This document shows, piece by piece, positions 1 through 49,816 of a stretch of DNA of 49,816 nt (positions within the stretch are counted from its first letter, which is position 1; every line of letters starts with the position of its first letter). A model generated the notes under the pieces. That model was not told where the DNA came from and did not search any database. It saw only the letters and a program-made list of their open reading frames with translations. Location: assembly GCA_009782385.1 (NCBI GenBank), contig WRJE01000008.1, forward strand, positions 1-49,816, in the 5' to 3' direction. The position numbers and the translations under genes are program-made. Source of the DNA: Oscillospiraceae bacterium. GTDB lineage: Bacteria > Bacillota > Clostridia > Oscillospirales > UBA929.

Positions 1-76
1 TTATTCGGAAACCGAAAAGACCGCTAAACACAACACTCTCAATACAAAAGATAAAGACCTCTTTACATATGACAAA

Positions 77-100
77 GACGATTGCTGAAACGCAATCGTC
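77..100 (-). terminator. Putative terminator hairpin of the S8 peptidase pair
   Basis: A perfect 9-bp inverted repeat (GACGATTGC / GCAATCGTC, 6-nt loop) lies 11 bases beyond the stop codon of the downstream S8 peptidase gene. On the minus strand it is followed by only TTTGTC, so the U-tract is weak. The remaining bases 1-76 show nothing I can assign. Confidence 0.5.
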
Positions 101-111
101 TAGTTATTTCT

Positions 112-1281
112 TTAGCTTACAGCTTCAAACATCCTGCTTATATTGATAGTTCCCCCTGTCAGCACTTTTCCTAAATACTGCGCTTTTTTATCCGCATTGG
201 ACAGAATAATATCTTTAATTTCCAAAGCGGTCAGCTCCGGTCTGTAGCCTTTCAATAAAGCGGCAGCTCCTGCCACGTGGGGCGCGGCCATAGAAGTCCC
301 GCTCATATATGTATACCCGCTGCCAAGAGCGGTGCTTAATATATCCGTTCCGGGCGCGGCAATGTCAACGCTTATTTCTCCGTAATTTGAAAATGAAGCC
401 AGATTGTCATTTTGGTCGGCCGCCGCGACCGATATAATATTTTCACTGTCGTAGCTTGAGGGGTAAACCGGCATTATATCATTATTTGAACCGTTGTTTC
501 CGGCGGATACAACTAAAAGTCCGTCATAATTATCTATCGCGTATTTTAGCGAGGATGAAAAAAATCTGCTGCCCCAGCTGCTGTTAATAATTTGTATCCT
601 GTTTCTGTTTGCGTAATCAATGGCGTTAATAGCCGCCGCCATATCAAAAACATTACCTCCGATTTTCAGCGATGCCAACCTCACGACCCAAGAAACCCCT
701 GTTACCCCGATAAAATTATTCCCAACCGCGCCGATTGTCCCCGCAACGTGTGTGCCGTGTCCGGTGTAATCTTCACAATTATTATTGTTTCCTTCAAAAT
801 TCCAACCGCGCTTGCCCTGCCCCCTCGGAGCAAGCCACATATTGTTCATTAAATCCGGGTGGTTAGAATTTATGCCGCTGTCCGTAACGCCGACAACAAC
901 GTCGGGACTTCCTACAGTATAATTCCATGCCGTGGGGCAGTCGGTTTTTTGCAAGCCCCAGAGGTTACCAAAATACGGGTCATTGGGAATGATATGGGGT
1001 TCTAAATGAAAGTCCGGCTCGGCAAATACCACGCACGGATTTTCGTTAAACCTTTCAATCGCGTTTATTACCGCTTGGGGGTCGTTTGTTCTTAAATCAA
1101 TCATAACTATCGCGCCGATATTGCTGCCATTTGCCGGATCGCGGTTTTGAAATAAAATTTCTATGTTGTTAATCTCAATTCCAAAAAGATTGTTTTCAAA
1201 GGAAGCAGGGGAAATTCCTTGAACGCAATCTTTATTTATAGCTATAATCACTCTTCCCGCCACAAAATCATTATAATTCAT
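112..1281 (-). CDS. S8 family (subtilisin-like) serine peptidase, downstream copy
   Basis: A 389-residue subtilase. The first ~105 residues form a propeptide-like region ending in AEPDFHLEPHIIPNDPYF, the usual junction before the catalytic domain. The triad is visible: Asp134 in GVTDSGIN, His175 in GHGTHVAGT and Ser in GTSMAAPHVAG near the C-terminus, with the oxyanion Asn in SAGNNG. No signal peptide or membrane segment is visible, so it is either cytoplasmic or leaves by a non-classical route. Its ATG overlaps the stop of the upstream paralogue (ATGA), so the two are cotranscribed and probably translationally coupled. The paralogues match along their length, implying a tandem duplication. 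Substrate is not predictable. Confidence 0.93.
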   Translation of the reverse strand: MNYNDFVAGRVIIAINKDCVQGISPASFENNLFGIEINNIEILFQNRDPANGSNIGAIVMIDLRTNDPQAVINAIERFNENPCVVFAEPDFHLEPHIIPNDPYFGNLWGLQKTDCPTAWNYTVGSPDVVVGVTDSGINSNHPDLMNNMWLAPRGQGKRGWNFEGNNNNCEDYTGHGTHVAGTIGAVGNNFIGVTGVSWVVRLASLKIGGNVFDMAAAINAIDYANRNRIQIINSSWGSRFFSSSLKYAIDNYDGLLVVSAGNNGSNNDIMPVYPSSYDSENIISVAAADQNDNLASFSNYGEISVDIAAPGTDILSTALGSGYTYMSGTSMAAPHVAGAAALLKGYRPELTALEIKDIILSNADKKAQYLGKVLTGGTINISRMFEAVS

Positions 1282-2441
1282 GATAGCAAGCCCGCCTTTC
1301 TTATCATTTTATTTACGTTCAGTATACCGGACGTTGAGATTTTACCGTGCAGACATCGGTGTCTGTCGGCACTGTGCAAAATGATGTCTTTAATATCCAT
1401 AGCGGTTAAATCCGGCCTGTATCCCTTCAATAGAGCCGCCGCCCCGGTTACATGGGGTGCCGCCATCGAAGTTCCGCTCTTATAGCCGTAAGTACCGTTT
1501 AATGTGGTGCTGAGTATGTTTATGCCGGGGGCGGCTATATCAACGCTTACCGCCCCATAGTTTGAAAAAGGGGCTAGGTGGTTATTGAATCCGACTGCCG
1601 CTACCGATATAATATTTTTACTGTCATATGAGGCGGGATAAGAGGGATAAAGGTCGTTATCCGTGCCGTTGTTTCCGGCAGAGTCTATAAACAGACCGTC
1701 ATACCGCTCTATCGCGAGCTTTAAGGTGTTAGAGAACGCTTTGCTGCCCCAACTGTTATTGAGAATTTTGATTCCATTCTCACGCGCGAATGAGATAGCT
1801 TTGATAGCCGCCGAGGTGCTTAGTTTTTTCGAGCTGCCCCCAATTTTAAGCGCGGCCATTTTTACATTCCAGCACACGCCCGCCGTTCCGATAAAGTTAT
1901 TCCCCACCGCGCCGATAATGCCCGCCACATGAGTGCCGTGACCGAACCCATCCATGGGGTCGCAGTTGTCGTCATAGAAATCCCAACCATAGCCGCCTTT
2001 ACCTTGCGTATCTACCCACATATTGCCGTTAATGTCAGGATGACTATAATCTATGCCGCCGTCTATTACACCGACCGATACGCAGGGACTTCCCGTAAAA
2101 TGATTCCACGCCAAGGGAGCTTTAATTTTAGGCATACCCCAAAGATAGTCATAGTAAGGGTCATTGGGAATGATATGTGTCTCCATATAGTAATCCGGTT
2201 CGGCGTAAAGCACTCTTGGATTTGCCATGAGCTTTTCAATCGCGTTATTTACAGATTCATCCTTCAGCCGGAGCGATATAACCGCTTTTTCCCGAGCCGT
2301 GACATCGTGAAACAGCACTTCTATTTTTTCGAGTTCAATCCCATGAAATAATCGGTCTTCGGAAGTTGGTATATCGGTGTAATCACCGCCGAGAGCGATA
2401 ATTATTTTACGTGTATGAAAATCATTTTGACTATTGATTAT
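1278..2441 (-). CDS. S8 family serine peptidase, upstream copy, with no canonical start codon
   Basis: Subtilase paralogue of the neighbouring gene with an intact triad (GVIDGGIDYSHPD, GHGTHVAGI, GTSMAAPHVTG). The ORF track starts at a GTG at 2318 that has no ribosome site. Reading the same frame upstream, without a stop, gives NDFHTRKIIIALGG, which aligns with NDFVAGRVIIAINK at the start of the paralogue, so coding clearly extends to about 2441. In that frame there is no ATG, GTG or TTG between the TAA and 2318. The best ribosome site (GAGGAGG) sits 5 bases before ATA at 2441, where the paralogue has its ATG. The likely explanations are a mutated start, a rare ATA/ATC start or a sequencing error. 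I place the start at 2441 by homology; the extended product is 387 residues against 389 for the paralogue. Confidence 0.85.
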   Translation of the reverse strand: MINSQNDFHTRKIIIALGGDYTDIPTSEDRLFHGIELEKIEVLFHDVTAREKAVISLRLKDESVNNAIEKLMANPRVLYAEPDYYMETHIIPNDPYYDYLWGMPKIKAPLAWNHFTGSPCVSVGVIDGGIDYSHPDINGNMWVDTQGKGGYGWDFYDDNCDPMDGFGHGTHVAGIIGAVGNNFIGTAGVCWNVKMAALKIGGSSKKLSTSAAIKAISFARENGIKILNNSWGSKAFSNTLKLAIERYDGLFIDSAGNNGTDNDLYPSYPASYDSKNIISVAAVGFNNHLAPFSNYGAVSVDIAAPGINILSTTLNGTYGYKSGTSMAAPHVTGAAALLKGYRPDLTAMDIKDIILHSADRHRCLHGKISTSGILNVNKMIRKAGLLS

Positions 2442-2492
2442 GACCCCCTCCTCATAATCAATAATATGTATGAAGAGTTGTGTTTGTTACGC

Positions 2493-2537
2493 ATATGTCG
2501 AAAAAAGTCCGTAATAATCGGACTTTTTTCGACATAT
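2493..2537. promoter_or_regulatory. 19-bp perfect inverted repeat between divergent genes
   Basis: ATATGTCGAAAAAAGTCCG, a 7-base TAATAAT spacer, then its exact reverse complement. The stem carries an A-tract and T-tract like a bidirectional terminator, yet it lies between two divergently oriented genes rather than at a gene end. It could be a leader attenuator, an operator, or a relic terminator. Confidence 0.7.
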
Positions 2538-2549
2538 AAGATAATTATT

Positions 2550-2579
2550 TTGTAACGCGGTATGATGAGCTGACATAAT
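2550..2579 (+). promoter_or_regulatory. Possible promoter of the Arg/Phe-tailed small protein
   Basis: TTGTAA, 18 bases, CATAAT, placed 66 bases before the start codon and just after the large inverted repeat. The match is moderate only. Confidence 0.35.
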
Positions 2580-2644
2580 ATAAAACAAGATGGGAGGATT
2601 GAATTTTCCCATATCTAAAAACAATAAAAGGAGCAAATTTAATT

Positions 2645-3082
2645 ATGGATCCCAAAAATAATTTTGCGAACGCGCCGATGAATAACCCTATGGCAAACCA
2701 TCCGAATCCATCAATGAGCCAAGATGAAAGCATTGAAAGGATGTATCCGTATGTCCATAGGATGATGAGACCGTATGTTGAAAACGCGAGTTATATGCTC
2801 GCGGACGATGAAGATTTAACCGAGAACAAATTAAATCTTATGGCGGATGATGTGCTTAAAAACAGCGGATTGGCCGACAACCCGCTCCCCGGGCATAACC
2901 TCGGTACGCTCAGTGACCTTGCGAAGGTTATGGTGATGAATAATTTATACGATGACGCTGATGAACTTGACTACCAACAAGACCCGCGCTTCGGATTTTT
3001 CCCGTTCTCTCCGTTTTTCTTTTTCCCGTTTGACGGCAGAAGATTCAGACGCCGCCGCCGCGGAGGCCGCGGTCGCAGATAA
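2645..3082 (+). CDS. Hypothetical small protein with a Phe/Pro and Arg-rich C-terminal tail
   Basis: I do not recognise this 145-residue protein. It starts at ATG behind AAAGGAG. The N-terminus is Asn/Pro/Met-rich (NNPMANHPNPSM). The middle is an acidic helical segment (about residues 28-105). The end is extreme in composition: a Phe/Pro block (FFPFSPFFFFPF) followed by a run of Arg and Gly (RRFRRRRRGGRGRR). It has no signal peptide. The aromatic and cationic tail would suit binding to nucleic acid, anionic polymer or membrane, or a spore-coat-like role, but this is inference from composition. It is divergent from the S8 pair and convergent with the pyruvyl transferase gene, 15 bases apart. 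Confidence 0.75.
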   Translation: MDPKNNFANAPMNNPMANHPNPSMSQDESIERMYPYVHRMMRPYVENASYMLADDEDLTENKLNLMADDVLKNSGLADNPLPGHNLGTLSDLAKVMVMNNLYDDADELDYQQDPRFGFFPFSPFFFFPFDGRRFRRRRRGGRGRR

Positions 3083-3097
3083 GAGTAAATATTGAGT

Positions 3098-4168
3098 TCA
3101 GTGTAACCCCAGCGCGTTTTTCAAAAATCCCAACGACTTATCGCGTTCAATTTCCAATCGCCTGTTGACTTCCGTGTAGTCAATGGGCGATGTGTCTGTT
3201 TCAAAGCGTGAAGATAATCCGAGTGTGTCAAGCAGATTGCCTATACGCGAGCCGCGCTTCTCTTCTCCTCCGCCCGCGCCGCATATAAACGGCTTGTTGA
3301 ATAGAATGGAGAACACCGCGCCGTGAAAAGAATTTGTCAGCACAAAATCCGCGTTTTGGTAAAGCCCCAGAAATTCTTCCGGTCCGGCATCAAGCACAAG
3401 CTCGTCCGCGCCCTTTACGCGGCGGCGAGTACCCGCAAGCTGGACAACTTTACGTCCCATTTCTGCGGCGAGAGGGGAGAGCCGCCCGGGGTCGGAGACA
3501 AAATAACAGAGAGTATAAGGTTCGCGCTGTTTCGGAGCGCGAGCCAACGCGATCCAGTCTCTACCATCCAACAAGAGGGTGGGGTCGAGCGTTACGGGAA
3601 CATCAAGTCCGGCGACATCTTTTATTATGTCCGCGCCGCGCTTCTCCCGCGCGGATATATGCGCGAATTTTGACAAGTAACCCGCCAGCTCCCCGCGCAT
3701 ATCATCGGGTATGGAAGCCGCGCCGAAACTCGGGGCATATGACACGAGCGGCTTTCCGGCGGCGAACGAGAGAAAAAACGAAGGGTCGAACTTTCTGTTT
3801 TCAAAAATGAACGGATTCCATATTTGGTCGCTGCCGCACAAATACGCATCGTATTGCGGCGGGTCGTTCAGCAAGTCTTGGAAACATGAGTAACGCTTTG
3901 TTCCAACATTCATATGCTTGTCTATAAAACCGTGAAAACGGCGCGAACGCCGCGTCAGCGGCGATAAAAACGCCAGTGTATGAAGATTTTTCGGTATGGA
4001 AAAAAAGCCGCCTTGGAACAGGCGGCTCGATTTTTCGGTATGAGGCAGTACATAATTGATTATCTCGCAGTCCGCGCCGATGTTCTGAACAGAGCGCGTG
4101 AGCGCGTAAGCCTGAAGCTGCGCCCCGTAATGGTGAGCGTAATGAAAGGTTATAAGCCCGGTTTTCAT
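3098..4168 (-). CDS. Polysaccharide pyruvyl transferase family protein
   Basis: 356 residues, with the family hallmarks: N-terminal GLITFHYAHHYGAQLQAYAL, a central YLCGSDQIWNP motif and a C-terminal SFHGAVFSILFNKPFI segment. Such enzymes transfer pyruvate from phosphoenolpyruvate to sugars of cell-surface polymers, or act as related surface-glycan modifiers. It is the last gene of a minus-strand run (acpP, deoC, kinase, SprA-like, this gene), 6 bases after the SprA-like gene. Its length is typical. The acceptor sugar is unknown. The separate CsaB domain at 43.2-45.4 kb belongs to the same superfamily but is a different branch. Confidence 0.88.
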   Translation of the reverse strand: MKTGLITFHYAHHYGAQLQAYALTRSVQNIGADCEIINYVLPHTEKSSRLFQGGFFSIPKNLHTLAFLSPLTRRSRRFHGFIDKHMNVGTKRYSCFQDLLNDPPQYDAYLCGSDQIWNPFIFENRKFDPSFFLSFAAGKPLVSYAPSFGAASIPDDMRGELAGYLSKFAHISAREKRGADIIKDVAGLDVPVTLDPTLLLDGRDWIALARAPKQREPYTLCYFVSDPGRLSPLAAEMGRKVVQLAGTRRRVKGADELVLDAGPEEFLGLYQNADFVLTNSFHGAVFSILFNKPFICGAGGGEEKRGSRIGNLLDTLGLSSRFETDTSPIDYTEVNRRLEIERDKSLGFLKNALGLH

Positions 4169-4174
4169 TAAGGA

Positions 4175-4759
4175 TTAAGCTCCTTTTAGCAGCATAGATA
4201 CTGTTTTGCCCATCTGTTCGGCGTATGCGTCAACGACTTTCTCGGGATTTGCCGTGAATTGCGTATAAGTCGTGCCGCCCGAGACATAGACTTTTTTACA
4301 CTCCGGGCAAATATCGGTGTGTATGGCAACGGTTGACATAGCGTTCAAGCCCTTCTCACGGGCTTTCGCACTTTCGTTTGAGACGTGTTCCTGCTCGTGC
4401 GCCCTTACAAGGCTTGCCGCCGCTTCGGGCGCGACATTGGTAGGAGTTTGGAACGAGACGCTCGAATCGTTCGAGCCGTCTTGATAGCGGCGTTCCGCGC
4501 AGGTTTGGCACTGACCGGGTTCGCTCTTCATGCGCGATTTTCCCATAGCGATGCTGTCCTCAACGGGTCTGCCATCGGCGTTATAAAACCCGCTTTTGCC
4601 GACATCTCCGGCGGTAAATTGCAGGACAACGCCGTATTCGAGCGCGGCGGGGACAGAGCCGCTCTGCGGCATGACAGGCGCGGAAACAGGCTCAACGGGC
4701 TTGGAAACCGGAGCTATGCCGGAAATCTGAGGGAAATTTTCTATCGGCGCGATATACAT
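4175..4759 (-). CDS. SprA-related putative metallopeptidase (HExxH)
   Basis: 194 residues. The N-terminal 50 residues are low complexity (Pro/Val/Ser). A zinc-peptidase HEQEH motif lies in the middle (RAHEQEHVSNE). Two CxxC pairs flank it (CQTCAERRYQDG and CPECKKVYVSGG) and could bind a structural metal. The arrangement matches the small SprA-related or CJM1_0395-like family, whose function is not established. No signal peptide is visible. It lies 20 bases downstream of the pyridoxamine kinase gene and just upstream of the pyruvyl transferase gene. Confidence 0.75.
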   Translation of the reverse strand: MYIAPIENFPQISGIAPVSKPVEPVSAPVMPQSGSVPAALEYGVVLQFTAGDVGKSGFYNADGRPVEDSIAMGKSRMKSEPGQCQTCAERRYQDGSNDSSVSFQTPTNVAPEAAASLVRAHEQEHVSNESAKAREKGLNAMSTVAIHTDICPECKKVYVSGGTTYTQFTANPEKVVDAYAEQMGKTVSMLLKGA

Positions 4760-4779
4760 AAAACCACCTCCATGCGATT

Positions 4780-5631
4780 TTACATTTTCAGTTTATAAAG
4801 CAGAGATTCAAATCTGACTCCTTCTGATGAAGATGTACCGTCACCGAACGACAACTCGCAGCATTCACGGACAAATTCGGCGGCGAGTTCGATTGAATCG
4901 GCAAGGGGCTTGCCGTGCATAAGAGAACCGACAACCACCGAGGCGTACAAGTCGCCTGTGCCGTGGAACAACTGTCCCACGTAATCTCTTTCAATGAAGC
5001 CGAAGTCCCCGTGAATACGGTCGAAATACACTTGTCCTATGCGGCAGTGTGTCGGGCGCACGCCCGTAATGATGACCGAACGCTTGCCGCCGCCCGACAA
5101 TTCCTCAAGCCAACGCTTAAAATCTTCGGGTTTTACCGGGGCTGATTCATACGGTTTGCCGAGCAGAATCGACGCTTCGGTTATGTTCGGCGTTATCAGG
5201 TCGGCTTTATCGGCAAGTTCACGCATACGACTGCACATACCGGGTGTATATGTCTTATACGCTTTGCCGTCATCGCCCATGACGGGATCAACAATAATAA
5301 GCGTATTATCATTGGTCTTGAATGTCCCGAAGATGTTTGAAACAACGTCTATCTGTTCCTCACTGCCCAAAAAGCCGCTGTAAAGCGCGTTGAAATTTAG
5401 GTTAAGCTCTTTCCAGTGTTCCGCCGCCTTTATCATGTCGGCGGTCATGTCAAGAAACGTGAAGTTCGGGAATGCCGTATGCGCCGAGAGATAGGCGGTC
5501 GGAAGCGGGCAGCACTGCACGCCCATGGCGGACAGGGTTGGAAGCGCGACGGTTAGGGAACAGCGTCCGAAGCCGGACATATCATGTATAGCCGCAACGC
5601 GGGTAATTGGTTCGTTAGTGGGGGTAAACAT
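4780..5631 (-). CDS. Pyridoxamine/pyridoxal kinase (ribokinase-like fold)
   Basis: 283 residues. The N-terminal AAIHDMSGFGRCSL and CPLPTAYLSAHT segments are typical of bacterial pyridoxal/pyridoxamine kinases. The later VDPVMGDDGKAY and GTGDLYASVVVG blocks form the phosphate and catalytic regions (the GTGD aspartate is the base in this fold). It would phosphorylate vitamin B6 vitamers in the salvage route to pyridoxal phosphate, the cofactor used by the NifS encoded in this window. It is 12 bases downstream of deoC in the same operon. Confidence 0.88.
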   Translation of the reverse strand: MFTPTNEPITRVAAIHDMSGFGRCSLTVALPTLSAMGVQCCPLPTAYLSAHTAFPNFTFLDMTADMIKAAEHWKELNLNFNALYSGFLGSEEQIDVVSNIFGTFKTNDNTLIIVDPVMGDDGKAYKTYTPGMCSRMRELADKADLITPNITEASILLGKPYESAPVKPEDFKRWLEELSGGGKRSVIITGVRPTHCRIGQVYFDRIHGDFGFIERDYVGQLFHGTGDLYASVVVGSLMHGKPLADSIELAAEFVRECCELSFGDGTSSSEGVRFESLLYKLKM

Positions 5632-5643
5632 TATAGCTCCTTC

Positions 5644-6300
5644 TTATGTGATTGACTTGATTATTTCCACCGAAGCGGACGCGCCGATTCTGTCGGCTCC
5701 CGCTTCGAGCATTGCGAGCGCATCGGGCAAAGCGCGTATGCCGCCGGCGGCTTTGACTAAAAGCCCGCCTGATGCGTGTTTCATCAGTTTAACGTCTTCG
5801 GCGGTCGCGCCGCCGGAAGAAAACCCGGTCGAGGTTTTAACGAAATGCGCTCCCGCTTGTTTGCACAGAGAGCAAGCGCGTTCTTTTTCGTTGTCTGTCA
5901 GCAGACAAGCCTCGATTATAACCTTTACGGTCGCGCCGTCCGCGGCTTTCACCACGGCTTTTATGTCCTCAAGAACTTCGCTGTCGCGTCCGGATTTCAA
6001 AAGCCCTACGGCAATCACCATATCGACTTCGTCCGCGCCGTCACGAACCGCCTGTTCCGTCTCAAAGGCTTTGACGGCTGTGCTTGAAGCTCCAAGGGGG
6101 AATCCGGCAACCGTGCAGACCATGACATTGCTGTCTTTCAGCAGTTTCGCGGCAAACGGCACATAAACCGGATTGACGCATACGGAAGCGAAACCGTAAT
6201 CCATTGCCTGTCGGCAGAGGATTTCAATCTGTTCCGGCGTCGCATCGGGTTTTAGGATTGTGTGATCGATTTTTGAGGCAAGAGCCTCACGCGTTATCAT
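5644..6300 (-). CDS. deoC: Deoxyribose-phosphate aldolase
   Basis: 218 residues, the usual length. [11 protein letters not shown] near the N-terminus, [10 protein letters not shown] with the active-site Asp93, the Schiff-base Lys155 in [12 protein letters not shown], and the second lysine Lys183 in KAAGGIR are all present. It cleaves 2-deoxyribose-5-phosphate to glyceraldehyde-3-phosphate and acetaldehyde in deoxynucleoside catabolism. The gene overlaps the end of the acyl carrier protein gene by 14 bases, so translation is coupled. Pairing with acpP is unusual, because no other nucleoside-salvage genes are nearby. Confidence 0.95.
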
Positions 6301-6520
6301 CTATATACCTCGCAACGTCGGAAACGGTCTTGAACTGGGCTATTTCGTCTTCTTCGATGACAACTCCGAACTCCTCTTCAATGCTCATCATAAGCTCGAT
6401 AACATCAAGCGAGTCCGCGTCTAAATCTTCTGAAATGTTGGTGTTTTCAGTAATTTTATCCTCATCGATATCCAACTGTGCGGCAAGCAGCTCCCTGACC
6501 TTGTCAACTGAGGGCTTCAT
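6287..6520 (-). CDS. acpP: Acyl carrier protein
   Basis: 77 residues. The phosphopantetheine site is Ser37 in [14 protein letters not shown], followed by the acidic helix [14 protein letters not shown]. The ribosome site is AAGGAGG, 6 bases from ATG. It carries growing acyl chains in fatty-acid synthesis. No fab genes are adjacent; it heads an operon with deoC. A genome may have more than one ACP, so this may be a secondary copy. Confidence 0.95.
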
Positions 6521-6618
6521 ACACTTCCTCCTTGTTTCGCGCGGCGATTAACCTTGCGTACATAGTAACAGTATATACGATAAGGCTTGTACAATGCAAT
6601 ACTTTTTTGAAAATTATT

Positions 6619-7749
6619 TTATCTTAGTCCTCTTATTTGCGTCACTCTGCGCTTTGCCGTGTCCGCCCTGTCGCGTGAGAGGACAGCGCGTGATACGAGA
6701 GTGTCCTCAAGGGTTCTAACCTCGCCTTTCAGCCTTGTCTCCAGCGCGTAATACGACATATACATCAGATGGTCGCGCAGGAACAACTCCCTAAGCCCGG
6801 ACATCTCGGCATAGGTCAGCAGCCCCACGGATGTGCCGTACTCGAGACCTCTATCCCATGTAAAGCCTTCGTCCTGCCCGTCAACATAACCCAGAACACG
6901 CAGAAGCATGGTGGCAAACTGTGCCGCGTCCGCCGCCCTGTTAGGGTCAAAAAGCGTCCCGCCGACACCCTGTGTATAGCCTTTCATGTATGCGTATTCC
7001 ATGGCGTTCGCCGCCCAGTCAGGGACATCTGTAAAGGCTCTCCCTCCGGTGTAAGCGTCCGCCATATCGCGCTCGCCCAATAAGGTCAGCGTCATGTAAA
7101 CCATTTGTACGCGCGTCACGTTCAACTCAAGCTCAAAACCCCTGCCAGTGCCTTGGACAAGCCCCATATCAAAGAGAGCTTGCGCGAGGTCGGTGTATTT
7201 AGGTTTATAAGCGGGCGCAGCCAAGACATACTGCCCGTTGACAAGCACTGTGGACGGCGCGGAGAATGTCATCAGCGCGCCGCTGTCCGCCAACAAGAAT
7301 TTGCGGTTAAGCGCGAGCGCGGTATCCGCCGCGCTGTCCGCCCCGATGTTCAAGTCAACGGCGGGCTTGGACAGCTTCGCGCCGCCGGACATCAGTACGA
7401 CAAGCGAACCCTGTCCGAGTGACAGCGTATGCCCCGGGAGGGCTGTAAGCGTGACATCCTTGCCGCCTGTTCCCTTTACGGCTTCCGCGATTTTGTCACT
7501 GACGGCATTTATAACGGCGGGTGACGATGCGAGAGCGGCTTCCGGGCTAAGCTGCTTATTTTTTTCGGTCAAGGCCGCGTTGGCGAGCTTTGACGCTTCG
7601 GCGGTCATCGCGGGAGTAAACTTGTCAAGCAGGTAACTCAGCGTTATCAGCGGATTAGAGGGAGAACCCGGTTCACCCGCCGCGAGCGCGGTAATCAAAA
7701 CCCCCAAGAGGGCAATCGCGAGGCAAAACGCAAGAATGCGTTTTATCAT
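6619..7749 (-). CDS. S-layer homology (SLH) domain surface protein
   Basis: 376 residues. The N-terminus (MIKRILAFCLAIALLGVLITALAA) is a Sec signal peptide. After an unrecognised region of about 150 residues come SLH-type repeats: KYTDLAQALFDMGLVQGTG, AFTDVPDWAANAMEYAYMKG with GGTLFDPNRAADAAQFATMLLRVLG, and a weaker third repeat. SLH domains bind pyruvylated secondary cell-wall polymer; the CsaB-type enzyme that makes that modification is encoded at 43.2-45.4 kb. The ATG overlaps the stop of the upstream dehydrogenase gene (ATGA), an odd partner for a secreted protein. The C-terminal tail is Arg-rich. Confidence 0.88.
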   Translation of the reverse strand: MIKRILAFCLAIALLGVLITALAAGEPGSPSNPLITLSYLLDKFTPAMTAEASKLANAALTEKNKQLSPEAALASSPAVINAVSDKIAEAVKGTGGKDVTLTALPGHTLSLGQGSLVVLMSGGAKLSKPAVDLNIGADSAADTALALNRKFLLADSGALMTFSAPSTVLVNGQYVLAAPAYKPKYTDLAQALFDMGLVQGTGRGFELELNVTRVQMVYMTLTLLGERDMADAYTGGRAFTDVPDWAANAMEYAYMKGYTQGVGGTLFDPNRAADAAQFATMLLRVLGYVDGQDEGFTWDRGLEYGTSVGLLTYAEMSGLRELFLRDHLMYMSYYALETRLKGEVRTLEDTLVSRAVLSRDRADTAKRRVTQIRGLR

Positions 7750-8879
7750 TTCAAGCTCTCCAAAACATATTGACAGAACTCTTCTCCGGTCGCTCCGGTG
7801 CCGCGTCCCGTTATTACAAGGCGTTTATCCTCAAACATACAGTAATCCAAGGCTTTTTCGAGAGTTTTGGCTTTATCGGCATACCCGATGTGTTCCAGAA
7901 GCATGACGGAAGCGCGGAGCATGGAGCATGGGTCGGCGTATTGGGCGCGGCCGTCCTCTACCATACGGGGTGCTGAACCGTGAATGGCCTCGAACATAGC
8001 CCAGCGGTTACCTATGTTCGCGCTGCCGGCTGTGCCGACACCGCCCTGAAGTTCCGCCGCCTCATCGGTGAGAATGTCGCCGTACAGGTTCGGAAGAACC
8101 ATAACCTGAAAATCGCGGCGGCGTTTTACATCGAGAAGTTTCGCGGTCATAATGTCAATGTACCAATCATCGAACGAGATTCCGGGATATTCGGCGGCAA
8201 TGTTCTTGCATATGTTAAGGAATTTTCCATCGGTAGTTTTGACAACATTCGCTTTTGTAACGGCGGTTACGCGCGTGCGTCCGGTCTTTTTGGCGTGTTC
8301 AAAGGCAAGGCGGGCAATACGCTCACTGCCCTGCGTTGTGGTAATCGTAAAATCGACCGCGATATCATCCGAGACATTATAGCCGCGGCTGCCAACGGCG
8401 TATGCGCCCTCGGTGTTTTCGCGGAAGAAAATCCAGTCAATGCCATCGCTCGGCACTTTTACGGGGCGGACATTGGCGTAAAGATCCAACTCTTTACGCA
8501 TTGCGACATTAGCCGACTCGATATTCGGCCAGCCATCGCCCGCGCGGGGCGTTGTTGTCGGTCCTTTTAATATGACATCACAGGTTTTCAGCTCCGCAAG
8601 CACGTCATCGGGAATCGCCTTGCCGCATTCGGCGCGGTATTCGATGGTAAGTCCGTCAATTTCCTTGAACGATACGCGGGTATCATCCTTTAATATCTGT
8701 TTAAGTACACGGGCGGCGTGTTCCGTTATCATCGGACCTATGCCGTCTCCGCCGCAGATACCGATAACGATTTTATCCAGTTTATCGTAGTTTACGGGAG
8801 GTTCTTGTCCTTTCATGTTCTCAACGCGCTGCTGCTGCTCGGTCATGAGTTTTTCGATGTGGGCAAATAGCTTGTCCAT
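7746..8879 (-). CDS. Isocitrate/isopropylmalate family dehydrogenase, probably isocitrate dehydrogenase
   Basis: 377 residues. GGDGIGPMITEHA is the N-terminal beta-strand motif. ESANVAMRKELDLYANVRPVK carries the substrate-binding Ser, Asn and Arg residues. NLYGDILTDEAAELQGGVG is the metal/cofactor signature, followed by AIHGSAPRM. The Ser-x-Asn arrangement fits isocitrate rather than 3-isopropylmalate, and no leu genes adjoin. It would oxidatively decarboxylate isocitrate to 2-oxoglutarate; NAD or NADP preference cannot be read confidently. A strong promoter and a leader hairpin that covers part of the ribosome site lie upstream. It is translationally coupled to the SLH gene. Confidence 0.87.
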   Translation of the reverse strand: MDKLFAHIEKLMTEQQQRVENMKGQEPPVNYDKLDKIVIGICGGDGIGPMITEHAARVLKQILKDDTRVSFKEIDGLTIEYRAECGKAIPDDVLAELKTCDVILKGPTTTPRAGDGWPNIESANVAMRKELDLYANVRPVKVPSDGIDWIFFRENTEGAYAVGSRGYNVSDDIAVDFTITTTQGSERIARLAFEHAKKTGRTRVTAVTKANVVKTTDGKFLNICKNIAAEYPGISFDDWYIDIMTAKLLDVKRRRDFQVMVLPNLYGDILTDEAAELQGGVGTAGSANIGNRWAMFEAIHGSAPRMVEDGRAQYADPCSMLRASVMLLEHIGYADKAKTLEKALDYCMFEDKRLVITGRGTGATGEEFCQYVLESLK

Positions 8880-8888
8880 TGTATTCCT

Positions 8889-8916
8889 CCATATTGAGAT
8901 TTTTATCTTAATATGG
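8889..8916 (-). promoter_or_regulatory. Leader hairpin overlapping the ribosome site of the dehydrogenase gene
   Basis: On the transcript CCATATT-A-AGAT-AAAA-ATCT-C-AATATGG folds into an 11-bp stem with one A/C mismatch. Its 3' arm ends in the first GG of the GGAGG ribosome site, so folding would partly hide that site. Confidence 0.5.
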
Positions 8917-8918
8917 TT

Positions 8919-8947
8919 ATTATACAGGTTCTATCGGTTTATGTCAA
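8919..8947 (-). promoter_or_regulatory. Promoter of the icd-like / SLH operon
   Basis: TTGACA, 17 bases, TATAAT on the minus strand: a consensus vegetative promoter about 40 bases before the start codon. Confidence 0.85.
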
Positions 8948-9008
8948 TAACGCCGAGGTTGTTTGCAATTCGCGGACACCATATATGCCGTCCCTACAAA
9001 TACGATAA

Positions 9009-9425
9009 TTATTCCCCGATTATTTTTACCAATACACGCTTGTCGCGCATACCGTCAAATTCGCCGTAGAAAATCTGTTCCCATGTGCCGAAATCGAGCT
9101 TGCCGCCCGTCACGGCAACAACGGTTTCACGCCCCATGACCGAACGTTTAAGGTGCGCGTCGGCGTTGTCCTCGTAGCCGTTGTGGTCGTATTGGCTGTG
9201 AGGTTTCTCAGGCGCGAGATTTTCAAGCCAACGCTCAAAGTCGCGGTGCAGTCCGCTCTCATGGTCGTTAATGAACACGCTTGCCGTTATGTTCATGGCG
9301 TTGACAAGGCACAAGCCCTCGCGTATGCCGCTCTCGGCGAGTACCGCCTCAACGCGCGGCGTGATATTGAGGAAAGCCCGGCGTGTTTGGGTGTGGAATG
9401 TCAGTTCTTTGCGGTATGATTTCAT
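9009..9425 (-). CDS. YjbQ / UPF0047 family protein
   Basis: 138 residues, the normal length. [19 protein letters not shown] and the following [13 protein letters not shown], together with [18 protein letters not shown] and [13 protein letters not shown], are the conserved blocks of the YjbQ family. Members have been linked to a weak thiamine-phosphate synthase activity; the physiological role remains uncertain. The start has AGAGG upstream. It stands alone between the dehydrogenase operon and HicAB, bordered on both sides by palindromic CCCTACA repeats. Confidence 0.9.
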
Positions 9426-9471
9426 GGTGGATGCCTCTCTTTCTATTTGGGTTGTTATATGTTGGTTAAAC

Positions 9472-9498
9472 GCGGGCGGACGAACGGCCGCCCCTACA
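9472..9498. repeat. TGTAGGG/CCCTACA-family palindrome, single unit
   Basis: GCGGGCGGACGAACGGCCGCCCCTACA, with GGGCGG/CCGCCC arms, lies between yjbQ and hicA. A degenerate relative ending CCGTCCCTACA lies at 8973-8998 on the other side of yjbQ. Confidence 0.75.
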
Positions 9499-9507
9499 AC
9501 AAATTAC

Positions 9508-9536
9508 TTGTCATCATAAATATTATGTGTTAAGAT
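9508..9536 (+). promoter_or_regulatory. Promoter of hicAB
   Basis: TTGTCA, 17 bases, TAAGAT, 25-35 bases before the hicA start. Confidence 0.6.
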
Positions 9537-9560
9537 AAAAATATCAAAAGACACAGGAGC

Positions 9561-9821
9561 GTGAAAGAATTGTCACAGAAGGACAAACTAATTGAGCGTC
9601 TGCTAACCCGTCCAAAGGATTTCACATATAATGAAGCAAAGACTTTACTCGGTCATTTCGGTTACAATGAAGCATTAGGCGGTAAGACGGGCGGGTCAAA
9701 AATATCGTTTACTAAAGATAAAGACTATATTAAGATGCACAAGCCGCATCCAATCAAGATACTCAAAACATATCAAGTAAACAACCTTATCAATAATCTT
9801 AGAGGAAGGGGATTGTTATAA
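9561..9821 (+). CDS. hicA: HicA-family toxin (mRNA interferase)
   Basis: 86 residues at most. LIERLLTRPKDFTYNEAKTLLGHFGY followed by GKTGGSKISFTK and HKPHPIKILKTYQVNNLINNL is the HicA dsRBD-like fold, with the catalytic His most likely in MHKPHP. It would cleave mRNA when not bound by HicB. The GTG start at 9561 is only 1 base from AGGAG; the TTG at 9570 (10 bases away) is a better-spaced start and removes three residues. The stop overlaps the hicB ATG by one base (TAATG), the usual coupled arrangement. Confidence 0.88.
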   Translation: MKELSQKDKLIERLLTRPKDFTYNEAKTLLGHFGYNEALGGKTGGSKISFTKDKDYIKMHKPHPIKILKTYQVNNLINNLRGRGLL

Positions 9822-10150
9822 TGAGCCAATTAAGCTATAAGGGTTATATCGGAAGTATTTGTTTTTCTAAACCGGACGGAGTATATTGGGGGGAAATTAT
9901 TGGTATAACTGATTCAATTTCCTATGAGGGAGAAACCGTAGAATTACTAAAAGAAGATTTCGAGTATTCTGTAGACGACTATCTGGAATTTTGCAAAGAA
10001 GTTGGCAAAGAACCCCAAAAAACTTCTTTTACGGTAAATCTGTCTCCCGAGCTGTACAATATGGCAACACTGAACGCGCATCAAAAAGGCTTACCGCTGA
10101 ATCTATTTGTTGAGAATGCCATAAGGAACAATATCGCGGCTCATCAGTAA
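9821..10150 (+). CDS. hicB: HicB-family antitoxin
   Basis: 109 residues. The N-terminal part (YKGYIGSICFSKPDGVYWGEIIGI, then EGETVELLKEDFEYSVDDYLEFC) is the HicB partial RNase-H-like fold. The C-terminal 35 residues (TSFTVNLSPELYNMATLNAHQKG) form a ribbon-helix-helix DNA-binding domain, so the protein should both neutralise HicA and autorepress the operon. It is translationally coupled to hicA. Confidence 0.9.
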   Translation: MSQLSYKGYIGSICFSKPDGVYWGEIIGITDSISYEGETVELLKEDFEYSVDDYLEFCKEVGKEPQKTSFTVNLSPELYNMATLNAHQKGLPLNLFVENAIRNNIAAHQ

Positions 10151-10199
10151 TGAGTGCCGCGCCGCGCGCTCTTCGCCTTGCTTCCACAAAGTTTAGCTA

Positions 10200-10430
10200 T
10201 CAATCGAACCACGGCTCATGACCACTAGCAGCGTACAAATAATAATCAACAGCCGACATATTATCTTTACCATGTTCAATAATCGCATTAGTTTCGTTTT
10301 CAATAACTCTCCATCTAAAATCATCGCATAAATCACAAAGTGATTTTACAATGTTGCCCAATGCGAGTGTGTACCAATTTTTAACGCCATCTTTTGTGTA
10401 CCAACCTTGAAATGAATACTTGTAAAACAT
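10200..10430 (-). CDS. Small hypothetical protein
   Basis: 76 residues, unrecognised. An excellent ribosome site (TAGGAGG, 7 bases before ATG) supports translation. It is aromatic-rich (YKYSFQGWYTK, NWYTLAL, FRWRVIENE) and ends in GHEPWFD, with no signal peptide or membrane segment. It lies 49 bases from hicB on the opposite strand and 168 bases upstream of the end of the methyltransferase gene. The gap 10431-10598 holds nothing I can name. Confidence 0.7.
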   Translation of the reverse strand: MFYKYSFQGWYTKDGVKNWYTLALGNIVKSLCDLCDDFRWRVIENETNAIIEHGKDNMSAVDYYLYAASGHEPWFD

Positions 10431-10598
10431 TATAATTCCTCCTACAATATGAAATAGTATAGTGTTACTTTAACATTTTTCATAAAGAAGGTCAATCCGT
10501 GGATTGAGTAGGCAACAATAGGCGTAAACCTCCGTAAATAGGATTGTGTCATCATTTTTGGCATTAGCGAAACACACAAACTTTCGCCGCTATCTCAG

Positions 10599-12935
10599 TC
10601 ATTTATTGTGAGATTCCACCAATTCTCTATACCTCTCCATCAACCTCGCCACACATTCCGCCTCGCTCGTGTCCTTAACACTGAATCCGTACAGCTTCAT
10701 CACCGCCCTGTCAAGCTCCTGATGAGCTTTCTTTAGAATGGGATAATAATCCAAACCCATAAGAATGCCATTATGTACCTTGCCATACATATCTGCAAGA
10801 GATTCTCCCGCATAACTATCCCGCGCGTCAAGAACAGCTTGCGCCAACTTTTCTATTTCTGATTTCTGTTCGTCTGTGACATCAGACCACGGAAAATTGT
10901 TATATACAAGTGTGTTAGAGTAGCTATAACGCATTTCTAACCTACCGGCAACAGCTCTCATCCAAGCGTTATGGACATTTGAAGTCAAAATACCAAAATG
11001 ATATAGTGTGGCGTTTGGTATGGTGAAAAGTTTATCACCAGCAATAATATTATTGCTCAAATACCCAATAGGAATGTAACGCCTTTGTTCGGAAGATACT
11101 TTTGGTATGGCTATATAATCTGTGTCGGGTTGCCGATTACTTTCAAACAACATTGGAGTTTCTGCGGCTCTCAAAGTATTGCTACGGGAACTTTTAATTC
11201 GCATTTGGCGGCATTTTTCTATTCGCTCCATAGTCAGGGGCATTTTCCGAAACTCTGAGGGTGGTACACCTTCAAGCCAGAGACAATAACGCTTCTTGTT
11301 GTTCAAAAACTCATTACCCATCATAAATTGTCTGATATATTTGGTAACTACAGGTTCTTTATTTACATATTTTTCGTATTCATCGGATTCAATAATCAAA
11401 TTCCCGCCGTCAACAGGGTCACTGCCACGAAACATTTCGGGTACATTACATAATGGTTTTGCCCTTTTCTCAATAAATACCGTTGGGGCTTCCAGTAAAT
11501 ATTGATTTATATTTGGTTCGGTTTTATTGCAGCTAAAGCCGATTATCACGCAATGAACTGCCGCTTTGCCTTTCGCTTCGTTACTCCATTTGAATGTTGG
11601 AACACCAAAATTGATAAAAACACCTTGTTCAAATAATGGTTTCCATAAAATTGTGGGTTGCTCACCTTGTGCCACGGAATTGGTAGAAACAAACGCCGTT
11701 TTTATTTGTGTTTGCTTCATCATATCTGTAGCTTTTTTGTACCACGCACAAACATAATCAAGCGTTTTGCTTTTCGGAAATATCTGCGCCATGTCTGCTT
11801 TTTGCTCTGCATTGGCATAAGCATACCCCACAAACGGCGGATTCCCCAAAATAAAACTCAGCTCCCGCTTCGGCACAATGTTCTCCCAGTCAATCCTCAG
11901 CGCGTTTCCGTGTACGATTGTCGCGCTCTGTGTCAGCGGCAGGCGGGCGTAATACTGCCCGAACTGCTCCGACACGCGCAGATTCATCTGGTGGTCTATC
12001 AGCCACATTCCCACTTGCGCGATTTGACAGGGGAAGTCCTCGACCTCAATGCCGTAAAACTGCTCAACACCCACTTTAAGCATCGGCGTGATGTCGAGAG
12101 TCATTTGGTCTGTGCCGCTTTTCATAATCAGAACTTCCAGTTCAAGCTCCCTCAGCTCCCGATAGGTGACTATGAGAAAGTTACCGCAGCCGCAGGCGGG
12201 GTCAAGGAATTTCAGTCTCGCGATTTTGTCGTGGAAGCGGTCAAGCGCGGTCGGGTCGGTCTTTACGCGGTCAAACTCCCGCCACAGCTCGTCCATGAAC
12301 AGCGGGTTAATCAGCTTTAATATGTTCTCCTCACTGGTGTAATGCGCCCCCAGTTCCCGCCGTTGATTTTTGTCCATAACGCCTTGGAACATCGCGCCGA
12401 ATATGGCGGGGGAGATTGTATTCCAGTCAAAATTCACGCAGTCAATCAAAGTCTGCCGCATTTTCGCGTCAAAATCCGCCATTGGCAGTATGTCCTTGAA
12501 CAGCCCTCCGTTGATATAGTGGAACTTTTTCAGTTCATCGGATAACAGGGTGCGCTTTGCGCGGACATCATCCGGCATATTCAGAGCTTCAAACAGCTTT
12601 CCGATGCGTTCCGATAAATCCGAGCCATCGGGTTTTGACTTCTCTATGTAGCGGAAAAAGCTGTCCTGCGGGAATATGCCCGTATCATCGGCGAACATAC
12701 AGAAAAGCAAACGCACGAGGTAAACCTCAAGGTCATGCCCATCGTAGCCGTGTTTACTCAATGCGTCGTGGAGCTTCGCCATCTTTTCGGCGGCTTTGAC
12801 GTTCAGCTCAAACTGGTCGGCGCGGACGCGCTCGGCGGTATACCCGGCGATGTTGGCAAAGCGGCGTATGTGCTTGCGGAAAACGCCACGGCGTTGGCTT
12901 GTATTGTGTCCCATGATAGCGGCATAAATTATCAC
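10599..12935 (-). CDS. MmeI-type (type IIL) DNA methyltransferase lacking the N-terminal nuclease domain
   Basis: 778 residues from GTG, or 771 from the ATG at 12914. The order of blocks matches the MmeI-like fused restriction-modification family: the helical connector (LHDALSKHGYDGHDLEVYLVRLLFCMFADDTG), GAHYTSEENILK, SAM-binding motif I DPACGCGNF near residue 243, catalytic NPPF near 362, and then a target-recognition and C-terminal region with more A+T. The protein begins exactly at the connector (HIRRFANIAGY); the ~160-residue PD-(D/E)XK nuclease that normally precedes it is absent. Directly upstream is the end of the HPP gene, leaving no room for it. It is therefore an orphan adenine methyltransferase or the remains of an R-M enzyme. 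Confidence 0.9.
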   Translation of the reverse strand: MIIYAAIMGHNTSQRRGVFRKHIRRFANIAGYTAERVRADQFELNVKAAEKMAKLHDALSKHGYDGHDLEVYLVRLLFCMFADDTGIFPQDSFFRYIEKSKPDGSDLSERIGKLFEALNMPDDVRAKRTLLSDELKKFHYINGGLFKDILPMADFDAKMRQTLIDCVNFDWNTISPAIFGAMFQGVMDKNQRRELGAHYTSEENILKLINPLFMDELWREFDRVKTDPTALDRFHDKIARLKFLDPACGCGNFLIVTYRELRELELEVLIMKSGTDQMTLDITPMLKVGVEQFYGIEVEDFPCQIAQVGMWLIDHQMNLRVSEQFGQYYARLPLTQSATIVHGNALRIDWENIVPKRELSFILGNPPFVGYAYANAEQKADMAQIFPKSKTLDYVCAWYKKATDMMKQTQIKTAFVSTNSVAQGEQPTILWKPLFEQGVFINFGVPTFKWSNEAKGKAAVHCVIIGFSCNKTEPNINQYLLEAPTVFIEKRAKPLCNVPEMFRGSDPVDGGNLIIESDEYEKYVNKEPVVTKYIRQFMMGNEFLNNKKRYCLWLEGVPPSEFRKMPLTMERIEKCRQMRIKSSRSNTLRAAETPMLFESNRQPDTDYIAIPKVSSEQRRYIPIGYLSNNIIAGDKLFTIPNATLYHFGILTSNVHNAWMRAVAGRLEMRYSYSNTLVYNNFPWSDVTDEQKSEIEKLAQAVLDARDSYAGESLADMYGKVHNGILMGLDYYPILKKAHQELDRAVMKLYGFSVKDTSEAECVARLMERYRELVESHNK

Positions 12936-12945
12936 CCAATAACTT

Positions 12946-13470
12946 CTAAATCAGATTTTTCAAATGTTTTCGCAGCAAATGCCTTACAAGGCATAAAATT
13001 ATAATGCCGGCTATAGCCGCCGCAGCGGTTCGCACGCAGTTTGAATCCGCCGCCAAACCAAGGGCGAGAGCCGCCGAGGGCGGATGTATAAAGCGCGTCC
13101 AAGCCATCAGGAATGTTGTTAGCGTCGCGGCGGAAGCGCATACAATAATCAACACAATATCCAGTTCCGTAAACTCAAAAACATAGGATACCGCAACACG
13201 CAGATAATAAAACGAAACCCCTGATACAGCGGCAAACAAATAACCGCCGAGCAGGTTAGGGGTTCGCGATGCCTTTGTGTGCGGGGTAAGAAACAAAATG
13301 CAGCTGCTGGCCCCGAATGACGCAACAATAATGCCGCCAAGAAACTCATAAAGCATAAGAATTATACTCAAAGCGACAAAAATCACCGCGCATTGCCTGA
13401 TAGTCTGCCTGAGATTTCTGTTGGGTTTTTCAACGGATCTTGCAAATATTTCTCTCAAACGTGAAAACAT
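12946..13470 (-). CDS. HPP family integral membrane protein
   Basis: 174 residues with about four hydrophobic segments. The HPP motif is present (RFIHPPSAALALGL), as is the conserved ASFGASSCILFLTPHTKASRTPNLLGGY block. HPP proteins are small membrane proteins; some are reported to take part in nitrite transport in plastids and cyanobacteria, but the bacterial role is mostly open. The ATG is one base after the gatB stop (TAG-T-ATG), so it is coupled to gatB. The methyltransferase gene follows after 10 bases. Confidence 0.9.
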   Translation of the reverse strand: MFSRLREIFARSVEKPNRNLRQTIRQCAVIFVALSIILMLYEFLGGIIVASFGASSCILFLTPHTKASRTPNLLGGYLFAAVSGVSFYYLRVAVSYVFEFTELDIVLIIVCASAATLTTFLMAWTRFIHPPSAALALGLAADSNCVRTAAAAIAGIIILCLVRHLLRKHLKNLI

Positions 13471-13471
13471 A

Positions 13472-14902
13472 CTACCTATCCAACAGCCCTTTCAATATCT
13501 CCCTGACGGCGGCGGTGTCGGCCTTTCCGCGCGTTTTACCCATAACGCTGCCGAAGAACGAATCGAACACCTGCACCTTGCCGCCTTTGTATTTCTCAAC
13601 GCCCTTGGGGTTGCCCTCCACGGCCTCCTCGCACAGGCGCGTCAGCAAATCGCGGTCGGTAATCATGCCGCTGCTCTTTATATACTCGTCAAGGTCGATG
13701 TCTTTGCCGTCATATAATTCATAAAAAATCTTTTTTGCCGTGTTGCGGTTTACCGTGTTGTCAAGCACGGCTTTTATTATTTTCGAGAATTTTTCCCAGT
13801 CAAAGGTTATGTCCTCTATTTCCTTTTCCTCGCGTTTAAGGCGGCTCAGAAGCTCCACAATCAGCCAGTTGGCAACCTCTTTCGGGTTGCCGCAGTATGA
13901 CACTGTCTCCTCGAAAATCTCGGAGAGACGCTTGCTCTCCGTAAGCAGATTTGTGTCATAGTCGCCCAATCCGTATTGCGTGATGAAACGGTTATACTTT
14001 TCTCCGGGCATTTCCGGCAGTGAGGATTTGACGTTTTTGACCCACTCGTCACTGATGACTATCGGGGCAACATCGGGATTGGGGAAGTATCTGTAATCGG
14101 TAGCGTCTTCCTTGGTTCTCATGGAATAGCTCCTGTTTTTCTCATCGTCCCAGCGGCGCGTCTCCTGCACGATTTCCTCAAAGCCTGTCTCCAACGCGTC
14201 TATCTGGCGGTTCTTCTCGTACTCAATGGCGTTTTTAATGGATCTGAAAGAGTTGAGATTTTTCACCTCCACCCTTGTCCCATATTTTTCATCGCCGACC
14301 TCGCGCACGGAAATATTGATGTCTACACGCATTGAACCCTCGTGCATTTTGCAGTCCGAAACCTCGGCGTATATGAGCAGTGCGCGAAGCCGCCGAAGAT
14401 AGGCGGCGACTTCCTCCGCGCTGCGAAAATCAGGCTCGCTGACAATCTCAATCAGCGGAACGCTCGCGCGGTTAAAGTCCACCATAGAGGAACTCGAACC
14501 GGGCATATGCACCAGTTTACCCGCGTCCTCCTCTATGTGAATCTGCTTTAGGCGGATTTTTTTCGTGCCGTCTTTCGTCTCAATGCCGACCCAGCCGTTT
14601 CTGCATATTGGAGCGTATAACTGCGTAATCTGATGACCCGTGGGCAAATCCGGATAGAAATAATTCTTCTTATCAAAAGTGATTGTCTCCGTAATCTCGC
14701 TGTTGGTGGCAAGCGCGGCCTTTATGCCGAACTCGACCGCCCTTTTATTGACAACAGGGAGCAGACCCGGCATCCCGGCGCAGGCGGGGCATACGTTTTC
14801 GTTGGCTTCCGCGCCGAACTTCGCGGAACATCCGCAAAACAGCTTTGAATCTGTCGCCAGCTCCACATGAACTTCCAATCCCATAACAACTTCATATTGC
14901 AT
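13472..14902 (-). CDS. gatB: Asp-tRNA(Asn)/Glu-tRNA(Gln) amidotransferase subunit B
   Basis: 476 residues, the normal length. The N-terminal VMGLEVHVELAT, the zinc-site cysteines (FCGCSAKFG and CPACAGMPG), the kinase-like core (RASVPLIEIVSEPD) and the C-terminal YqeY-like tRNA-binding tail (GNPKGVEKYKGGK, GSVMGKTRGKAD) are all intact. GatB phosphorylates and then amidates misacylated tRNA using ammonia normally delivered by GatA. It follows the GatA-like gene by 45 bases, a spacer containing part of a palindromic repeat. Only this subunit and GatC look standard here. Confidence 0.97.
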   Translation of the reverse strand: MQYEVVMGLEVHVELATDSKLFCGCSAKFGAEANENVCPACAGMPGLLPVVNKRAVEFGIKAALATNSEITETITFDKKNYFYPDLPTGHQITQLYAPICRNGWVGIETKDGTKKIRLKQIHIEEDAGKLVHMPGSSSSMVDFNRASVPLIEIVSEPDFRSAEEVAAYLRRLRALLIYAEVSDCKMHEGSMRVDINISVREVGDEKYGTRVEVKNLNSFRSIKNAIEYEKNRQIDALETGFEEIVQETRRWDDEKNRSYSMRTKEDATDYRYFPNPDVAPIVISDEWVKNVKSSLPEMPGEKYNRFITQYGLGDYDTNLLTESKRLSEIFEETVSYCGNPKEVANWLIVELLSRLKREEKEIEDITFDWEKFSKIIKAVLDNTVNRNTAKKIFYELYDGKDIDLDEYIKSSGMITDRDLLTRLCEEAVEGNPKGVEKYKGGKVQVFDSFFGSVMGKTRGKADTAAVREILKGLLDR

Positions 14903-14933
14903 ATTGTTCCTCCACCGATTAAATGTTGCGGTT

Positions 14934-14983
14934 TGTAGGGGCGGCTATTAGCCGCCCGCGGACGACCAAAGGTCGTCCCTACA
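14934..14983. repeat. Composite TGTAGGG...CCCTACA palindromic repeat overlapping the end of the gatA-like gene
   Basis: Two palindromes side by side, GGGGCGGCTATTAGCCGCCC and GGACGACCAAAGGTCGTCC, bounded by the outer inverted ends TGTAGGG and CCCTACA. It encodes the last 11 residues and the stop codon of the GatA-like protein. Confidence 0.8.
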
Positions 14984-15904
14984 CAGATAAAAATTTTCAT
15001 CGAAATTTTTAACAAGTATCTGACGGTTATTTACGGTGAGTGACGGACACCCCACCAAGTCGGACAACGCCGATGTCACGGGCAGAACGATATAGTCGAG
15101 ATTTTCCATATGCCTGTCAAATTCATCTTTTATCAAACGCCTGAGCCTCAACGCTTTCAGGTAATACCGCTCAAATTGTCCTTCCATAAGCACATACGCG
15201 CCCATGAGGGCTTTCTGTTTCGTCTCGACCGTGAAGCACTCGCTCCGCGTATTTGTAATGACATCATTTACATTCTTAAAATTTTCGGTTCTGTATCCGT
15301 ATTTCAAGCCGTCAAATCTCGATATATTATGGCAGAACTCCGCCGCCGATATAATCGTGTGTACTTGGTCAAAATAATCGGCGTACTTTGTGACATAGTC
15401 TGCTGTTTTGTAGGGGACGCTGTCCTCAGCGTCCCGTTTATTCGGTATACCCTGATATGACATACCGTCTTTTTCGTCATGCCCCGCAATCGCTGACAGC
15501 ACCGCTAAAGCGTCTTCGGCGGTTTTCGCGTAAACGCCAACACAATCCATCGAGGATACATTAGCCGCGATACCGTAGCGCGAAACAGTTCCGTATGTCG
15601 GCTTGAGATAGACAATATTATGTTCGGCGGCGGATTTCCGCGCCGCGCCGTCCGTGTCCAATCCCAACGCGGCATCGACCGCGCCGCTGCTCACCAAAGA
15701 GGCGGCACAGTTTTGCGGAGACGCGCCGTTGCCGAACTCACCTATTCCGGAACGGCACGCAACCGTCATGCCCGCCGCTGTCAGCTTGTCTACTACTGTC
15801 GCGGTATATGGTGGTCTGAAATTATACAGCATTTTTGACCCGGCGGTACATATTTCGTCTTTGACAAATATGTTTTCATCTATGGCTATTTTATATGGCT
15901 TCAT
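14948..15904 (-). CDS. GatA-like amidase homologue with catalytic residues replaced (probable pseudoenzyme)
   Basis: 318 residues against ~485 for GatA. Homology is clear (SKMLYNFRPPYTATVVDKL, KPTYGTVSRYGIAANVSSMD, ISRFDGLKYGYR, GAYVLMEGQFERYYLKA). The catalytic AIKDN lysine is Asp9 (IAIDEN). The glycine-rich GGSSGGS loop reads GASPQNCAA. The nucleophile motif DTGGS reads DTDGA (Ala87). The N-terminal ~70 residues are missing, yet the start has a good AGAGGAG site. One palindromic repeat lies in frame inside the gene (encoding RDAEDSVPYK) and another supplies the C-terminal CRDDLWSSAGG and stop. The open frame and position before gatB argue for retention; hydrolysis of glutamine looks impossible. 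Confidence 0.9.
   Translation of the reverse strand: MKPYKIAIDENIFVKDEICTAGSKMLYNFRPPYTATVVDKLTAAGMTVACRSGIGEFGNGASPQNCAASLVSSGAVDAALGLDTDGAARKSAAEHNIVYLKPTYGTVSRYGIAANVSSMDCVGVYAKTAEDALAVLSAIAGHDEKDGMSYQGIPNKRDAEDSVPYKTADYVTKYADYFDQVHTIISAAEFCHNISRFDGLKYGYRTENFKNVNDVITNTRSECFTVETKQKALMGAYVLMEGQFERYYLKALRLRRLIKDEFDRHMENLDYIVLPVTSALSDLVGCPSLTVNNRQILVKNFDENFYLCRDDLWSSAGG
15409..15435. repeat. TGTAGGG-family palindrome inside the gatA-like coding region
   Basis: TGTAGGGGACGCTGTCCTCAGCGTCCC contains a perfect 9-bp stem (GGGACGCTG / CAGCGTCCC) with a 4-base loop. It lies in frame within the gatA-like CDS. Confidence 0.8.
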
Positions 15905-15923
15905 TTACTTGCTCCTCTTGTCC

Positions 15924-16349
15924 TCATTTTCTTCTCATTTCACCTGTTCTAAGTAACCGCAAAATATCTTCCTCTGTCTCTAAATCATAATCACCGGTAT
16001 AACCATCTCTGTGATATTCCACCCCATTGTTATAATTCCGCATTATATATTCCGCAAAATTATCAAGCCCGTCTTCTTTAATACATTTAACAAAAGTTTT
16101 TAATCTTAAATGCCCGTTAAACATATCTTTATCACAGGAAAAATCAGGACACTCCCAACACCCGTTCAATCCTTTTTCACGGCAGCACCTATATTGAAAA
16201 CATCCGTCAGGTGTCATGTTTTTACCGCAGTGGTTTTCTGCCCTGCAATCACAGCTGCCGTCAGGACTGCATAATCGGCACAGCAATCCGCAATATGAAA
16301 TAGATTTTTTGATTTGTTCCGCTGTCATTTCTCTTTCTTTCGGTTTCAT
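15924..16349 (-). CDS. DUF3795-type cysteine-rich protein
   Basis: 141 residues, or 135 from the internal Met at MTAEQ. YCGLLCRLCSPDGSCDCRAENHCGKN, then CFQYRCCREKGLNGCWECPDFSCD, is the cysteine pattern of the DUF3795 family. At least eleven cysteines in 60 residues imply metal or Fe-S binding. The C-terminal part (LRLKTFVKCIKEDGLDNFAEYI) is helical. The function of this family is not known. It lies 19 bases upstream of the gatA-like gene. A second, shorter member is encoded at 30351-30611. Confidence 0.85.
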   Translation of the reverse strand: MKPKEREMTAEQIKKSISYCGLLCRLCSPDGSCDCRAENHCGKNMTPDGCFQYRCCREKGLNGCWECPDFSCDKDMFNGHLRLKTFVKCIKEDGLDNFAEYIMRNYNNGVEYHRDGYTGDYDLETEEDILRLLRTGEMRRK

Positions 16350-16399
16350 TTGATTTCTCCATCAGATAATGATTATTAGGCGAAATTGTAAAATGTCCA

Positions 16400-17854
16400 T
16401 TATAACTTTTTGGAAACCGCCGAATAATAACACGGAAAAAAGACGCATACAGACAGCACCAAGAGTAAAGCTACACCCGAGAATAAACTGAGCGGGGCAG
16501 CCATAAAAAAGCTGAACGGAAATGTAAACGGGAACACCGCAATGCCCGCAGCTAAGATGAATACGGGGATAAAATAAACCATTCTTTTAGAGGTCAATTT
16601 TATCCTTTCCCGCTTCCCGTTGCGGATTTGACGCTTCAATCGGACTGTAATAACCATCATCAATATTATACCGATTATGCAAAGAACGGTCACAATCGAA
16701 AAGATAATGTCAAAAATAACCCAAATATCGGGACTGTATGCTATGATGTCCTTACCCTCGAGTATATTTAATATATTCTCGGCAATGTTACCTGTGTTTG
16801 ATACCGCGCTCAGATTTGTCAATACACATACGCCGATATTACTTTGGGGACGTATAGCGATAAATGATGAAAATCTTGCCGTTGAGCCGGAATGATAGAT
16901 TTCACCTGTTTCATCTCCTATAGACCACCCGGCTGCGTAATGCGAACCGCCCATATCACTGACGGGGTTAAACTGATGGGACTTCTTTATAATTCTTTGA
17001 AATTGTTCGGAAACTTCTATGTTTCCCATCTGGATTTGCACCCAACGACCCATGTCCCGCAAATTGGAATATATATAGCCTTCCGGTACATTTCCTTCTG
17101 ACGCAGGAACATAGCTCGGCCATGCCCGAAAGAAGGACAGCCGATTGCCTTCTATCACTAACCCTGTATTCATGGCATTTTCGGGCGACGCGTATGTGCT
17201 GTTAAGTCCTAGCGGCAACAGGATACGCTCTGTCAAAAAATCATTATAATTCCGTCCCGAAACTACCTCAATTATCAATCCGAGAATACGATAATTTGTA
17301 TTTGCGTAAGCATATTGCTGTGACGGGTAAAACGCTAATTCTTTTCCGTTTGCCAGACGCACACCTTCTTCAACAGACATTCCAACGCTTGCGCTGGGGT
17401 ATTTGTCGCTGTTAGTGAAACCGCTTGTTTGATAGAGCAGATTAGCGATTGTAAACGCTTCGGGCGGTACGCTTTCCCCATCATAGGATACCGTAAACCA
17501 AGGGAGATATTCGCTGACAGGGTCATCGAGCGAGAGCAATCCTTCATCTTCCAAGAGAAGAATGCCAAGCCCTGTATAGGCTTTTGATAAAGAACCAATT
17601 TGAAATAACGTGTTCATATCGGCAGCCGTTCTGCCGTTTTTATTAGTATCCGGGTAGAATAGATATTCTGTTTCCTCCCCGCGCATGATTGCGATGGCGG
17701 CGTTCGGGATTTTAGCTTTTGCGAGTTCATTCAAAATAACACTATCAACTTGCTCACGGTCGGAGGATTCTGCGGCGGCGTTTGTTTGCGCTGAAAATAT
17801 AATGGTTATGGCGATAAAACATACGATGGTTATGTATACAATAGCTCTCTTCAT
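16400..17854 (-). CDS. Membrane-anchored serine hydrolase, beta-lactamase class C / penicillin-binding protein-like
   Basis: 484 residues. An N-terminal signal peptide precedes the catalytic domain. The nucleophile motif is Ser88-Leu-Ser-Lys91 in QIGSLSKAYTG, followed by a YANTNYRILG (YxN) motif and an HSG motif (YHSGSTARFSS) replacing KTG. Three hydrophobic segments at the C-terminus (from about residue 380) anchor it in the membrane. It may be an esterase, D-aminopeptidase-like enzyme or a peptidoglycan hydrolase; substrate cannot be told. No other wall genes adjoin. It lies between the HD-GYP and DUF3795 genes, inside the interrupted gatC...gatB run. Confidence 0.88.
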   Translation of the reverse strand: MKRAIVYITIVCFIAITIIFSAQTNAAAESSDREQVDSVILNELAKAKIPNAAIAIMRGEETEYLFYPDTNKNGRTAADMNTLFQIGSLSKAYTGLGILLLEDEGLLSLDDPVSEYLPWFTVSYDGESVPPEAFTIANLLYQTSGFTNSDKYPSASVGMSVEEGVRLANGKELAFYPSQQYAYANTNYRILGLIIEVVSGRNYNDFLTERILLPLGLNSTYASPENAMNTGLVIEGNRLSFFRAWPSYVPASEGNVPEGYIYSNLRDMGRWVQIQMGNIEVSEQFQRIIKKSHQFNPVSDMGGSHYAAGWSIGDETGEIYHSGSTARFSSFIAIRPQSNIGVCVLTNLSAVSNTGNIAENILNILEGKDIIAYSPDIWVIFDIIFSIVTVLCIIGIILMMVITVRLKRQIRNGKRERIKLTSKRMVYFIPVFILAAGIAVFPFTFPFSFFMAAPLSLFSGVALLLVLSVCVFFPCYYSAVSKKL

Positions 17855-18008
17855 TAAAAAAATGTCTCCTTTTGTATTATAGATATATCTTTGTTTATAT
17901 GGCGCATTGTCACGCCCGGTCGAGAATTTACAATAGCTTCTTTGACATATAATAGCGATTGTGACCCTCGGGGCAATCTTCTAAAACACCAAACACTGTA
18001 TATCCACG

Positions 18009-19265
18009 TTATTTATTCCTTTTCAAATCGGCTCTTATACTCGCGTATTCATTGTTCATTTCATCATACGCCTGTATAATCGGCTTGGCTTCCTTCTCTA
18101 TCTCTTCTGTTATATCGTCAAAACGCTCAACCGCCATTGCGGTTATTTTTTGGTCTATTAGATCTTTAGAACTCATATCGCTCAATATCCCAACGATTTT
18201 TTCTTTTGAAAAAGAGTTTTTATAACTGCGAGTTCCGTATAACGCGCCGAAAATATCGGCTATTGACACAATTCTTTCGGAAAATGAAATGTCTTTGCTC
18301 TCCAGTTGATTCGGATACCCCGTTCCGTTTATTTTTTCATGGTGATTGACGGCGATATTCTTAATATCTTCATCCACATTCCCTTTAAGAATCTTCCCCG
18401 TTATCGTTACATGAGTTTTCATAATGTCCATTTCAGCATCGCTTAGTTTACCCGGGCTTTCCAAAATATTAAGCGGTATACCGATTTTGCCGATGTCATG
18501 CAGCATAGCTCCTGTTTGAATTTTCTCTATTACGGTGCTGTCCGCGCCCAATAAGCTCGCCAGCATACCGGAAATACAGACCGTGCCGACCGTATGTATA
18601 ACCGTTTGACTGCTTCGGAAATCTATTGAATATATAATCATTTTAATATATCCGCTTACTTCGTCATCGGTCAAATGAGTGTTAAAAAGGCTGTCATAAA
18701 ACTCAGCATCGGTGTCGATTTCATCAAAGGCCGTGTCAATATTGACACCGGATGATAAAAACATATCCACAACGTCACTGCGGTATTTAATATCTCTTTG
18801 CTGATTCAAATATGCCTTGAGACTTTTGTCACTCCCGCCGTGCAGTGAAAAAACATCGGCTCTGTCACACAGGGATATGAGTTGTGCAAGCACTTGATAT
18901 TCGGGATTGTCAAGGTTCTTTAACTCATCGCAGTCCGCGTGATGGTATAAGATGATAGGAGACATTTCTTCAAGCGGCGAAAAATATTTCAGAAAAAGAT
19001 ACCCGTAGATAGAATGCTCCCATACGTCAACCGTTTCAAATATCACCATTTTGTCAACTTCTTCCGTTTTATAAGCCCCTATGTCATGAAGCATTCCGAG
19101 AATCAGAATGTCACGCAGCCGCTTCCTTTCATATTTACGCAGCGGATTCAATACTCTGTACATTAAATACGCAACCCGCTTGCCATGGTCAACTAATCTC
19201 GCGTCCATGTGATTCAAGGTGTTTTCCATGATGTTAATCATTTTTTCATTCTTTGTCAGCTGCAT
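18009..19265 (-). CDS. Tandem HD / HD-GYP domain protein, predicted cyclic dinucleotide phosphodiesterase
   Basis: 418 residues. The first HD domain has HGKRVAYLMY, GMLHDIGAYKT, WEHSIYGY and YHHAD. The second has MLHDIGKIGIP, KTHVTITGKIL, NHHEKINGTGYP (the GYP-type loop) and SIADIFGALYGTRSY. The second half matches HD-GYP phosphodiesterases that hydrolyse c-di-GMP or related cyclic dinucleotides. No sensory or receiver domain and no membrane segment is visible, so it is a cytoplasmic stand-alone enzyme. It is 26 bases downstream of gatC. Confidence 0.9.
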   Translation of the reverse strand: MQLTKNEKMINIMENTLNHMDARLVDHGKRVAYLMYRVLNPLRKYERKRLRDILILGMLHDIGAYKTEEVDKMVIFETVDVWEHSIYGYLFLKYFSPLEEMSPIILYHHADCDELKNLDNPEYQVLAQLISLCDRADVFSLHGGSDKSLKAYLNQQRDIKYRSDVVDMFLSSGVNIDTAFDEIDTDAEFYDSLFNTHLTDDEVSGYIKMIIYSIDFRSSQTVIHTVGTVCISGMLASLLGADSTVIEKIQTGAMLHDIGKIGIPLNILESPGKLSDAEMDIMKTHVTITGKILKGNVDEDIKNIAVNHHEKINGTGYPNQLESKDISFSERIVSIADIFGALYGTRSYKNSFSKEKIVGILSDMSSKDLIDQKITAMAVERFDDITEEIEKEAKPIIQAYDEMNNEYASIRADLKRNK

Positions 19266-19291
19266 AATTAAGACCTCCTGAAAAAATTTAG

Positions 19292-19579
19292 TTAATCCAA
19301 TATTCTCGGCACAACAAAATACCCGTTGTGCCGCTCGGGGGCGTTTTCGGTCAGAATTTCCGCGCTCGATGTCTTGACCGCGATGTCCTCGCGCATTACA
19401 TTGACGAGCGTTGACGGCGTAATAAGCGGCTCAACGCCCTCGGTGTCTATGCCGTCAAGCATATCGAACTGTTTTGTATGAAGCTCAAAATACTCTTGGG
19501 TTTTTTCACGTTCAGCGTCTGACAGGTTAATCTTCGTCACTAACTCCAGTTTTTGCATTGTTTCGCTTGTAATAGACAT
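19292..19579 (-). CDS. gatC: Asp-tRNA(Asn)/Glu-tRNA(Gln) amidotransferase subunit C
   Basis: 95 residues, normal for GatC. VTKINLSDAEREKTQEYFELHTKQFDML followed by VEPLITPSTLVNVMREDI and the C-terminal FVVPRILD are family features. GatC wraps the GatA/GatB interface. Here it lies directly downstream of aspS but is separated from the gatA-like gene and gatB by three unrelated genes (about 3.4 kb). That is unusual, because gatCAB is normally contiguous. Confidence 0.93.
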   Translation of the reverse strand: MSITSETMQKLELVTKINLSDAEREKTQEYFELHTKQFDMLDGIDTEGVEPLITPSTLVNVMREDIAVKTSSAEILTENAPERHNGYFVVPRILD

Positions 19580-19596
19580 AGTAACCTCCTGTTCGC

Positions 19597-19677
19597 GGGC
19601 GGCATATATGCCGCCCCTACGGTTTTGCGGACGACTAATAACCGCGTTTCTGCGGGCGGACGAGACGGCCGCCCCTA
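19597..19677. repeat. Composite palindromic repeat between gatC and aspS
   Basis: A perfect 20-bp palindrome GGGCGGCATATATGCCGCCC is followed by CCTAC, a degenerate middle unit (GCGGACGACTAATAACCGCG) and GGGCGGACGAGACGGCCGCCCCTAC. The TAG of the GTAGGGG end, read on the minus strand, is the stop codon of aspS. Confidence 0.75.
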
Positions 19678-21414
19678 CCTAATCTTTATGTGAGTTTCTC
19701 TTAGCTGTAATTCATTTACCGTGCCGGGTGCGCCCAACAGTAAATCCTGCGCGTTGCTGTTCATCGGGAACGCAACGACCTCGCGTATATTTTTCTCACC
19801 TGTCAGCAACATTACGATGCGGTCAACGCCGGGAGCCATTCCCGCGTGGGGCGGCGCACCGTATTGAAAAGCGTTGTACAACGCGCCGAACTTGCCTTTG
19901 ACCGTCTCCTCGTCATACCCCGCCAGCTCAAACGCCTTAACCATTATTTCGGGTACATGGTTACGCACCGCGCCGGAGGACAGTTCAACGCCGTTGCAGA
20001 CAATGTCGTATTGATATGCCTTTATTTCCAAGGGTTCTTGTGAGTTCAGAGCGTCCAAGCCGCCCTGCGGCATGGAGAACGGATTATGTGAAAACTCAAT
20101 TTTTCCCGTTTCCTCGCTTATCTCATACATCGGGAAATCCACAATAAAGCACATCTCGTATCTGCTTTCATCGGTCAGCTCCATGCGGCTGCCCAGCTCG
20201 TCTCTAATCTGCCCCGCGAGCCGATTCACGATACTGATGTTGTCCGATATGAAGAACAGCGTATCACATTCTTTCATGTTCAGCATTTCCATGAGTTTAC
20301 TCTGTTTTTCATCGGACAGGAATTTTACAATCGGTCCTTTCAGCGTTCCGTCCGGCAGGACGGAGATATAACCCAGTCCTCTCATGCCGATTTTTGTAGC
20401 GAAGTCGAGCATACCCTCAAAGAATGAGTTGGTTTTCTTGCCGCATTCCGGCACGACTATGCCGCGCACGGGCTTGCCCTTAAACGGCATGAAGTCCACA
20501 TCTTTGAAAAAATCGGACAAGTCATTGATTAACAGCGGATTTCTAAGGTCGGGCTTATCCGTGCCGTATTTCAGCATACTTTCATTGTACGGTATCCTCG
20601 CGAACGGCGGCGGAGATACATATTTATCGGAGAAATTTTTGAAAGTATCGTAAAGAGCCTTTTCGGCAACGGCAAACACATCCTCTTGAGTTGCGAACGC
20701 CATCTCAAAGTCAAGCTGATAGAACTCACCGGGGGAGCGGTCAAGCCGTGAATCCTCATCGCGGAAGCAGGGCGCGATTTGGAAATAACGGTCGAAGCCC
20801 GACACCATCAGCAGCTGTTTGAATATTTGGGGTGCTTGCGGCAGCGCGTAAAACATTCCGTGATGCTTGCGGCTTGGAACGATGTAATCTCTCGCGCCTT
20901 CCGGGGAGGATGAGGTGAGAATGGGTGTTTGAATCTCCATAAAGCCTATTTCTTCCATCTTTGAGCGCAGATAGCTGATTATCCGCGAACGCTCAACGAT
21001 ATTTTTATGGATTTTCGGATTGCGAAGGTCTAAGAAACGGTTTTTAAGGCGCACATCTTCTCTCGTAGCTGTTGAGTTGTTTATCTCGAAGGGCAAATGC
21101 GGGTTAGCGCGGCTTAAAACCTCAAATGAGCCGGTTTTTACTTCTATATAACCCGTGCTTATCTTTTCGTTTATGGTTTCATCATCGCGTTTGACAACAG
21201 TACCCGACACGGAAATGACGCTCTCCCTTGTCAGACCCGCAATCATGCCGTCATCGGACAGGACAACCTGTGTAACCCCGTAATGGTCGCGCAAGTCAAT
21301 GAAGATTACGCCGCCGTGGTCGCGTATTGTATCGACCCAGCCCGCCAGCTTTACCTGTTCATTTATATTCTTTTCCCCTAACTCGTTGCACGTATGCGTT
21401 CTGTAGATATTCAT
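19675..21414 (-). CDS. aspS: Aspartyl-tRNA synthetase
   Basis: 579 residues, typical of the bacterial type. It has the OB-fold N-terminus (VKLAGWVDTIRDHGGVIFIDLRDH), class II motif 2 (FRDEDSRLDRSPGEFYQLD) and motif 3 (GMAPGVDRIVMLL). The start is at MNIYRTHTC behind GGAGGATAAGA; the longer track start adds 11 unlikely residues. It charges tRNA-Asp. Linkage to gatC fits a non-discriminating enzyme that also makes Asp-tRNA-Asn for amidation, but that cannot be proved from sequence alone. A leader hairpin precedes it. Confidence 0.96.
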   Translation of the reverse strand: MNIYRTHTCNELGEKNINEQVKLAGWVDTIRDHGGVIFIDLRDHYGVTQVVLSDDGMIAGLTRESVISVSGTVVKRDDETINEKISTGYIEVKTGSFEVLSRANPHLPFEINNSTATREDVRLKNRFLDLRNPKIHKNIVERSRIISYLRSKMEEIGFMEIQTPILTSSSPEGARDYIVPSRKHHGMFYALPQAPQIFKQLLMVSGFDRYFQIAPCFRDEDSRLDRSPGEFYQLDFEMAFATQEDVFAVAEKALYDTFKNFSDKYVSPPPFARIPYNESMLKYGTDKPDLRNPLLINDLSDFFKDVDFMPFKGKPVRGIVVPECGKKTNSFFEGMLDFATKIGMRGLGYISVLPDGTLKGPIVKFLSDEKQSKLMEMLNMKECDTLFFISDNISIVNRLAGQIRDELGSRMELTDESRYEMCFIVDFPMYEISEETGKIEFSHNPFSMPQGGLDALNSQEPLEIKAYQYDIVCNGVELSSGAVRNHVPEIMVKAFELAGYDEETVKGKFGALYNAFQYGAPPHAGMAPGVDRIVMLLTGEKNIREVVAFPMNSNAQDLLLGAPGTVNELQLRETHIKIR

Positions 21415-21437
21415 TCTTATCCTCCGTATTAAAAATG

Positions 21438-21472
21438 CCTGTAACAAAACCGCGTAACGGTTCTGCTACAGG
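21438..21472 (-). terminator. Putative attenuator hairpin in the aspS leader
   Basis: On the transcript CCTGTAGCAGAACCG, loop TTACG, CGGTTTTGTTACAGG form a 15-bp stem (two G-U pairs). It is followed directly by CATTTTTAA and, 9 bases later, the aspS ribosome site. This has the shape of an intrinsic terminator inside a leader. No T-box sequence is visible. Confidence 0.55.
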
Positions 21473-21585
21473 ACAAGAAATCTCCCGCGGGTTTCTTATT
21501 TGTTAGCTTATCATAGCACAACAGATGTGTCAAGAAATTTTTTGCGGCGGGAGTGTCGTTGCCGTGTCGTCCATTAGGCGCGATG

Positions 21586-21614
21586 TTGACAATTTCGCCG
21601 AATTATGCTAAAAT
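21586..21614 (+). promoter_or_regulatory. Promoter of the small hydrophobic-peptide transcript
   Basis: TTGACA, exactly 17 bases, TAAAAT. The predicted transcription start falls at or near 21621, where TGCAAGAGGGTGTTG begins. Confidence 0.8.
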
Positions 21615-21700
21615 ACGCCTTGCAAGAGGGTGTTGGTCTCCGGTTACGCTGCCTTTTCTTCTCCCCGCAGATTCTGTGTGGAGGAGGGAGGTGATTGCTG

Positions 21701-21784
21701 TTGGTAAAAAAGTTGATTCGCTTTGCTGTCTGCGCGATATTCGCGCTTTGGCTCTTGGTGATGTTAGCTCCAAACGCAATGTAG
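21701..21784 (+). CDS. Small hydrophobic peptide, candidate type I toxin
   Basis: 27 residues from TTG, too short for the ORF track: charged start (KKLIR), then one transmembrane stretch (FAVCAIFALWLLVMLA) and PNAM. The ribosome site GGGAGGTGATT is an unusually long match to the 16S tail, 9 bases before TTG. It has its own promoter and a convergent antisense promoter. Peptides of this size and shape are typical of membrane-damaging type I toxins; I cannot match it to a named family. An overlapping alternative ORF from GTG at 21691 (38 residues, not hydrophobic) is less likely. Confidence 0.6.
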   Translation: MVKKLIRFAVCAIFALWLLVMLAPNAM

Positions 21785-21864
21785 CCGCCCAGCTCTCCGC
21801 AAAAGACTGACGGCTACATAGTCGTTTATTCTAGGCGGCGTGTCGGTATCGACACGCTCTTGCA
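21780..21864 (-). ncRNA. Putative antisense RNA (antitoxin) of the type I candidate
   Basis: Predicted from the minus-strand promoter. The start is near 21864 and a probable end is at or past the TGTAGCCG/CGGCTACA hairpin (21780-21818), giving about 85 nt complementary to the end of the peptide mRNA. No clear U-tract follows the hairpin, so the 3' end is a guess. Confidence 0.5.
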
Positions 21865-21869
21865 TTTAC

Positions 21870-21898
21870 ATTCTACCACTATATTTTCACTATGTCAA
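21870..21898 (-). promoter_or_regulatory. Antisense promoter facing the small-peptide gene
   Basis: TTGACA, exactly 17 bases, TAGAAT on the minus strand. There is no protein-coding gene in reach on this strand before aspS, which has its own leader, so an antisense RNA is the natural product. Confidence 0.8.
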
Positions 21899-21940
21899 TA
21901 TAAAATTTATCGTTTTGTTCGGTAAAAATGTAAAAACGGT

Positions 21941-22007
21941 GCGCCGGGGTCGTCGCGCCCTACGAATTGGAAAACATACGCGGTCGGGCATGGAAGCCGC
22001 CCCTATA
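21941..22007. repeat. Degenerate composite of the CCCTACA palindrome family
   Basis: GCGCCGGGGTCGTCGCGCCCTAC and GCGGTCGGGCATGGAAGCCGCCCCTATA, separated by 16 bases, resemble the other palindromic units but with imperfect arms. This completes the content of the 667-base gap between aspS and the next plus-strand gene. Confidence 0.5.
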
Positions 22008-22013
22008 AATGTC

Positions 22014-22042
22014 TTGTTGAAATTTGGAAGTTATGGTATAAT
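22014..22042 (+). promoter_or_regulatory. Promoter of the amine-oxidase-like-domain gene
   Basis: TTGTTG, 17 bases, TATAAT, 40 bases before the start codon. Confidence 0.6.
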
Positions 22043-22081
22043 TTTGTTGGGAAAGATATTATATGCAGATGGAGGCTCACG

Positions 22082-23371
22082 ATGAAAAAGGCATTTATTT
22101 CAGTTCTCACGGTAAGTTTATTGTTATCTGTACTAATCCCATTTGCGGAAACGGAAGCACAAGAATCTTCGCTGGTCGTTAGCACTAATCCGCCAAGTGT
22201 ACAAGTATACGGCGCAAAAATAAACTCTCCCGCGCCGTTTGTTAAAGACGGAGTAACATGGGTGCCGTTTCGCGCCGTTGCCGAAGCGTATAATTTTCGT
22301 GTGGAATGGGACGATGATACTAAGACGGTTATACTCATTGATTATACAGGGTTAGCTTCCTTTTTTGTCATAGACGGCATAAACGCGGTTATTGTTGACA
22401 GCAGGACATTTGTGCCATACGATTTTTTGACGGGATTAAACTTTGACGATAATAATCTTATGAAAAGATTAGGATATTCAAAAGAGTATATTTCGGTAAT
22501 TGTCAACGAAGACAGAGAAATATTCAGAAAGCATTTTACCGAGCCAAACGAAACATGGAACTTGAGGAAAATCACGCGCGGACTGCCGTATCCGTCCGGT
22601 CGCCGTTATCAGACATCTGATATACAATTAGAGCCGTTAAAATCAATCATTGTCGAATATGAGCTTGATGAAGACAGTCCGTACCAAGGAGGAAACGGGT
22701 TAAACCCGTTCTACGAAACGGGCTTAGAAAATAACGCCTTAATTTTATTTGCGATGATTGAGGATTTGGAACAAGTAAATTTTCTGCATTATTTCGGCGA
22801 AGAGCGAAACAGCACCAATACTTATACCCTTGATGAGTTATCAGAGCGTTTCGGCGCGGTAAACCCGTTAGAGATGGATGTTGAGGAACTGTATTCCGCG
22901 TTATCGGCGAATATCCAAATATCGGAATTTTATTTCGCGCATTACTCCAGAATTTATTTGGGAGCAGATTTTGATTCGGTTTCATACCGCAACGGCAATC
23001 CGGACGAAGTACGGCAGTATCAGGACAATTCTGTAGAATGGCTGTACAACGACTTAGGTAAAACCTTGAACAATCCCGGATGTACGGCTTATTATTATTT
23101 TAACAGCCCCTTAGCCGAGCAGAATGATAACCTTAACGGCTTGTACGCTACAAAGTTTTCTGTGAACGATGGAGAATCTTATCTTGAATTGATTGCATAT
23201 TTAGGATTTCCGTCTGTTATTAAAGACATGGGCAACGGTTACAAATACATAGCTTACCCGCTGAGAGAAGGACAGCAAAGATATGCTTATTTTATTTTGC
23301 GAGATGAAATAATAATAACGGAAGGCGTAATGTATGGTACAGATTATACTACACTGAATTTCCAACAGTAG
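22082..23371 (+). CDS. Secreted protein with copper amine oxidase-like N-terminal domain
   Basis: 429 residues. A signal peptide (MKKAFISVLTVSLLLSVLIPFAETEAQ) is followed by the stalk domain often labelled copper amine oxidase N-terminal: VQVYGAKINSPAPFVKDGVTWVPFRAVAEAYNFRVEWDDDTKTVIL. That domain is non-catalytic and typical of Clostridia/Paenibacillus surface proteins. The rest (about residues 120-429) is unrecognised and acidic, with a C-terminal module (ELIAYLGFPSVIKDMGNGYKYIAYPL) resembling small beta domains of secreted Firmicute proteins. The ribosome site is GGAGG. A single-gene unit, it ends at the bidirectional terminator shared with the adhesin. Confidence 0.82.
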   Translation: MKKAFISVLTVSLLLSVLIPFAETEAQESSLVVSTNPPSVQVYGAKINSPAPFVKDGVTWVPFRAVAEAYNFRVEWDDDTKTVILIDYTGLASFFVIDGINAVIVDSRTFVPYDFLTGLNFDDNNLMKRLGYSKEYISVIVNEDREIFRKHFTEPNETWNLRKITRGLPYPSGRRYQTSDIQLEPLKSIIVEYELDEDSPYQGGNGLNPFYETGLENNALILFAMIEDLEQVNFLHYFGEERNSTNTYTLDELSERFGAVNPLEMDVEELYSALSANIQISEFYFAHYSRIYLGADFDSVSYRNGNPDEVRQYQDNSVEWLYNDLGKTLNNPGCTAYYYFNSPLAEQNDNLNGLYATKFSVNDGESYLELIAYLGFPSVIKDMGNGYKYIAYPLREGQQRYAYFILRDEIIITEGVMYGTDYTTLNFQQ

Positions 23372-23464
23372 CGCAAGAAATAAGCATTTTCTGACAGATG
23401 AACAAACAAATTATTTGCCCCGATAATCAAGATTGTCGTTCATAGGACGGTACGGTCGATATGT

Positions 23465-23494
23465 AAAAACCTTGCGCCGCAGCGCAAGGTTTTT
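23465..23494. terminator. Bidirectional intrinsic terminator between convergent genes
   Basis: AAAAACCTTGCGC, loop CGCA, GCGCAAGGTTTTT: a perfect 13-bp stem with U-tracts on both strands. It serves the plus-strand amine-oxidase-like gene and the minus-strand adhesin. Confidence 0.9.
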
Positions 23495-23505
23495 ACTGTT
23501 TCATT

Positions 23506-26500
23506 TTAGATTTTCTTGTTGTTTCGCCATGATATAAAGTATACCGCGAATACCGATGACGACAGGCACATCAGGATAAAGTATTTAATTATACCGGAAT
23601 CGCCTGTTTTAGGATTGACCTTGACCGCTTCGGTGTCGTCAAATTCTGTGAGCGGCACGTCTTCGTCAAATATCCACTCGCCGTCATCTTCGCTCCAGTG
23701 CCATTCGCCCATCGGAACGCCGTAAGCGTCAAACTCAAAGAAGAATACATCGCCGTTTTCGTCTATGGAGGGCATAAGCGTGAACGCGGGATTGTGTGGA
23801 ACAGGCGGTATCTCGTGGATAACTCCTCCGGCGTGTGACTCATCGGGCTGATGTTCGTCAAAGTGCATAGTCGGGAAGTCTTCGGGAGTAGTTCCCTCCG
23901 GGAATCTTATTCTTTGAGGCTCGGGAGTAACGTCAGGTGTTGGATTTGGTGTCGGGTCGGGATTAGGGGTCGGGTCGGGGATTGGGTCTGAACTCGGTGT
24001 AATATCGGGTGTTGGACCCGGCTCGGGCTCGGGTTCGGACGTTGGCTCAGGTTCGGGTGTTGAGCTAGGGTCAGGTGTCGGTTCGGATTCCGGTGGAGTG
24101 CTGGGTTCTGGCGTTGAATCGGGATCCGGTGTCGGACTGGATTCTGGTGGAGTGCTGGGTTCTGGCGTTGGTGTTGGGTCTGAATCCGGCGGAGTGCTAG
24201 GCTCAGGTGTTGGACTGGGCTCTGGCGTTGGGTCTGGGTCTGGCGTTGGGTCGGGGTCGGGCGTTGGATCTGGGTCTGGCGTTGGGTCGGGGTCTGGTGT
24301 CGGGTCAGAGCCCGGATCTTCGCCGCCCGTTTTGTGTTCATATGTGTTTACAACCGTGACCGTCATATTTGTTCCCTGCGGAAATACCGCGTTATTGCCC
24401 TCATATGACACCGCGTAATGCGCGCCGCCAACCTCTTCCACAAGGTATTTGCAGTTAACCCAAAGATTAGTGACGGTTACGGGCTGACCCGCGCTTATGG
24501 TTATAACATCACCTGTAGAGCTGTCTGCGCTGCCGTTGTTCCCGTAGCAGTTGTATTCCGCGCCGCTGCCTGTAAACAGCAGATAGTTATCGTTGGTAAC
24601 GTCTTTTATACGCACCTGATATGTGGTATCATTGCCCGCGCTCCAGTCTGAGTAACTGCCCGCAAGCCGCTTGTTTATTATCATGTTGCCCGTTTTATGC
24701 TCGTATGTGTTGGTGACGGTCGCCGTGCTGTTCTGCCCGCCGGAGATGACCGATGACGCGCCGCCGCCCTCGTAGCGATAGTCGCTTACATACGCGCCGC
24801 TGTCTTCAACGACTGTGTACGCGCCGTCAGGCAGATTTATTATCCGCGCGGACTGACCCGCGCTGATGGTTATCGGGTTGCCGGAAGCGTCAGCTCCGTC
24901 ATACTCATACTCCGGTCCGCTGCCTTTAAGTTTCAGGAATTTACCGGATGAATCTTTTACCCGCGCTTGGAATGTGATGTCGTTATTAACACCCCAGTCG
25001 GCATAACCGCCCGCGAGCTTCTTGCTGACGATCAACGCGCCGGAGACCGCGATATAGTCGTTGTTTACCGTGATAGAAGTGTTTCCGCCGCTGCTGACCG
25101 CCGCGTTATTGCCGATATAGGACACGGTGCAGTTGCCATCGTCCAGTTCCTCGATTTCATATTTCCCGTCTGTAGGCAGACCCGTTATCATAATACTGTG
25201 TCCCGCGCTTACGGTAATAATATCTCCGGTTGAGCTGTCTGCGCTTCCGCTCAGACCTCTGAATTCATATTCCGGCTCATATCCGGAGAAGCGCAGATAC
25301 TCGCCCGTAACGGTATCCTTGACCCGTAAATCGAATGTAGTCGAAAGACTAACGCCCCAAGCGGTGTAACTGCCGCTGAGAGTTTTATTGATAACAAGGT
25401 TGCCCGTGCCTGAGCTGAACGTGTTAACCACCGTCACCGTGCGGTTCTCTCCATCGGGGAACGACACGTTATTTCCGGTATATGCCGCCGTGTAATGCGC
25501 TCCCGCTTTCTCGATTACCTCATACTCGGTATCAGACCAGAGATTCAGAAGCGTCAGCGGGCGTGACACGCTGAACGGCAGCTCCATCACGACATTCCCG
25601 CCGTAAGGTTCGCTAAGTCCGTCCACATCGTTACCCACGCACCGATAACTCCCGTCCGGTTCGGGGGTGTCCTTGAACAGTAAATTATTGTTGCGGGTAA
25701 CATCTTTTATCACGGCATAGAAGTTCTCATCGTTGTTAACGCTCCAGTCCGCGTAACTTCCGGAGAGGACTTTTTTGACTATAAGTCCGCCCGTGCCATG
25801 TTCATAGGTATTAACGACTGTTATCGTCTTATTTGCTCCCGTGGTAAGCGTGACGTTATTACCCTCATAAGTCGTTGTGAGATGCGCCGCGGCAGCTCCC
25901 GATGTCTCGTTGACCGCGTACATCCTGCCCGACCACATATTGGAAAGTCTTAACGGTTTGCCCTCGCTGACAGGAAGCTCCGTTATTGTCGCGCCGGAGT
26001 AATCAGCAGGATTGCTCAGACCGCTCGCGGTGTTCCCAACGCATTTATAGCTTCCGTCCGCCTCCGGTGTCGGCTTGAAAAGCAAAGTGTTGCCCATGGT
26101 GACATCCGAGACCTCAACATAGAAGTTGACGTTAGGGGTAATACCCCAATCGGAATAGCCGCCCTCAAGCCTTTTGTTGACTATCAAGATGCCCGTTCCG
26201 TGTTCATAATTGTTGGTTATAGCCACTTCGTCACTTCCGCCGCCGGAGAAGCTCGCCGTAAAGACCCCCTCCGCCGTGTAATGCGCGCCTTCGATCTCTT
26301 CAACCAAGTATGTAATATCGGCGGGGAGATTAAATATAATCGCTTCCTGCTCGGCGGTGAATGTTATTAAATCTCCGGTTGTGTCCGTACCGTTAAAGTC
26401 ATAGTAAGGACCCGTGCCAACCAGCCTTACATACGTATTGTTTGTAATATCTTTTATTTTCGCGTGAAACTCTGTCCTATCGGTAATACCCCAATCTCCA

Positions 26501-27894
26501 TGGTTCTCGCCCAGCGTCTTTCTGACCGTAAGCTGACCGGACTGTTCACCGCCGCCGCCGGACCAAGTGTTTTTGAACTCCCTGTCGCCTTTGGTGTATG
26601 TGACGACCGGGCTGCCGCCGCTGAGTGTGACCTTAACCTCGCGCACCGCCGTGTCGTATGTCCACTCGTCATCGCTGTAATCCGCCTCGTAGAGTTTGTA
26701 ATAGAAGGTGTCCGGAGTTCCCCAAGGGTTATACGGCATTACGACCGACAGCTCAAACTCCCCGCCTGTGGTGACAGTCGTAGCGGCTATGCCGTTGTTA
26801 TAAGTATATGTGCTGTCGCTCTCCGCCAGTGTGAATATAAAATCCCTTGGATTTTCCGTAGCACCGACTATGGTCTTTTCGCCGCTGATGATAAAAGAGA
26901 GTATTGAAAAACCGCCCTCGCCTGTTACAATGCTGCTCGTCTTAATGCTGTAATCGCCCCAGCCGCAGATTGCCTGTCTCCCCGCGCTGTCGGGACACCA
27001 GAAGAAAAACCCCTCGTTAGTTACGGAGCAGTCAACCGTTGCCTCGGCTTTGACAATCTGTACAATCCCGCTCGGAGGGCTGCCCATCTCAACATAGAAC
27101 TGATCGCCGTCTTTCATGACAGCCGAAGAACCCAAATATGCGTTATCGGGATAACTGCGAAGCTGATTTCCCATTTCGCCGCTGACTTTCACGGGTATTT
27201 TAGAACCCCAGATATCATATGGCATATTCATAGCAACAACTTCGAGTGTCAGCGGCCCGTAACATCCCGTTGCCGGGTCGTAGCCGCCATCGTAACTGAA
27301 GCCAATCTCTATTTCCGGGTCTCCGTAGGGCAGTGGGTTGTACGATGCCGCGCCCGCCGCGTCGCTGATAAGACCGTTATACACATCCAACATAGCGGCA
27401 TCAGCACCGTCCGGGGGCGTGAAACTTTTATTGCTGCTGTAATACCAAATTGCCCACTGGGTAACTACATATGCCTTTTCCGGCGTAAGTCCGCCGAAGG
27501 TTGTGCCGACACCCATGCCTCCGGACACAGTTCCCCGATACCCGTTCTTGGCTATCCAGAGCATTTGATCGCTGTAGTAGCTGCTCCAACCCACGCCGTC
27601 AGGGTCAAGCACCGTGTCGTATGTGCTTCCCGTGGATTTGCCTTTTTCGATGCAGTAAACCGCATAGTATGCCGAGCCGCTTTCGGTCTTCATACCCATA
27701 ATAGTAACGCCGTCTTCAGACGTGGGGTACTCCACCAGATTATGACTGCCGGTTTCGGCGGCCTGCCCTATCGGTATTGAAGCCACCGCCCACGGCAAGC
27801 ACATCAGAAAACAAAGAAAAATACTGGTAACACGCCGTGCCGTGCCGTTCCTCGATTTTGTGTGATTATGTATATGCCGATGTCTATTAAACAT
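23506..27894 (-). CDS. Large cell-wall adhesin: thioester domain, Spy0128-like domain, six repeats, Pro-rich stalk, NPKTG sorting signal
   Basis: 1462 residues from ATG at 27894 (GGAAGGGGG ribosome site). A long signal peptide is followed by a TQXA thioester domain: Cys81 (AVYCIEKG) and Gln146 (VVTQWAIW) would form the internal thioester used for covalent binding to host or surface amines. Next comes a pilin-type domain (GEKTIVGATENPRDFIFTLAE to EVKVTLSGG). Then come six ~110-residue repeats, each starting like LIVNKRLEGGYSDWGI. A 130-residue Pro/Asp/Thr/Ser/Glu stalk follows (PDPTPDPD units). The C-terminus is NPKTGDSGIIKYF, a hydrophobic segment and RNNKK: a sortase signal with Asn instead of Leu. 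No sortase gene is in the window. Confidence 0.92.
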   Translation of the reverse strand: MFNRHRHIHNHTKSRNGTARRVTSIFLCFLMCLPWAVASIPIGQAAETGSHNLVEYPTSEDGVTIMGMKTESGSAYYAVYCIEKGKSTGSTYDTVLDPDGVGWSSYYSDQMLWIAKNGYRGTVSGGMGVGTTFGGLTPEKAYVVTQWAIWYYSSNKSFTPPDGADAAMLDVYNGLISDAAGAASYNPLPYGDPEIEIGFSYDGGYDPATGCYGPLTLEVVAMNMPYDIWGSKIPVKVSGEMGNQLRSYPDNAYLGSSAVMKDGDQFYVEMGSPPSGIVQIVKAEATVDCSVTNEGFFFWCPDSAGRQAICGWGDYSIKTSSIVTGEGGFSILSFIISGEKTIVGATENPRDFIFTLAESDSTYTYNNGIAATTVTTGGEFELSVVMPYNPWGTPDTFYYKLYEADYSDDEWTYDTAVREVKVTLSGGSPVVTYTKGDREFKNTWSGGGGEQSGQLTVRKTLGENHGDWGITDRTEFHAKIKDITNNTYVRLVGTGPYYDFNGTDTTGDLITFTAEQEAIIFNLPADITYLVEEIEGAHYTAEGVFTASFSGGGSDEVAITNNYEHGTGILIVNKRLEGGYSDWGITPNVNFYVEVSDVTMGNTLLFKPTPEADGSYKCVGNTASGLSNPADYSGATITELPVSEGKPLRLSNMWSGRMYAVNETSGAAAAHLTTTYEGNNVTLTTGANKTITVVNTYEHGTGGLIVKKVLSGSYADWSVNNDENFYAVIKDVTRNNNLLFKDTPEPDGSYRCVGNDVDGLSEPYGGNVVMELPFSVSRPLTLLNLWSDTEYEVIEKAGAHYTAAYTGNNVSFPDGENRTVTVVNTFSSGTGNLVINKTLSGSYTAWGVSLSTTFDLRVKDTVTGEYLRFSGYEPEYEFRGLSGSADSSTGDIITVSAGHSIMITGLPTDGKYEIEELDDGNCTVSYIGNNAAVSSGGNTSITVNNDYIAVSGALIVSKKLAGGYADWGVNNDITFQARVKDSSGKFLKLKGSGPEYEYDGADASGNPITISAGQSARIINLPDGAYTVVEDSGAYVSDYRYEGGGASSVISGGQNSTATVTNTYEHKTGNMIINKRLAGSYSDWSAGNDTTYQVRIKDVTNDNYLLFTGSGAEYNCYGNNGSADSSTGDVITISAGQPVTVTNLWVNCKYLVEEVGGAHYAVSYEGNNAVFPQGTNMTVTVVNTYEHKTGGEDPGSDPTPDPDPTPDPDPTPDPDPTPDPDPTPEPSPTPEPSTPPDSDPTPTPEPSTPPESSPTPDPDSTPEPSTPPESEPTPDPSSTPEPEPTSEPEPEPGPTPDITPSSDPIPDPTPNPDPTPNPTPDVTPEPQRIRFPEGTTPEDFPTMHFDEHQPDESHAGGVIHEIPPVPHNPAFTLMPSIDENGDVFFFEFDAYGVPMGEWHWSEDDGEWIFDEDVPLTEFDDTEAVKVNPKTGDSGIIKYFILMCLSSSVFAVYFISWRNNKKI
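23930..24315 (-). repeat. Degenerate tandem repeat coding the Pro-rich stalk
   Basis: Runs of GG(T/C)(T/G)(C/T)(G/T)GG(C/T)GTTGG-like 12- and 18-base units encode alternating PDPTPDPD and PEPSTPP(D/E)S blocks of the adhesin. Such tracts are prone to slipped-strand length change. Confidence 0.8.
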
Positions 27895-27914
27895 TATATT
27901 TGCCCCCTTCCCGA

Positions 27915-27938
27915 GTGGACGGAATCCGTTTCCGTCCA
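27915..27938 (-). promoter_or_regulatory. Leader hairpins of the adhesin mRNA
   Basis: TGGACGGAA, loop, TTCCGTCCA (9-bp stem) lies just before the ribosome site, preceded by a smaller AGCGGA/TCCGCT hairpin. No known riboswitch consensus is recognised. The structure could tune translation or mRNA stability. Confidence 0.5.
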
Positions 27939-27968
27939 AGCGGACATTGAATCCGCTCTTACATAATG

Positions 27969-27997
27969 ATTATAATCCCGGCAAACATATATGTCAA
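27969..27997 (-). promoter_or_regulatory. Promoter of the adhesin gene
   Basis: TTGACA, 17 bases, TATAAT on the minus strand: a full-consensus promoter giving a leader of about 70 nt. Confidence 0.85.
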
Positions 27998-28065
27998 TAG
28001 AGATATGGCGAAATCCACACATTGCTATGTTTGGAAACTGTTCCTCCCGCGCCGCCCGTGCTATA

Positions 28066-28935
28066 TTACTTTTTTTCGACCCTTATCCACGTTTCGCAGT
28101 AGCACATACCGTCTTCCGTCCCCCAATACAGCTCCATATCGTATCCGTAAACTTGATTATAACTCGCGGTCGGAAGCCAGTCGGTGTAAACACGTTTTAT
28201 AAGACCTTGTATTTCGCCCGATGTCTCCTCCATCGTGTGCTTCTTAGTCTTAAATATCGCCCATGTCGCGGCGGGGACATCAACCTGAGTATAGCCGTCT
28301 GTTTTGCTGTTTTCCGTCTTGAACGCAAAAAGCATATAAGGGAACTTGCTGCCCTCCATTGCCCTATAACCGCAAACAGCGTGAATATGACCGTCGCCGC
28401 CCGTGGAAGCGGCAAGTTTCTCAAACCTGCCGTCAGTCATGCAATCCTGCCAAAACTTTGGTATGTCCCTCGTGCTGCTGTCATCTTCCATCGAAAAAAT
28501 CCCTTCGATTCCATAGACTGAAAACGCTTCTTTGCTCTCGATTCTGTAATCCATTGCTATATCTCCTTTAACAGTTAGTAGAAAAGTAATGCGGGGGAAT
28601 GTTATGAGTTCCGTTCCCTCTCTGCGAGCCAGTGACGGCGGCGTACCGTGAACTTCCTTGAACGCGCGCGCGAACGCCTCAGGTGATTCATAGCCGAACT
28701 TAAAGGCAATATCTATAACTTTATTCTTGCTGTTTTGCAGTTCAAAAGCCGCTAATGTCAGCCGTCTTCTGCGTATATACTCATGCACGGACATATCCGT
28801 GACAATAGAAAATGTACGCTGAAAATTAACGGGCGATTGCCCGACTATCGAGGACAGCTTTTCAAAATCTATGTTTTCGAGTAAATTATCCTCAATATAG
28901 TTGATTGCCAAATTCATCCGTTCGTGCCAGCTCAC
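28066..28935 (-). CDS. AraC-family regulator with a C-terminal GyrI-like effector domain
   Basis: 289 residues from a GTG behind GAGGAGG (VSWHERMNLAINYIEDNL). The N-terminal ~105 residues are the two-helix-turn-helix AraC domain (FEKLSSIVGQSPVNFQRTF, then VIDIAFKFGYESPEAFARAFKEVHGTPP). The C-terminal half (MDYRIESKEAFSVYGIEG to VRVEKK, with AATWAIFKTKK) is the GyrI-like small-molecule-binding domain. It is likely a ligand-responsive activator. The gene ends 171 bases upstream of the adhesin start on the same strand, so the adhesin is a possible target, but the adhesin has its own promoter and this is only inference. Confidence 0.92.
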   Translation of the reverse strand: MSWHERMNLAINYIEDNLLENIDFEKLSSIVGQSPVNFQRTFSIVTDMSVHEYIRRRRLTLAAFELQNSKNKVIDIAFKFGYESPEAFARAFKEVHGTPPSLARREGTELITFPRITFLLTVKGDIAMDYRIESKEAFSVYGIEGIFSMEDDSSTRDIPKFWQDCMTDGRFEKLAASTGGDGHIHAVCGYRAMEGSKFPYMLFAFKTENSKTDGYTQVDVPAATWAIFKTKKHTMEETSGEIQGLIKRVYTDWLPTASYNQVYGYDMELYWGTEDGMCYCETWIRVEKK

Positions 28936-28978
28936 TTCGCACTCCTCCTCTCTGTGTACAGTATAGCAAGAGACAAAC

Positions 28979-29018
28979 AAAAAAACCTTGCACAGAACCG
29001 TTCGCCTATGCAAGGTTT
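28979..29018 (-). terminator. Terminator of the RelB/PIN toxin-antitoxin operon
   Basis: Transcript AAACCTTGCA ... TGCAAGGTTT (10-bp perfect arms, 16-base loop), then a run of seven U. It lies 15 bases after the PIN gene stop. Confidence 0.85.
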
Positions 29019-29032
29019 AGTGTTATGTTCCG

Positions 29033-29428
29033 TCAGTGACACCACAACCACTTTACATCATATTTCCTTACATTTTCATCAGCTGATAAAAAGGTCATAT
29101 TCTCGGCTATCGCCGTAGCTATGAGCAGTCTGTCGAACGGGTCTCGGTGATGATACGGCAATGTTTCAACACGGTGAATATGGTGAGGTTCGAGCGTTAG
29201 CAATTCAAATTCGCTTGCCGCAACTTTATCAAAAAACTCCTCAACGCTACACAGCGGCGTTTTTTCCCGGTTAAGACTGCGTTTGATAGCTATTTCCCAC
29301 GCCGAAACAACGCTGACAAATATTTTGCTGTCGTTATCAAGTATCGCCGATTTTGCCATCTTCGAGAGTTCCGGGTTGCCTGTAAAAAACCAAAAAGCAG
29401 TATGTGTATCAAGCAGATACCTCATCAC
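29033..29428 (-). CDS. PIN-domain toxin (VapC-like ribonuclease)
   Basis: 131 residues. RYLLDTHTAFWFFTG holds the first acidic residue, VSAWEIAIKRSL the conserved helix, and DPFDRLLIATAIAENMTFLSADENV the remaining catalytic acids. PIN toxins of this type cleave tRNA or other RNA with Mg2+. The GTG start overlaps the antitoxin stop; an ATG one codon on is an alternative (TGATG). A strong terminator follows. Confidence 0.92.
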   Translation of the reverse strand: MMRYLLDTHTAFWFFTGNPELSKMAKSAILDNDSKIFVSVVSAWEIAIKRSLNREKTPLCSVEEFFDKVAASEFELLTLEPHHIHRVETLPYHHRDPFDRLLIATAIAENMTFLSADENVRKYDVKWLWCH

Positions 29429-29700
29429 ATATACTCCTTGAAGTCATCAAGCGGCTCATCAAAATTCTCGGGCAAGGAATATTTACCTTTCCATACGCCG
29501 TATTGCGCTTCGCGTTTTTGAGCTATATTTTCCGCCTTGTACTCAGTTCCCACCACAAAAGGCAGATTGTTAGCCCTTACCGTTTGTTTGAGGAACAGAT
29601 TTACTGCCGTGGACAAATCCAAACCGATAGACTCAAAAATCCTTTGAGCTTGCGTTTTTAGTTCCGCTTCTGTTCTCACATTTATATTCGCACTTGACAT
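29425..29700 (-). CDS. RelB/DinJ-family antitoxin partnered with the PIN toxin
   Basis: 91 residues from ATG behind CAGGAGG (the track start is too long). SSANINVRTEAELKTQAQRIFESIGLDLSTAVNLFLKQTVRANNLPF is a RelB/DinJ ribbon-helix-helix domain. The acidic C-terminus (ENFDEPLDDFKEYM) should wrap the toxin. The usual partner of DinJ is a RelE/YafQ toxin, so pairing with a PIN domain is a mixed module, though such pairs do occur. Consensus promoter just upstream. Confidence 0.88.
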   Translation of the reverse strand: MSSANINVRTEAELKTQAQRIFESIGLDLSTAVNLFLKQTVRANNLPFVVGTEYKAENIAQKREAQYGVWKGKYSLPENFDEPLDDFKEYM

Positions 29701-29722
29701 AACGACACCTCCTGTTTGCCAT

Positions 29723-29751
29723 ATTGTATCACGAATGAATCGCGTTGTCAA
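29723..29751 (-). promoter_or_regulatory. Promoter of the RelB/PIN operon
   Basis: TTGACA, 17 bases, TACAAT, about 25 bases before the antitoxin start; autorepression by the antitoxin is expected. Confidence 0.8.
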
Positions 29752-29836
29752 TACATTTTGTGTTAATATGGCTAAATTGAGTGCCAAAAATTGATATTAT
29801 GCGTTCAACACCTTCTCCAGTGACGGCGGCGTACCG

Positions 29837-30256
29837 TCAGTGACAATGCTCGCATTTGCCGTCGCAGCCGACAATGGGGACAGGGTCAATGCCCTGTTTG
29901 ATATAGTAATCCGAAATTGCCGACTTAATGGCCTCTTCTGCCAGTACGGAGCAGTGCATTTTTACGGGCGGCAGCCCGTCAAGAGCCTCGGCAACCGTTT
30001 TGTTCGTCAGCTTGAGCGCGTTTTCGATAGTTTGTCCTTTGATAAGCTCAGTCGCCATCGAAGACGTTGCCACAGCCGCGCCGCAACCAAAGGTCTTGAA
30101 CTTTACATCGCTGATAACATCGTCTTCAACCTTAATACTGACACGCATAATGTCGCCGCACTTGGGGTTGCCGACTTGCCCGACACCGCTTGCGTCCTCT
30201 ATTTCGCCGACATTGCGCGGATTGTTGAAATGGTCGATTACTTTTTCTGAATACAT
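29837..30256 (-). CDS. nifU: NifU/IscU-type iron-sulfur cluster scaffold
   Basis: 139 residues from MYSEKVIDHF, behind GGAGG (the track start adds four residues). The three cluster-ligand cysteines are present: Cys33 (GNPKCGD), Cys58 (FGCGAAVA) and Cys102 (KMHCSVLAEEA). A C-terminal Cys-rich tail (GCDGKCEHCH) is extra relative to E. coli IscU and is seen in clostridial relatives. It receives sulfur from the cysteine desulfurase encoded 1.3 kb upstream; the two are separated here by a DUF3795 gene and a toxin-antitoxin pair. Confidence 0.93.
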   Translation of the reverse strand: MYSEKVIDHFNNPRNVGEIEDASGVGQVGNPKCGDIMRVSIKVEDDVISDVKFKTFGCGAAVATSSMATELIKGQTIENALKLTNKTVAEALDGLPPVKMHCSVLAEEAIKSAISDYYIKQGIDPVPIVGCDGKCEHCH

Positions 30257-30350
30257 AATATCCTCCATTGGTAAATTAAATCTATATATTAGAAGTTGTG
30301 TTGTGAAGGTTGTTTGTCCAACTTCGTCTAATGTTTATTAAACGCGAAAT

Positions 30351-30611
30351 CTATGTATTAATCAATTTTTTAAGATTATCAATACGTTCAGGGTTTTCAG
30401 ATGTAGCCCATTCTCTAAGTTTTTCACATGGAAAATCAGGGCATAAACCGCAATGAACCAATTTTTTCCCCGTGGCGCAGTCATAAAGCTCACAACGCCC
30501 ACCCCAGATACATTCACCTTTTGGCGCACATACGCTGCAACCTTTACACCCATTTTCTTCTTTGCACTTGCAAATATCGCAATCAATTCCGCATATAGAA
30601 TAATTCGCCAT
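30351..30611 (-). CDS. Short DUF3795-like cysteine-rich protein
   Basis: 86 residues from ATG at 30611 (GAGG upstream); the track version is extended too far. SICGIDCDICKCKEENGCKGCSVCAPKGECIWGGRCELYDCAT and HCGLCPDFPCEKLREW are the family pattern: paired cysteines implying Zn or Fe-S binding, and the CPDFPC block shared with the DUF3795 protein at 15.9 kb. It lies between nifS and nifU, so it might use or accept Fe-S clusters, but its function is unknown. Confidence 0.88.
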   Translation of the reverse strand: MANYSICGIDCDICKCKEENGCKGCSVCAPKGECIWGGRCELYDCATGKKLVHCGLCPDFPCEKLREWATSENPERIDNLKKLINT

Positions 30612-30740
30612 TTTATTATGCCTCGCACTAATATATATTTTATTCAGTCCTGCTGTTGCCCGACAGGCGCACGATACCACTATGGCTTGACCGTTGTGGT
30701 ATATCAGTGCGCTGTTGGTTCTTTCTGCGATGGTTTCGTG

Positions 30741-30814
30741 GGGCGCGGCATCCTTGACGCGCCGTGTATAATTCTGTTGCAATTTCCGGCGCGTCTGGGA
30801 AGCCGCGCCCTACA
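30741..30814. repeat. Composite inverted palindromic repeat, left border of the HepT/MNT segment
   Basis: Two halves (TGGGGCGCGGCATCCTTGACGCGCCG and its near reverse complement ending GCCGCGCCCTACA) are separated by about 20 bases and can form a long imperfect hairpin. The right half, 30788-30814, recurs as a direct repeat at 31555-31581 with one mismatch in 27. Confidence 0.8.
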
Positions 30815-30863
30815 CCGCCCTTACATTTGGACAAACCACCTTCTCCGCACGTTTTTACAATTA

Positions 30864-31211
30864 TTACTCTGTTTCGCTTAAAATTTTATCAATATAGTTA
30901 AGAAGTATAGGTATATCGTTTTTACAAGATTTCCATATGGCATTAAAGCTGACACCTTCATAGTCATGTCCCAGTACATTTCTAAAGCGATAAGCCGCCC
31001 CCCAAGCAAAATCGGGATATTGGGTTTTTAACTCTTCACTTAATTTATGGGAATGTTCACCTATTTGAAATAACCTAAATGCACATACATCCCTTGCATC
31101 AATACCGTTTACAGAATTAAAATAATCTATCGAAATATTCTGAATGGTTTTTTGAATATTGACGCAGTGTGTCCTTATTTTTTGGATTCTCTCTATATCA
31201 GATTTTTTCAT
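30864..31211 (-). CDS. HepT-like (DUF86) toxin of a HepT/MNT module
   Basis: 115 residues from MKKSDIERI (start at 31211; the track adds four residues). It is an all-helical HEPN protein with the active-site RNVLGHDY motif, as expected for HepT ribonucleases. It overlaps the MNT gene by 14 bases. In characterised pairs the MNT partner modifies the HepT tyrosine by adding AMP. The module lies inside the nifS-nifU interval. Confidence 0.9.
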   Translation of the reverse strand: MKKSDIERIQKIRTHCVNIQKTIQNISIDYFNSVNGIDARDVCAFRLFQIGEHSHKLSEELKTQYPDFAWGAAYRFRNVLGHDYEGVSFNAIWKSCKNDIPILLNYIDKILSETE

Positions 31212-31500
31212 ATAAAAGAACACCGTCCTTTTTTAGTTCAAGGTCAATTTTGCTTTTTGGAATAATATCAGCGGCGTATAAGAAATCCACATTTTTTCCC
31301 AGTTTGTTAATTATTTTGTCGGCTATATCACAAAAGCTCAATATGGACATTTCATCATCAACCAAGGCGGCTATATCAATATCACTTTCTTCTGTAGCCT
31401 CACCTTTTGCATATGAACCAAATAATATTGCCCTTACGACACCTGTTTCTTCAAATATTGAATTTAATTTGTTTTTAATTTCCTCAATGGTGTATGGCAT
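31198..31500 (-). CDS. MNT-type minimal nucleotidyltransferase antitoxin
   Basis: 100 residues. LFGSYAKGEATEESDIDIAALV is the nucleotidyltransferase signature with the two metal-binding Asp residues. It lacks the larger substrate domain of antibiotic nucleotidyltransferases, as in MntA. It overlaps hepT and probably neutralises the toxin by AMPylation. It is A+T-richer than the neighbouring nifS, consistent with later arrival. Confidence 0.9.
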   Translation of the reverse strand: MPYTIEEIKNKLNSIFEETGVVRAILFGSYAKGEATEESDIDIAALVDDEMSILSFCDIADKIINKLGKNVDFLYAADIIPKSKIDLELKKDGVLLYEKI

Positions 31501-31554
31501 ATGTTAAACTCCCCTGTTCCTGCATAGTATGATTTTTACAGTTACCCGACAGAT

Positions 31555-31581
31555 GGCGCGTCCGGGAAGCCGCGCCCTACA
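31555..31581. repeat. Direct repeat copy, right border of the HepT/MNT segment
   Basis: GGCGCGTCCGGGAAGCCGCGCCCTACA matches 30788-30814 at 26 of 27 positions in the same orientation, so the two copies flank the HepT/MNT pair. It overlaps the end of nifS. Confidence 0.85.
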
Positions 31582-32761
31582 TATTTTGCCAAAACCTCTC
31601 TGTTGGTTTTCCGCCGCTCCAGAGCGGCGACATCTCTCTCGCTCTTGCCACGACCTCGGCGACCGCTTTTACGACATATTCCGCTTCCTCAGCAGTGTTC
31701 TCCTCGCCGAATGTCAGCCGCAGGCTGCCGTGCGCCACCTCGTGCGGCAATCCGATTGCCAGCAGTACATGAGATGGGTCAAGCGTACCCGATGAACACG
31801 CCGAGCCTGACGATGCCGCAACACCTTTCGCGTCAAGCCCAAGTACAAGGCTCTCACCCTCGACAGCCTCGAATACGAACGAAACTGTTCCGGGCAGGCG
31901 TTTTTCGGGGTGTCCTGTAAGGTGTGAGTACGGTATTTCGGAAAGTCCGCGTTTGACGGTCTCGCTCACGGCGGACACTTTTTTTGTGTTTTCCGCAAGA
32001 TTGTCTGTCGCAAGGCTCAAAGCCTTCGCTAGACCGACTATACCCGCTATGTTCTCTGTCCCCGAACGCAGTCCGCCCTCATGCCCGCCGCCGTCAACCA
32101 GCGGCGGTATAATAATGCCGGGGCGCAGATACAACGCGCCCACACCTTTCGGACCGCCGAATTTGTGCGCGGAGAGCGTTAACATATCAATGTTTTGCGT
32201 ATCCGGAGCGACATGACCTATTGCCTGAACGGCATCGGTGTGAAACCACACGCCGCGCTCCCGCGCAATCGCGCCAAGTTCATCAATCGGCTGAATCGTG
32301 CCGATTTCGTTATTGGCGGTCATAATCGTTACAAGAACCGTGTCGTCTCTCAGTGCCGCGCGTAAATCGTCCGGTGAGACAGCACCGTATTCATCCACGG
32401 GCAATACCGTGAGTTCGCAATGCCCGCTTTTTCGCAAATGCTCCAAGGTGTGTATAATAGCGTGATGTTCAACCGCCGTGGTAATGACGTGCTTGCCTTT
32501 GCGCGAAAGCGCGGTAAGAACGCCCTTAATGGCGGTGTTATTCGATTCTGTGCCGCTGCCGGTAAAATATATCCCGCGTTTGTCAACGCCAAGCAGATTG
32601 GCGACATCCTCACGCGCCGCCTCAAGAGCTTTTTTTGCGCTACGGGCAAGCCCGTACATACTCGATGCGTTGCCGTACTGCTCTGTGAGGTACGGCATCA
32701 TAGCTTCTAAAACTTCCGGTTTCAATGGGGTTGTCGCGGCGTGATCCGCATATACTTGCAT
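31577..32761 (-). CDS. nifS: Cysteine desulfurase
   Basis: 394 residues. The PLP lysine is Lys200 in TLSAHKFGGPKG; the substrate His is in VEHHAIIHTLEHL; the catalytic Cys322 lies in the loop SSGSACSSGTLDPSHVLLA. It moves sulfur from cysteine to the NifU scaffold. Its final codons fall in the flanking repeat (CCCTACAT), so the C-terminus (TERFWQNM) may have been altered by repeat insertion. It lies 3 bases downstream of lexA, an arrangement that suggests cotranscription with the SOS repressor. Confidence 0.95.
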   Translation of the reverse strand: MQVYADHAATTPLKPEVLEAMMPYLTEQYGNASSMYGLARSAKKALEAAREDVANLLGVDKRGIYFTGSGTESNNTAIKGVLTALSRKGKHVITTAVEHHAIIHTLEHLRKSGHCELTVLPVDEYGAVSPDDLRAALRDDTVLVTIMTANNEIGTIQPIDELGAIARERGVWFHTDAVQAIGHVAPDTQNIDMLTLSAHKFGGPKGVGALYLRPGIIIPPLVDGGGHEGGLRSGTENIAGIVGLAKALSLATDNLAENTKKVSAVSETVKRGLSEIPYSHLTGHPEKRLPGTVSFVFEAVEGESLVLGLDAKGVAASSGSACSSGTLDPSHVLLAIGLPHEVAHGSLRLTFGEENTAEEAEYVVKAVAEVVARAREMSPLWSGGKPTERFWQNM

Positions 32762-32764
32762 AAA

Positions 32765-33340
32765 TTAAATCTCCCTTACAACCGCCGTAACGCGCCCTAA
32801 AATCTGACAGGTATCACCCTCGATGGGGTCGTAATCAGGGTTCTCCGGCATAAGCTGAACCTTGCCGTCCTTGCGCCAGAGACGCTTGACCGTTGCCTCG
32901 TCCTCAAGTAAAGCAACTACGATTTCGCCGTGCGATGCTATGTGCTGTTTTCTTACAACGACATAATCGCCGTCTAAAATCCCTGCGTTAATCATTGAGT
33001 CGCCGGATACCTCCAGAGCAAAATGCTCCCCGGAAGCTGACGGGCTGAACTGCAAAACGCCGATTTCCTGCTCGAACGCCAATATGGGGCTGCCGGCGGT
33101 AACGCGCCCGATGATAGGTACGCCCCCGCGCTGACCCTCGATTTTTATCGCACGGGTTTTATGGTTGTCGATGGAAATAAGTCCCGCCGCTTCGATTTTT
33201 CGCAGGTGCGAATGTACGGTTGACGGCGATTTTAGATTAACTGCCGAACAGATTTCACGAACGCTGGGCGGGTATCCGTTTTGTTCCGTAAACTCAATAA
33301 GAAATTTATGAATTTCAACTTGCTTTCGGTGTAAATTCAT
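32765..33340 (-). CDS. lexA: LexA repressor
   Basis: 191 residues from MNLHRKQVEI (GGAGGAG site; the track start is 21 residues too long). The winged-helix domain (PSVREICSAVNLKSPSTVHSHLRKIE) is followed by the self-cleavage site Ala82-Gly83 (TAGSPILAF), nucleophile Ser115 (SGDSMINAG) and general-base Lys152 (EATVKRLW). It controls the SOS response and is cleaved when RecA is activated. It heads an apparent operon with nifS. Confidence 0.95.
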   Translation of the reverse strand: MNLHRKQVEIHKFLIEFTEQNGYPPSVREICSAVNLKSPSTVHSHLRKIEAAGLISIDNHKTRAIKIEGQRGGVPIIGRVTAGSPILAFEQEIGVLQFSPSASGEHFALEVSGDSMINAGILDGDYVVVRKQHIASHGEIVVALLEDEATVKRLWRKDGKVQLMPENPDYDPIEGDTCQILGRVTAVVREI

Positions 33341-33361
33341 ATCTGCTCCTCCCCGCTTAGT

Positions 33362-33374
33362 ACATTTGTTTGGT
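33362..33374 (-). promoter_or_regulatory. Possible degenerate LexA operator
   Basis: Just downstream of the lexA -10, AAAC-AAAT-GTAC resembles the Gram-positive SOS box GAAC-N4-GTTC with two mismatches. Weak; offered only because of its location. Confidence 0.25.
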
Positions 33375-33403
33375 ATTGTATCACATATATTTAATATTAA
33401 CAA
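33375..33403 (-). promoter_or_regulatory. Promoter of lexA-nifS
   Basis: TTGTTA, 17 bases, TACAAT on the minus strand, about 35 bases before the lexA start. Confidence 0.7.
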
Positions 33404-33458
33404 GCCCTTTGCGCAGGAAAGTTAAAAAAATTTGCCGTGTCATTGATTTCCGGGGGTC

Positions 33459-33487
33459 TTGACAAGCCTGCGTTGTTGTGCTATTAT
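33459..33487 (+). promoter_or_regulatory. Promoter of tRNA-Tyr
   Basis: TTGACA, 17 bases, TATTAT; predicted start about 13 bases before the mature tRNA. Confidence 0.85.
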
Positions 33488-33507
33488 CTTGTAGTGTTGG
33501 AATATAT

Positions 33508-33592
33508 GGGGGAGTTCCCGAGTGGCCAAAGGGGGCAGACTGTAAATCTGTTGCGTTTCGCTTCGATGGTTCAAATCCGTCCTCCCCCACCA
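33508..33592 (+). tRNA. tRNA-Tyr (anticodon GTA)
   Basis: 85 bases including encoded CCA. The acceptor stem GGGGGAG/CTCCCCC pairs perfectly, with discriminator A. The anticodon loop ACTGTAAATC gives GTA. A long variable arm (TGCGTTTCGCTTCGA) is as expected for bacterial tRNA-Tyr, and the T arm contains GGTTCAAATCC. Single-copy unit with its own promoter and terminator. Confidence 0.97.
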
Positions 33593-33600
33593 AAGCCTCA

Positions 33601-33639
33601 AACGCTTGTGACTGTAAGGTTACGAGCGTTATGCTTTTT
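33601..33639 (+). terminator. Terminator of tRNA-Tyr
   Basis: AACGCTTGTGAC, loop TGTAAG, GTTACGAGCGTT (12-bp RNA stem with two G-U pairs), then ATGCTTTTT. Confidence 0.8.
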
Positions 33640-33712
33640 CACATAGTTGGTCAGCTCCTTAGCTTTTAGTATAGCATCTTAAAAAAACCTGTCCTCTCTT
33701 TTTATGCACAAA

Positions 33713-33930
33713 TTAGAGAGCTGCCTTTTCATCACCATCAACGCTCCTTATTTTCAAGTATTGAAACAACCCAATCTGCATTAGGGCAAGGGGTTTTCTA
33801 ATCAGTTTGCCGGATTCGGAAAGCATTTCTTTAAGGTCGGATGGCAGTGAATCCAGATGTTGTGCATTTTCCATAAGCACGAATAACTTTGCGGCAAATG
33901 AGTTTGTGCTTACCATATTAAAGATTTGGA
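33713..33930 (-). pseudogene. Possible gene fragment of unknown family
   Basis: The open frame runs from 33713 up to 34153 on the minus strand, but its upstream half overlaps the promoter and start of the CoA-transferase gene and no candidate start has a ribosome site. The downstream part reads like protein (FAAKLFVLMENAQHLDSLPSDLKEMLSESGKLIRKPLALMQIG), and a CTCTCT/AGAGAG hairpin plus seven U follow its stop. It could be the C-terminal remnant of a lost gene, or chance. Coordinates cover the part from a Met near 33930. The rest of 33640-33994 holds nothing else I can name. Confidence 0.3.
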
Positions 33931-33994
33931 TGTACTCGCGTTGGATTACTGCGGGGTTTTGCGAAATTCTGAGCAACTCAAACCACCAAAAGTA

Positions 33995-34023
33995 TTGACA
34001 AAACAAAGAGACAGCTTCATAAT
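33995..34023 (+). promoter_or_regulatory. Promoter of the CoA-transferase gene
   Basis: TTGACA, 17 bases, CATAAT. The -10 hexamer forms the centre of a perfect palindrome. Confidence 0.8.
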
Positions 34024-34034
34024 TGAAGCTGTCT
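34009..34034. promoter_or_regulatory. Palindromic operator over the CoA-transferase -10 box
   Basis: AGACAGCTTCA-TAAT-TGAAGCTGTCT: 11-bp perfect arms centred on the -10 sequence. Placement over the core promoter is that of a repressor site for a dimeric regulator. Confidence 0.65.
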
Positions 34035-34064
34035 TTAATAGTGAAATCAAGAGGGGATGGGACT

Positions 34065-35582
34065 ATGTTCAAAATCATTGCGGCTCGTGAAGCGGCGGAG
34101 TTAATAAAAGACGGCGACTGTATCGCCATCAACGCCTTTTTGGCTCTGTCCAACCCCGAAGCTCTCCATGACGCTTTATATGAGCGGTTTATCCAAACCG
34201 GCGCGCCAAAAAATTTGCGTTTGTTCTGCGCGGCGGGATTCGGCGTATGGGATGAAAACCGTTATGCCGACCGCTACATTAAAGCGGGCGCGGTATGTGA
34301 AATTGTGGCGGGGCATTATAACAGCACACCCGCCGCCATACAAATGGCTCTCGCGGGCAAAATCGAGGCGTACTGTCTGCCGCTGGGCGTTCTGTCCCAC
34401 ACCATACGCGCCGCCGCCGCTGGGAGGGACTGGCATTTAAGTGAGGTAGGGATTGGTATTTACGCCGATCCCCGCGTGGACACCTACGCGCTTAATGACA
34501 TATCAAAAAAAGAGCTTGTTGCCTTGCGCGAAATTGAGGGCGAGGAGTATCTTCTGTATCAAACCCCCAAGATTGATGTTGCCTTTATCAAGGGTACTAC
34601 CGTTGACCCGAACGGGAACATATCCTTCGAGAAGGAGTACCTGACCGTGGACGCTCTGGCGGTGGCTCAAGCCACCAAGCGCAACGGCGGCAAGGTAATC
34701 GTTCAGGTAGAGCGGGTTAGCCATCAGTTTTCTCGCCCGCGCAATGTTATTGTTCCGGGGCTTTTAGTGGATGCCGTGGTTGTGTGCGAACCGCAGACTG
34801 ACGCAAAGGAATATAATCCCGCGCTGTCCGGTGATATGCACGTCCCCGCGTCGCATATGGACTACTTTGTAAATAAACTGTCAACCACGAAGAGAAAGAA
34901 AACCCAATCAGGCGATAAAACCGCCGACATCATCGGTGAACGCGCCGCAAGGGAGCTGCATCCCGGTCAGATTGTCAATATCGGTATCGGTATCCCCGAA
35001 ATGGTTGGCATATACGCTTCAAAGCAAGGTATCTTAAAAGACATCTATATAACGGTGGAAGCCGGCGGCGTGGGCGGACTTCCCGCGCCGGGCGTGGCGT
35101 TCGGAGCGACCATCGGCGCGGATATGATTTGCGACATAGCAACGCAGTTTGACTTTTACGATGGCGGCGGATTGGACATCTGCTTCTTGGGCGGCTTGGA
35201 AGCCGATATGCAGGGCAATGTGAACGCGCACAAACTGCCCGGCGGCTATGCAGGTATCGGCGGTTTCGCGAATATCACACACGCTACGAAGACAATCGTG
35301 TTCTGTATGAGCTTCAACACGAAAGGTCTTGTGGCATTGAACGAAAACGGCAAAATCCGCGTTGCGGAGGAAGGCTCTGTGCCAAAATTCAAAAAGGAGA
35401 TTTCCGCGATTAGTTTTTCCGGCAAAAACGCTCTTAAACGCGGACAGCGGGTACTGTATGTTACTGAACGCTGTGTTTTCGAGCTGACCGAAAAAGGCTT
35501 GGCGTTGAAAGAAGTTTACCCCGGTATTGACGAAGCGCGGCAAATTCGGGGAATGTTGGATTTTAGTATTGAAAGGAAGTAA
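34065..35582 (+). CDS. Fused two-subunit acyl-CoA:carboxylate CoA-transferase
   Basis: 505 residues from ATG at 34065 (GAGGGGATGG upstream; the track start is 14 residues too long). The alpha-like half runs to about residue 275 (KIIAAREAAELIKDGDCIAINAF; PKIDVAFIKGTTVDPNGNISFEKE). The beta-like half (VNIGIGIPEMVGIYAS, TVEAGGVGGLPAPGVAFGA, FLGGLEADMQGNVNAHKLPG) holds the catalytic glutamate, most likely in VEAGG. Both halves in one chain resemble propionate/acetate CoA-transferases rather than split AtoA/AtoD. It would move CoA between short-chain acids in fermentation. A monocistronic unit with a palindromic operator. Confidence 0.9.
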   Translation: MFKIIAAREAAELIKDGDCIAINAFLALSNPEALHDALYERFIQTGAPKNLRLFCAAGFGVWDENRYADRYIKAGAVCEIVAGHYNSTPAAIQMALAGKIEAYCLPLGVLSHTIRAAAAGRDWHLSEVGIGIYADPRVDTYALNDISKKELVALREIEGEEYLLYQTPKIDVAFIKGTTVDPNGNISFEKEYLTVDALAVAQATKRNGGKVIVQVERVSHQFSRPRNVIVPGLLVDAVVVCEPQTDAKEYNPALSGDMHVPASHMDYFVNKLSTTKRKKTQSGDKTADIIGERAARELHPGQIVNIGIGIPEMVGIYASKQGILKDIYITVEAGGVGGLPAPGVAFGATIGADMICDIATQFDFYDGGGLDICFLGGLEADMQGNVNAHKLPGGYAGIGGFANITHATKTIVFCMSFNTKGLVALNENGKIRVAEEGSVPKFKKEISAISFSGKNALKRGQRVLYVTERCVFELTEKGLALKEVYPGIDEARQIRGMLDFSIERK

Positions 35583-35632
35583 TGAGATTGTGACCCAAGC
35601 GGTCGCGTAATGCGACAGATTTTACACAGGGC

Positions 35633-35660
35633 TTGTCTATATAATAAATGGCATTATAAT
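35633..35660 (+). promoter_or_regulatory. Promoter of the P-type ATPase gene
   Basis: TTGTCT, 16 bases, TATAAT, followed by AAGGGGTGATTGATA and ATG. Confidence 0.6.
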
Positions 35661-35682
35661 AGAAGACAAGGGGTGATTGATA

Positions 35683-38265
35683 ATGTCACGAACGGCATCA
35701 CAGGCGCAGCCCGTTCAAGAAACGGTATCGCGTATCGCGTGGCATACACTGACAATCAGAGAGTGCTTGCGAAGACTTGATTCGCGCGAAGATGGACTTA
35801 CGGCGGCTATGGCGGACGAACGCCGTGTCAAATACGGCGATAACGAGCTTGCTCACGGGAATAAGAGAACGCTGATTTCAATATTTTTCGCGCAGTTCTC
35901 AGACCTTATGATATGGGTGCTGATTGCGGCGGCGGCTCTGTCCGCGCTGATGAGAGAACCCGTTGATACCGCGATTATACTCTTTGTCGTTATTGTAAAC
36001 GCCATTTTAGGCACAGTGCAGGAATCAAAAGCGGAACACTCGCTCGAAGCGTTAAAAAAAATGTCCGCGCCCACGGCAAAGGTTATGCGGAACGGTACGC
36101 CGCATAAAATTCCGGCGGGCGAAATAACCGTAGGCGATGTTATTATACTTGAGGCAGGAGACAGTGTCCCGGCGGATATACGCCTGTTGACCTGCAACTC
36201 GCTGAAAGTCGAGGAGTCCGCGCTTACAGGGGAATCCGTTCCCGTTGAAAAAATCTGTGCAAATCTGGATGATGCTGATTTGCCTCTGGGCGACAGATTC
36301 AATATGGCATACATGGGGACAGCCGTCACATATGGGCGGGCAATCGGCGTGGTATGCGAAATAGGTATGTCTACCGAAATCGGAACTATTGCGGAACAGC
36401 TTGCGTCCTCTGAAAAAGAGACTACTCCTTTACAGAAAAAACTTAATCAAATATCCAACGTGCTGTCCGTTGGCGTACTGTGCATAGCGGCGGTAATATT
36501 CGGCATTTCGATACTTATGAAGGGCTGGGGCAGCATACAGGATTCATTCCTGTTGGCAATCTCGCTTGCCGTTGCGGCAATTCCCGAGGGCATGGTAGCC
36601 GTTGTGACAATCGTACTGGCGATGGGCATGAGCCGTATGGCAGCAAAGAACGCGATAATCCGCCGTTTGCCCGCTGTAGAAACACTTGGTTCAACACAGG
36701 TTATATGTTCTGACAAAACCGGAACGCTTACCCAGAATCGTATGACCGTGCGGGAATTGTTCGCCGAAAAAGAGGACGAGTTACTCGAAGCTATGCTTCA
36801 CTGCAACGATGCGGCTCTTGATAAGACAGGTAAAGCCGTTGGCGACCCGACCGAAACCGCGTTGTTGGATTATCTGCTTGACAAAAACCTCGCAAAAGGA
36901 GATAATATAAGAGAACGTACCCGCGCGGGTGAGATTCCTTTCGATTCTGAACGGAAACTCTCAACGGTAGCCGTGAGAATAGGCGATAGTATAAGGCTCT
37001 ATGTCAAGGGCGCACCCGACATCCTGTTAAAACGGTGTATAAAGGGTAATATCAGTGCCGCCGAGAGCGCGAACAGCCGCATGGCAGTTCAGGCGTTGCG
37101 CGTACTCGCTTTCGCTTACAAAGACGTTCAGCGCGTGAATCTGTCTGATACATTTGGTTCTGAGAGCGGGCTTACATTCTGCGGGTTGGCAGGAATGCTC
37201 GATCCCGCCCGACCCGAGGCGAAAGCGTCTATCGCTGTATGCCGCGCCGCCGGAATACTTCCCGTTATGATTACGGGCGACCACAAGGAGACTGCCGTTG
37301 CCATAGCGAACGATTTAGGTATTCTTGGTGACGGGCGAAAGGCTGTAACGGGACAGGAACTGGCGTTGTTAAGCGACACGGAGCTTGAAAAAGAGGTAAA
37401 TAGTATCGGCGTTTACGCCCGCGTTGCTCCCGAACATAAGACGCGCATTGTATCTGCGTGGCAGAAACTGGGTAAAATCGTTTCGATGACGGGAGACGGG
37501 GTTAACGATGCCCCCGCGCTGAAGACCGCCGACATCGGAGTGGGCATGGGTATCACGGGTACTGATGTGTCAAAAGGCGCGTCTGACATGGTACTCACCG
37601 ATGATAACTTCGCGACAATAGTCACCGCCGTTGGAGAAGGACGGCGCATATTCGATAACATACACAAAACCGTAAGGTTTTTGCTGTCATCGAACGCCGG
37701 AGAGGTAATAGCCATTCTTGCCGCTACTTTGCTTAACTGGAATCTCTTGGCGGCTATACATATACTGTGGGTGAATCTGGTGACAGATACATTCCCCGCT
37801 CTGGCGTTAGGAATAGAACCCGCCGAACCCGATATTATGACGCGCAAGCCCCGCGACCAGAAGACACCATTTTTTACGGGGCGCGAGTGGTTCAGGGTTT
37901 TAATAGTTGGAGCGTTTGAGGCGTTTTTGACACTGGGCGCGTATATGCTCGGGGGCGGAGGTGTCTTAGGCACTACAATGGCATTCCTCACGCTGTCGCT
38001 GTCGCAGTTGTTTGCCGCCGTTGGATTTCAGTCGGAACGCAACAGCGTGTTTAACATGAAGCTGAAAGATCACCCCATGCTATGGCTGGCTTTTATCGGT
38101 TCTGGCGCGTTACAGGTATTGGTTGTGCTTATTCCTCCGCTGAGGACGCTGTTCAGGCTTGTGCCGCTCGGTTGGCTGAACTGGATGCAGGTCATTGCGC
38201 TCTGCCTGTGTATGCTGCTGTTCATAGAACTGCAAAAGTTTATCGCAAAACACACAAAGAGTTAA
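35683..38265 (+). CDS. Cation-translocating P-type ATPase, probably Ca2+ exporting (P2 type)
   Basis: 860 residues from ATG at 35683. It has the cation-ATPase N-terminus (HTLTIRECLRRLDSREDGLTAAMADERR), TGES actuator loop near residue 182, PEGM in the M4 ion-binding helix (VAAIPEGMVAVVT), phosphorylation site Asp344 in CSDKTGTLTQNR, KGAPD nucleotide site, GDGVNDAPALK hinge near 605, and M5-M6 segments with NLVTDTFPALALG. The motif order is that of SERCA/PMCA-like pumps; sodium or manganese cannot be excluded. A stand-alone gene, followed after 27 bases by a VapBC-like pair. Confidence 0.93.
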   Translation: MSRTASQAQPVQETVSRIAWHTLTIRECLRRLDSREDGLTAAMADERRVKYGDNELAHGNKRTLISIFFAQFSDLMIWVLIAAAALSALMREPVDTAIILFVVIVNAILGTVQESKAEHSLEALKKMSAPTAKVMRNGTPHKIPAGEITVGDVIILEAGDSVPADIRLLTCNSLKVEESALTGESVPVEKICANLDDADLPLGDRFNMAYMGTAVTYGRAIGVVCEIGMSTEIGTIAEQLASSEKETTPLQKKLNQISNVLSVGVLCIAAVIFGISILMKGWGSIQDSFLLAISLAVAAIPEGMVAVVTIVLAMGMSRMAAKNAIIRRLPAVETLGSTQVICSDKTGTLTQNRMTVRELFAEKEDELLEAMLHCNDAALDKTGKAVGDPTETALLDYLLDKNLAKGDNIRERTRAGEIPFDSERKLSTVAVRIGDSIRLYVKGAPDILLKRCIKGNISAAESANSRMAVQALRVLAFAYKDVQRVNLSDTFGSESGLTFCGLAGMLDPARPEAKASIAVCRAAGILPVMITGDHKETAVAIANDLGILGDGRKAVTGQELALLSDTELEKEVNSIGVYARVAPEHKTRIVSAWQKLGKIVSMTGDGVNDAPALKTADIGVGMGITGTDVSKGASDMVLTDDNFATIVTAVGEGRRIFDNIHKTVRFLLSSNAGEVIAILAATLLNWNLLAAIHILWVNLVTDTFPALALGIEPAEPDIMTRKPRDQKTPFFTGREWFRVLIVGAFEAFLTLGAYMLGGGGVLGTTMAFLTLSLSQLFAAVGFQSERNSVFNMKLKDHPMLWLAFIGSGALQVLVVLIPPLRTLFRLVPLGWLNWMQVIALCLCMLLFIELQKFIAKHTKS

Positions 38266-38292
38266 TACGGTTTCTAGAGAGGAGCAATACAA

Positions 38293-38553
38293 ATGCAAGC
38301 ACAAGCCTATGAGGGTTATTTTGAGAGCGGTACGTTTTACACTGCAGGTCAGCCACTGCGTATACCGGAGCGTAAACGTGTCCTTATAGCTATATTGGGT
38401 GACAGGCAAAGCGACATTGAAAAGCAAGCGGCATGGAACGGGTTTAAGCAAATGATGAAAGATACGGAACATGAAAATGTTTTACTGGATGATGAATCTT
38501 TTCTCCGCAGAGACAGCGGTCGTAGCTTAATCAATTTTGCGGATGAGAGGTAA
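38293..38553 (+). CDS. Probable antitoxin of a PIN toxin pair
   Basis: 86 residues. QAYEGYFESGTFYTAGQPLRIPERKRVLIAIL is a short beta-rich N-terminus like antitoxins that accompany PIN toxins in Firmicutes. The C-terminus (LLDDESFLRRDSGRSLINFADER) is the likely toxin-binding tail. No standard DNA-binding motif is obvious. The ribosome site is GAGGAG. It ends 4 bases before the PIN gene. Confidence 0.75.
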   Translation: MQAQAYEGYFESGTFYTAGQPLRIPERKRVLIAILGDRQSDIEKQAAWNGFKQMMKDTEHENVLLDDESFLRRDSGRSLINFADER

Positions 38554-38557
38554 CCTT

Positions 38558-38959
38558 ATGATATATGCGTTAGACACAAACATAATCATACACCTGCTGC
38601 GTGATACATCATCGGTAGTTTTTCAATATGATAAAGCAATGGCGCAAGGCACTTCGATAATAATTCCCCCTTACGTGGACTTTGAAATCCGCCGAGGATT
38701 GCGTTATGCGAACGCAACCGCAAAAGAGAGGATATACCAACAGTTGTGTGAGAGTTGTACTGTAGGCGAAATGCGAAGAGAAATATGGATTTATGCGGCA
38801 AACCTTTATTCCGAGTTGAGGCATAAAAAATTTACCGTAGGTGATGCCGATTTATTGATAGCCGCATATTGCTTAATTGATAAGTATACTCTTGTTACAA
38901 ACAATACCAAAGACTTTACGAAATTTCAAAATCTTCAGCTTGATGATTGGGTAAATTAA
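38558..38959 (+). CDS. PIN-domain toxin (VapC family)
   Basis: 133 residues from MIYALDTNIIIHLLR (start at 38558 behind GAGAGG; the track start is seven residues longer). The first Asp is in ALDTN, a glutamate is in VDFEIRRGL, and the later acids are in FTVGDADLLIAAYCL and TNNTKDF. It is predicted to be a Mg2+-dependent RNase. This is the second PIN module of the window and is of a different sequence type from that at 29.0 kb. Confidence 0.92.
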   Translation: MIYALDTNIIIHLLRDTSSVVFQYDKAMAQGTSIIIPPYVDFEIRRGLRYANATAKERIYQQLCESCTVGEMRREIWIYAANLYSELRHKKFTVGDADLLIAAYCLIDKYTLVTNNTKDFTKFQNLQLDDWVN

Positions 38960-38986
38960 ACTTAGTTTACAAAGGGAGGGATTTTA

Positions 38987-39838
38987 ATGTCCGATTCATT
39001 TCCGCGCACATTAGTTGGCGGCGTATCATTGCCGCGTATGCTGATCGGCACAAACTGGCTGTTGGGATACAGTCATAGAACTCCGTCCAGCGACCGCCTT
39101 ATAGAGGAACAGAATAAAAACAGAGAAGCTATAGCCGATATTATAGAAGCGTTTCTTACATACGATATAAACGCGATTATGGCACCCGCGTCACAGAACG
39201 AAGTAGTCATTGAAGGCATTAAAATCGCCGAGGACAGAACCGGAAAAGGTGTTATTATCATTGACACACCGATACTTAATGTAGACGATACTCCCGAAGC
39301 TCGCCGCGAAGCCGAAGCGGTAATTAAAAACAGCGGTAAAATGGGTTCGGCGTTTTGTATGCCGCATCATTTTTCCGTTGAACAGCTTGTCAATAAAAAC
39401 AAACAGATCATAGACCGCTTGCCGGACTATCTATCAATGATACGCGGCAGCGGCATGATACCGGGACTGTCAGCTCATATGCCGGAACTCATAGTTTACT
39501 CAGACGAACAGGGCTATGATGTGGAGACATATATTCAGATTTACAACTGCATGGGCTTTCTTATGCAGGTCGAGATTGAGTATATCAATAACGTCATATG
39601 GTTCGCCAAAAAACCTGTAATGACCATAAAACCAATGGCGGCAGGACGTGTTACGCCGTTCGTTGGGTTAACATTCTCTTACGCGACCCTTAGAGAATGC
39701 GATATGGTAGCGGTGGGATGTTTTTCAGCGGATGAAGTTCATGAGGATGTCGAAATCGCGATGGCGGCGATTGAACGCCGCAAGCCCGGTCTAAAGGGCA
39801 GACAAAGCCCGGGCAAGAGCGCGATAATGAAGGAATAA
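38987..39838 (+). CDS. Unrecognised TIM-barrel-like protein
   Basis: 283 residues, good GGGAGGG site. I cannot name the family. Alternating beta-strand and helix segments (NAIMAPASQNEVVIEGIKIAED, GVIIIDTPILNVDD, MIPGLSAHMPELIVYSDE, KPVMTIKPMAAGRVTPFVGL, CDMVAVGCFSADEVHEDVEIAM) and the terminal KPMAAGR...VAVGCFS pattern resemble aldo-keto-reductase or other (beta/alpha)8 barrels. The usual AKR tetrad is not evident. It is cytoplasmic, 17 bases upstream of the nitroreductase gene and presumably cotranscribed with it. Confidence 0.75.
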   Translation: MSDSFPRTLVGGVSLPRMLIGTNWLLGYSHRTPSSDRLIEEQNKNREAIADIIEAFLTYDINAIMAPASQNEVVIEGIKIAEDRTGKGVIIIDTPILNVDDTPEARREAEAVIKNSGKMGSAFCMPHHFSVEQLVNKNKQIIDRLPDYLSMIRGSGMIPGLSAHMPELIVYSDEQGYDVETYIQIYNCMGFLMQVEIEYINNVIWFAKKPVMTIKPMAAGRVTPFVGLTFSYATLRECDMVAVGCFSADEVHEDVEIAMAAIERRKPGLKGRQSPGKSAIMKE

Positions 39839-39855
39839 TAGAGTTGGAGGTCGGT

Positions 39856-40617
39856 ATGGATAACACGCCTATTGATTACAAGCGTTGGTTTGAAGCCGCG
39901 CGTTTCCGCGTTTCAACGCGGAAGTATTTCGGCGCGCCCGAAGAGGGAGAGCTTGAAAGGTTAAGCCTGTTGGCGAAAGCACTTGAGGGCGATGGCATAA
40001 GATTAAAAGTTACCGAAGCCACACCAAAGCTGTTCTCGGGATTTCAATCGTTAGCCATTAAAAACGTCACTCATGTTGCCCTGATTATCGGCAAAGAGGA
40101 TTCGCCTCTTAACCGCATTGGGTACAAGGGTGAAGCTCTGACACTCGAAGCAACGGCCATGGGACTTGCCACTTGTTGGATGGCGGGTACGTTCAAGCAG
40201 AGCGAGGCTCGTAAAATAGCGGAGCTTGAGGACGGAGAGAAATTATTCGGCTTAATTTCATTGGGCAAGCCGTCCGAGCCGTTTAAGGAAATACCGGACA
40301 GCGAACGCGGCCGTAAACCTCTCGAAAAGTTGGTGCAATCGGAGAAAGGTATGTCACTCGCCGATATTGAACCGTGGCAGAACTCCGCGCTGAAATGCGC
40401 CAGAATTGCGCCGTCGTCAGTAAATTTCCAGCCGTGGCGTTTCGCCTGCACCAAAGGTCTGATATGTATGGTTGCATCGGGATTATTCAGCAAGAAAGCG
40501 GAGTTGGATTTAGGAATCGCCATGCTGCATATTGACTTGGGTACGGCTGTTGAGGGCGTACACGGTTCATGGGGCAGAGACGGCGATGTCTGGGTATTCA
40601 CAAAAGCCAATGCGTAA
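39856..40617 (+). CDS. Nitroreductase family protein
   Basis: 253 residues from MDNTPIDYKRW (GGAGG 5 bases upstream; the track start adds four residues). FRVSTRKYFG at the N-terminus is the FMN phosphate-binding Arg/Ser motif. ALTLEATAMGLATCWMAG is the central conserved block, and the C-terminal APSSVNFQPWRF is the second FMN-binding element. The two halves look like one chain covering both parts of the flavin site. It probably reduces a quinone, nitro or other electrophile with NAD(P)H; the substrate is unknown. Its last bases overlap the LRR gene. Confidence 0.9.
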   Translation: MDNTPIDYKRWFEAARFRVSTRKYFGAPEEGELERLSLLAKALEGDGIRLKVTEATPKLFSGFQSLAIKNVTHVALIIGKEDSPLNRIGYKGEALTLEATAMGLATCWMAGTFKQSEARKIAELEDGEKLFGLISLGKPSEPFKEIPDSERGRKPLEKLVQSEKGMSLADIEPWQNSALKCARIAPSSVNFQPWRFACTKGLICMVASGLFSKKAELDLGIAMLHIDLGTAVEGVHGSWGRDGDVWVFTKANA

Positions 40618-42349
40618 AAAACGTAAGAAACGGGATATAAGAAAGCTAATCCGTTCCGGTATCACATTGATTGTTATTGCCGCCATTGCCGCGGGAGTGT
40701 ATCTTGCGGCTCCTATTGTGGTGTCAAAATACAGAGCCAATGAAGCCGCGCGCGCGGTTACCGATGAACGCCCCGAACGCGCGATTGAGATGCTGCTTCC
40801 CGAACTCGACCGCAACCCCAAGGATACAGAGTTAAGGCTAAAATTAGTCGATTTATATGTTGAGACCGGAAACTACTCCCGCGCCGAATATCTTCTTTTG
40901 CGCGGTACGTTGGAAAAGGCGGGACAGATTGAGTTGTACCGCCGCTTGTGCAACGTCTTTGTCAAACAGGACAAGCTGTTCGATGCCGTAAGTCTAATCA
41001 ACGATATGTCAAATCCTAATATTAGGGAGATGTTAATGTCGGAACGCCCGCCGATGCCGGTCTTCAACCCGTCTCCGGGCGATTACCGTGAGTTTTTAAC
41101 GGTTGCGGTCAGCGTGCGTGAGGGCGACATATGCTACCTTTCGCTGAATGGTGAAATTCCCGTACTTGCGGAAGAGTATAATGAACCGATAACTCTAACC
41201 CAAGGCATTACCAATATTAAAGCGGTAGCCGTTTCACCCGAAGGGATTGTTTCGGACTGGGTGGACATCAGCTACCGCCTTGACGATGTTATTGAGCCTG
41301 TCGTGTTTGAAGACGCTGTTATTGAGAGAATAACCCGTGAAATTCTGGGAATACCCAATGGTATAATAATAAGTGATAAATTGCAAGCGGTGAAAGAACT
41401 GTCTATTCCCGAAAACGAGAATTATGTGACATTGAACGACTTGCGTCACTTTACACATCTTGATACGCTAAAGCTCGTTGGAAACGGAACGCCCGTGGAC
41501 ATCTCCGCGCTTTGGAACTTGTCGCGGCTTAGAATAATGAGCCTAACTGATTTTGGCATAGATTCTTTTAATTTAGAATCTGTCGGTCAGCTTGAATGGC
41601 TCGAACACCTTGATTTATCAAGGAATAACATAGTATCGCTTGAGGCTTTATCCGGACTTGTATCGCTGAAAACATTGGTTATCAGCGGCAATAATATACT
41701 TGACATATCGCCGCTCGCGGAGCTGGTTTTACTTGAAAGATTAGATTTCAGTCAAAACGCGGCGGAGAGTACGGGTGCTCTCTCAGAAATGACAAATTTG
41801 AGGATTCTCAATATGTCCGGCAACCTGATTAGTTCGCTGAAAGGACTTGAAGCTCTTCGCGGTCTGGTAACTCTGGATATGAGTTCCAATTCTGTCGCGG
41901 GTAAAGAAATGACATATCTCGCGGGATTGTCCTCACTTAAAGAGTTAAATATATCCGGAAACCGCGGCTTGGAAGATATTTCGGCACTCGGAAACCTTAG
42001 CAAACTGGAGGCGTTGACCGCCGACAACTGCTCAATAAAGGATTTAACAGAGTTGGGCGGGCTTAGTTCTTTAACATTCCTGTCGCTGAATTACAACGCA
42101 ATCGAATTGTTGGATGGCTTAGAAGAGTTAGAATCTCTAAATATTCTATGGGCAAACAGAAACGAAATCAATTCACTCAGAGCCGTATCCCTCTTGCCTT
42201 TGATCGAACTGCATATCGAACATAACAAGCTGCCTTCACTTGTAAGAATCAAAGACAACGAGACGTTAAAAAAAGTTTACGCATTCGGAAATCCCTTGAC
42301 CGAGACAGTCGTGTTCAGAGAAGGCGTTGAAGTGTTTACAGGAAGATAA
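40586..42349 (+). CDS. Membrane-anchored leucine-rich-repeat protein
   Basis: 587 residues from ATG at 40586 (579 from ATG at 40610; neither has a strong ribosome site, and both overlap the nitroreductase gene). A basic start (RKKRKKRDIRKL) and one membrane helix (GITLIVIAAIAAGVYLA) orient it outward. Next is a TPR-like helical part (ERAIEMLLPELDRNPKDTELRLKLVDLYVETGNY). A beta-sandwich module follows (LSLNGEIPVLAEEYNEPITLTQGITNIKAVAV). About eleven internalin-like ~22-residue LRRs follow (LEHLDLSRNNIVSLEALSGL). It is a likely surface binding protein, expressed with the epimerase and GT4-CsaB genes 2-3 bases downstream. Confidence 0.88.
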   Translation: MSGYSQKPMRKKRKKRDIRKLIRSGITLIVIAAIAAGVYLAAPIVVSKYRANEAARAVTDERPERAIEMLLPELDRNPKDTELRLKLVDLYVETGNYSRAEYLLLRGTLEKAGQIELYRRLCNVFVKQDKLFDAVSLINDMSNPNIREMLMSERPPMPVFNPSPGDYREFLTVAVSVREGDICYLSLNGEIPVLAEEYNEPITLTQGITNIKAVAVSPEGIVSDWVDISYRLDDVIEPVVFEDAVIERITREILGIPNGIIISDKLQAVKELSIPENENYVTLNDLRHFTHLDTLKLVGNGTPVDISALWNLSRLRIMSLTDFGIDSFNLESVGQLEWLEHLDLSRNNIVSLEALSGLVSLKTLVISGNNILDISPLAELVLLERLDFSQNAAESTGALSEMTNLRILNMSGNLISSLKGLEALRGLVTLDMSSNSVAGKEMTYLAGLSSLKELNISGNRGLEDISALGNLSKLEALTADNCSIKDLTELGGLSSLTFLSLNYNAIELLDGLEELESLNILWANRNEINSLRAVSLLPLIELHIEHNKLPSLVRIKDNETLKKVYAFGNPLTETVVFREGVEVFTGR

Positions 42350-42351
42350 AT

Positions 42352-43206
42352 ATGAATGTACTTATCACAGGTTCAAACGGTTATATCGCCCGTATGCTTC
42401 ATGCCGCGCTGTCAGAAGCGCGGCATGAAGCGCGGCACTTAAACGTTCGCGGCGATGAATGGCGGAACACGGATTTTACCGGGTATGACAGCGTTGTACA
42501 CCTTGCGGGAATAGCGCATAACAGTTCCTTCGACCCGGAAGAGTACAGGCGCGTCAATATCGAACTGACATCGGCATTGGCAAAAAAGGCGCGTGACAGC
42601 GGCATACCGCAGTTTATATTCGTTAGTTCTATGGCGGTTTACGGTTTGAGTGACGTGTTTGCGCCCCTTAATGAACTAACGCGAAACACTCCTTTGCAGC
42701 CCAAAACACTCTACGGTAAAAGTAAGCTGTCTGCGGAATCAGAGGTTCTAAGTGTTTACGGCGATACTTCCTGCATAGTTCGACCGCCGATGGTTTATGG
42801 GGAGAACTGCCCGGGTAATTATGCCCGTTTGCGGAATATTGTGCTGAAATACAAGGTAATTCCCAATTACAAGAACAATCGCGGTATGATATATGTTCAC
42901 AATCTATGCGAAATGCTGAAACTACTTATAGAAAACCGCGCGAGTGGTTATTATCACCCGCAGGATGCTGAAACACTGTCTACGCGAAAACTGGCGGACT
43001 TGATAGCGGAAGCCAACGGCGTGAAAGTTCGCGCCATACCTATACCATTCCTCAAGTTTGCCGCCAAAGTATTACCAATAATAGGAAAAGCGTTCGGAAG
43101 CCTGTCATACAGCCCCGAATTGACGGCATATAATGATGGAAATTACCAAGTTTATGATGTAAAAAGCGCGATTGAGCGAACAGAAAAGTATTGGCGTGAG
43201 AGGTGA
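42352..43206 (+). CDS. NAD-dependent epimerase/dehydratase (SDR family)
   Basis: 284 residues. It has the Rossmann motif GSNGYIARML, VVHLAGIAHN, the catalytic Ser region FVSSMAVYG and the YGKSK active-site Tyr/Lys. It is closest in pattern to UDP-sugar 4-epimerases of surface-glycan loci. Two bases after the LRR gene and 3 before the GT4-CsaB gene, it probably supplies a nucleotide sugar for the same polymer. Codons 17-26 carry an 11-bp perfect inverted repeat. Confidence 0.92.
   Translation: MNVLITGSNGYIARMLHAALSEARHEARHLNVRGDEWRNTDFTGYDSVVHLAGIAHNSSFDPEEYRRVNIELTSALAKKARDSGIPQFIFVSSMAVYGLSDVFAPLNELTRNTPLQPKTLYGKSKLSAESEVLSVYGDTSCIVRPPMVYGENCPGNYARLRNIVLKYKVIPNYKNNRGMIYVHNLCEMLKLLIENRASGYYHPQDAETLSTRKLADLIAEANGVKVRAIPIPFLKFAAKVLPIIGKAFGSLSYSPELTAYNDGNYQVYDVKSAIERTEKYWRER
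42400..42427. repeat. Perfect 11-bp inverted repeat inside the epimerase gene
   Basis: CATGCCGCGCT-GTCAGA-AGCGCGGCATG, a very GC-rich hairpin about 50 bases into the coding region, followed by a second AGCGCGGCA half-unit. Confidence 0.8.
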
Positions 43207-43209
43207 ACC

Positions 43210-45417
43210 ATGCGGGTTATACATTTAATTAGCGGGGGCGATGTCGGCGGCGCGAAAACGCACGTTCTGACGCTGCTGAAAGGCTTGTCCGCGCGTATGA
43301 ATATCACGCTTGTGTGCTTTCTCGACGGTCCTTTTGCGAGTGAAGCGCGGGCAATGGGTATTGATACGCGGATTATCAGCGGAAACGGGGTTTTCGGTGA
43401 CTTGCGAGCGTTGGAAGTGCTTATTAAGAACGGCAAATATAATATCGTACACTCGCACGGTTCACGCGGTAACGCATTTTCCGCGCTCTTAAAACCGCGT
43501 CTTGGACTGCCTGCGGTCACTACCATTCACTCGGATTACAGGCTTGATTATCTCGGTTCACCTGTCCGCGCGGCAACATACGGTACGCTGAACAGGTGGG
43601 CATTGACAAAAATGGACTATTACACAGGCGTATCCGATCCAATATCAGAAACACTGATAAAGCGCGGATTTCCTGCGGAGCGTATGTTCACGATATATAA
43701 CGGCATTGATTTTGAGAGCGTATCACCCGACCGCAATGTGTCAAGAGAAAAACTCGGGTTCTCGCCAAGCGATGTAATAGTGGGTATAGCCGCCAGATTT
43801 GATCCGGTTAAAAACGTTGGCGAGCTAATAGCCGCGTTTGCTAAGGTAGCCGATGACTGCCCGAACATGAAGCTCGCGCTCGCGGGCGATGGCCGCCTGT
43901 GCGATACGCTTAAAAAGCAAGCCGCGAATCACGGTCTTTCGGAGCGTGTCATCTTTTTGGGATGGCAGGAAGATATGCGGGCTTTTTACAGCGCGATTGA
44001 CATTAACGCGCTGACCTCACGCTCGGAAACTTTCCCATACGCGCTCACAGAAGGTGCGCGGTCGGGAATCGCGACTGTGGCATCGAATGTCGGCGGCATC
44101 CCAAAGCTCATCGACCATGGCGTTAACGGCTTTCTCTACAAGTCAGGCAAAGCGGACGCGCTTGCCGTGTGCCTTAAAAATTTTTATGACAGCACAGAGT
44201 TGAGGACATCTCTTGGAGCGCGGCTTAACGCTAAGGCACGAAAAAACTTCTCAATTAAGAACACCGTAGACACGCAGGAAAAAATATACGAAGACATCCT
44301 TGCCCGTTCGGCGCGTGCGAAAAAAAAGCGTGACGGTATCACGCTTTGCGGGGCTTACGGATACGGGAATGCCGGGGACGATGGCATTCTGACGGCGATT
44401 TTAGATCATATGCGCGAGATGGATCCTTTCATGCCGGTACGGGTCATGTCGCGCAATCCGCGCCAGACCGCCTGTCAGTTCAGAGTGGAAACCCTCCATA
44501 CGCTCAATCCGTTCGCGCTGACACGCTCACTGAAAAGAAGCGAGCTGTACGTCAACGGCGGCGGCAATTTAATGCAGGACGCGACATCATCGCGTTCGCT
44601 GTGGTTTTACTTATTCACGCTGTGGCTGGCAAAAAAGCGCGGCGCGAAGGTGCTGATGTATGCTTGCGGCATAGGGCCTATTGACCGCAAACGCAACCGC
44701 CGCCTGACGGCGAAAATAATGTCAAGATATGTTGACGCAATCACGGTTCGAGAGCCGGACGCGCTGCGTGAGCTTGAAAATCTCGGTGTCAGAATTGAAA
44801 AAACATTGCTGACCGCCGACCCCGCTTTGCGTCTCGCCCCGGCTTCCGATGAGGCAGTCGATGCCGCCATGCTGTCAATGGGTCTCGAACCCCGTGGAAT
44901 GTACATCGGCGTTGCGCTCCGCGAATGGTCCGGATTTACTGAAAGCATTGCCGCGTTTGCCTCAATGCTGGACACCGCGTATACTAAATATGGGCTTACG
45001 CCCATTCTGCTGCCGTTTGAGGCAAAACGTGATGATGCCGCCGCCAAAAGCGTTGCCGGACTGCTCAAATCACCTTTCGTGTTTGCGGACGGATTGCGCC
45101 GACCCGAAGAGCTAATAGGTATTTTGTCGCGTATGCGTGCCGTTGTGGGTATGCGCCTTCACGCGCTGATTTTCGCGGCAGGGCAAGGTGTGCCGCTGAT
45201 TGGCGTTTCATATGACAACAAAGCGCGCGCGTTTTTGGATTATCTCGGTCAGGATTTGTGCTGTATGTTGAGCGAAGCGTCTCCCGAACGCTTGACGGCG
45301 TTGCTTGACGAGTGTATGTCGCGCCCGGACGACCCTGCAGAACGGCTTGCGGCGGTCACACGGCTGAGAAACATGGAAAAAGGCAACGTTCAAATGCTGC
45401 GGGAGATGTTGGGATAA
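43210..45417 (+). CDS. Fusion of a GT4 glycosyltransferase and a CsaB-type polysaccharide pyruvyl transferase
   Basis: 735 residues. Residues 1-370 are a GT-B glycosyltransferase: LISGGDVGGAKTHVLTLLKGL, VHSHGSRGNAFSAL, GIAARFDPVKNVGELIAAF, and the donor-site SRSETFPYALTEGARSGI. Residues ~376-735 are CsaB-like: CGAYGYGNAGDDGILTAIL, VNGGGNLMQDATSSRSLWFY, ACGIGPIDRKRNRRLTAKIMSRYVD, and VGMRLHALIFAAGQGVPLIGVSYD. CsaB pyruvylates the wall polymer that SLH domains bind. Glycosyl transfer and pyruvylation are normally separate proteins, so the fusion suggests both act on one lipid-linked intermediate. Confidence 0.92.
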   Translation: MRVIHLISGGDVGGAKTHVLTLLKGLSARMNITLVCFLDGPFASEARAMGIDTRIISGNGVFGDLRALEVLIKNGKYNIVHSHGSRGNAFSALLKPRLGLPAVTTIHSDYRLDYLGSPVRAATYGTLNRWALTKMDYYTGVSDPISETLIKRGFPAERMFTIYNGIDFESVSPDRNVSREKLGFSPSDVIVGIAARFDPVKNVGELIAAFAKVADDCPNMKLALAGDGRLCDTLKKQAANHGLSERVIFLGWQEDMRAFYSAIDINALTSRSETFPYALTEGARSGIATVASNVGGIPKLIDHGVNGFLYKSGKADALAVCLKNFYDSTELRTSLGARLNAKARKNFSIKNTVDTQEKIYEDILARSARAKKKRDGITLCGAYGYGNAGDDGILTAILDHMREMDPFMPVRVMSRNPRQTACQFRVETLHTLNPFALTRSLKRSELYVNGGGNLMQDATSSRSLWFYLFTLWLAKKRGAKVLMYACGIGPIDRKRNRRLTAKIMSRYVDAITVREPDALRELENLGVRIEKTLLTADPALRLAPASDEAVDAAMLSMGLEPRGMYIGVALREWSGFTESIAAFASMLDTAYTKYGLTPILLPFEAKRDDAAAKSVAGLLKSPFVFADGLRRPEELIGILSRMRAVVGMRLHALIFAAGQGVPLIGVSYDNKARAFLDYLGQDLCCMLSEASPERLTALLDECMSRPDDPAERLAAVTRLRNMEKGNVQMLREMLG

Positions 45418-45437
45418 CTTGATTTTCAACTTCCAAC

Positions 45438-45446
45438 AAAACATAG
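45438..45446. repeat. 9-bp target-site duplication, left
   Basis: AAAACATAG directly abuts the left terminal inverted repeat and is repeated exactly at 45590-45598 next to the right one. Confidence 0.85.
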
Positions 45447-45589
45447 CACGGCAATTTAGTTTTGTAACTGTTTAATGCAAATCGTGGTGTAGGGGCGGCC
45501 ATTGGCCGTCCGTATCGTGTAAAAATTCGTATTTTTAACAACGGACGCGCAATGCGCGCCCCTACAAGTTACAAAACTAAATCGCCGTG
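45447..45589. mobile_element. 143-bp MITE-like element with 22-bp terminal inverted repeats
   Basis: The left end CACGGCAATTTAGTTTTGTAAC and right end GTTACAAAACTAAATCGCCGTG are reverse complements with one mismatch. They are flanked by identical 9-bp AAAACATAG duplications. The inside carries a nested palindromic structure (TGTAGGGGCGGCC...GCGCCCCTACA, plus AAAAA/TTTTT) and no coding capacity. It is a non-autonomous element presumably moved by a transposase encoded elsewhere; none is in this window. Confidence 0.85.
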
Positions 45590-45598
45590 AAAACATAG
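45590..45598. repeat. 9-bp target-site duplication, right
   Basis: Second copy of AAAACATAG. Confidence 0.85.
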
Positions 45599-45601
45599 CG
45601 T

Positions 45602-45630
45602 TTGACAAATACAATGATAAATGGTAGAAT
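45602..45630 (+). promoter_or_regulatory. Promoter of the alpha/beta hydrolase gene
   Basis: TTGACA, 17 bases, TAGAAT, starting 3 bases beyond the right target-site duplication of the MITE. Confidence 0.8.
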
Positions 45631-45665
45631 TAAGCTGACAATAATTAAATAACGGGGGTGCTTCT

Positions 45666-46493
45666 ATGCGTAACGAAACACTTACAATGTCCGATGGGGC
45701 GGCAATATACCTTGCCGATATGTCTCCCAGTCAAAAGCCAAGGGCGGTTGTTCAGTTCGTTCACGGTTTCAGCGAACACAGCGGGCGGTACATAGAGTTG
45801 GGCGAGCGTTTCCGCGACCAAAATATCGCTTTCGTCATGCACGACCAACGCGGTCACGGCAGAACGCCGGGTAAGCGCGGCGTTGCGCCGTCTTATGACA
45901 AACTGCTCGATGATGTTGAAGCGGTGCGCGGACGCATTGACGAACTGTACCCGGAAACACCCGTTATCATCTACGGTCACAGCATGGGCGGAAATATTAC
46001 CGCTAACTTCATGATTTCCCGCACACAGAAACGCCACGTCTGCGCCGTTATATGCGCCCCGTGGATTCGCCTTTATAAACCGTACTCCACATCCTCCGTT
46101 GTGTTTGCGTCCATTGCCGGAAAACTGACCTCTAAGCTCGGGGTTGTTAACCCTCCGAACTTTGAAATACTTACCCACGATGAAGAAATTATCCGCAGAA
46201 CGCGGGAAGACCCGTATTTCCACGGACGCTTATCGTTCCGGCTCTTCACCCAGATAACCGCAAAGGGCGAATACGCGATAATGCGAGCAAAACTGATAAC
46301 GCTGCCCGCGCTTCTTATGAACGCTTGCGGTGACAAGGTCGTGTCGCCCGATGCCGTCAGAGAGTTCCACAAAAATTGCGGGTCGAACGTTGTGCTTAAA
46401 GAGTATGAGGGACTATACCACGAACTGCATAACGAACTTGAGAGCGAGAAGGTGTTCGGGGATGTGATGGAGTTTATTTCGGGGTATTGCTAA
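45666..46493 (+). CDS. Alpha/beta hydrolase, monoacylglycerol-lipase-like
   Basis: 275 residues. VVQFVHGFSEHSGRYIELGERF holds the oxyanion HG motif, HDQRGHGRTPG is the typical lysophospholipase/monoglyceride-lipase block, the nucleophile is Ser106 in YGHSMGGNI, and the acid and histidine lie in NACGDKVVSPD and EYEGLYHELHNE. No signal peptide, so it is cytoplasmic; it may cleave lysolipids or monoglycerides. Single-gene unit with its own promoter. Confidence 0.92.
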   Translation: MRNETLTMSDGAAIYLADMSPSQKPRAVVQFVHGFSEHSGRYIELGERFRDQNIAFVMHDQRGHGRTPGKRGVAPSYDKLLDDVEAVRGRIDELYPETPVIIYGHSMGGNITANFMISRTQKRHVCAVICAPWIRLYKPYSTSSVVFASIAGKLTSKLGVVNPPNFEILTHDEEIIRRTREDPYFHGRLSFRLFTQITAKGEYAIMRAKLITLPALLMNACGDKVVSPDAVREFHKNCGSNVVLKEYEGLYHELHNELESEKVFGDVMEFISGYC

Positions 46494-46551
46494 GGAATGG
46501 AAGCTCCCAAGATGTGTTCCATAGATTTTCTTTGAAAAAATCCGGCGACCT

Positions 46552-46580
46552 TGACTGAATTTGCCCGCTGTGATATAATG
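46552..46580 (+). promoter_or_regulatory. Promoter of trxA
   Basis: TTGACT, 17 bases, TATAAT; leader of about 45 bases. Confidence 0.85.
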
Positions 46581-46633
46581 CACTCGTCATTACGCATAAT
46601 AATAGAGTAATCTGTCTTTTGGAGGTCTTAAAT

Positions 46634-46951
46634 ATGTCAAATCTTATAACGGTTGATAACGGCAACTTTAATGAAACTATATCGGGCGGTACTGTTTTAG
46701 TTGACTTTTGGGCTCCGTGGTGCGGGCCATGCCGAATGGTCGGACCTATTGTCGATGAACTGGCGGAAGAATTTGCCGGAAAGGCAAAGATATGTAAGCT
46801 GAACACAGACGACAACCAAGCTCTCGCGCAAGAATACAACGTTATGACCATCCCTACGTTGATTATCTTCAAAGACGGCACGGAATCGGAACGTTTGGTG
46901 GGTGTGCGCCCCAAAAGCGAACTGTCGGAAGCGATAAATAAATACTTGTAA
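46634..46951 (+). CDS. trxA: Thioredoxin
   Basis: 105 residues from MSNLITVDNG (GGAGG site; the track start adds five residues). The active site is WAPWCGPC (Cys30, Cys33), with the cis-proline in MTIPTLIIFKDG. It is a standard-length cytoplasmic disulfide reductase. No thioredoxin reductase gene adjoins. Confidence 0.97.
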   Translation: MSNLITVDNGNFNETISGGTVLVDFWAPWCGPCRMVGPIVDELAEEFAGKAKICKLNTDDNQALAQEYNVMTIPTLIIFKDGTESERLVGVRPKSELSEAINKYL

Positions 46952-46952
46952 T

Positions 46953-46972
46953 AGACGGGCTTGCCCGGTCTT
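46953..46972 (+). terminator. Weak hairpin after trxA
   Basis: AGACGGGC-TT-GCCCGGTCTTT, an imperfect stem with a one-base bulge and a short U-tract. It may allow partial read-through to the DivIVA-like gene 39 bases away. Confidence 0.4.
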
Positions 46973-46990
46973 TAGTAAGGGGCGATAACA

Positions 46991-47725
46991 ATGTCAGCCG
47001 ATAGCAGGAATTTCCGTTCGGCCGTTTTGGGCTTTGACCGGAGCGACGTAATCAATTATATTGAGCTAATGGCAAAAGAGCGGCGCGATGAAGTAGAAGC
47101 ACATCGGCGTGCCGCCGATGTGTTGCGCCGTGAGCGTGACGAAGCGCGTGAAGAGATTGCCTCTCTAAAGACCCAACTTGACGACAGTGACGGCGAGCGT
47201 GTCAGGCTCTCCAATCAGCAGGAGGAGCTTGCGGCTAAACGCATATTATGCACAGAGCTCTCCGAAAGACTTGCCCGCATAAATTCCGAACTCATAGCGG
47301 AACGTAAGAAGAACGGGGAGCTCGAGGAATCCCTCAAAGAGTATGAACGCGAGAACGAGGCTGTCGGGCGTGCCAAAAGCCGCGCCGCCGACCTTGAGTT
47401 TATGGCATATAAACGCGCCGAAGCGATTGAGGCGGAGGCCGTGCAAAACACGGAGAAGGCTCGCGGCTTACTTAAAAGGTTGGTCGCGGACACAAGAAGC
47501 AAATACACCTTGGCGAGAAACGATGCCGAGGGCGTGGCGTATGGAGTATTGCAGGAACTGGGAAAGCTGACCGAGTGGTTTAACGAGTTTCCGCGTCTGT
47601 TCGATACTATAGACGATAAGCTCGACTCAATGCAGGCACACGAAAAACCGATGATAAAGGCATTTGTCCCCCATCAGTTTGACGAAGAAGGCGCGGATGA
47701 ACAGCAGTCTGACGAAAGCGAATAG
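46991..47725 (+). CDS. DivIVA-like coiled-coil protein
   Basis: 244 residues. The N-terminus (FRSAVLGFDRSDVINYIELMAKE) resembles the DivIVA/GpsB membrane-curvature domain (a short globular head followed by coiled coil). Residues ~35-180 are highly charged heptads rich in Glu, Arg and Ala, forming a long coiled coil. The tail (HQFDEEGADEQQSDESE) is acidic. It is probably cytoplasmic and peripheral to the membrane, with a role in division or wall-growth placement inferred only from this architecture. Confidence 0.7.
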   Translation: MSADSRNFRSAVLGFDRSDVINYIELMAKERRDEVEAHRRAADVLRRERDEAREEIASLKTQLDDSDGERVRLSNQQEELAAKRILCTELSERLARINSELIAERKKNGELEESLKEYERENEAVGRAKSRAADLEFMAYKRAEAIEAEAVQNTEKARGLLKRLVADTRSKYTLARNDAEGVAYGVLQELGKLTEWFNEFPRLFDTIDDKLDSMQAHEKPMIKAFVPHQFDEEGADEQQSDESE

Positions 47726-47731
47726 GTTCTT

Positions 47732-48748
47732 ATGAAACGTATCACAAGTATACTTTTAATTCTTCTTATTACCCTGTCTCTTTTTGCCGGATGTACCCCC
47801 AAAGCACAGCAGAACGAGACAGTGCTTCCCTACAATGCCGATAATGCTGATAAAACCGATAATGCCGATAACGTTGACATTAACGATATCGGCACACAAC
47901 GGCAGGCTATGCCCCTCATATGGCAGGTCACCGATACAAGCGGGCAAATTATGTACTTGTTCGGGTCAATACACGCCGCTGACAGCGTACTGTATCCCTT
48001 GCCGCCAACAATAATGAACGCTTTTGAGAGCAGTGATTATGTGGCGGTTGAGGTTGATGTGAACGCTTTTGAGAATGATTTTGATGCCCAGATGGCAATG
48101 TCACTCCGAATGATGTACCAAGACGGAAAATTGATAGATGATGATATAGGTTCGGAACTCCACGAGAGGGCAAAAGACGTTTTTACAGAACACGAGCCGC
48201 TTTTAGATTTAGGGTTTCCACTTGAAATGCTCGACCTCTTTAAGCCTTATATGTGGACATCACTGTTAACGAGTATCATTGTAAGCAAATCCGGCCTGTC
48301 GGAAGAATACGGATTGGATAAATATTTTCTGACCGAAGCGGCGGCACGCGGCAAGAGTATACTTGAAATTGAATCTATGGATGAGCAGTTAGATATAATA
48401 TTGGGGTTTTCAATGCCGTTGCAGTCTCTTCTGTTGGAGAGCGCGTTGAATATTGACAAGTCCGCCAACGAAATTAGCGAACTCTACAACCTTTGGAAGC
48501 AGGGCAATGAATCGGGTATTGAGGCGGTATTGAGTTCGGAACTGGAAGATATACCCGAACATCTCGCCGCCGAATACAATGCCGCGCTGATGACTAAGCG
48601 TAATTTGAAAATGGCGGAAGCGGCAAAACGGTATATGTCCGAGGGAAAAAACGTGTTTTACATAGTCGGAATCGCGCATATGCTCGGCGGCAACGGTATT
48701 ATCGCGCTGCTCAGGCAAAGCGGATATACGGTAGAATTATTGCAGTAA
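47732..48748 (+). CDS. TraB/GumN family lipoprotein
   Basis: 338 residues. A lipoprotein signal peptide ends in LSLFAGC, so Cys20 would be lipidated and the protein anchored outside. After an Asn/Asp-rich linker (NADNADKTDNADNVDIND) comes the TraB/GumN (Tiki-like) domain: YLFGSIHAADSVLYPLP, AVEVD and the C-terminal FYIVGIAHMLGGNGIIALL. The GSIHAA and GIAHMLGG motifs hold the predicted metal-binding residues of this protease-like fold. Six bases after the DivIVA-like gene, so cotranscribed. Substrate unknown. Confidence 0.92.
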   Translation: MKRITSILLILLITLSLFAGCTPKAQQNETVLPYNADNADKTDNADNVDINDIGTQRQAMPLIWQVTDTSGQIMYLFGSIHAADSVLYPLPPTIMNAFESSDYVAVEVDVNAFENDFDAQMAMSLRMMYQDGKLIDDDIGSELHERAKDVFTEHEPLLDLGFPLEMLDLFKPYMWTSLLTSIIVSKSGLSEEYGLDKYFLTEAAARGKSILEIESMDEQLDIILGFSMPLQSLLLESALNIDKSANEISELYNLWKQGNESGIEAVLSSELEDIPEHLAAEYNAALMTKRNLKMAEAAKRYMSEGKNVFYIVGIAHMLGGNGIIALLRQSGYTVELLQ

Positions 48749-48785
48749 TCGACCGCACACGCCCGTGATGTTAAGGTTTTGCCCT

Positions 48786-49322
48786 CTACAGCAATTTCTG
48801 CACCCTTTTATATAGTATAAACGCCAAAATACAGTTTCCAAACGATTTTATCAAATTGAACGGCACGATTACCGGGATTAGCATACCCGCTACATCTCTC
48901 AACGAAGCGTGGGGGATAAACAGCGGCACAACGACAAGATTGAGCGGAATCATAATCACCGTGCTGGTCAACGCCCCAACAATCAGCGCGATAACCGCAC
49001 CCGAAAGGGTGCGTTTGTTTTGGTATATCAGCGAAGCGACAAAAACCATCAAGCCGGTCGAAACAAAGTGCATGATGAATCCCATCCACCCGCTTGCGGC
49101 ACTGACGGTCAACGCCTGAATGACACACGCCACGAACACCAGCACAAGTCCCGGCAGCGTTCCGTAAAATAACGCGCCGATAAGCAGAGGGATGTCGGCG
49201 GGGTCATACTCCATATGCGGAGCGGCGGGGAAGATTGGGAATCGGATTAAATACACCAACACAACGGCTACCGCCGCCAACAGACCGATGCCTGTTATGG
49301 TTCTGAGTTTGTCTTTGGACAT
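48786..49322 (-). CDS. ribU: ECF transporter S component, probably riboflavin-specific (RibU)
   Basis: 178 residues with about six hydrophobic segments. FPAAPHMEYDPADIPLLIGALFYG is the RibU-type substrate region, followed by GFIMHFVSTGLMVFVASLIY. The S component binds riboflavin in the membrane and works with a shared ECF energising module that is not in the window. The FMN riboswitch directly upstream supports the riboflavin assignment over other vitamins. Ribosome site AGGAGG. Confidence 0.93.
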   Translation of the reverse strand: MSKDKLRTITGIGLLAAVAVVLVYLIRFPIFPAAPHMEYDPADIPLLIGALFYGTLPGLVLVFVACVIQALTVSAASGWMGFIMHFVSTGLMVFVASLIYQNKRTLSGAVIALIVGALTSTVIMIPLNLVVVPLFIPHASLRDVAGMLIPVIVPFNLIKSFGNCILAFILYKRVQKLL

Positions 49323-49333
49323 AAAAATACCTC

Positions 49334-49513
49334 CTTCTCGTATCCGGACTTTTCACTGTTCCCGCAAAGGGAATAAATCCTTTTGCTTGAAAACAGCGAC
49401 TTACCGTCGGCATCGGAATCTCACCGAATTCAACCTTATATAAGGCTCGCGGGCTTGCCACGGTAAAACCGTGTATAACCGCCGGTGGGGAGTTTCACCC
49501 CGCCCCGAAAGAC
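49334..49513 (-). promoter_or_regulatory. FMN riboswitch (RFN element)
   Basis: On the minus strand: TTCGGGGCGGGGTGAAACTCCCCACCGGCGGT at the 5' side, the two internal stem-loops, GAATTCGGTGAGATTCCGATGCCGACGGT, and the closing GTCCGGATACGAGAAG. These are the conserved RFN blocks. It ends next to the ribU ribosome site (AAGGAGG), so control is probably at translation initiation, since no clear terminator is seen. Confidence 0.95.
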
Positions 49514-49524
49514 TTGTTGAGGGT

Positions 49525-49554
49525 ATTATAACACTGAGAGCGAGCGAGTGTCAA
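49525..49554 (-). promoter_or_regulatory. Promoter of the FMN-riboswitch/ribU transcript
   Basis: TTGACA, 18 bases, TATAAT on the minus strand. The TGA of the yebC stop codon lies inside the -35 hexamer (TCTTGACA). Confidence 0.85.
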
Positions 49555-49816
49555 GAGGGATTTGACGCGGGTTCATAATTATGCCAGACATTCTGCACAT
49601 CATCGTTGTCCTCGAGCATTTCGAGGAGTTTATCCATCTTCTTGATGTCATCGGGGTCGGTCAAAGTTATATAATTCTGCGGAATCATCTCAACCTCCGC
49701 GCTGATATAAGCATAGCCGCGCGATTCCATAGCGTCTCGTACCGCGCTGAAATCATCGGGCGCGGTCGTTATCTCGTGCGTGCCGTCACTTGAATTGAAG
49801 TCGTCCGCCCCGCATT
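49551..49816 (-). CDS. yebC: YebC/PmpR family protein, 3' end only
   Basis: Partial: the window cuts the gene, so the track misses it. The visible ~87 C-terminal residues read GADDFNSSDGTHEITTAPDDF, then SAEVEMIPQNYITL and KKMDKLLEMLEDNDDVQNVWHNYE, the third-domain pattern of YebC proteins. YebC members act as transcription factors or, as shown for some, relieve ribosome stalling at proline runs. Its stop codon overlaps the ribU -35 box. Confidence 0.93.
   Translation of the reverse strand, partial: CGADDFNSSDGTHEITTAPDDFSAVRDAMESRGYAYISAEVEMIPQNYITLTDPDDIKKMDKLLEMLEDNDDVQNVWHNYEPASNPS

Follow-up and report, generated by a model that had tools for sequence, protein, structure and literature searches.

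A GatA-derived protein without glutaminase residues is maintained in gatCAB operons of gut Clostridia

In the textbook GatCAB amidotransferase, a glutaminase is coupled to the transamidase via an ammonia tunnel. The archaeal GatDE draws its ammonia from an asparaginase-like subunit. In the related yeast mitochondrial GatFAB, NH4Cl can substitute for glutamine in the GatA/GatB complex, so that amidation proceeds with it in vitro (PMC4027206). Clostridium acetobutylicum, also a member of the Clostridia, has an Asn-T-box gatCAB that serves a T-box-controlled, tRNA-dependent asparagine pathway beside redundant routes (Saad et al. 2012, as cited in PMC4206432).

Here we describe a locus that resembles bacterial GatCAB in having gatC, a gatA-derived gene and gatB in one operon linked to aspS, with the GatB motifs and the GatA fold retained. 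Unlike in bacterial GatCAB, however, its GatA component is missing some 70 residues at the N-terminus as well as the Lys-cisSer-Ser triad and the Gln-binding Arg and Asp, and it belongs to a separate lineage with its own GatB clade. We refer to GatA of this glutaminase-dead form as GatA*. In the open-access literature (most subscription journals were outside our search) we found no description of a glutaminase-dead GatA. The GatA of yeast GatFAB is an active glutaminase. The C. acetobutylicum pathway, as far as the citation conveys it, is similar in its setting. In GatA* operons, the glutaminase subunit is dead and often the sole one. Some GatA* operons have a GatD/AnsA-like gene next to them, which recalls GatDE. 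Unlike GatDE, these operons encode bacterial-type GatB and GatC along with GatA*, and the asparaginase is missing from most loci.

The locus lies on a stretch of 49,816 nucleotides from an Oscillospiraceae bacterium (the window), and its features are listed in Table 1.

Table 1. Features of the gatCAB locus in the window and of the repeats within gatA*
Feature	Position	Strand	Remarks
gatB	13472..14902	-	Full-length gene, retains kinase/transamidase motifs; TIGR00133 548 bits (cut-off 314.8)
Double-hairpin repeat TGTAGGG...CCCTACA	14934..14983	.	Gives last ~11 codons and stop of gatA*
gatA*	14948..15904	-	N-terminally truncated, glutaminase-dead GatA, 318 aa
TGTAGGG + GGGACGCTG/CAGCGTCCC palindrome	15409..15435	.	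In frame, variable loop of gatA*
Residue 87 codon (Ala)	15644..15646	-	Ser nucleophile position, from alignment
Residue 9 codon (Asp)	15878..15880	-	Catalytic Lys position of GatA, from alignment
Intervening Cys-rich ORF	15924..16349	-	No gene at matching place in closest relative L104
Intervening serine beta-lactamase-fold protein	16400..17854	-	PF00144
Intervening HD-domain phosphodiesterase-like protein	18009..19265	-	PF13487/PF01966
gatC	19292..19579	-	TIGR00135 77 bits vs cut-off 47.1
aspS, bacterial-type AspRS	19675..21447	-	TIGR00459 606 bits; operon order in relatives

The gatA* ORF encodes a GatA-derived protein in an open frame of 318 codons, with an ATG start and a GAGGAG ribosome site upstream. 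The protein scored 212 bits against TIGR00132, the GatA equivalog model, which is under the cut-off of 481, and 144 bits against the amidase family PF01425; a longer form of GatA* from other genomes also stays under the TIGR00132 cut-off (248–251 bits). The top Foldseek matches of its AlphaFold model (pTM 0.79, pLDDT 75) were GatA chains of GatCAB, with a TM score of about 0.8 and 24–29% identity. When the protein is aligned to canonical GatA, about 70 N-terminal residues are missing, the catalytic Lys is changed to Asp (residue 9, motif AIDEN), the cis-Ser is unconserved, the Ser nucleophile is changed to Ala (residue 87, motif DTDGA), the Gln-binding Arg is a Lys and the Gln-binding Asp is deleted. 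The triad and the Gln-binding residues expected of GatCAB are therefore not in place. The initial annotation had described this ORF as a GatA homologue beside gatB without amidase catalytic residues, with AIKDN turned into AIDEN, DTGGS into DTDGA, the first ~70 residues gone and a good ribosome site in front of the open frame; profiles, model and alignment bear out this description.

gatB follows immediately downstream of gatA*, and its product matches both PF02934 and PF02637. Between gatA* and the upstream gatC and aspS, which share its strand, lie three unrelated ORFs. The aspS, with which the operon begins in relatives, probably has its better start at the ATG at 21414. The beta-lactamase-fold gene between gatC and gatA* can be compared with the bro-1 beta-lactamase inserted in the Moraxella gatCAB operon, in so far as that case is cited in PMC8406222. 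Palindromic repeat DNA makes up the final ~11 codons of gatA* (CRDDLWSSAGG) and about 9 internal ones (RDAEDSVPY region). A further stretch resembling the repeat inside gatA*, bounded by TGTAGGGG...CCCCTACA, is found at 45488–45566.

Rather than a private decaying copy, GatA* represents a large lineage that selection maintains in gut Clostridia. When about 85,000 species genomes were scanned with the pattern [LI][RHK]PTYGTVS, at least 592 encoded relatives were obtained. The loci of the best 80 of these comprised 79 with a gatC-gatA*-gatB set and one canonical locus (L133); the three genes occurred together in the 79 wherever the flanks were covered, and aspS lay upstream of them in 71 of these 79 Clostridia loci. 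Nearly all genomes behind the GatA* counts are MAGs. Two forms of the protein could be distinguished. One of ~280–370 aa occurs in termite-gut Oscillospiraceae and others (MAGs of the G011/G013 kind discussed below are presumably of termite-gut origin), the other of ~370–400 aa in Clostridia from ruminant guts and their relatives, among them the isolate Fusibacillus kribbianus. Within the window's family, GatA* was present in 9 of 18 genomes, and eight family genomes, the window's included, carry it beside one kind of GatB that is 55–58% identical to that of the window. A class-wide sample contained 28 genomes out of 291 with only sub-cut-off long GatA matches, as counted by score alone.

Some loci displayed other arrangements. 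Three of them (L073, L082 and L083) are tandems in which a second gatCAB, whose GatB is of canonical type, comes after aspS-gatC-gatA*-gatB, and an asparaginase-like gene is located between or after the two sets. G009, the ninth family genome with GatA*, is 99% complete, has canonical GatCAB and lacks both AsnRS and GlnRS; its GatA* is an orphan, apparently a fusion with a GatC-like segment at the N-terminus, with no gatB adjoining (L038:6338-7573). GatA* operons also occur on two contigs binned as Spirochaetes/Treponema (L058, L066); their GatB falls with that of the Clostridia, which reflects a binning error or a transfer.

We scored the active-site residues in 83 aligned GatA* proteins, nine of them from the window's family. 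The catalytic Lys is kept in none, and the position is occupied by Asp in 66 and by Glu in 14. The Ser nucleophile is present in 17 of the 83. The Gln-binding Arg358 and Asp425 (S. aureus GatA numbering) are kept in no case. For 18 closely related GatA* pairs, dN/dS ranged from 0.06 to 0.20; GatB gave 0.02–0.08 in the related pairs where it was computable. The marks of a decaying copy named in the initial annotation were broken frames in relatives, an intact gatA elsewhere and a dN/dS close to 1. They were not observed: the frames are open in the inspected loci, the ratios are low and most of the named GatA* genomes (22/32) have yielded no canonical GatA. The conserved operon and the dN/dS values rule out a pseudogene across the lineage. 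At the level of sequence, the relatives document loss of the active site, conservation of the operon and purifying selection. Of 172 alignment columns without variation in the canonical GatB of the window's family, the GatB partners of GatA* keep 92 at ≥90%, including E10, H12, K79, E125 and D192; among the kept columns are metal- and tunnel-site residues known from GatCAB structures. In the GatB tree, a branch supported at 100/100 separates these partners from the rest, and the window GatB is sister to that of L104, whose operon is uninterrupted.

Using 32 named GatA* genomes, listed without completeness figures, we compared the routes to Asn-tRNA and Gln-tRNA. GlnRS scored over its cut-off in 27 and AsnRS in 12, and canonical GatA was present in 10 genomes and not found in the other 22. 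Twelve of these 22 are also without AsnRS (11 of the 12 have GlnRS), so that GatCA*B is the sole candidate found there for Asn-tRNA(Asn). Four genomes of the window's family likewise have GatA* only: G011 (91% complete), in which AsnRS and GlnRS are both absent, G013 (93%) and G014 (89%), which are without GlnRS, and G017 (94%), which is without AsnRS. These four and the 12 named genomes leave GatCA*B as the sole provider found of Asn-tRNA or Gln-tRNA; the window genome itself does not. The chance that a canonical gatA was missed in all four through independent incompleteness is 0.09 x 0.07 x 0.11 x 0.06, or about 4 in 100,000. Upstream of aspS, nine T-box leaders have the specifier AAC, an Asn codon, as read by position relative to the GAA-N-codon-A consensus; scans of the window and of termite-gut loci yielded no T-box. 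In many GatA* genomes, GatCA*B seems to be needed to decode Asn and sometimes Gln codons. Where GatA* is part of the only Asn-tRNA enzyme found, the ammonia of that enzyme should come from somewhere other than GatA.

We consider it fairly probable that GatCA*B is a working Asp-tRNA(Asn) amidotransferase, in places also acting on Glu-tRNA(Gln), that uses ammonia not released by GatA. GatA* would then be a conserved pseudo-glutaminase that obtains no ammonia from glutamine while retaining its amidase fold along with those blocks that should join GatB with GatC. The complex would bind the misacylated tRNA, GatB would use ATP to phosphorylate the side chain, and ammonia from outside GatA would then amidate this activated intermediate; in ammonia-rich guts, free NH3/NH4+ is the most likely source. 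Asn-tRNA(Asn) would be the chief product, joined by Gln-tRNA(Gln) in some lineages. Formation of the complex, its catalysis and its ammonia source are what we infer, and free ammonia is probably the donor. Ammonia is abundant in guts, and guts are most of the habitats named in the GatA* genome records. The proposal in the initial annotation that the protein acts as a scaffold with ammonia from elsewhere is strongly supported for the lineage. A point against this reading is that the canonical GatA present in 10 of the 32 genomes could serve both GatBs there.

Other explanations have to be weighed against an externally fed GatCA*B. A canonical GatA might be present and simply missed in incomplete assemblies, as the window genome is 88% complete and some relatives carry both operon kinds; since the four family genomes (89–94% complete) and the 22 of 32 others would all have to miss it, we regard this as extremely unlikely. 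It is also very unlikely that GatA* has gained a different active site and still hydrolyzes glutamine or another amide. An acidic residue stands specifically at the Lys position in 80 of 83 proteins, and a Lys is common six residues further on. However, the cis-Ser segment is degenerate or deleted, Arg358 and Asp425 are lost, the last third of the protein is shorter, and subclades differ in the motif surrounding the former nucleophile (DVFGH, DLNGA, DTDGA).

The ammonia could also be delivered in trans by a GatD/AnsA-like asparaginase-glutaminase encoded beside gatB, or by another glutaminase, docked on the complex. A PF00710 protein with the motifs GGT[IV], HGTD[TA] and SEN[ML] is encoded within 10 kb in 19 of about 80 loci, and no match was obtained in 12 canonical loci. 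It is close to the asnASE_I and GatD models, with scores below the TIGR02153 cut-off. In about 12 loci its gene directly follows a gatB in the same orientation, and in one locus its start overlaps the gatB stop by one base. A title in the reference list of PMC8406222 moreover names a glutaminase activity of a mycobacterial non-discriminating AspRS. On the other hand, the PF00710 gene is missing beside most GatA* operons, including the window and all loci of its family, and an asparaginase that is not glutamine-specific would tend to deplete asparagine. We hold a partner in trans, with GatCA*B then acting as a hybrid of GatCAB and archaeal GatDE, to be unlikely. That an outside donor replaced the built-in glutaminase, with a GatD-like protein on a GatCA*B core forming a bacterial counterpart of GatDE in some lineages, is slightly more doubtful. 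We looked for a general conserved ammonia-supplying partner gene, and the sole recurrent candidate was this asparaginase-like gene in its 19 loci.

The window copy itself has a different background. Both AsnRS and GlnRS score over their cut-offs in the window genome, and an archaeal-type aspartate--tRNA(Asn) ligase (AspRS2) is present. The initial annotation had called for a search for a second gatA, for asnA/asnB and for glnRS. No second amidase-family protein, canonical gatA included, was found in this genome at its 88% completeness, so a second gatA did not turn up; asnA is absent from all 18 family genomes searched, and full-length asnB was not found in the window genome, which does have GlnRS. 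Transfer-RNA-dependent asparagine synthesis with a non-discriminating AspRS is the likely remaining use of the window GatCA*B, in analogy to Bdellovibrio, Deinococcus and Thermus (PMC4206432). Given the two synthetases, the split operon and the two repeats, the window gatA* is probably either confined to asparagine synthesis or losing constraint.

A stronger version holds that this copy is a relic, made redundant by AsnRS and GlnRS and now decaying, while the protein functions elsewhere in the lineage. The repeats within gatA* with the replaced C-terminus, the three inserted genes and an identity of only 33–41% to other family members would fit, yet two insertions have not broken the 318-codon frame, both gatB and gatC remain intact, and AspRS2 is present with no asparagine synthetase found. 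In the comparison with L104, dS is saturated and only codon-position differences are usable; positions 1/2/3 differ by 0.39/0.31/0.64 in gatA* and by 0.42/0.33/0.64 in gatC. This resemblance indicates that GatA* was constrained for most of the divergence from L104, and a recent relaxation is possible. We consider a relic somewhat unlikely. The decaying copy with a working gatA elsewhere, which the initial annotation offered as an alternative, does not hold for the lineage, and what survives of it is a possible relaxed constraint on the window copy.

A large lineage of gut Clostridia thus appears to have lost the glutaminase while retaining the subunit. It offers a direct test of whether glutaminase coupling is dispensable in ammonia-rich habitats and a way to learn the roles of GatA besides hydrolysis. 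Annotations that name GatA* proteins GatA or amidase need correcting.

Elsewhere in the window, an ordinary FMN riboswitch (Rfam) at 49328–49516 is located upstream of a membrane protein at 48786–49322 that resembles a riboflavin ECF transporter component. The window also encodes a large surface-type protein of 1477 aa (23506–27939), in which similar blocks recur and the tail is Pro-rich.
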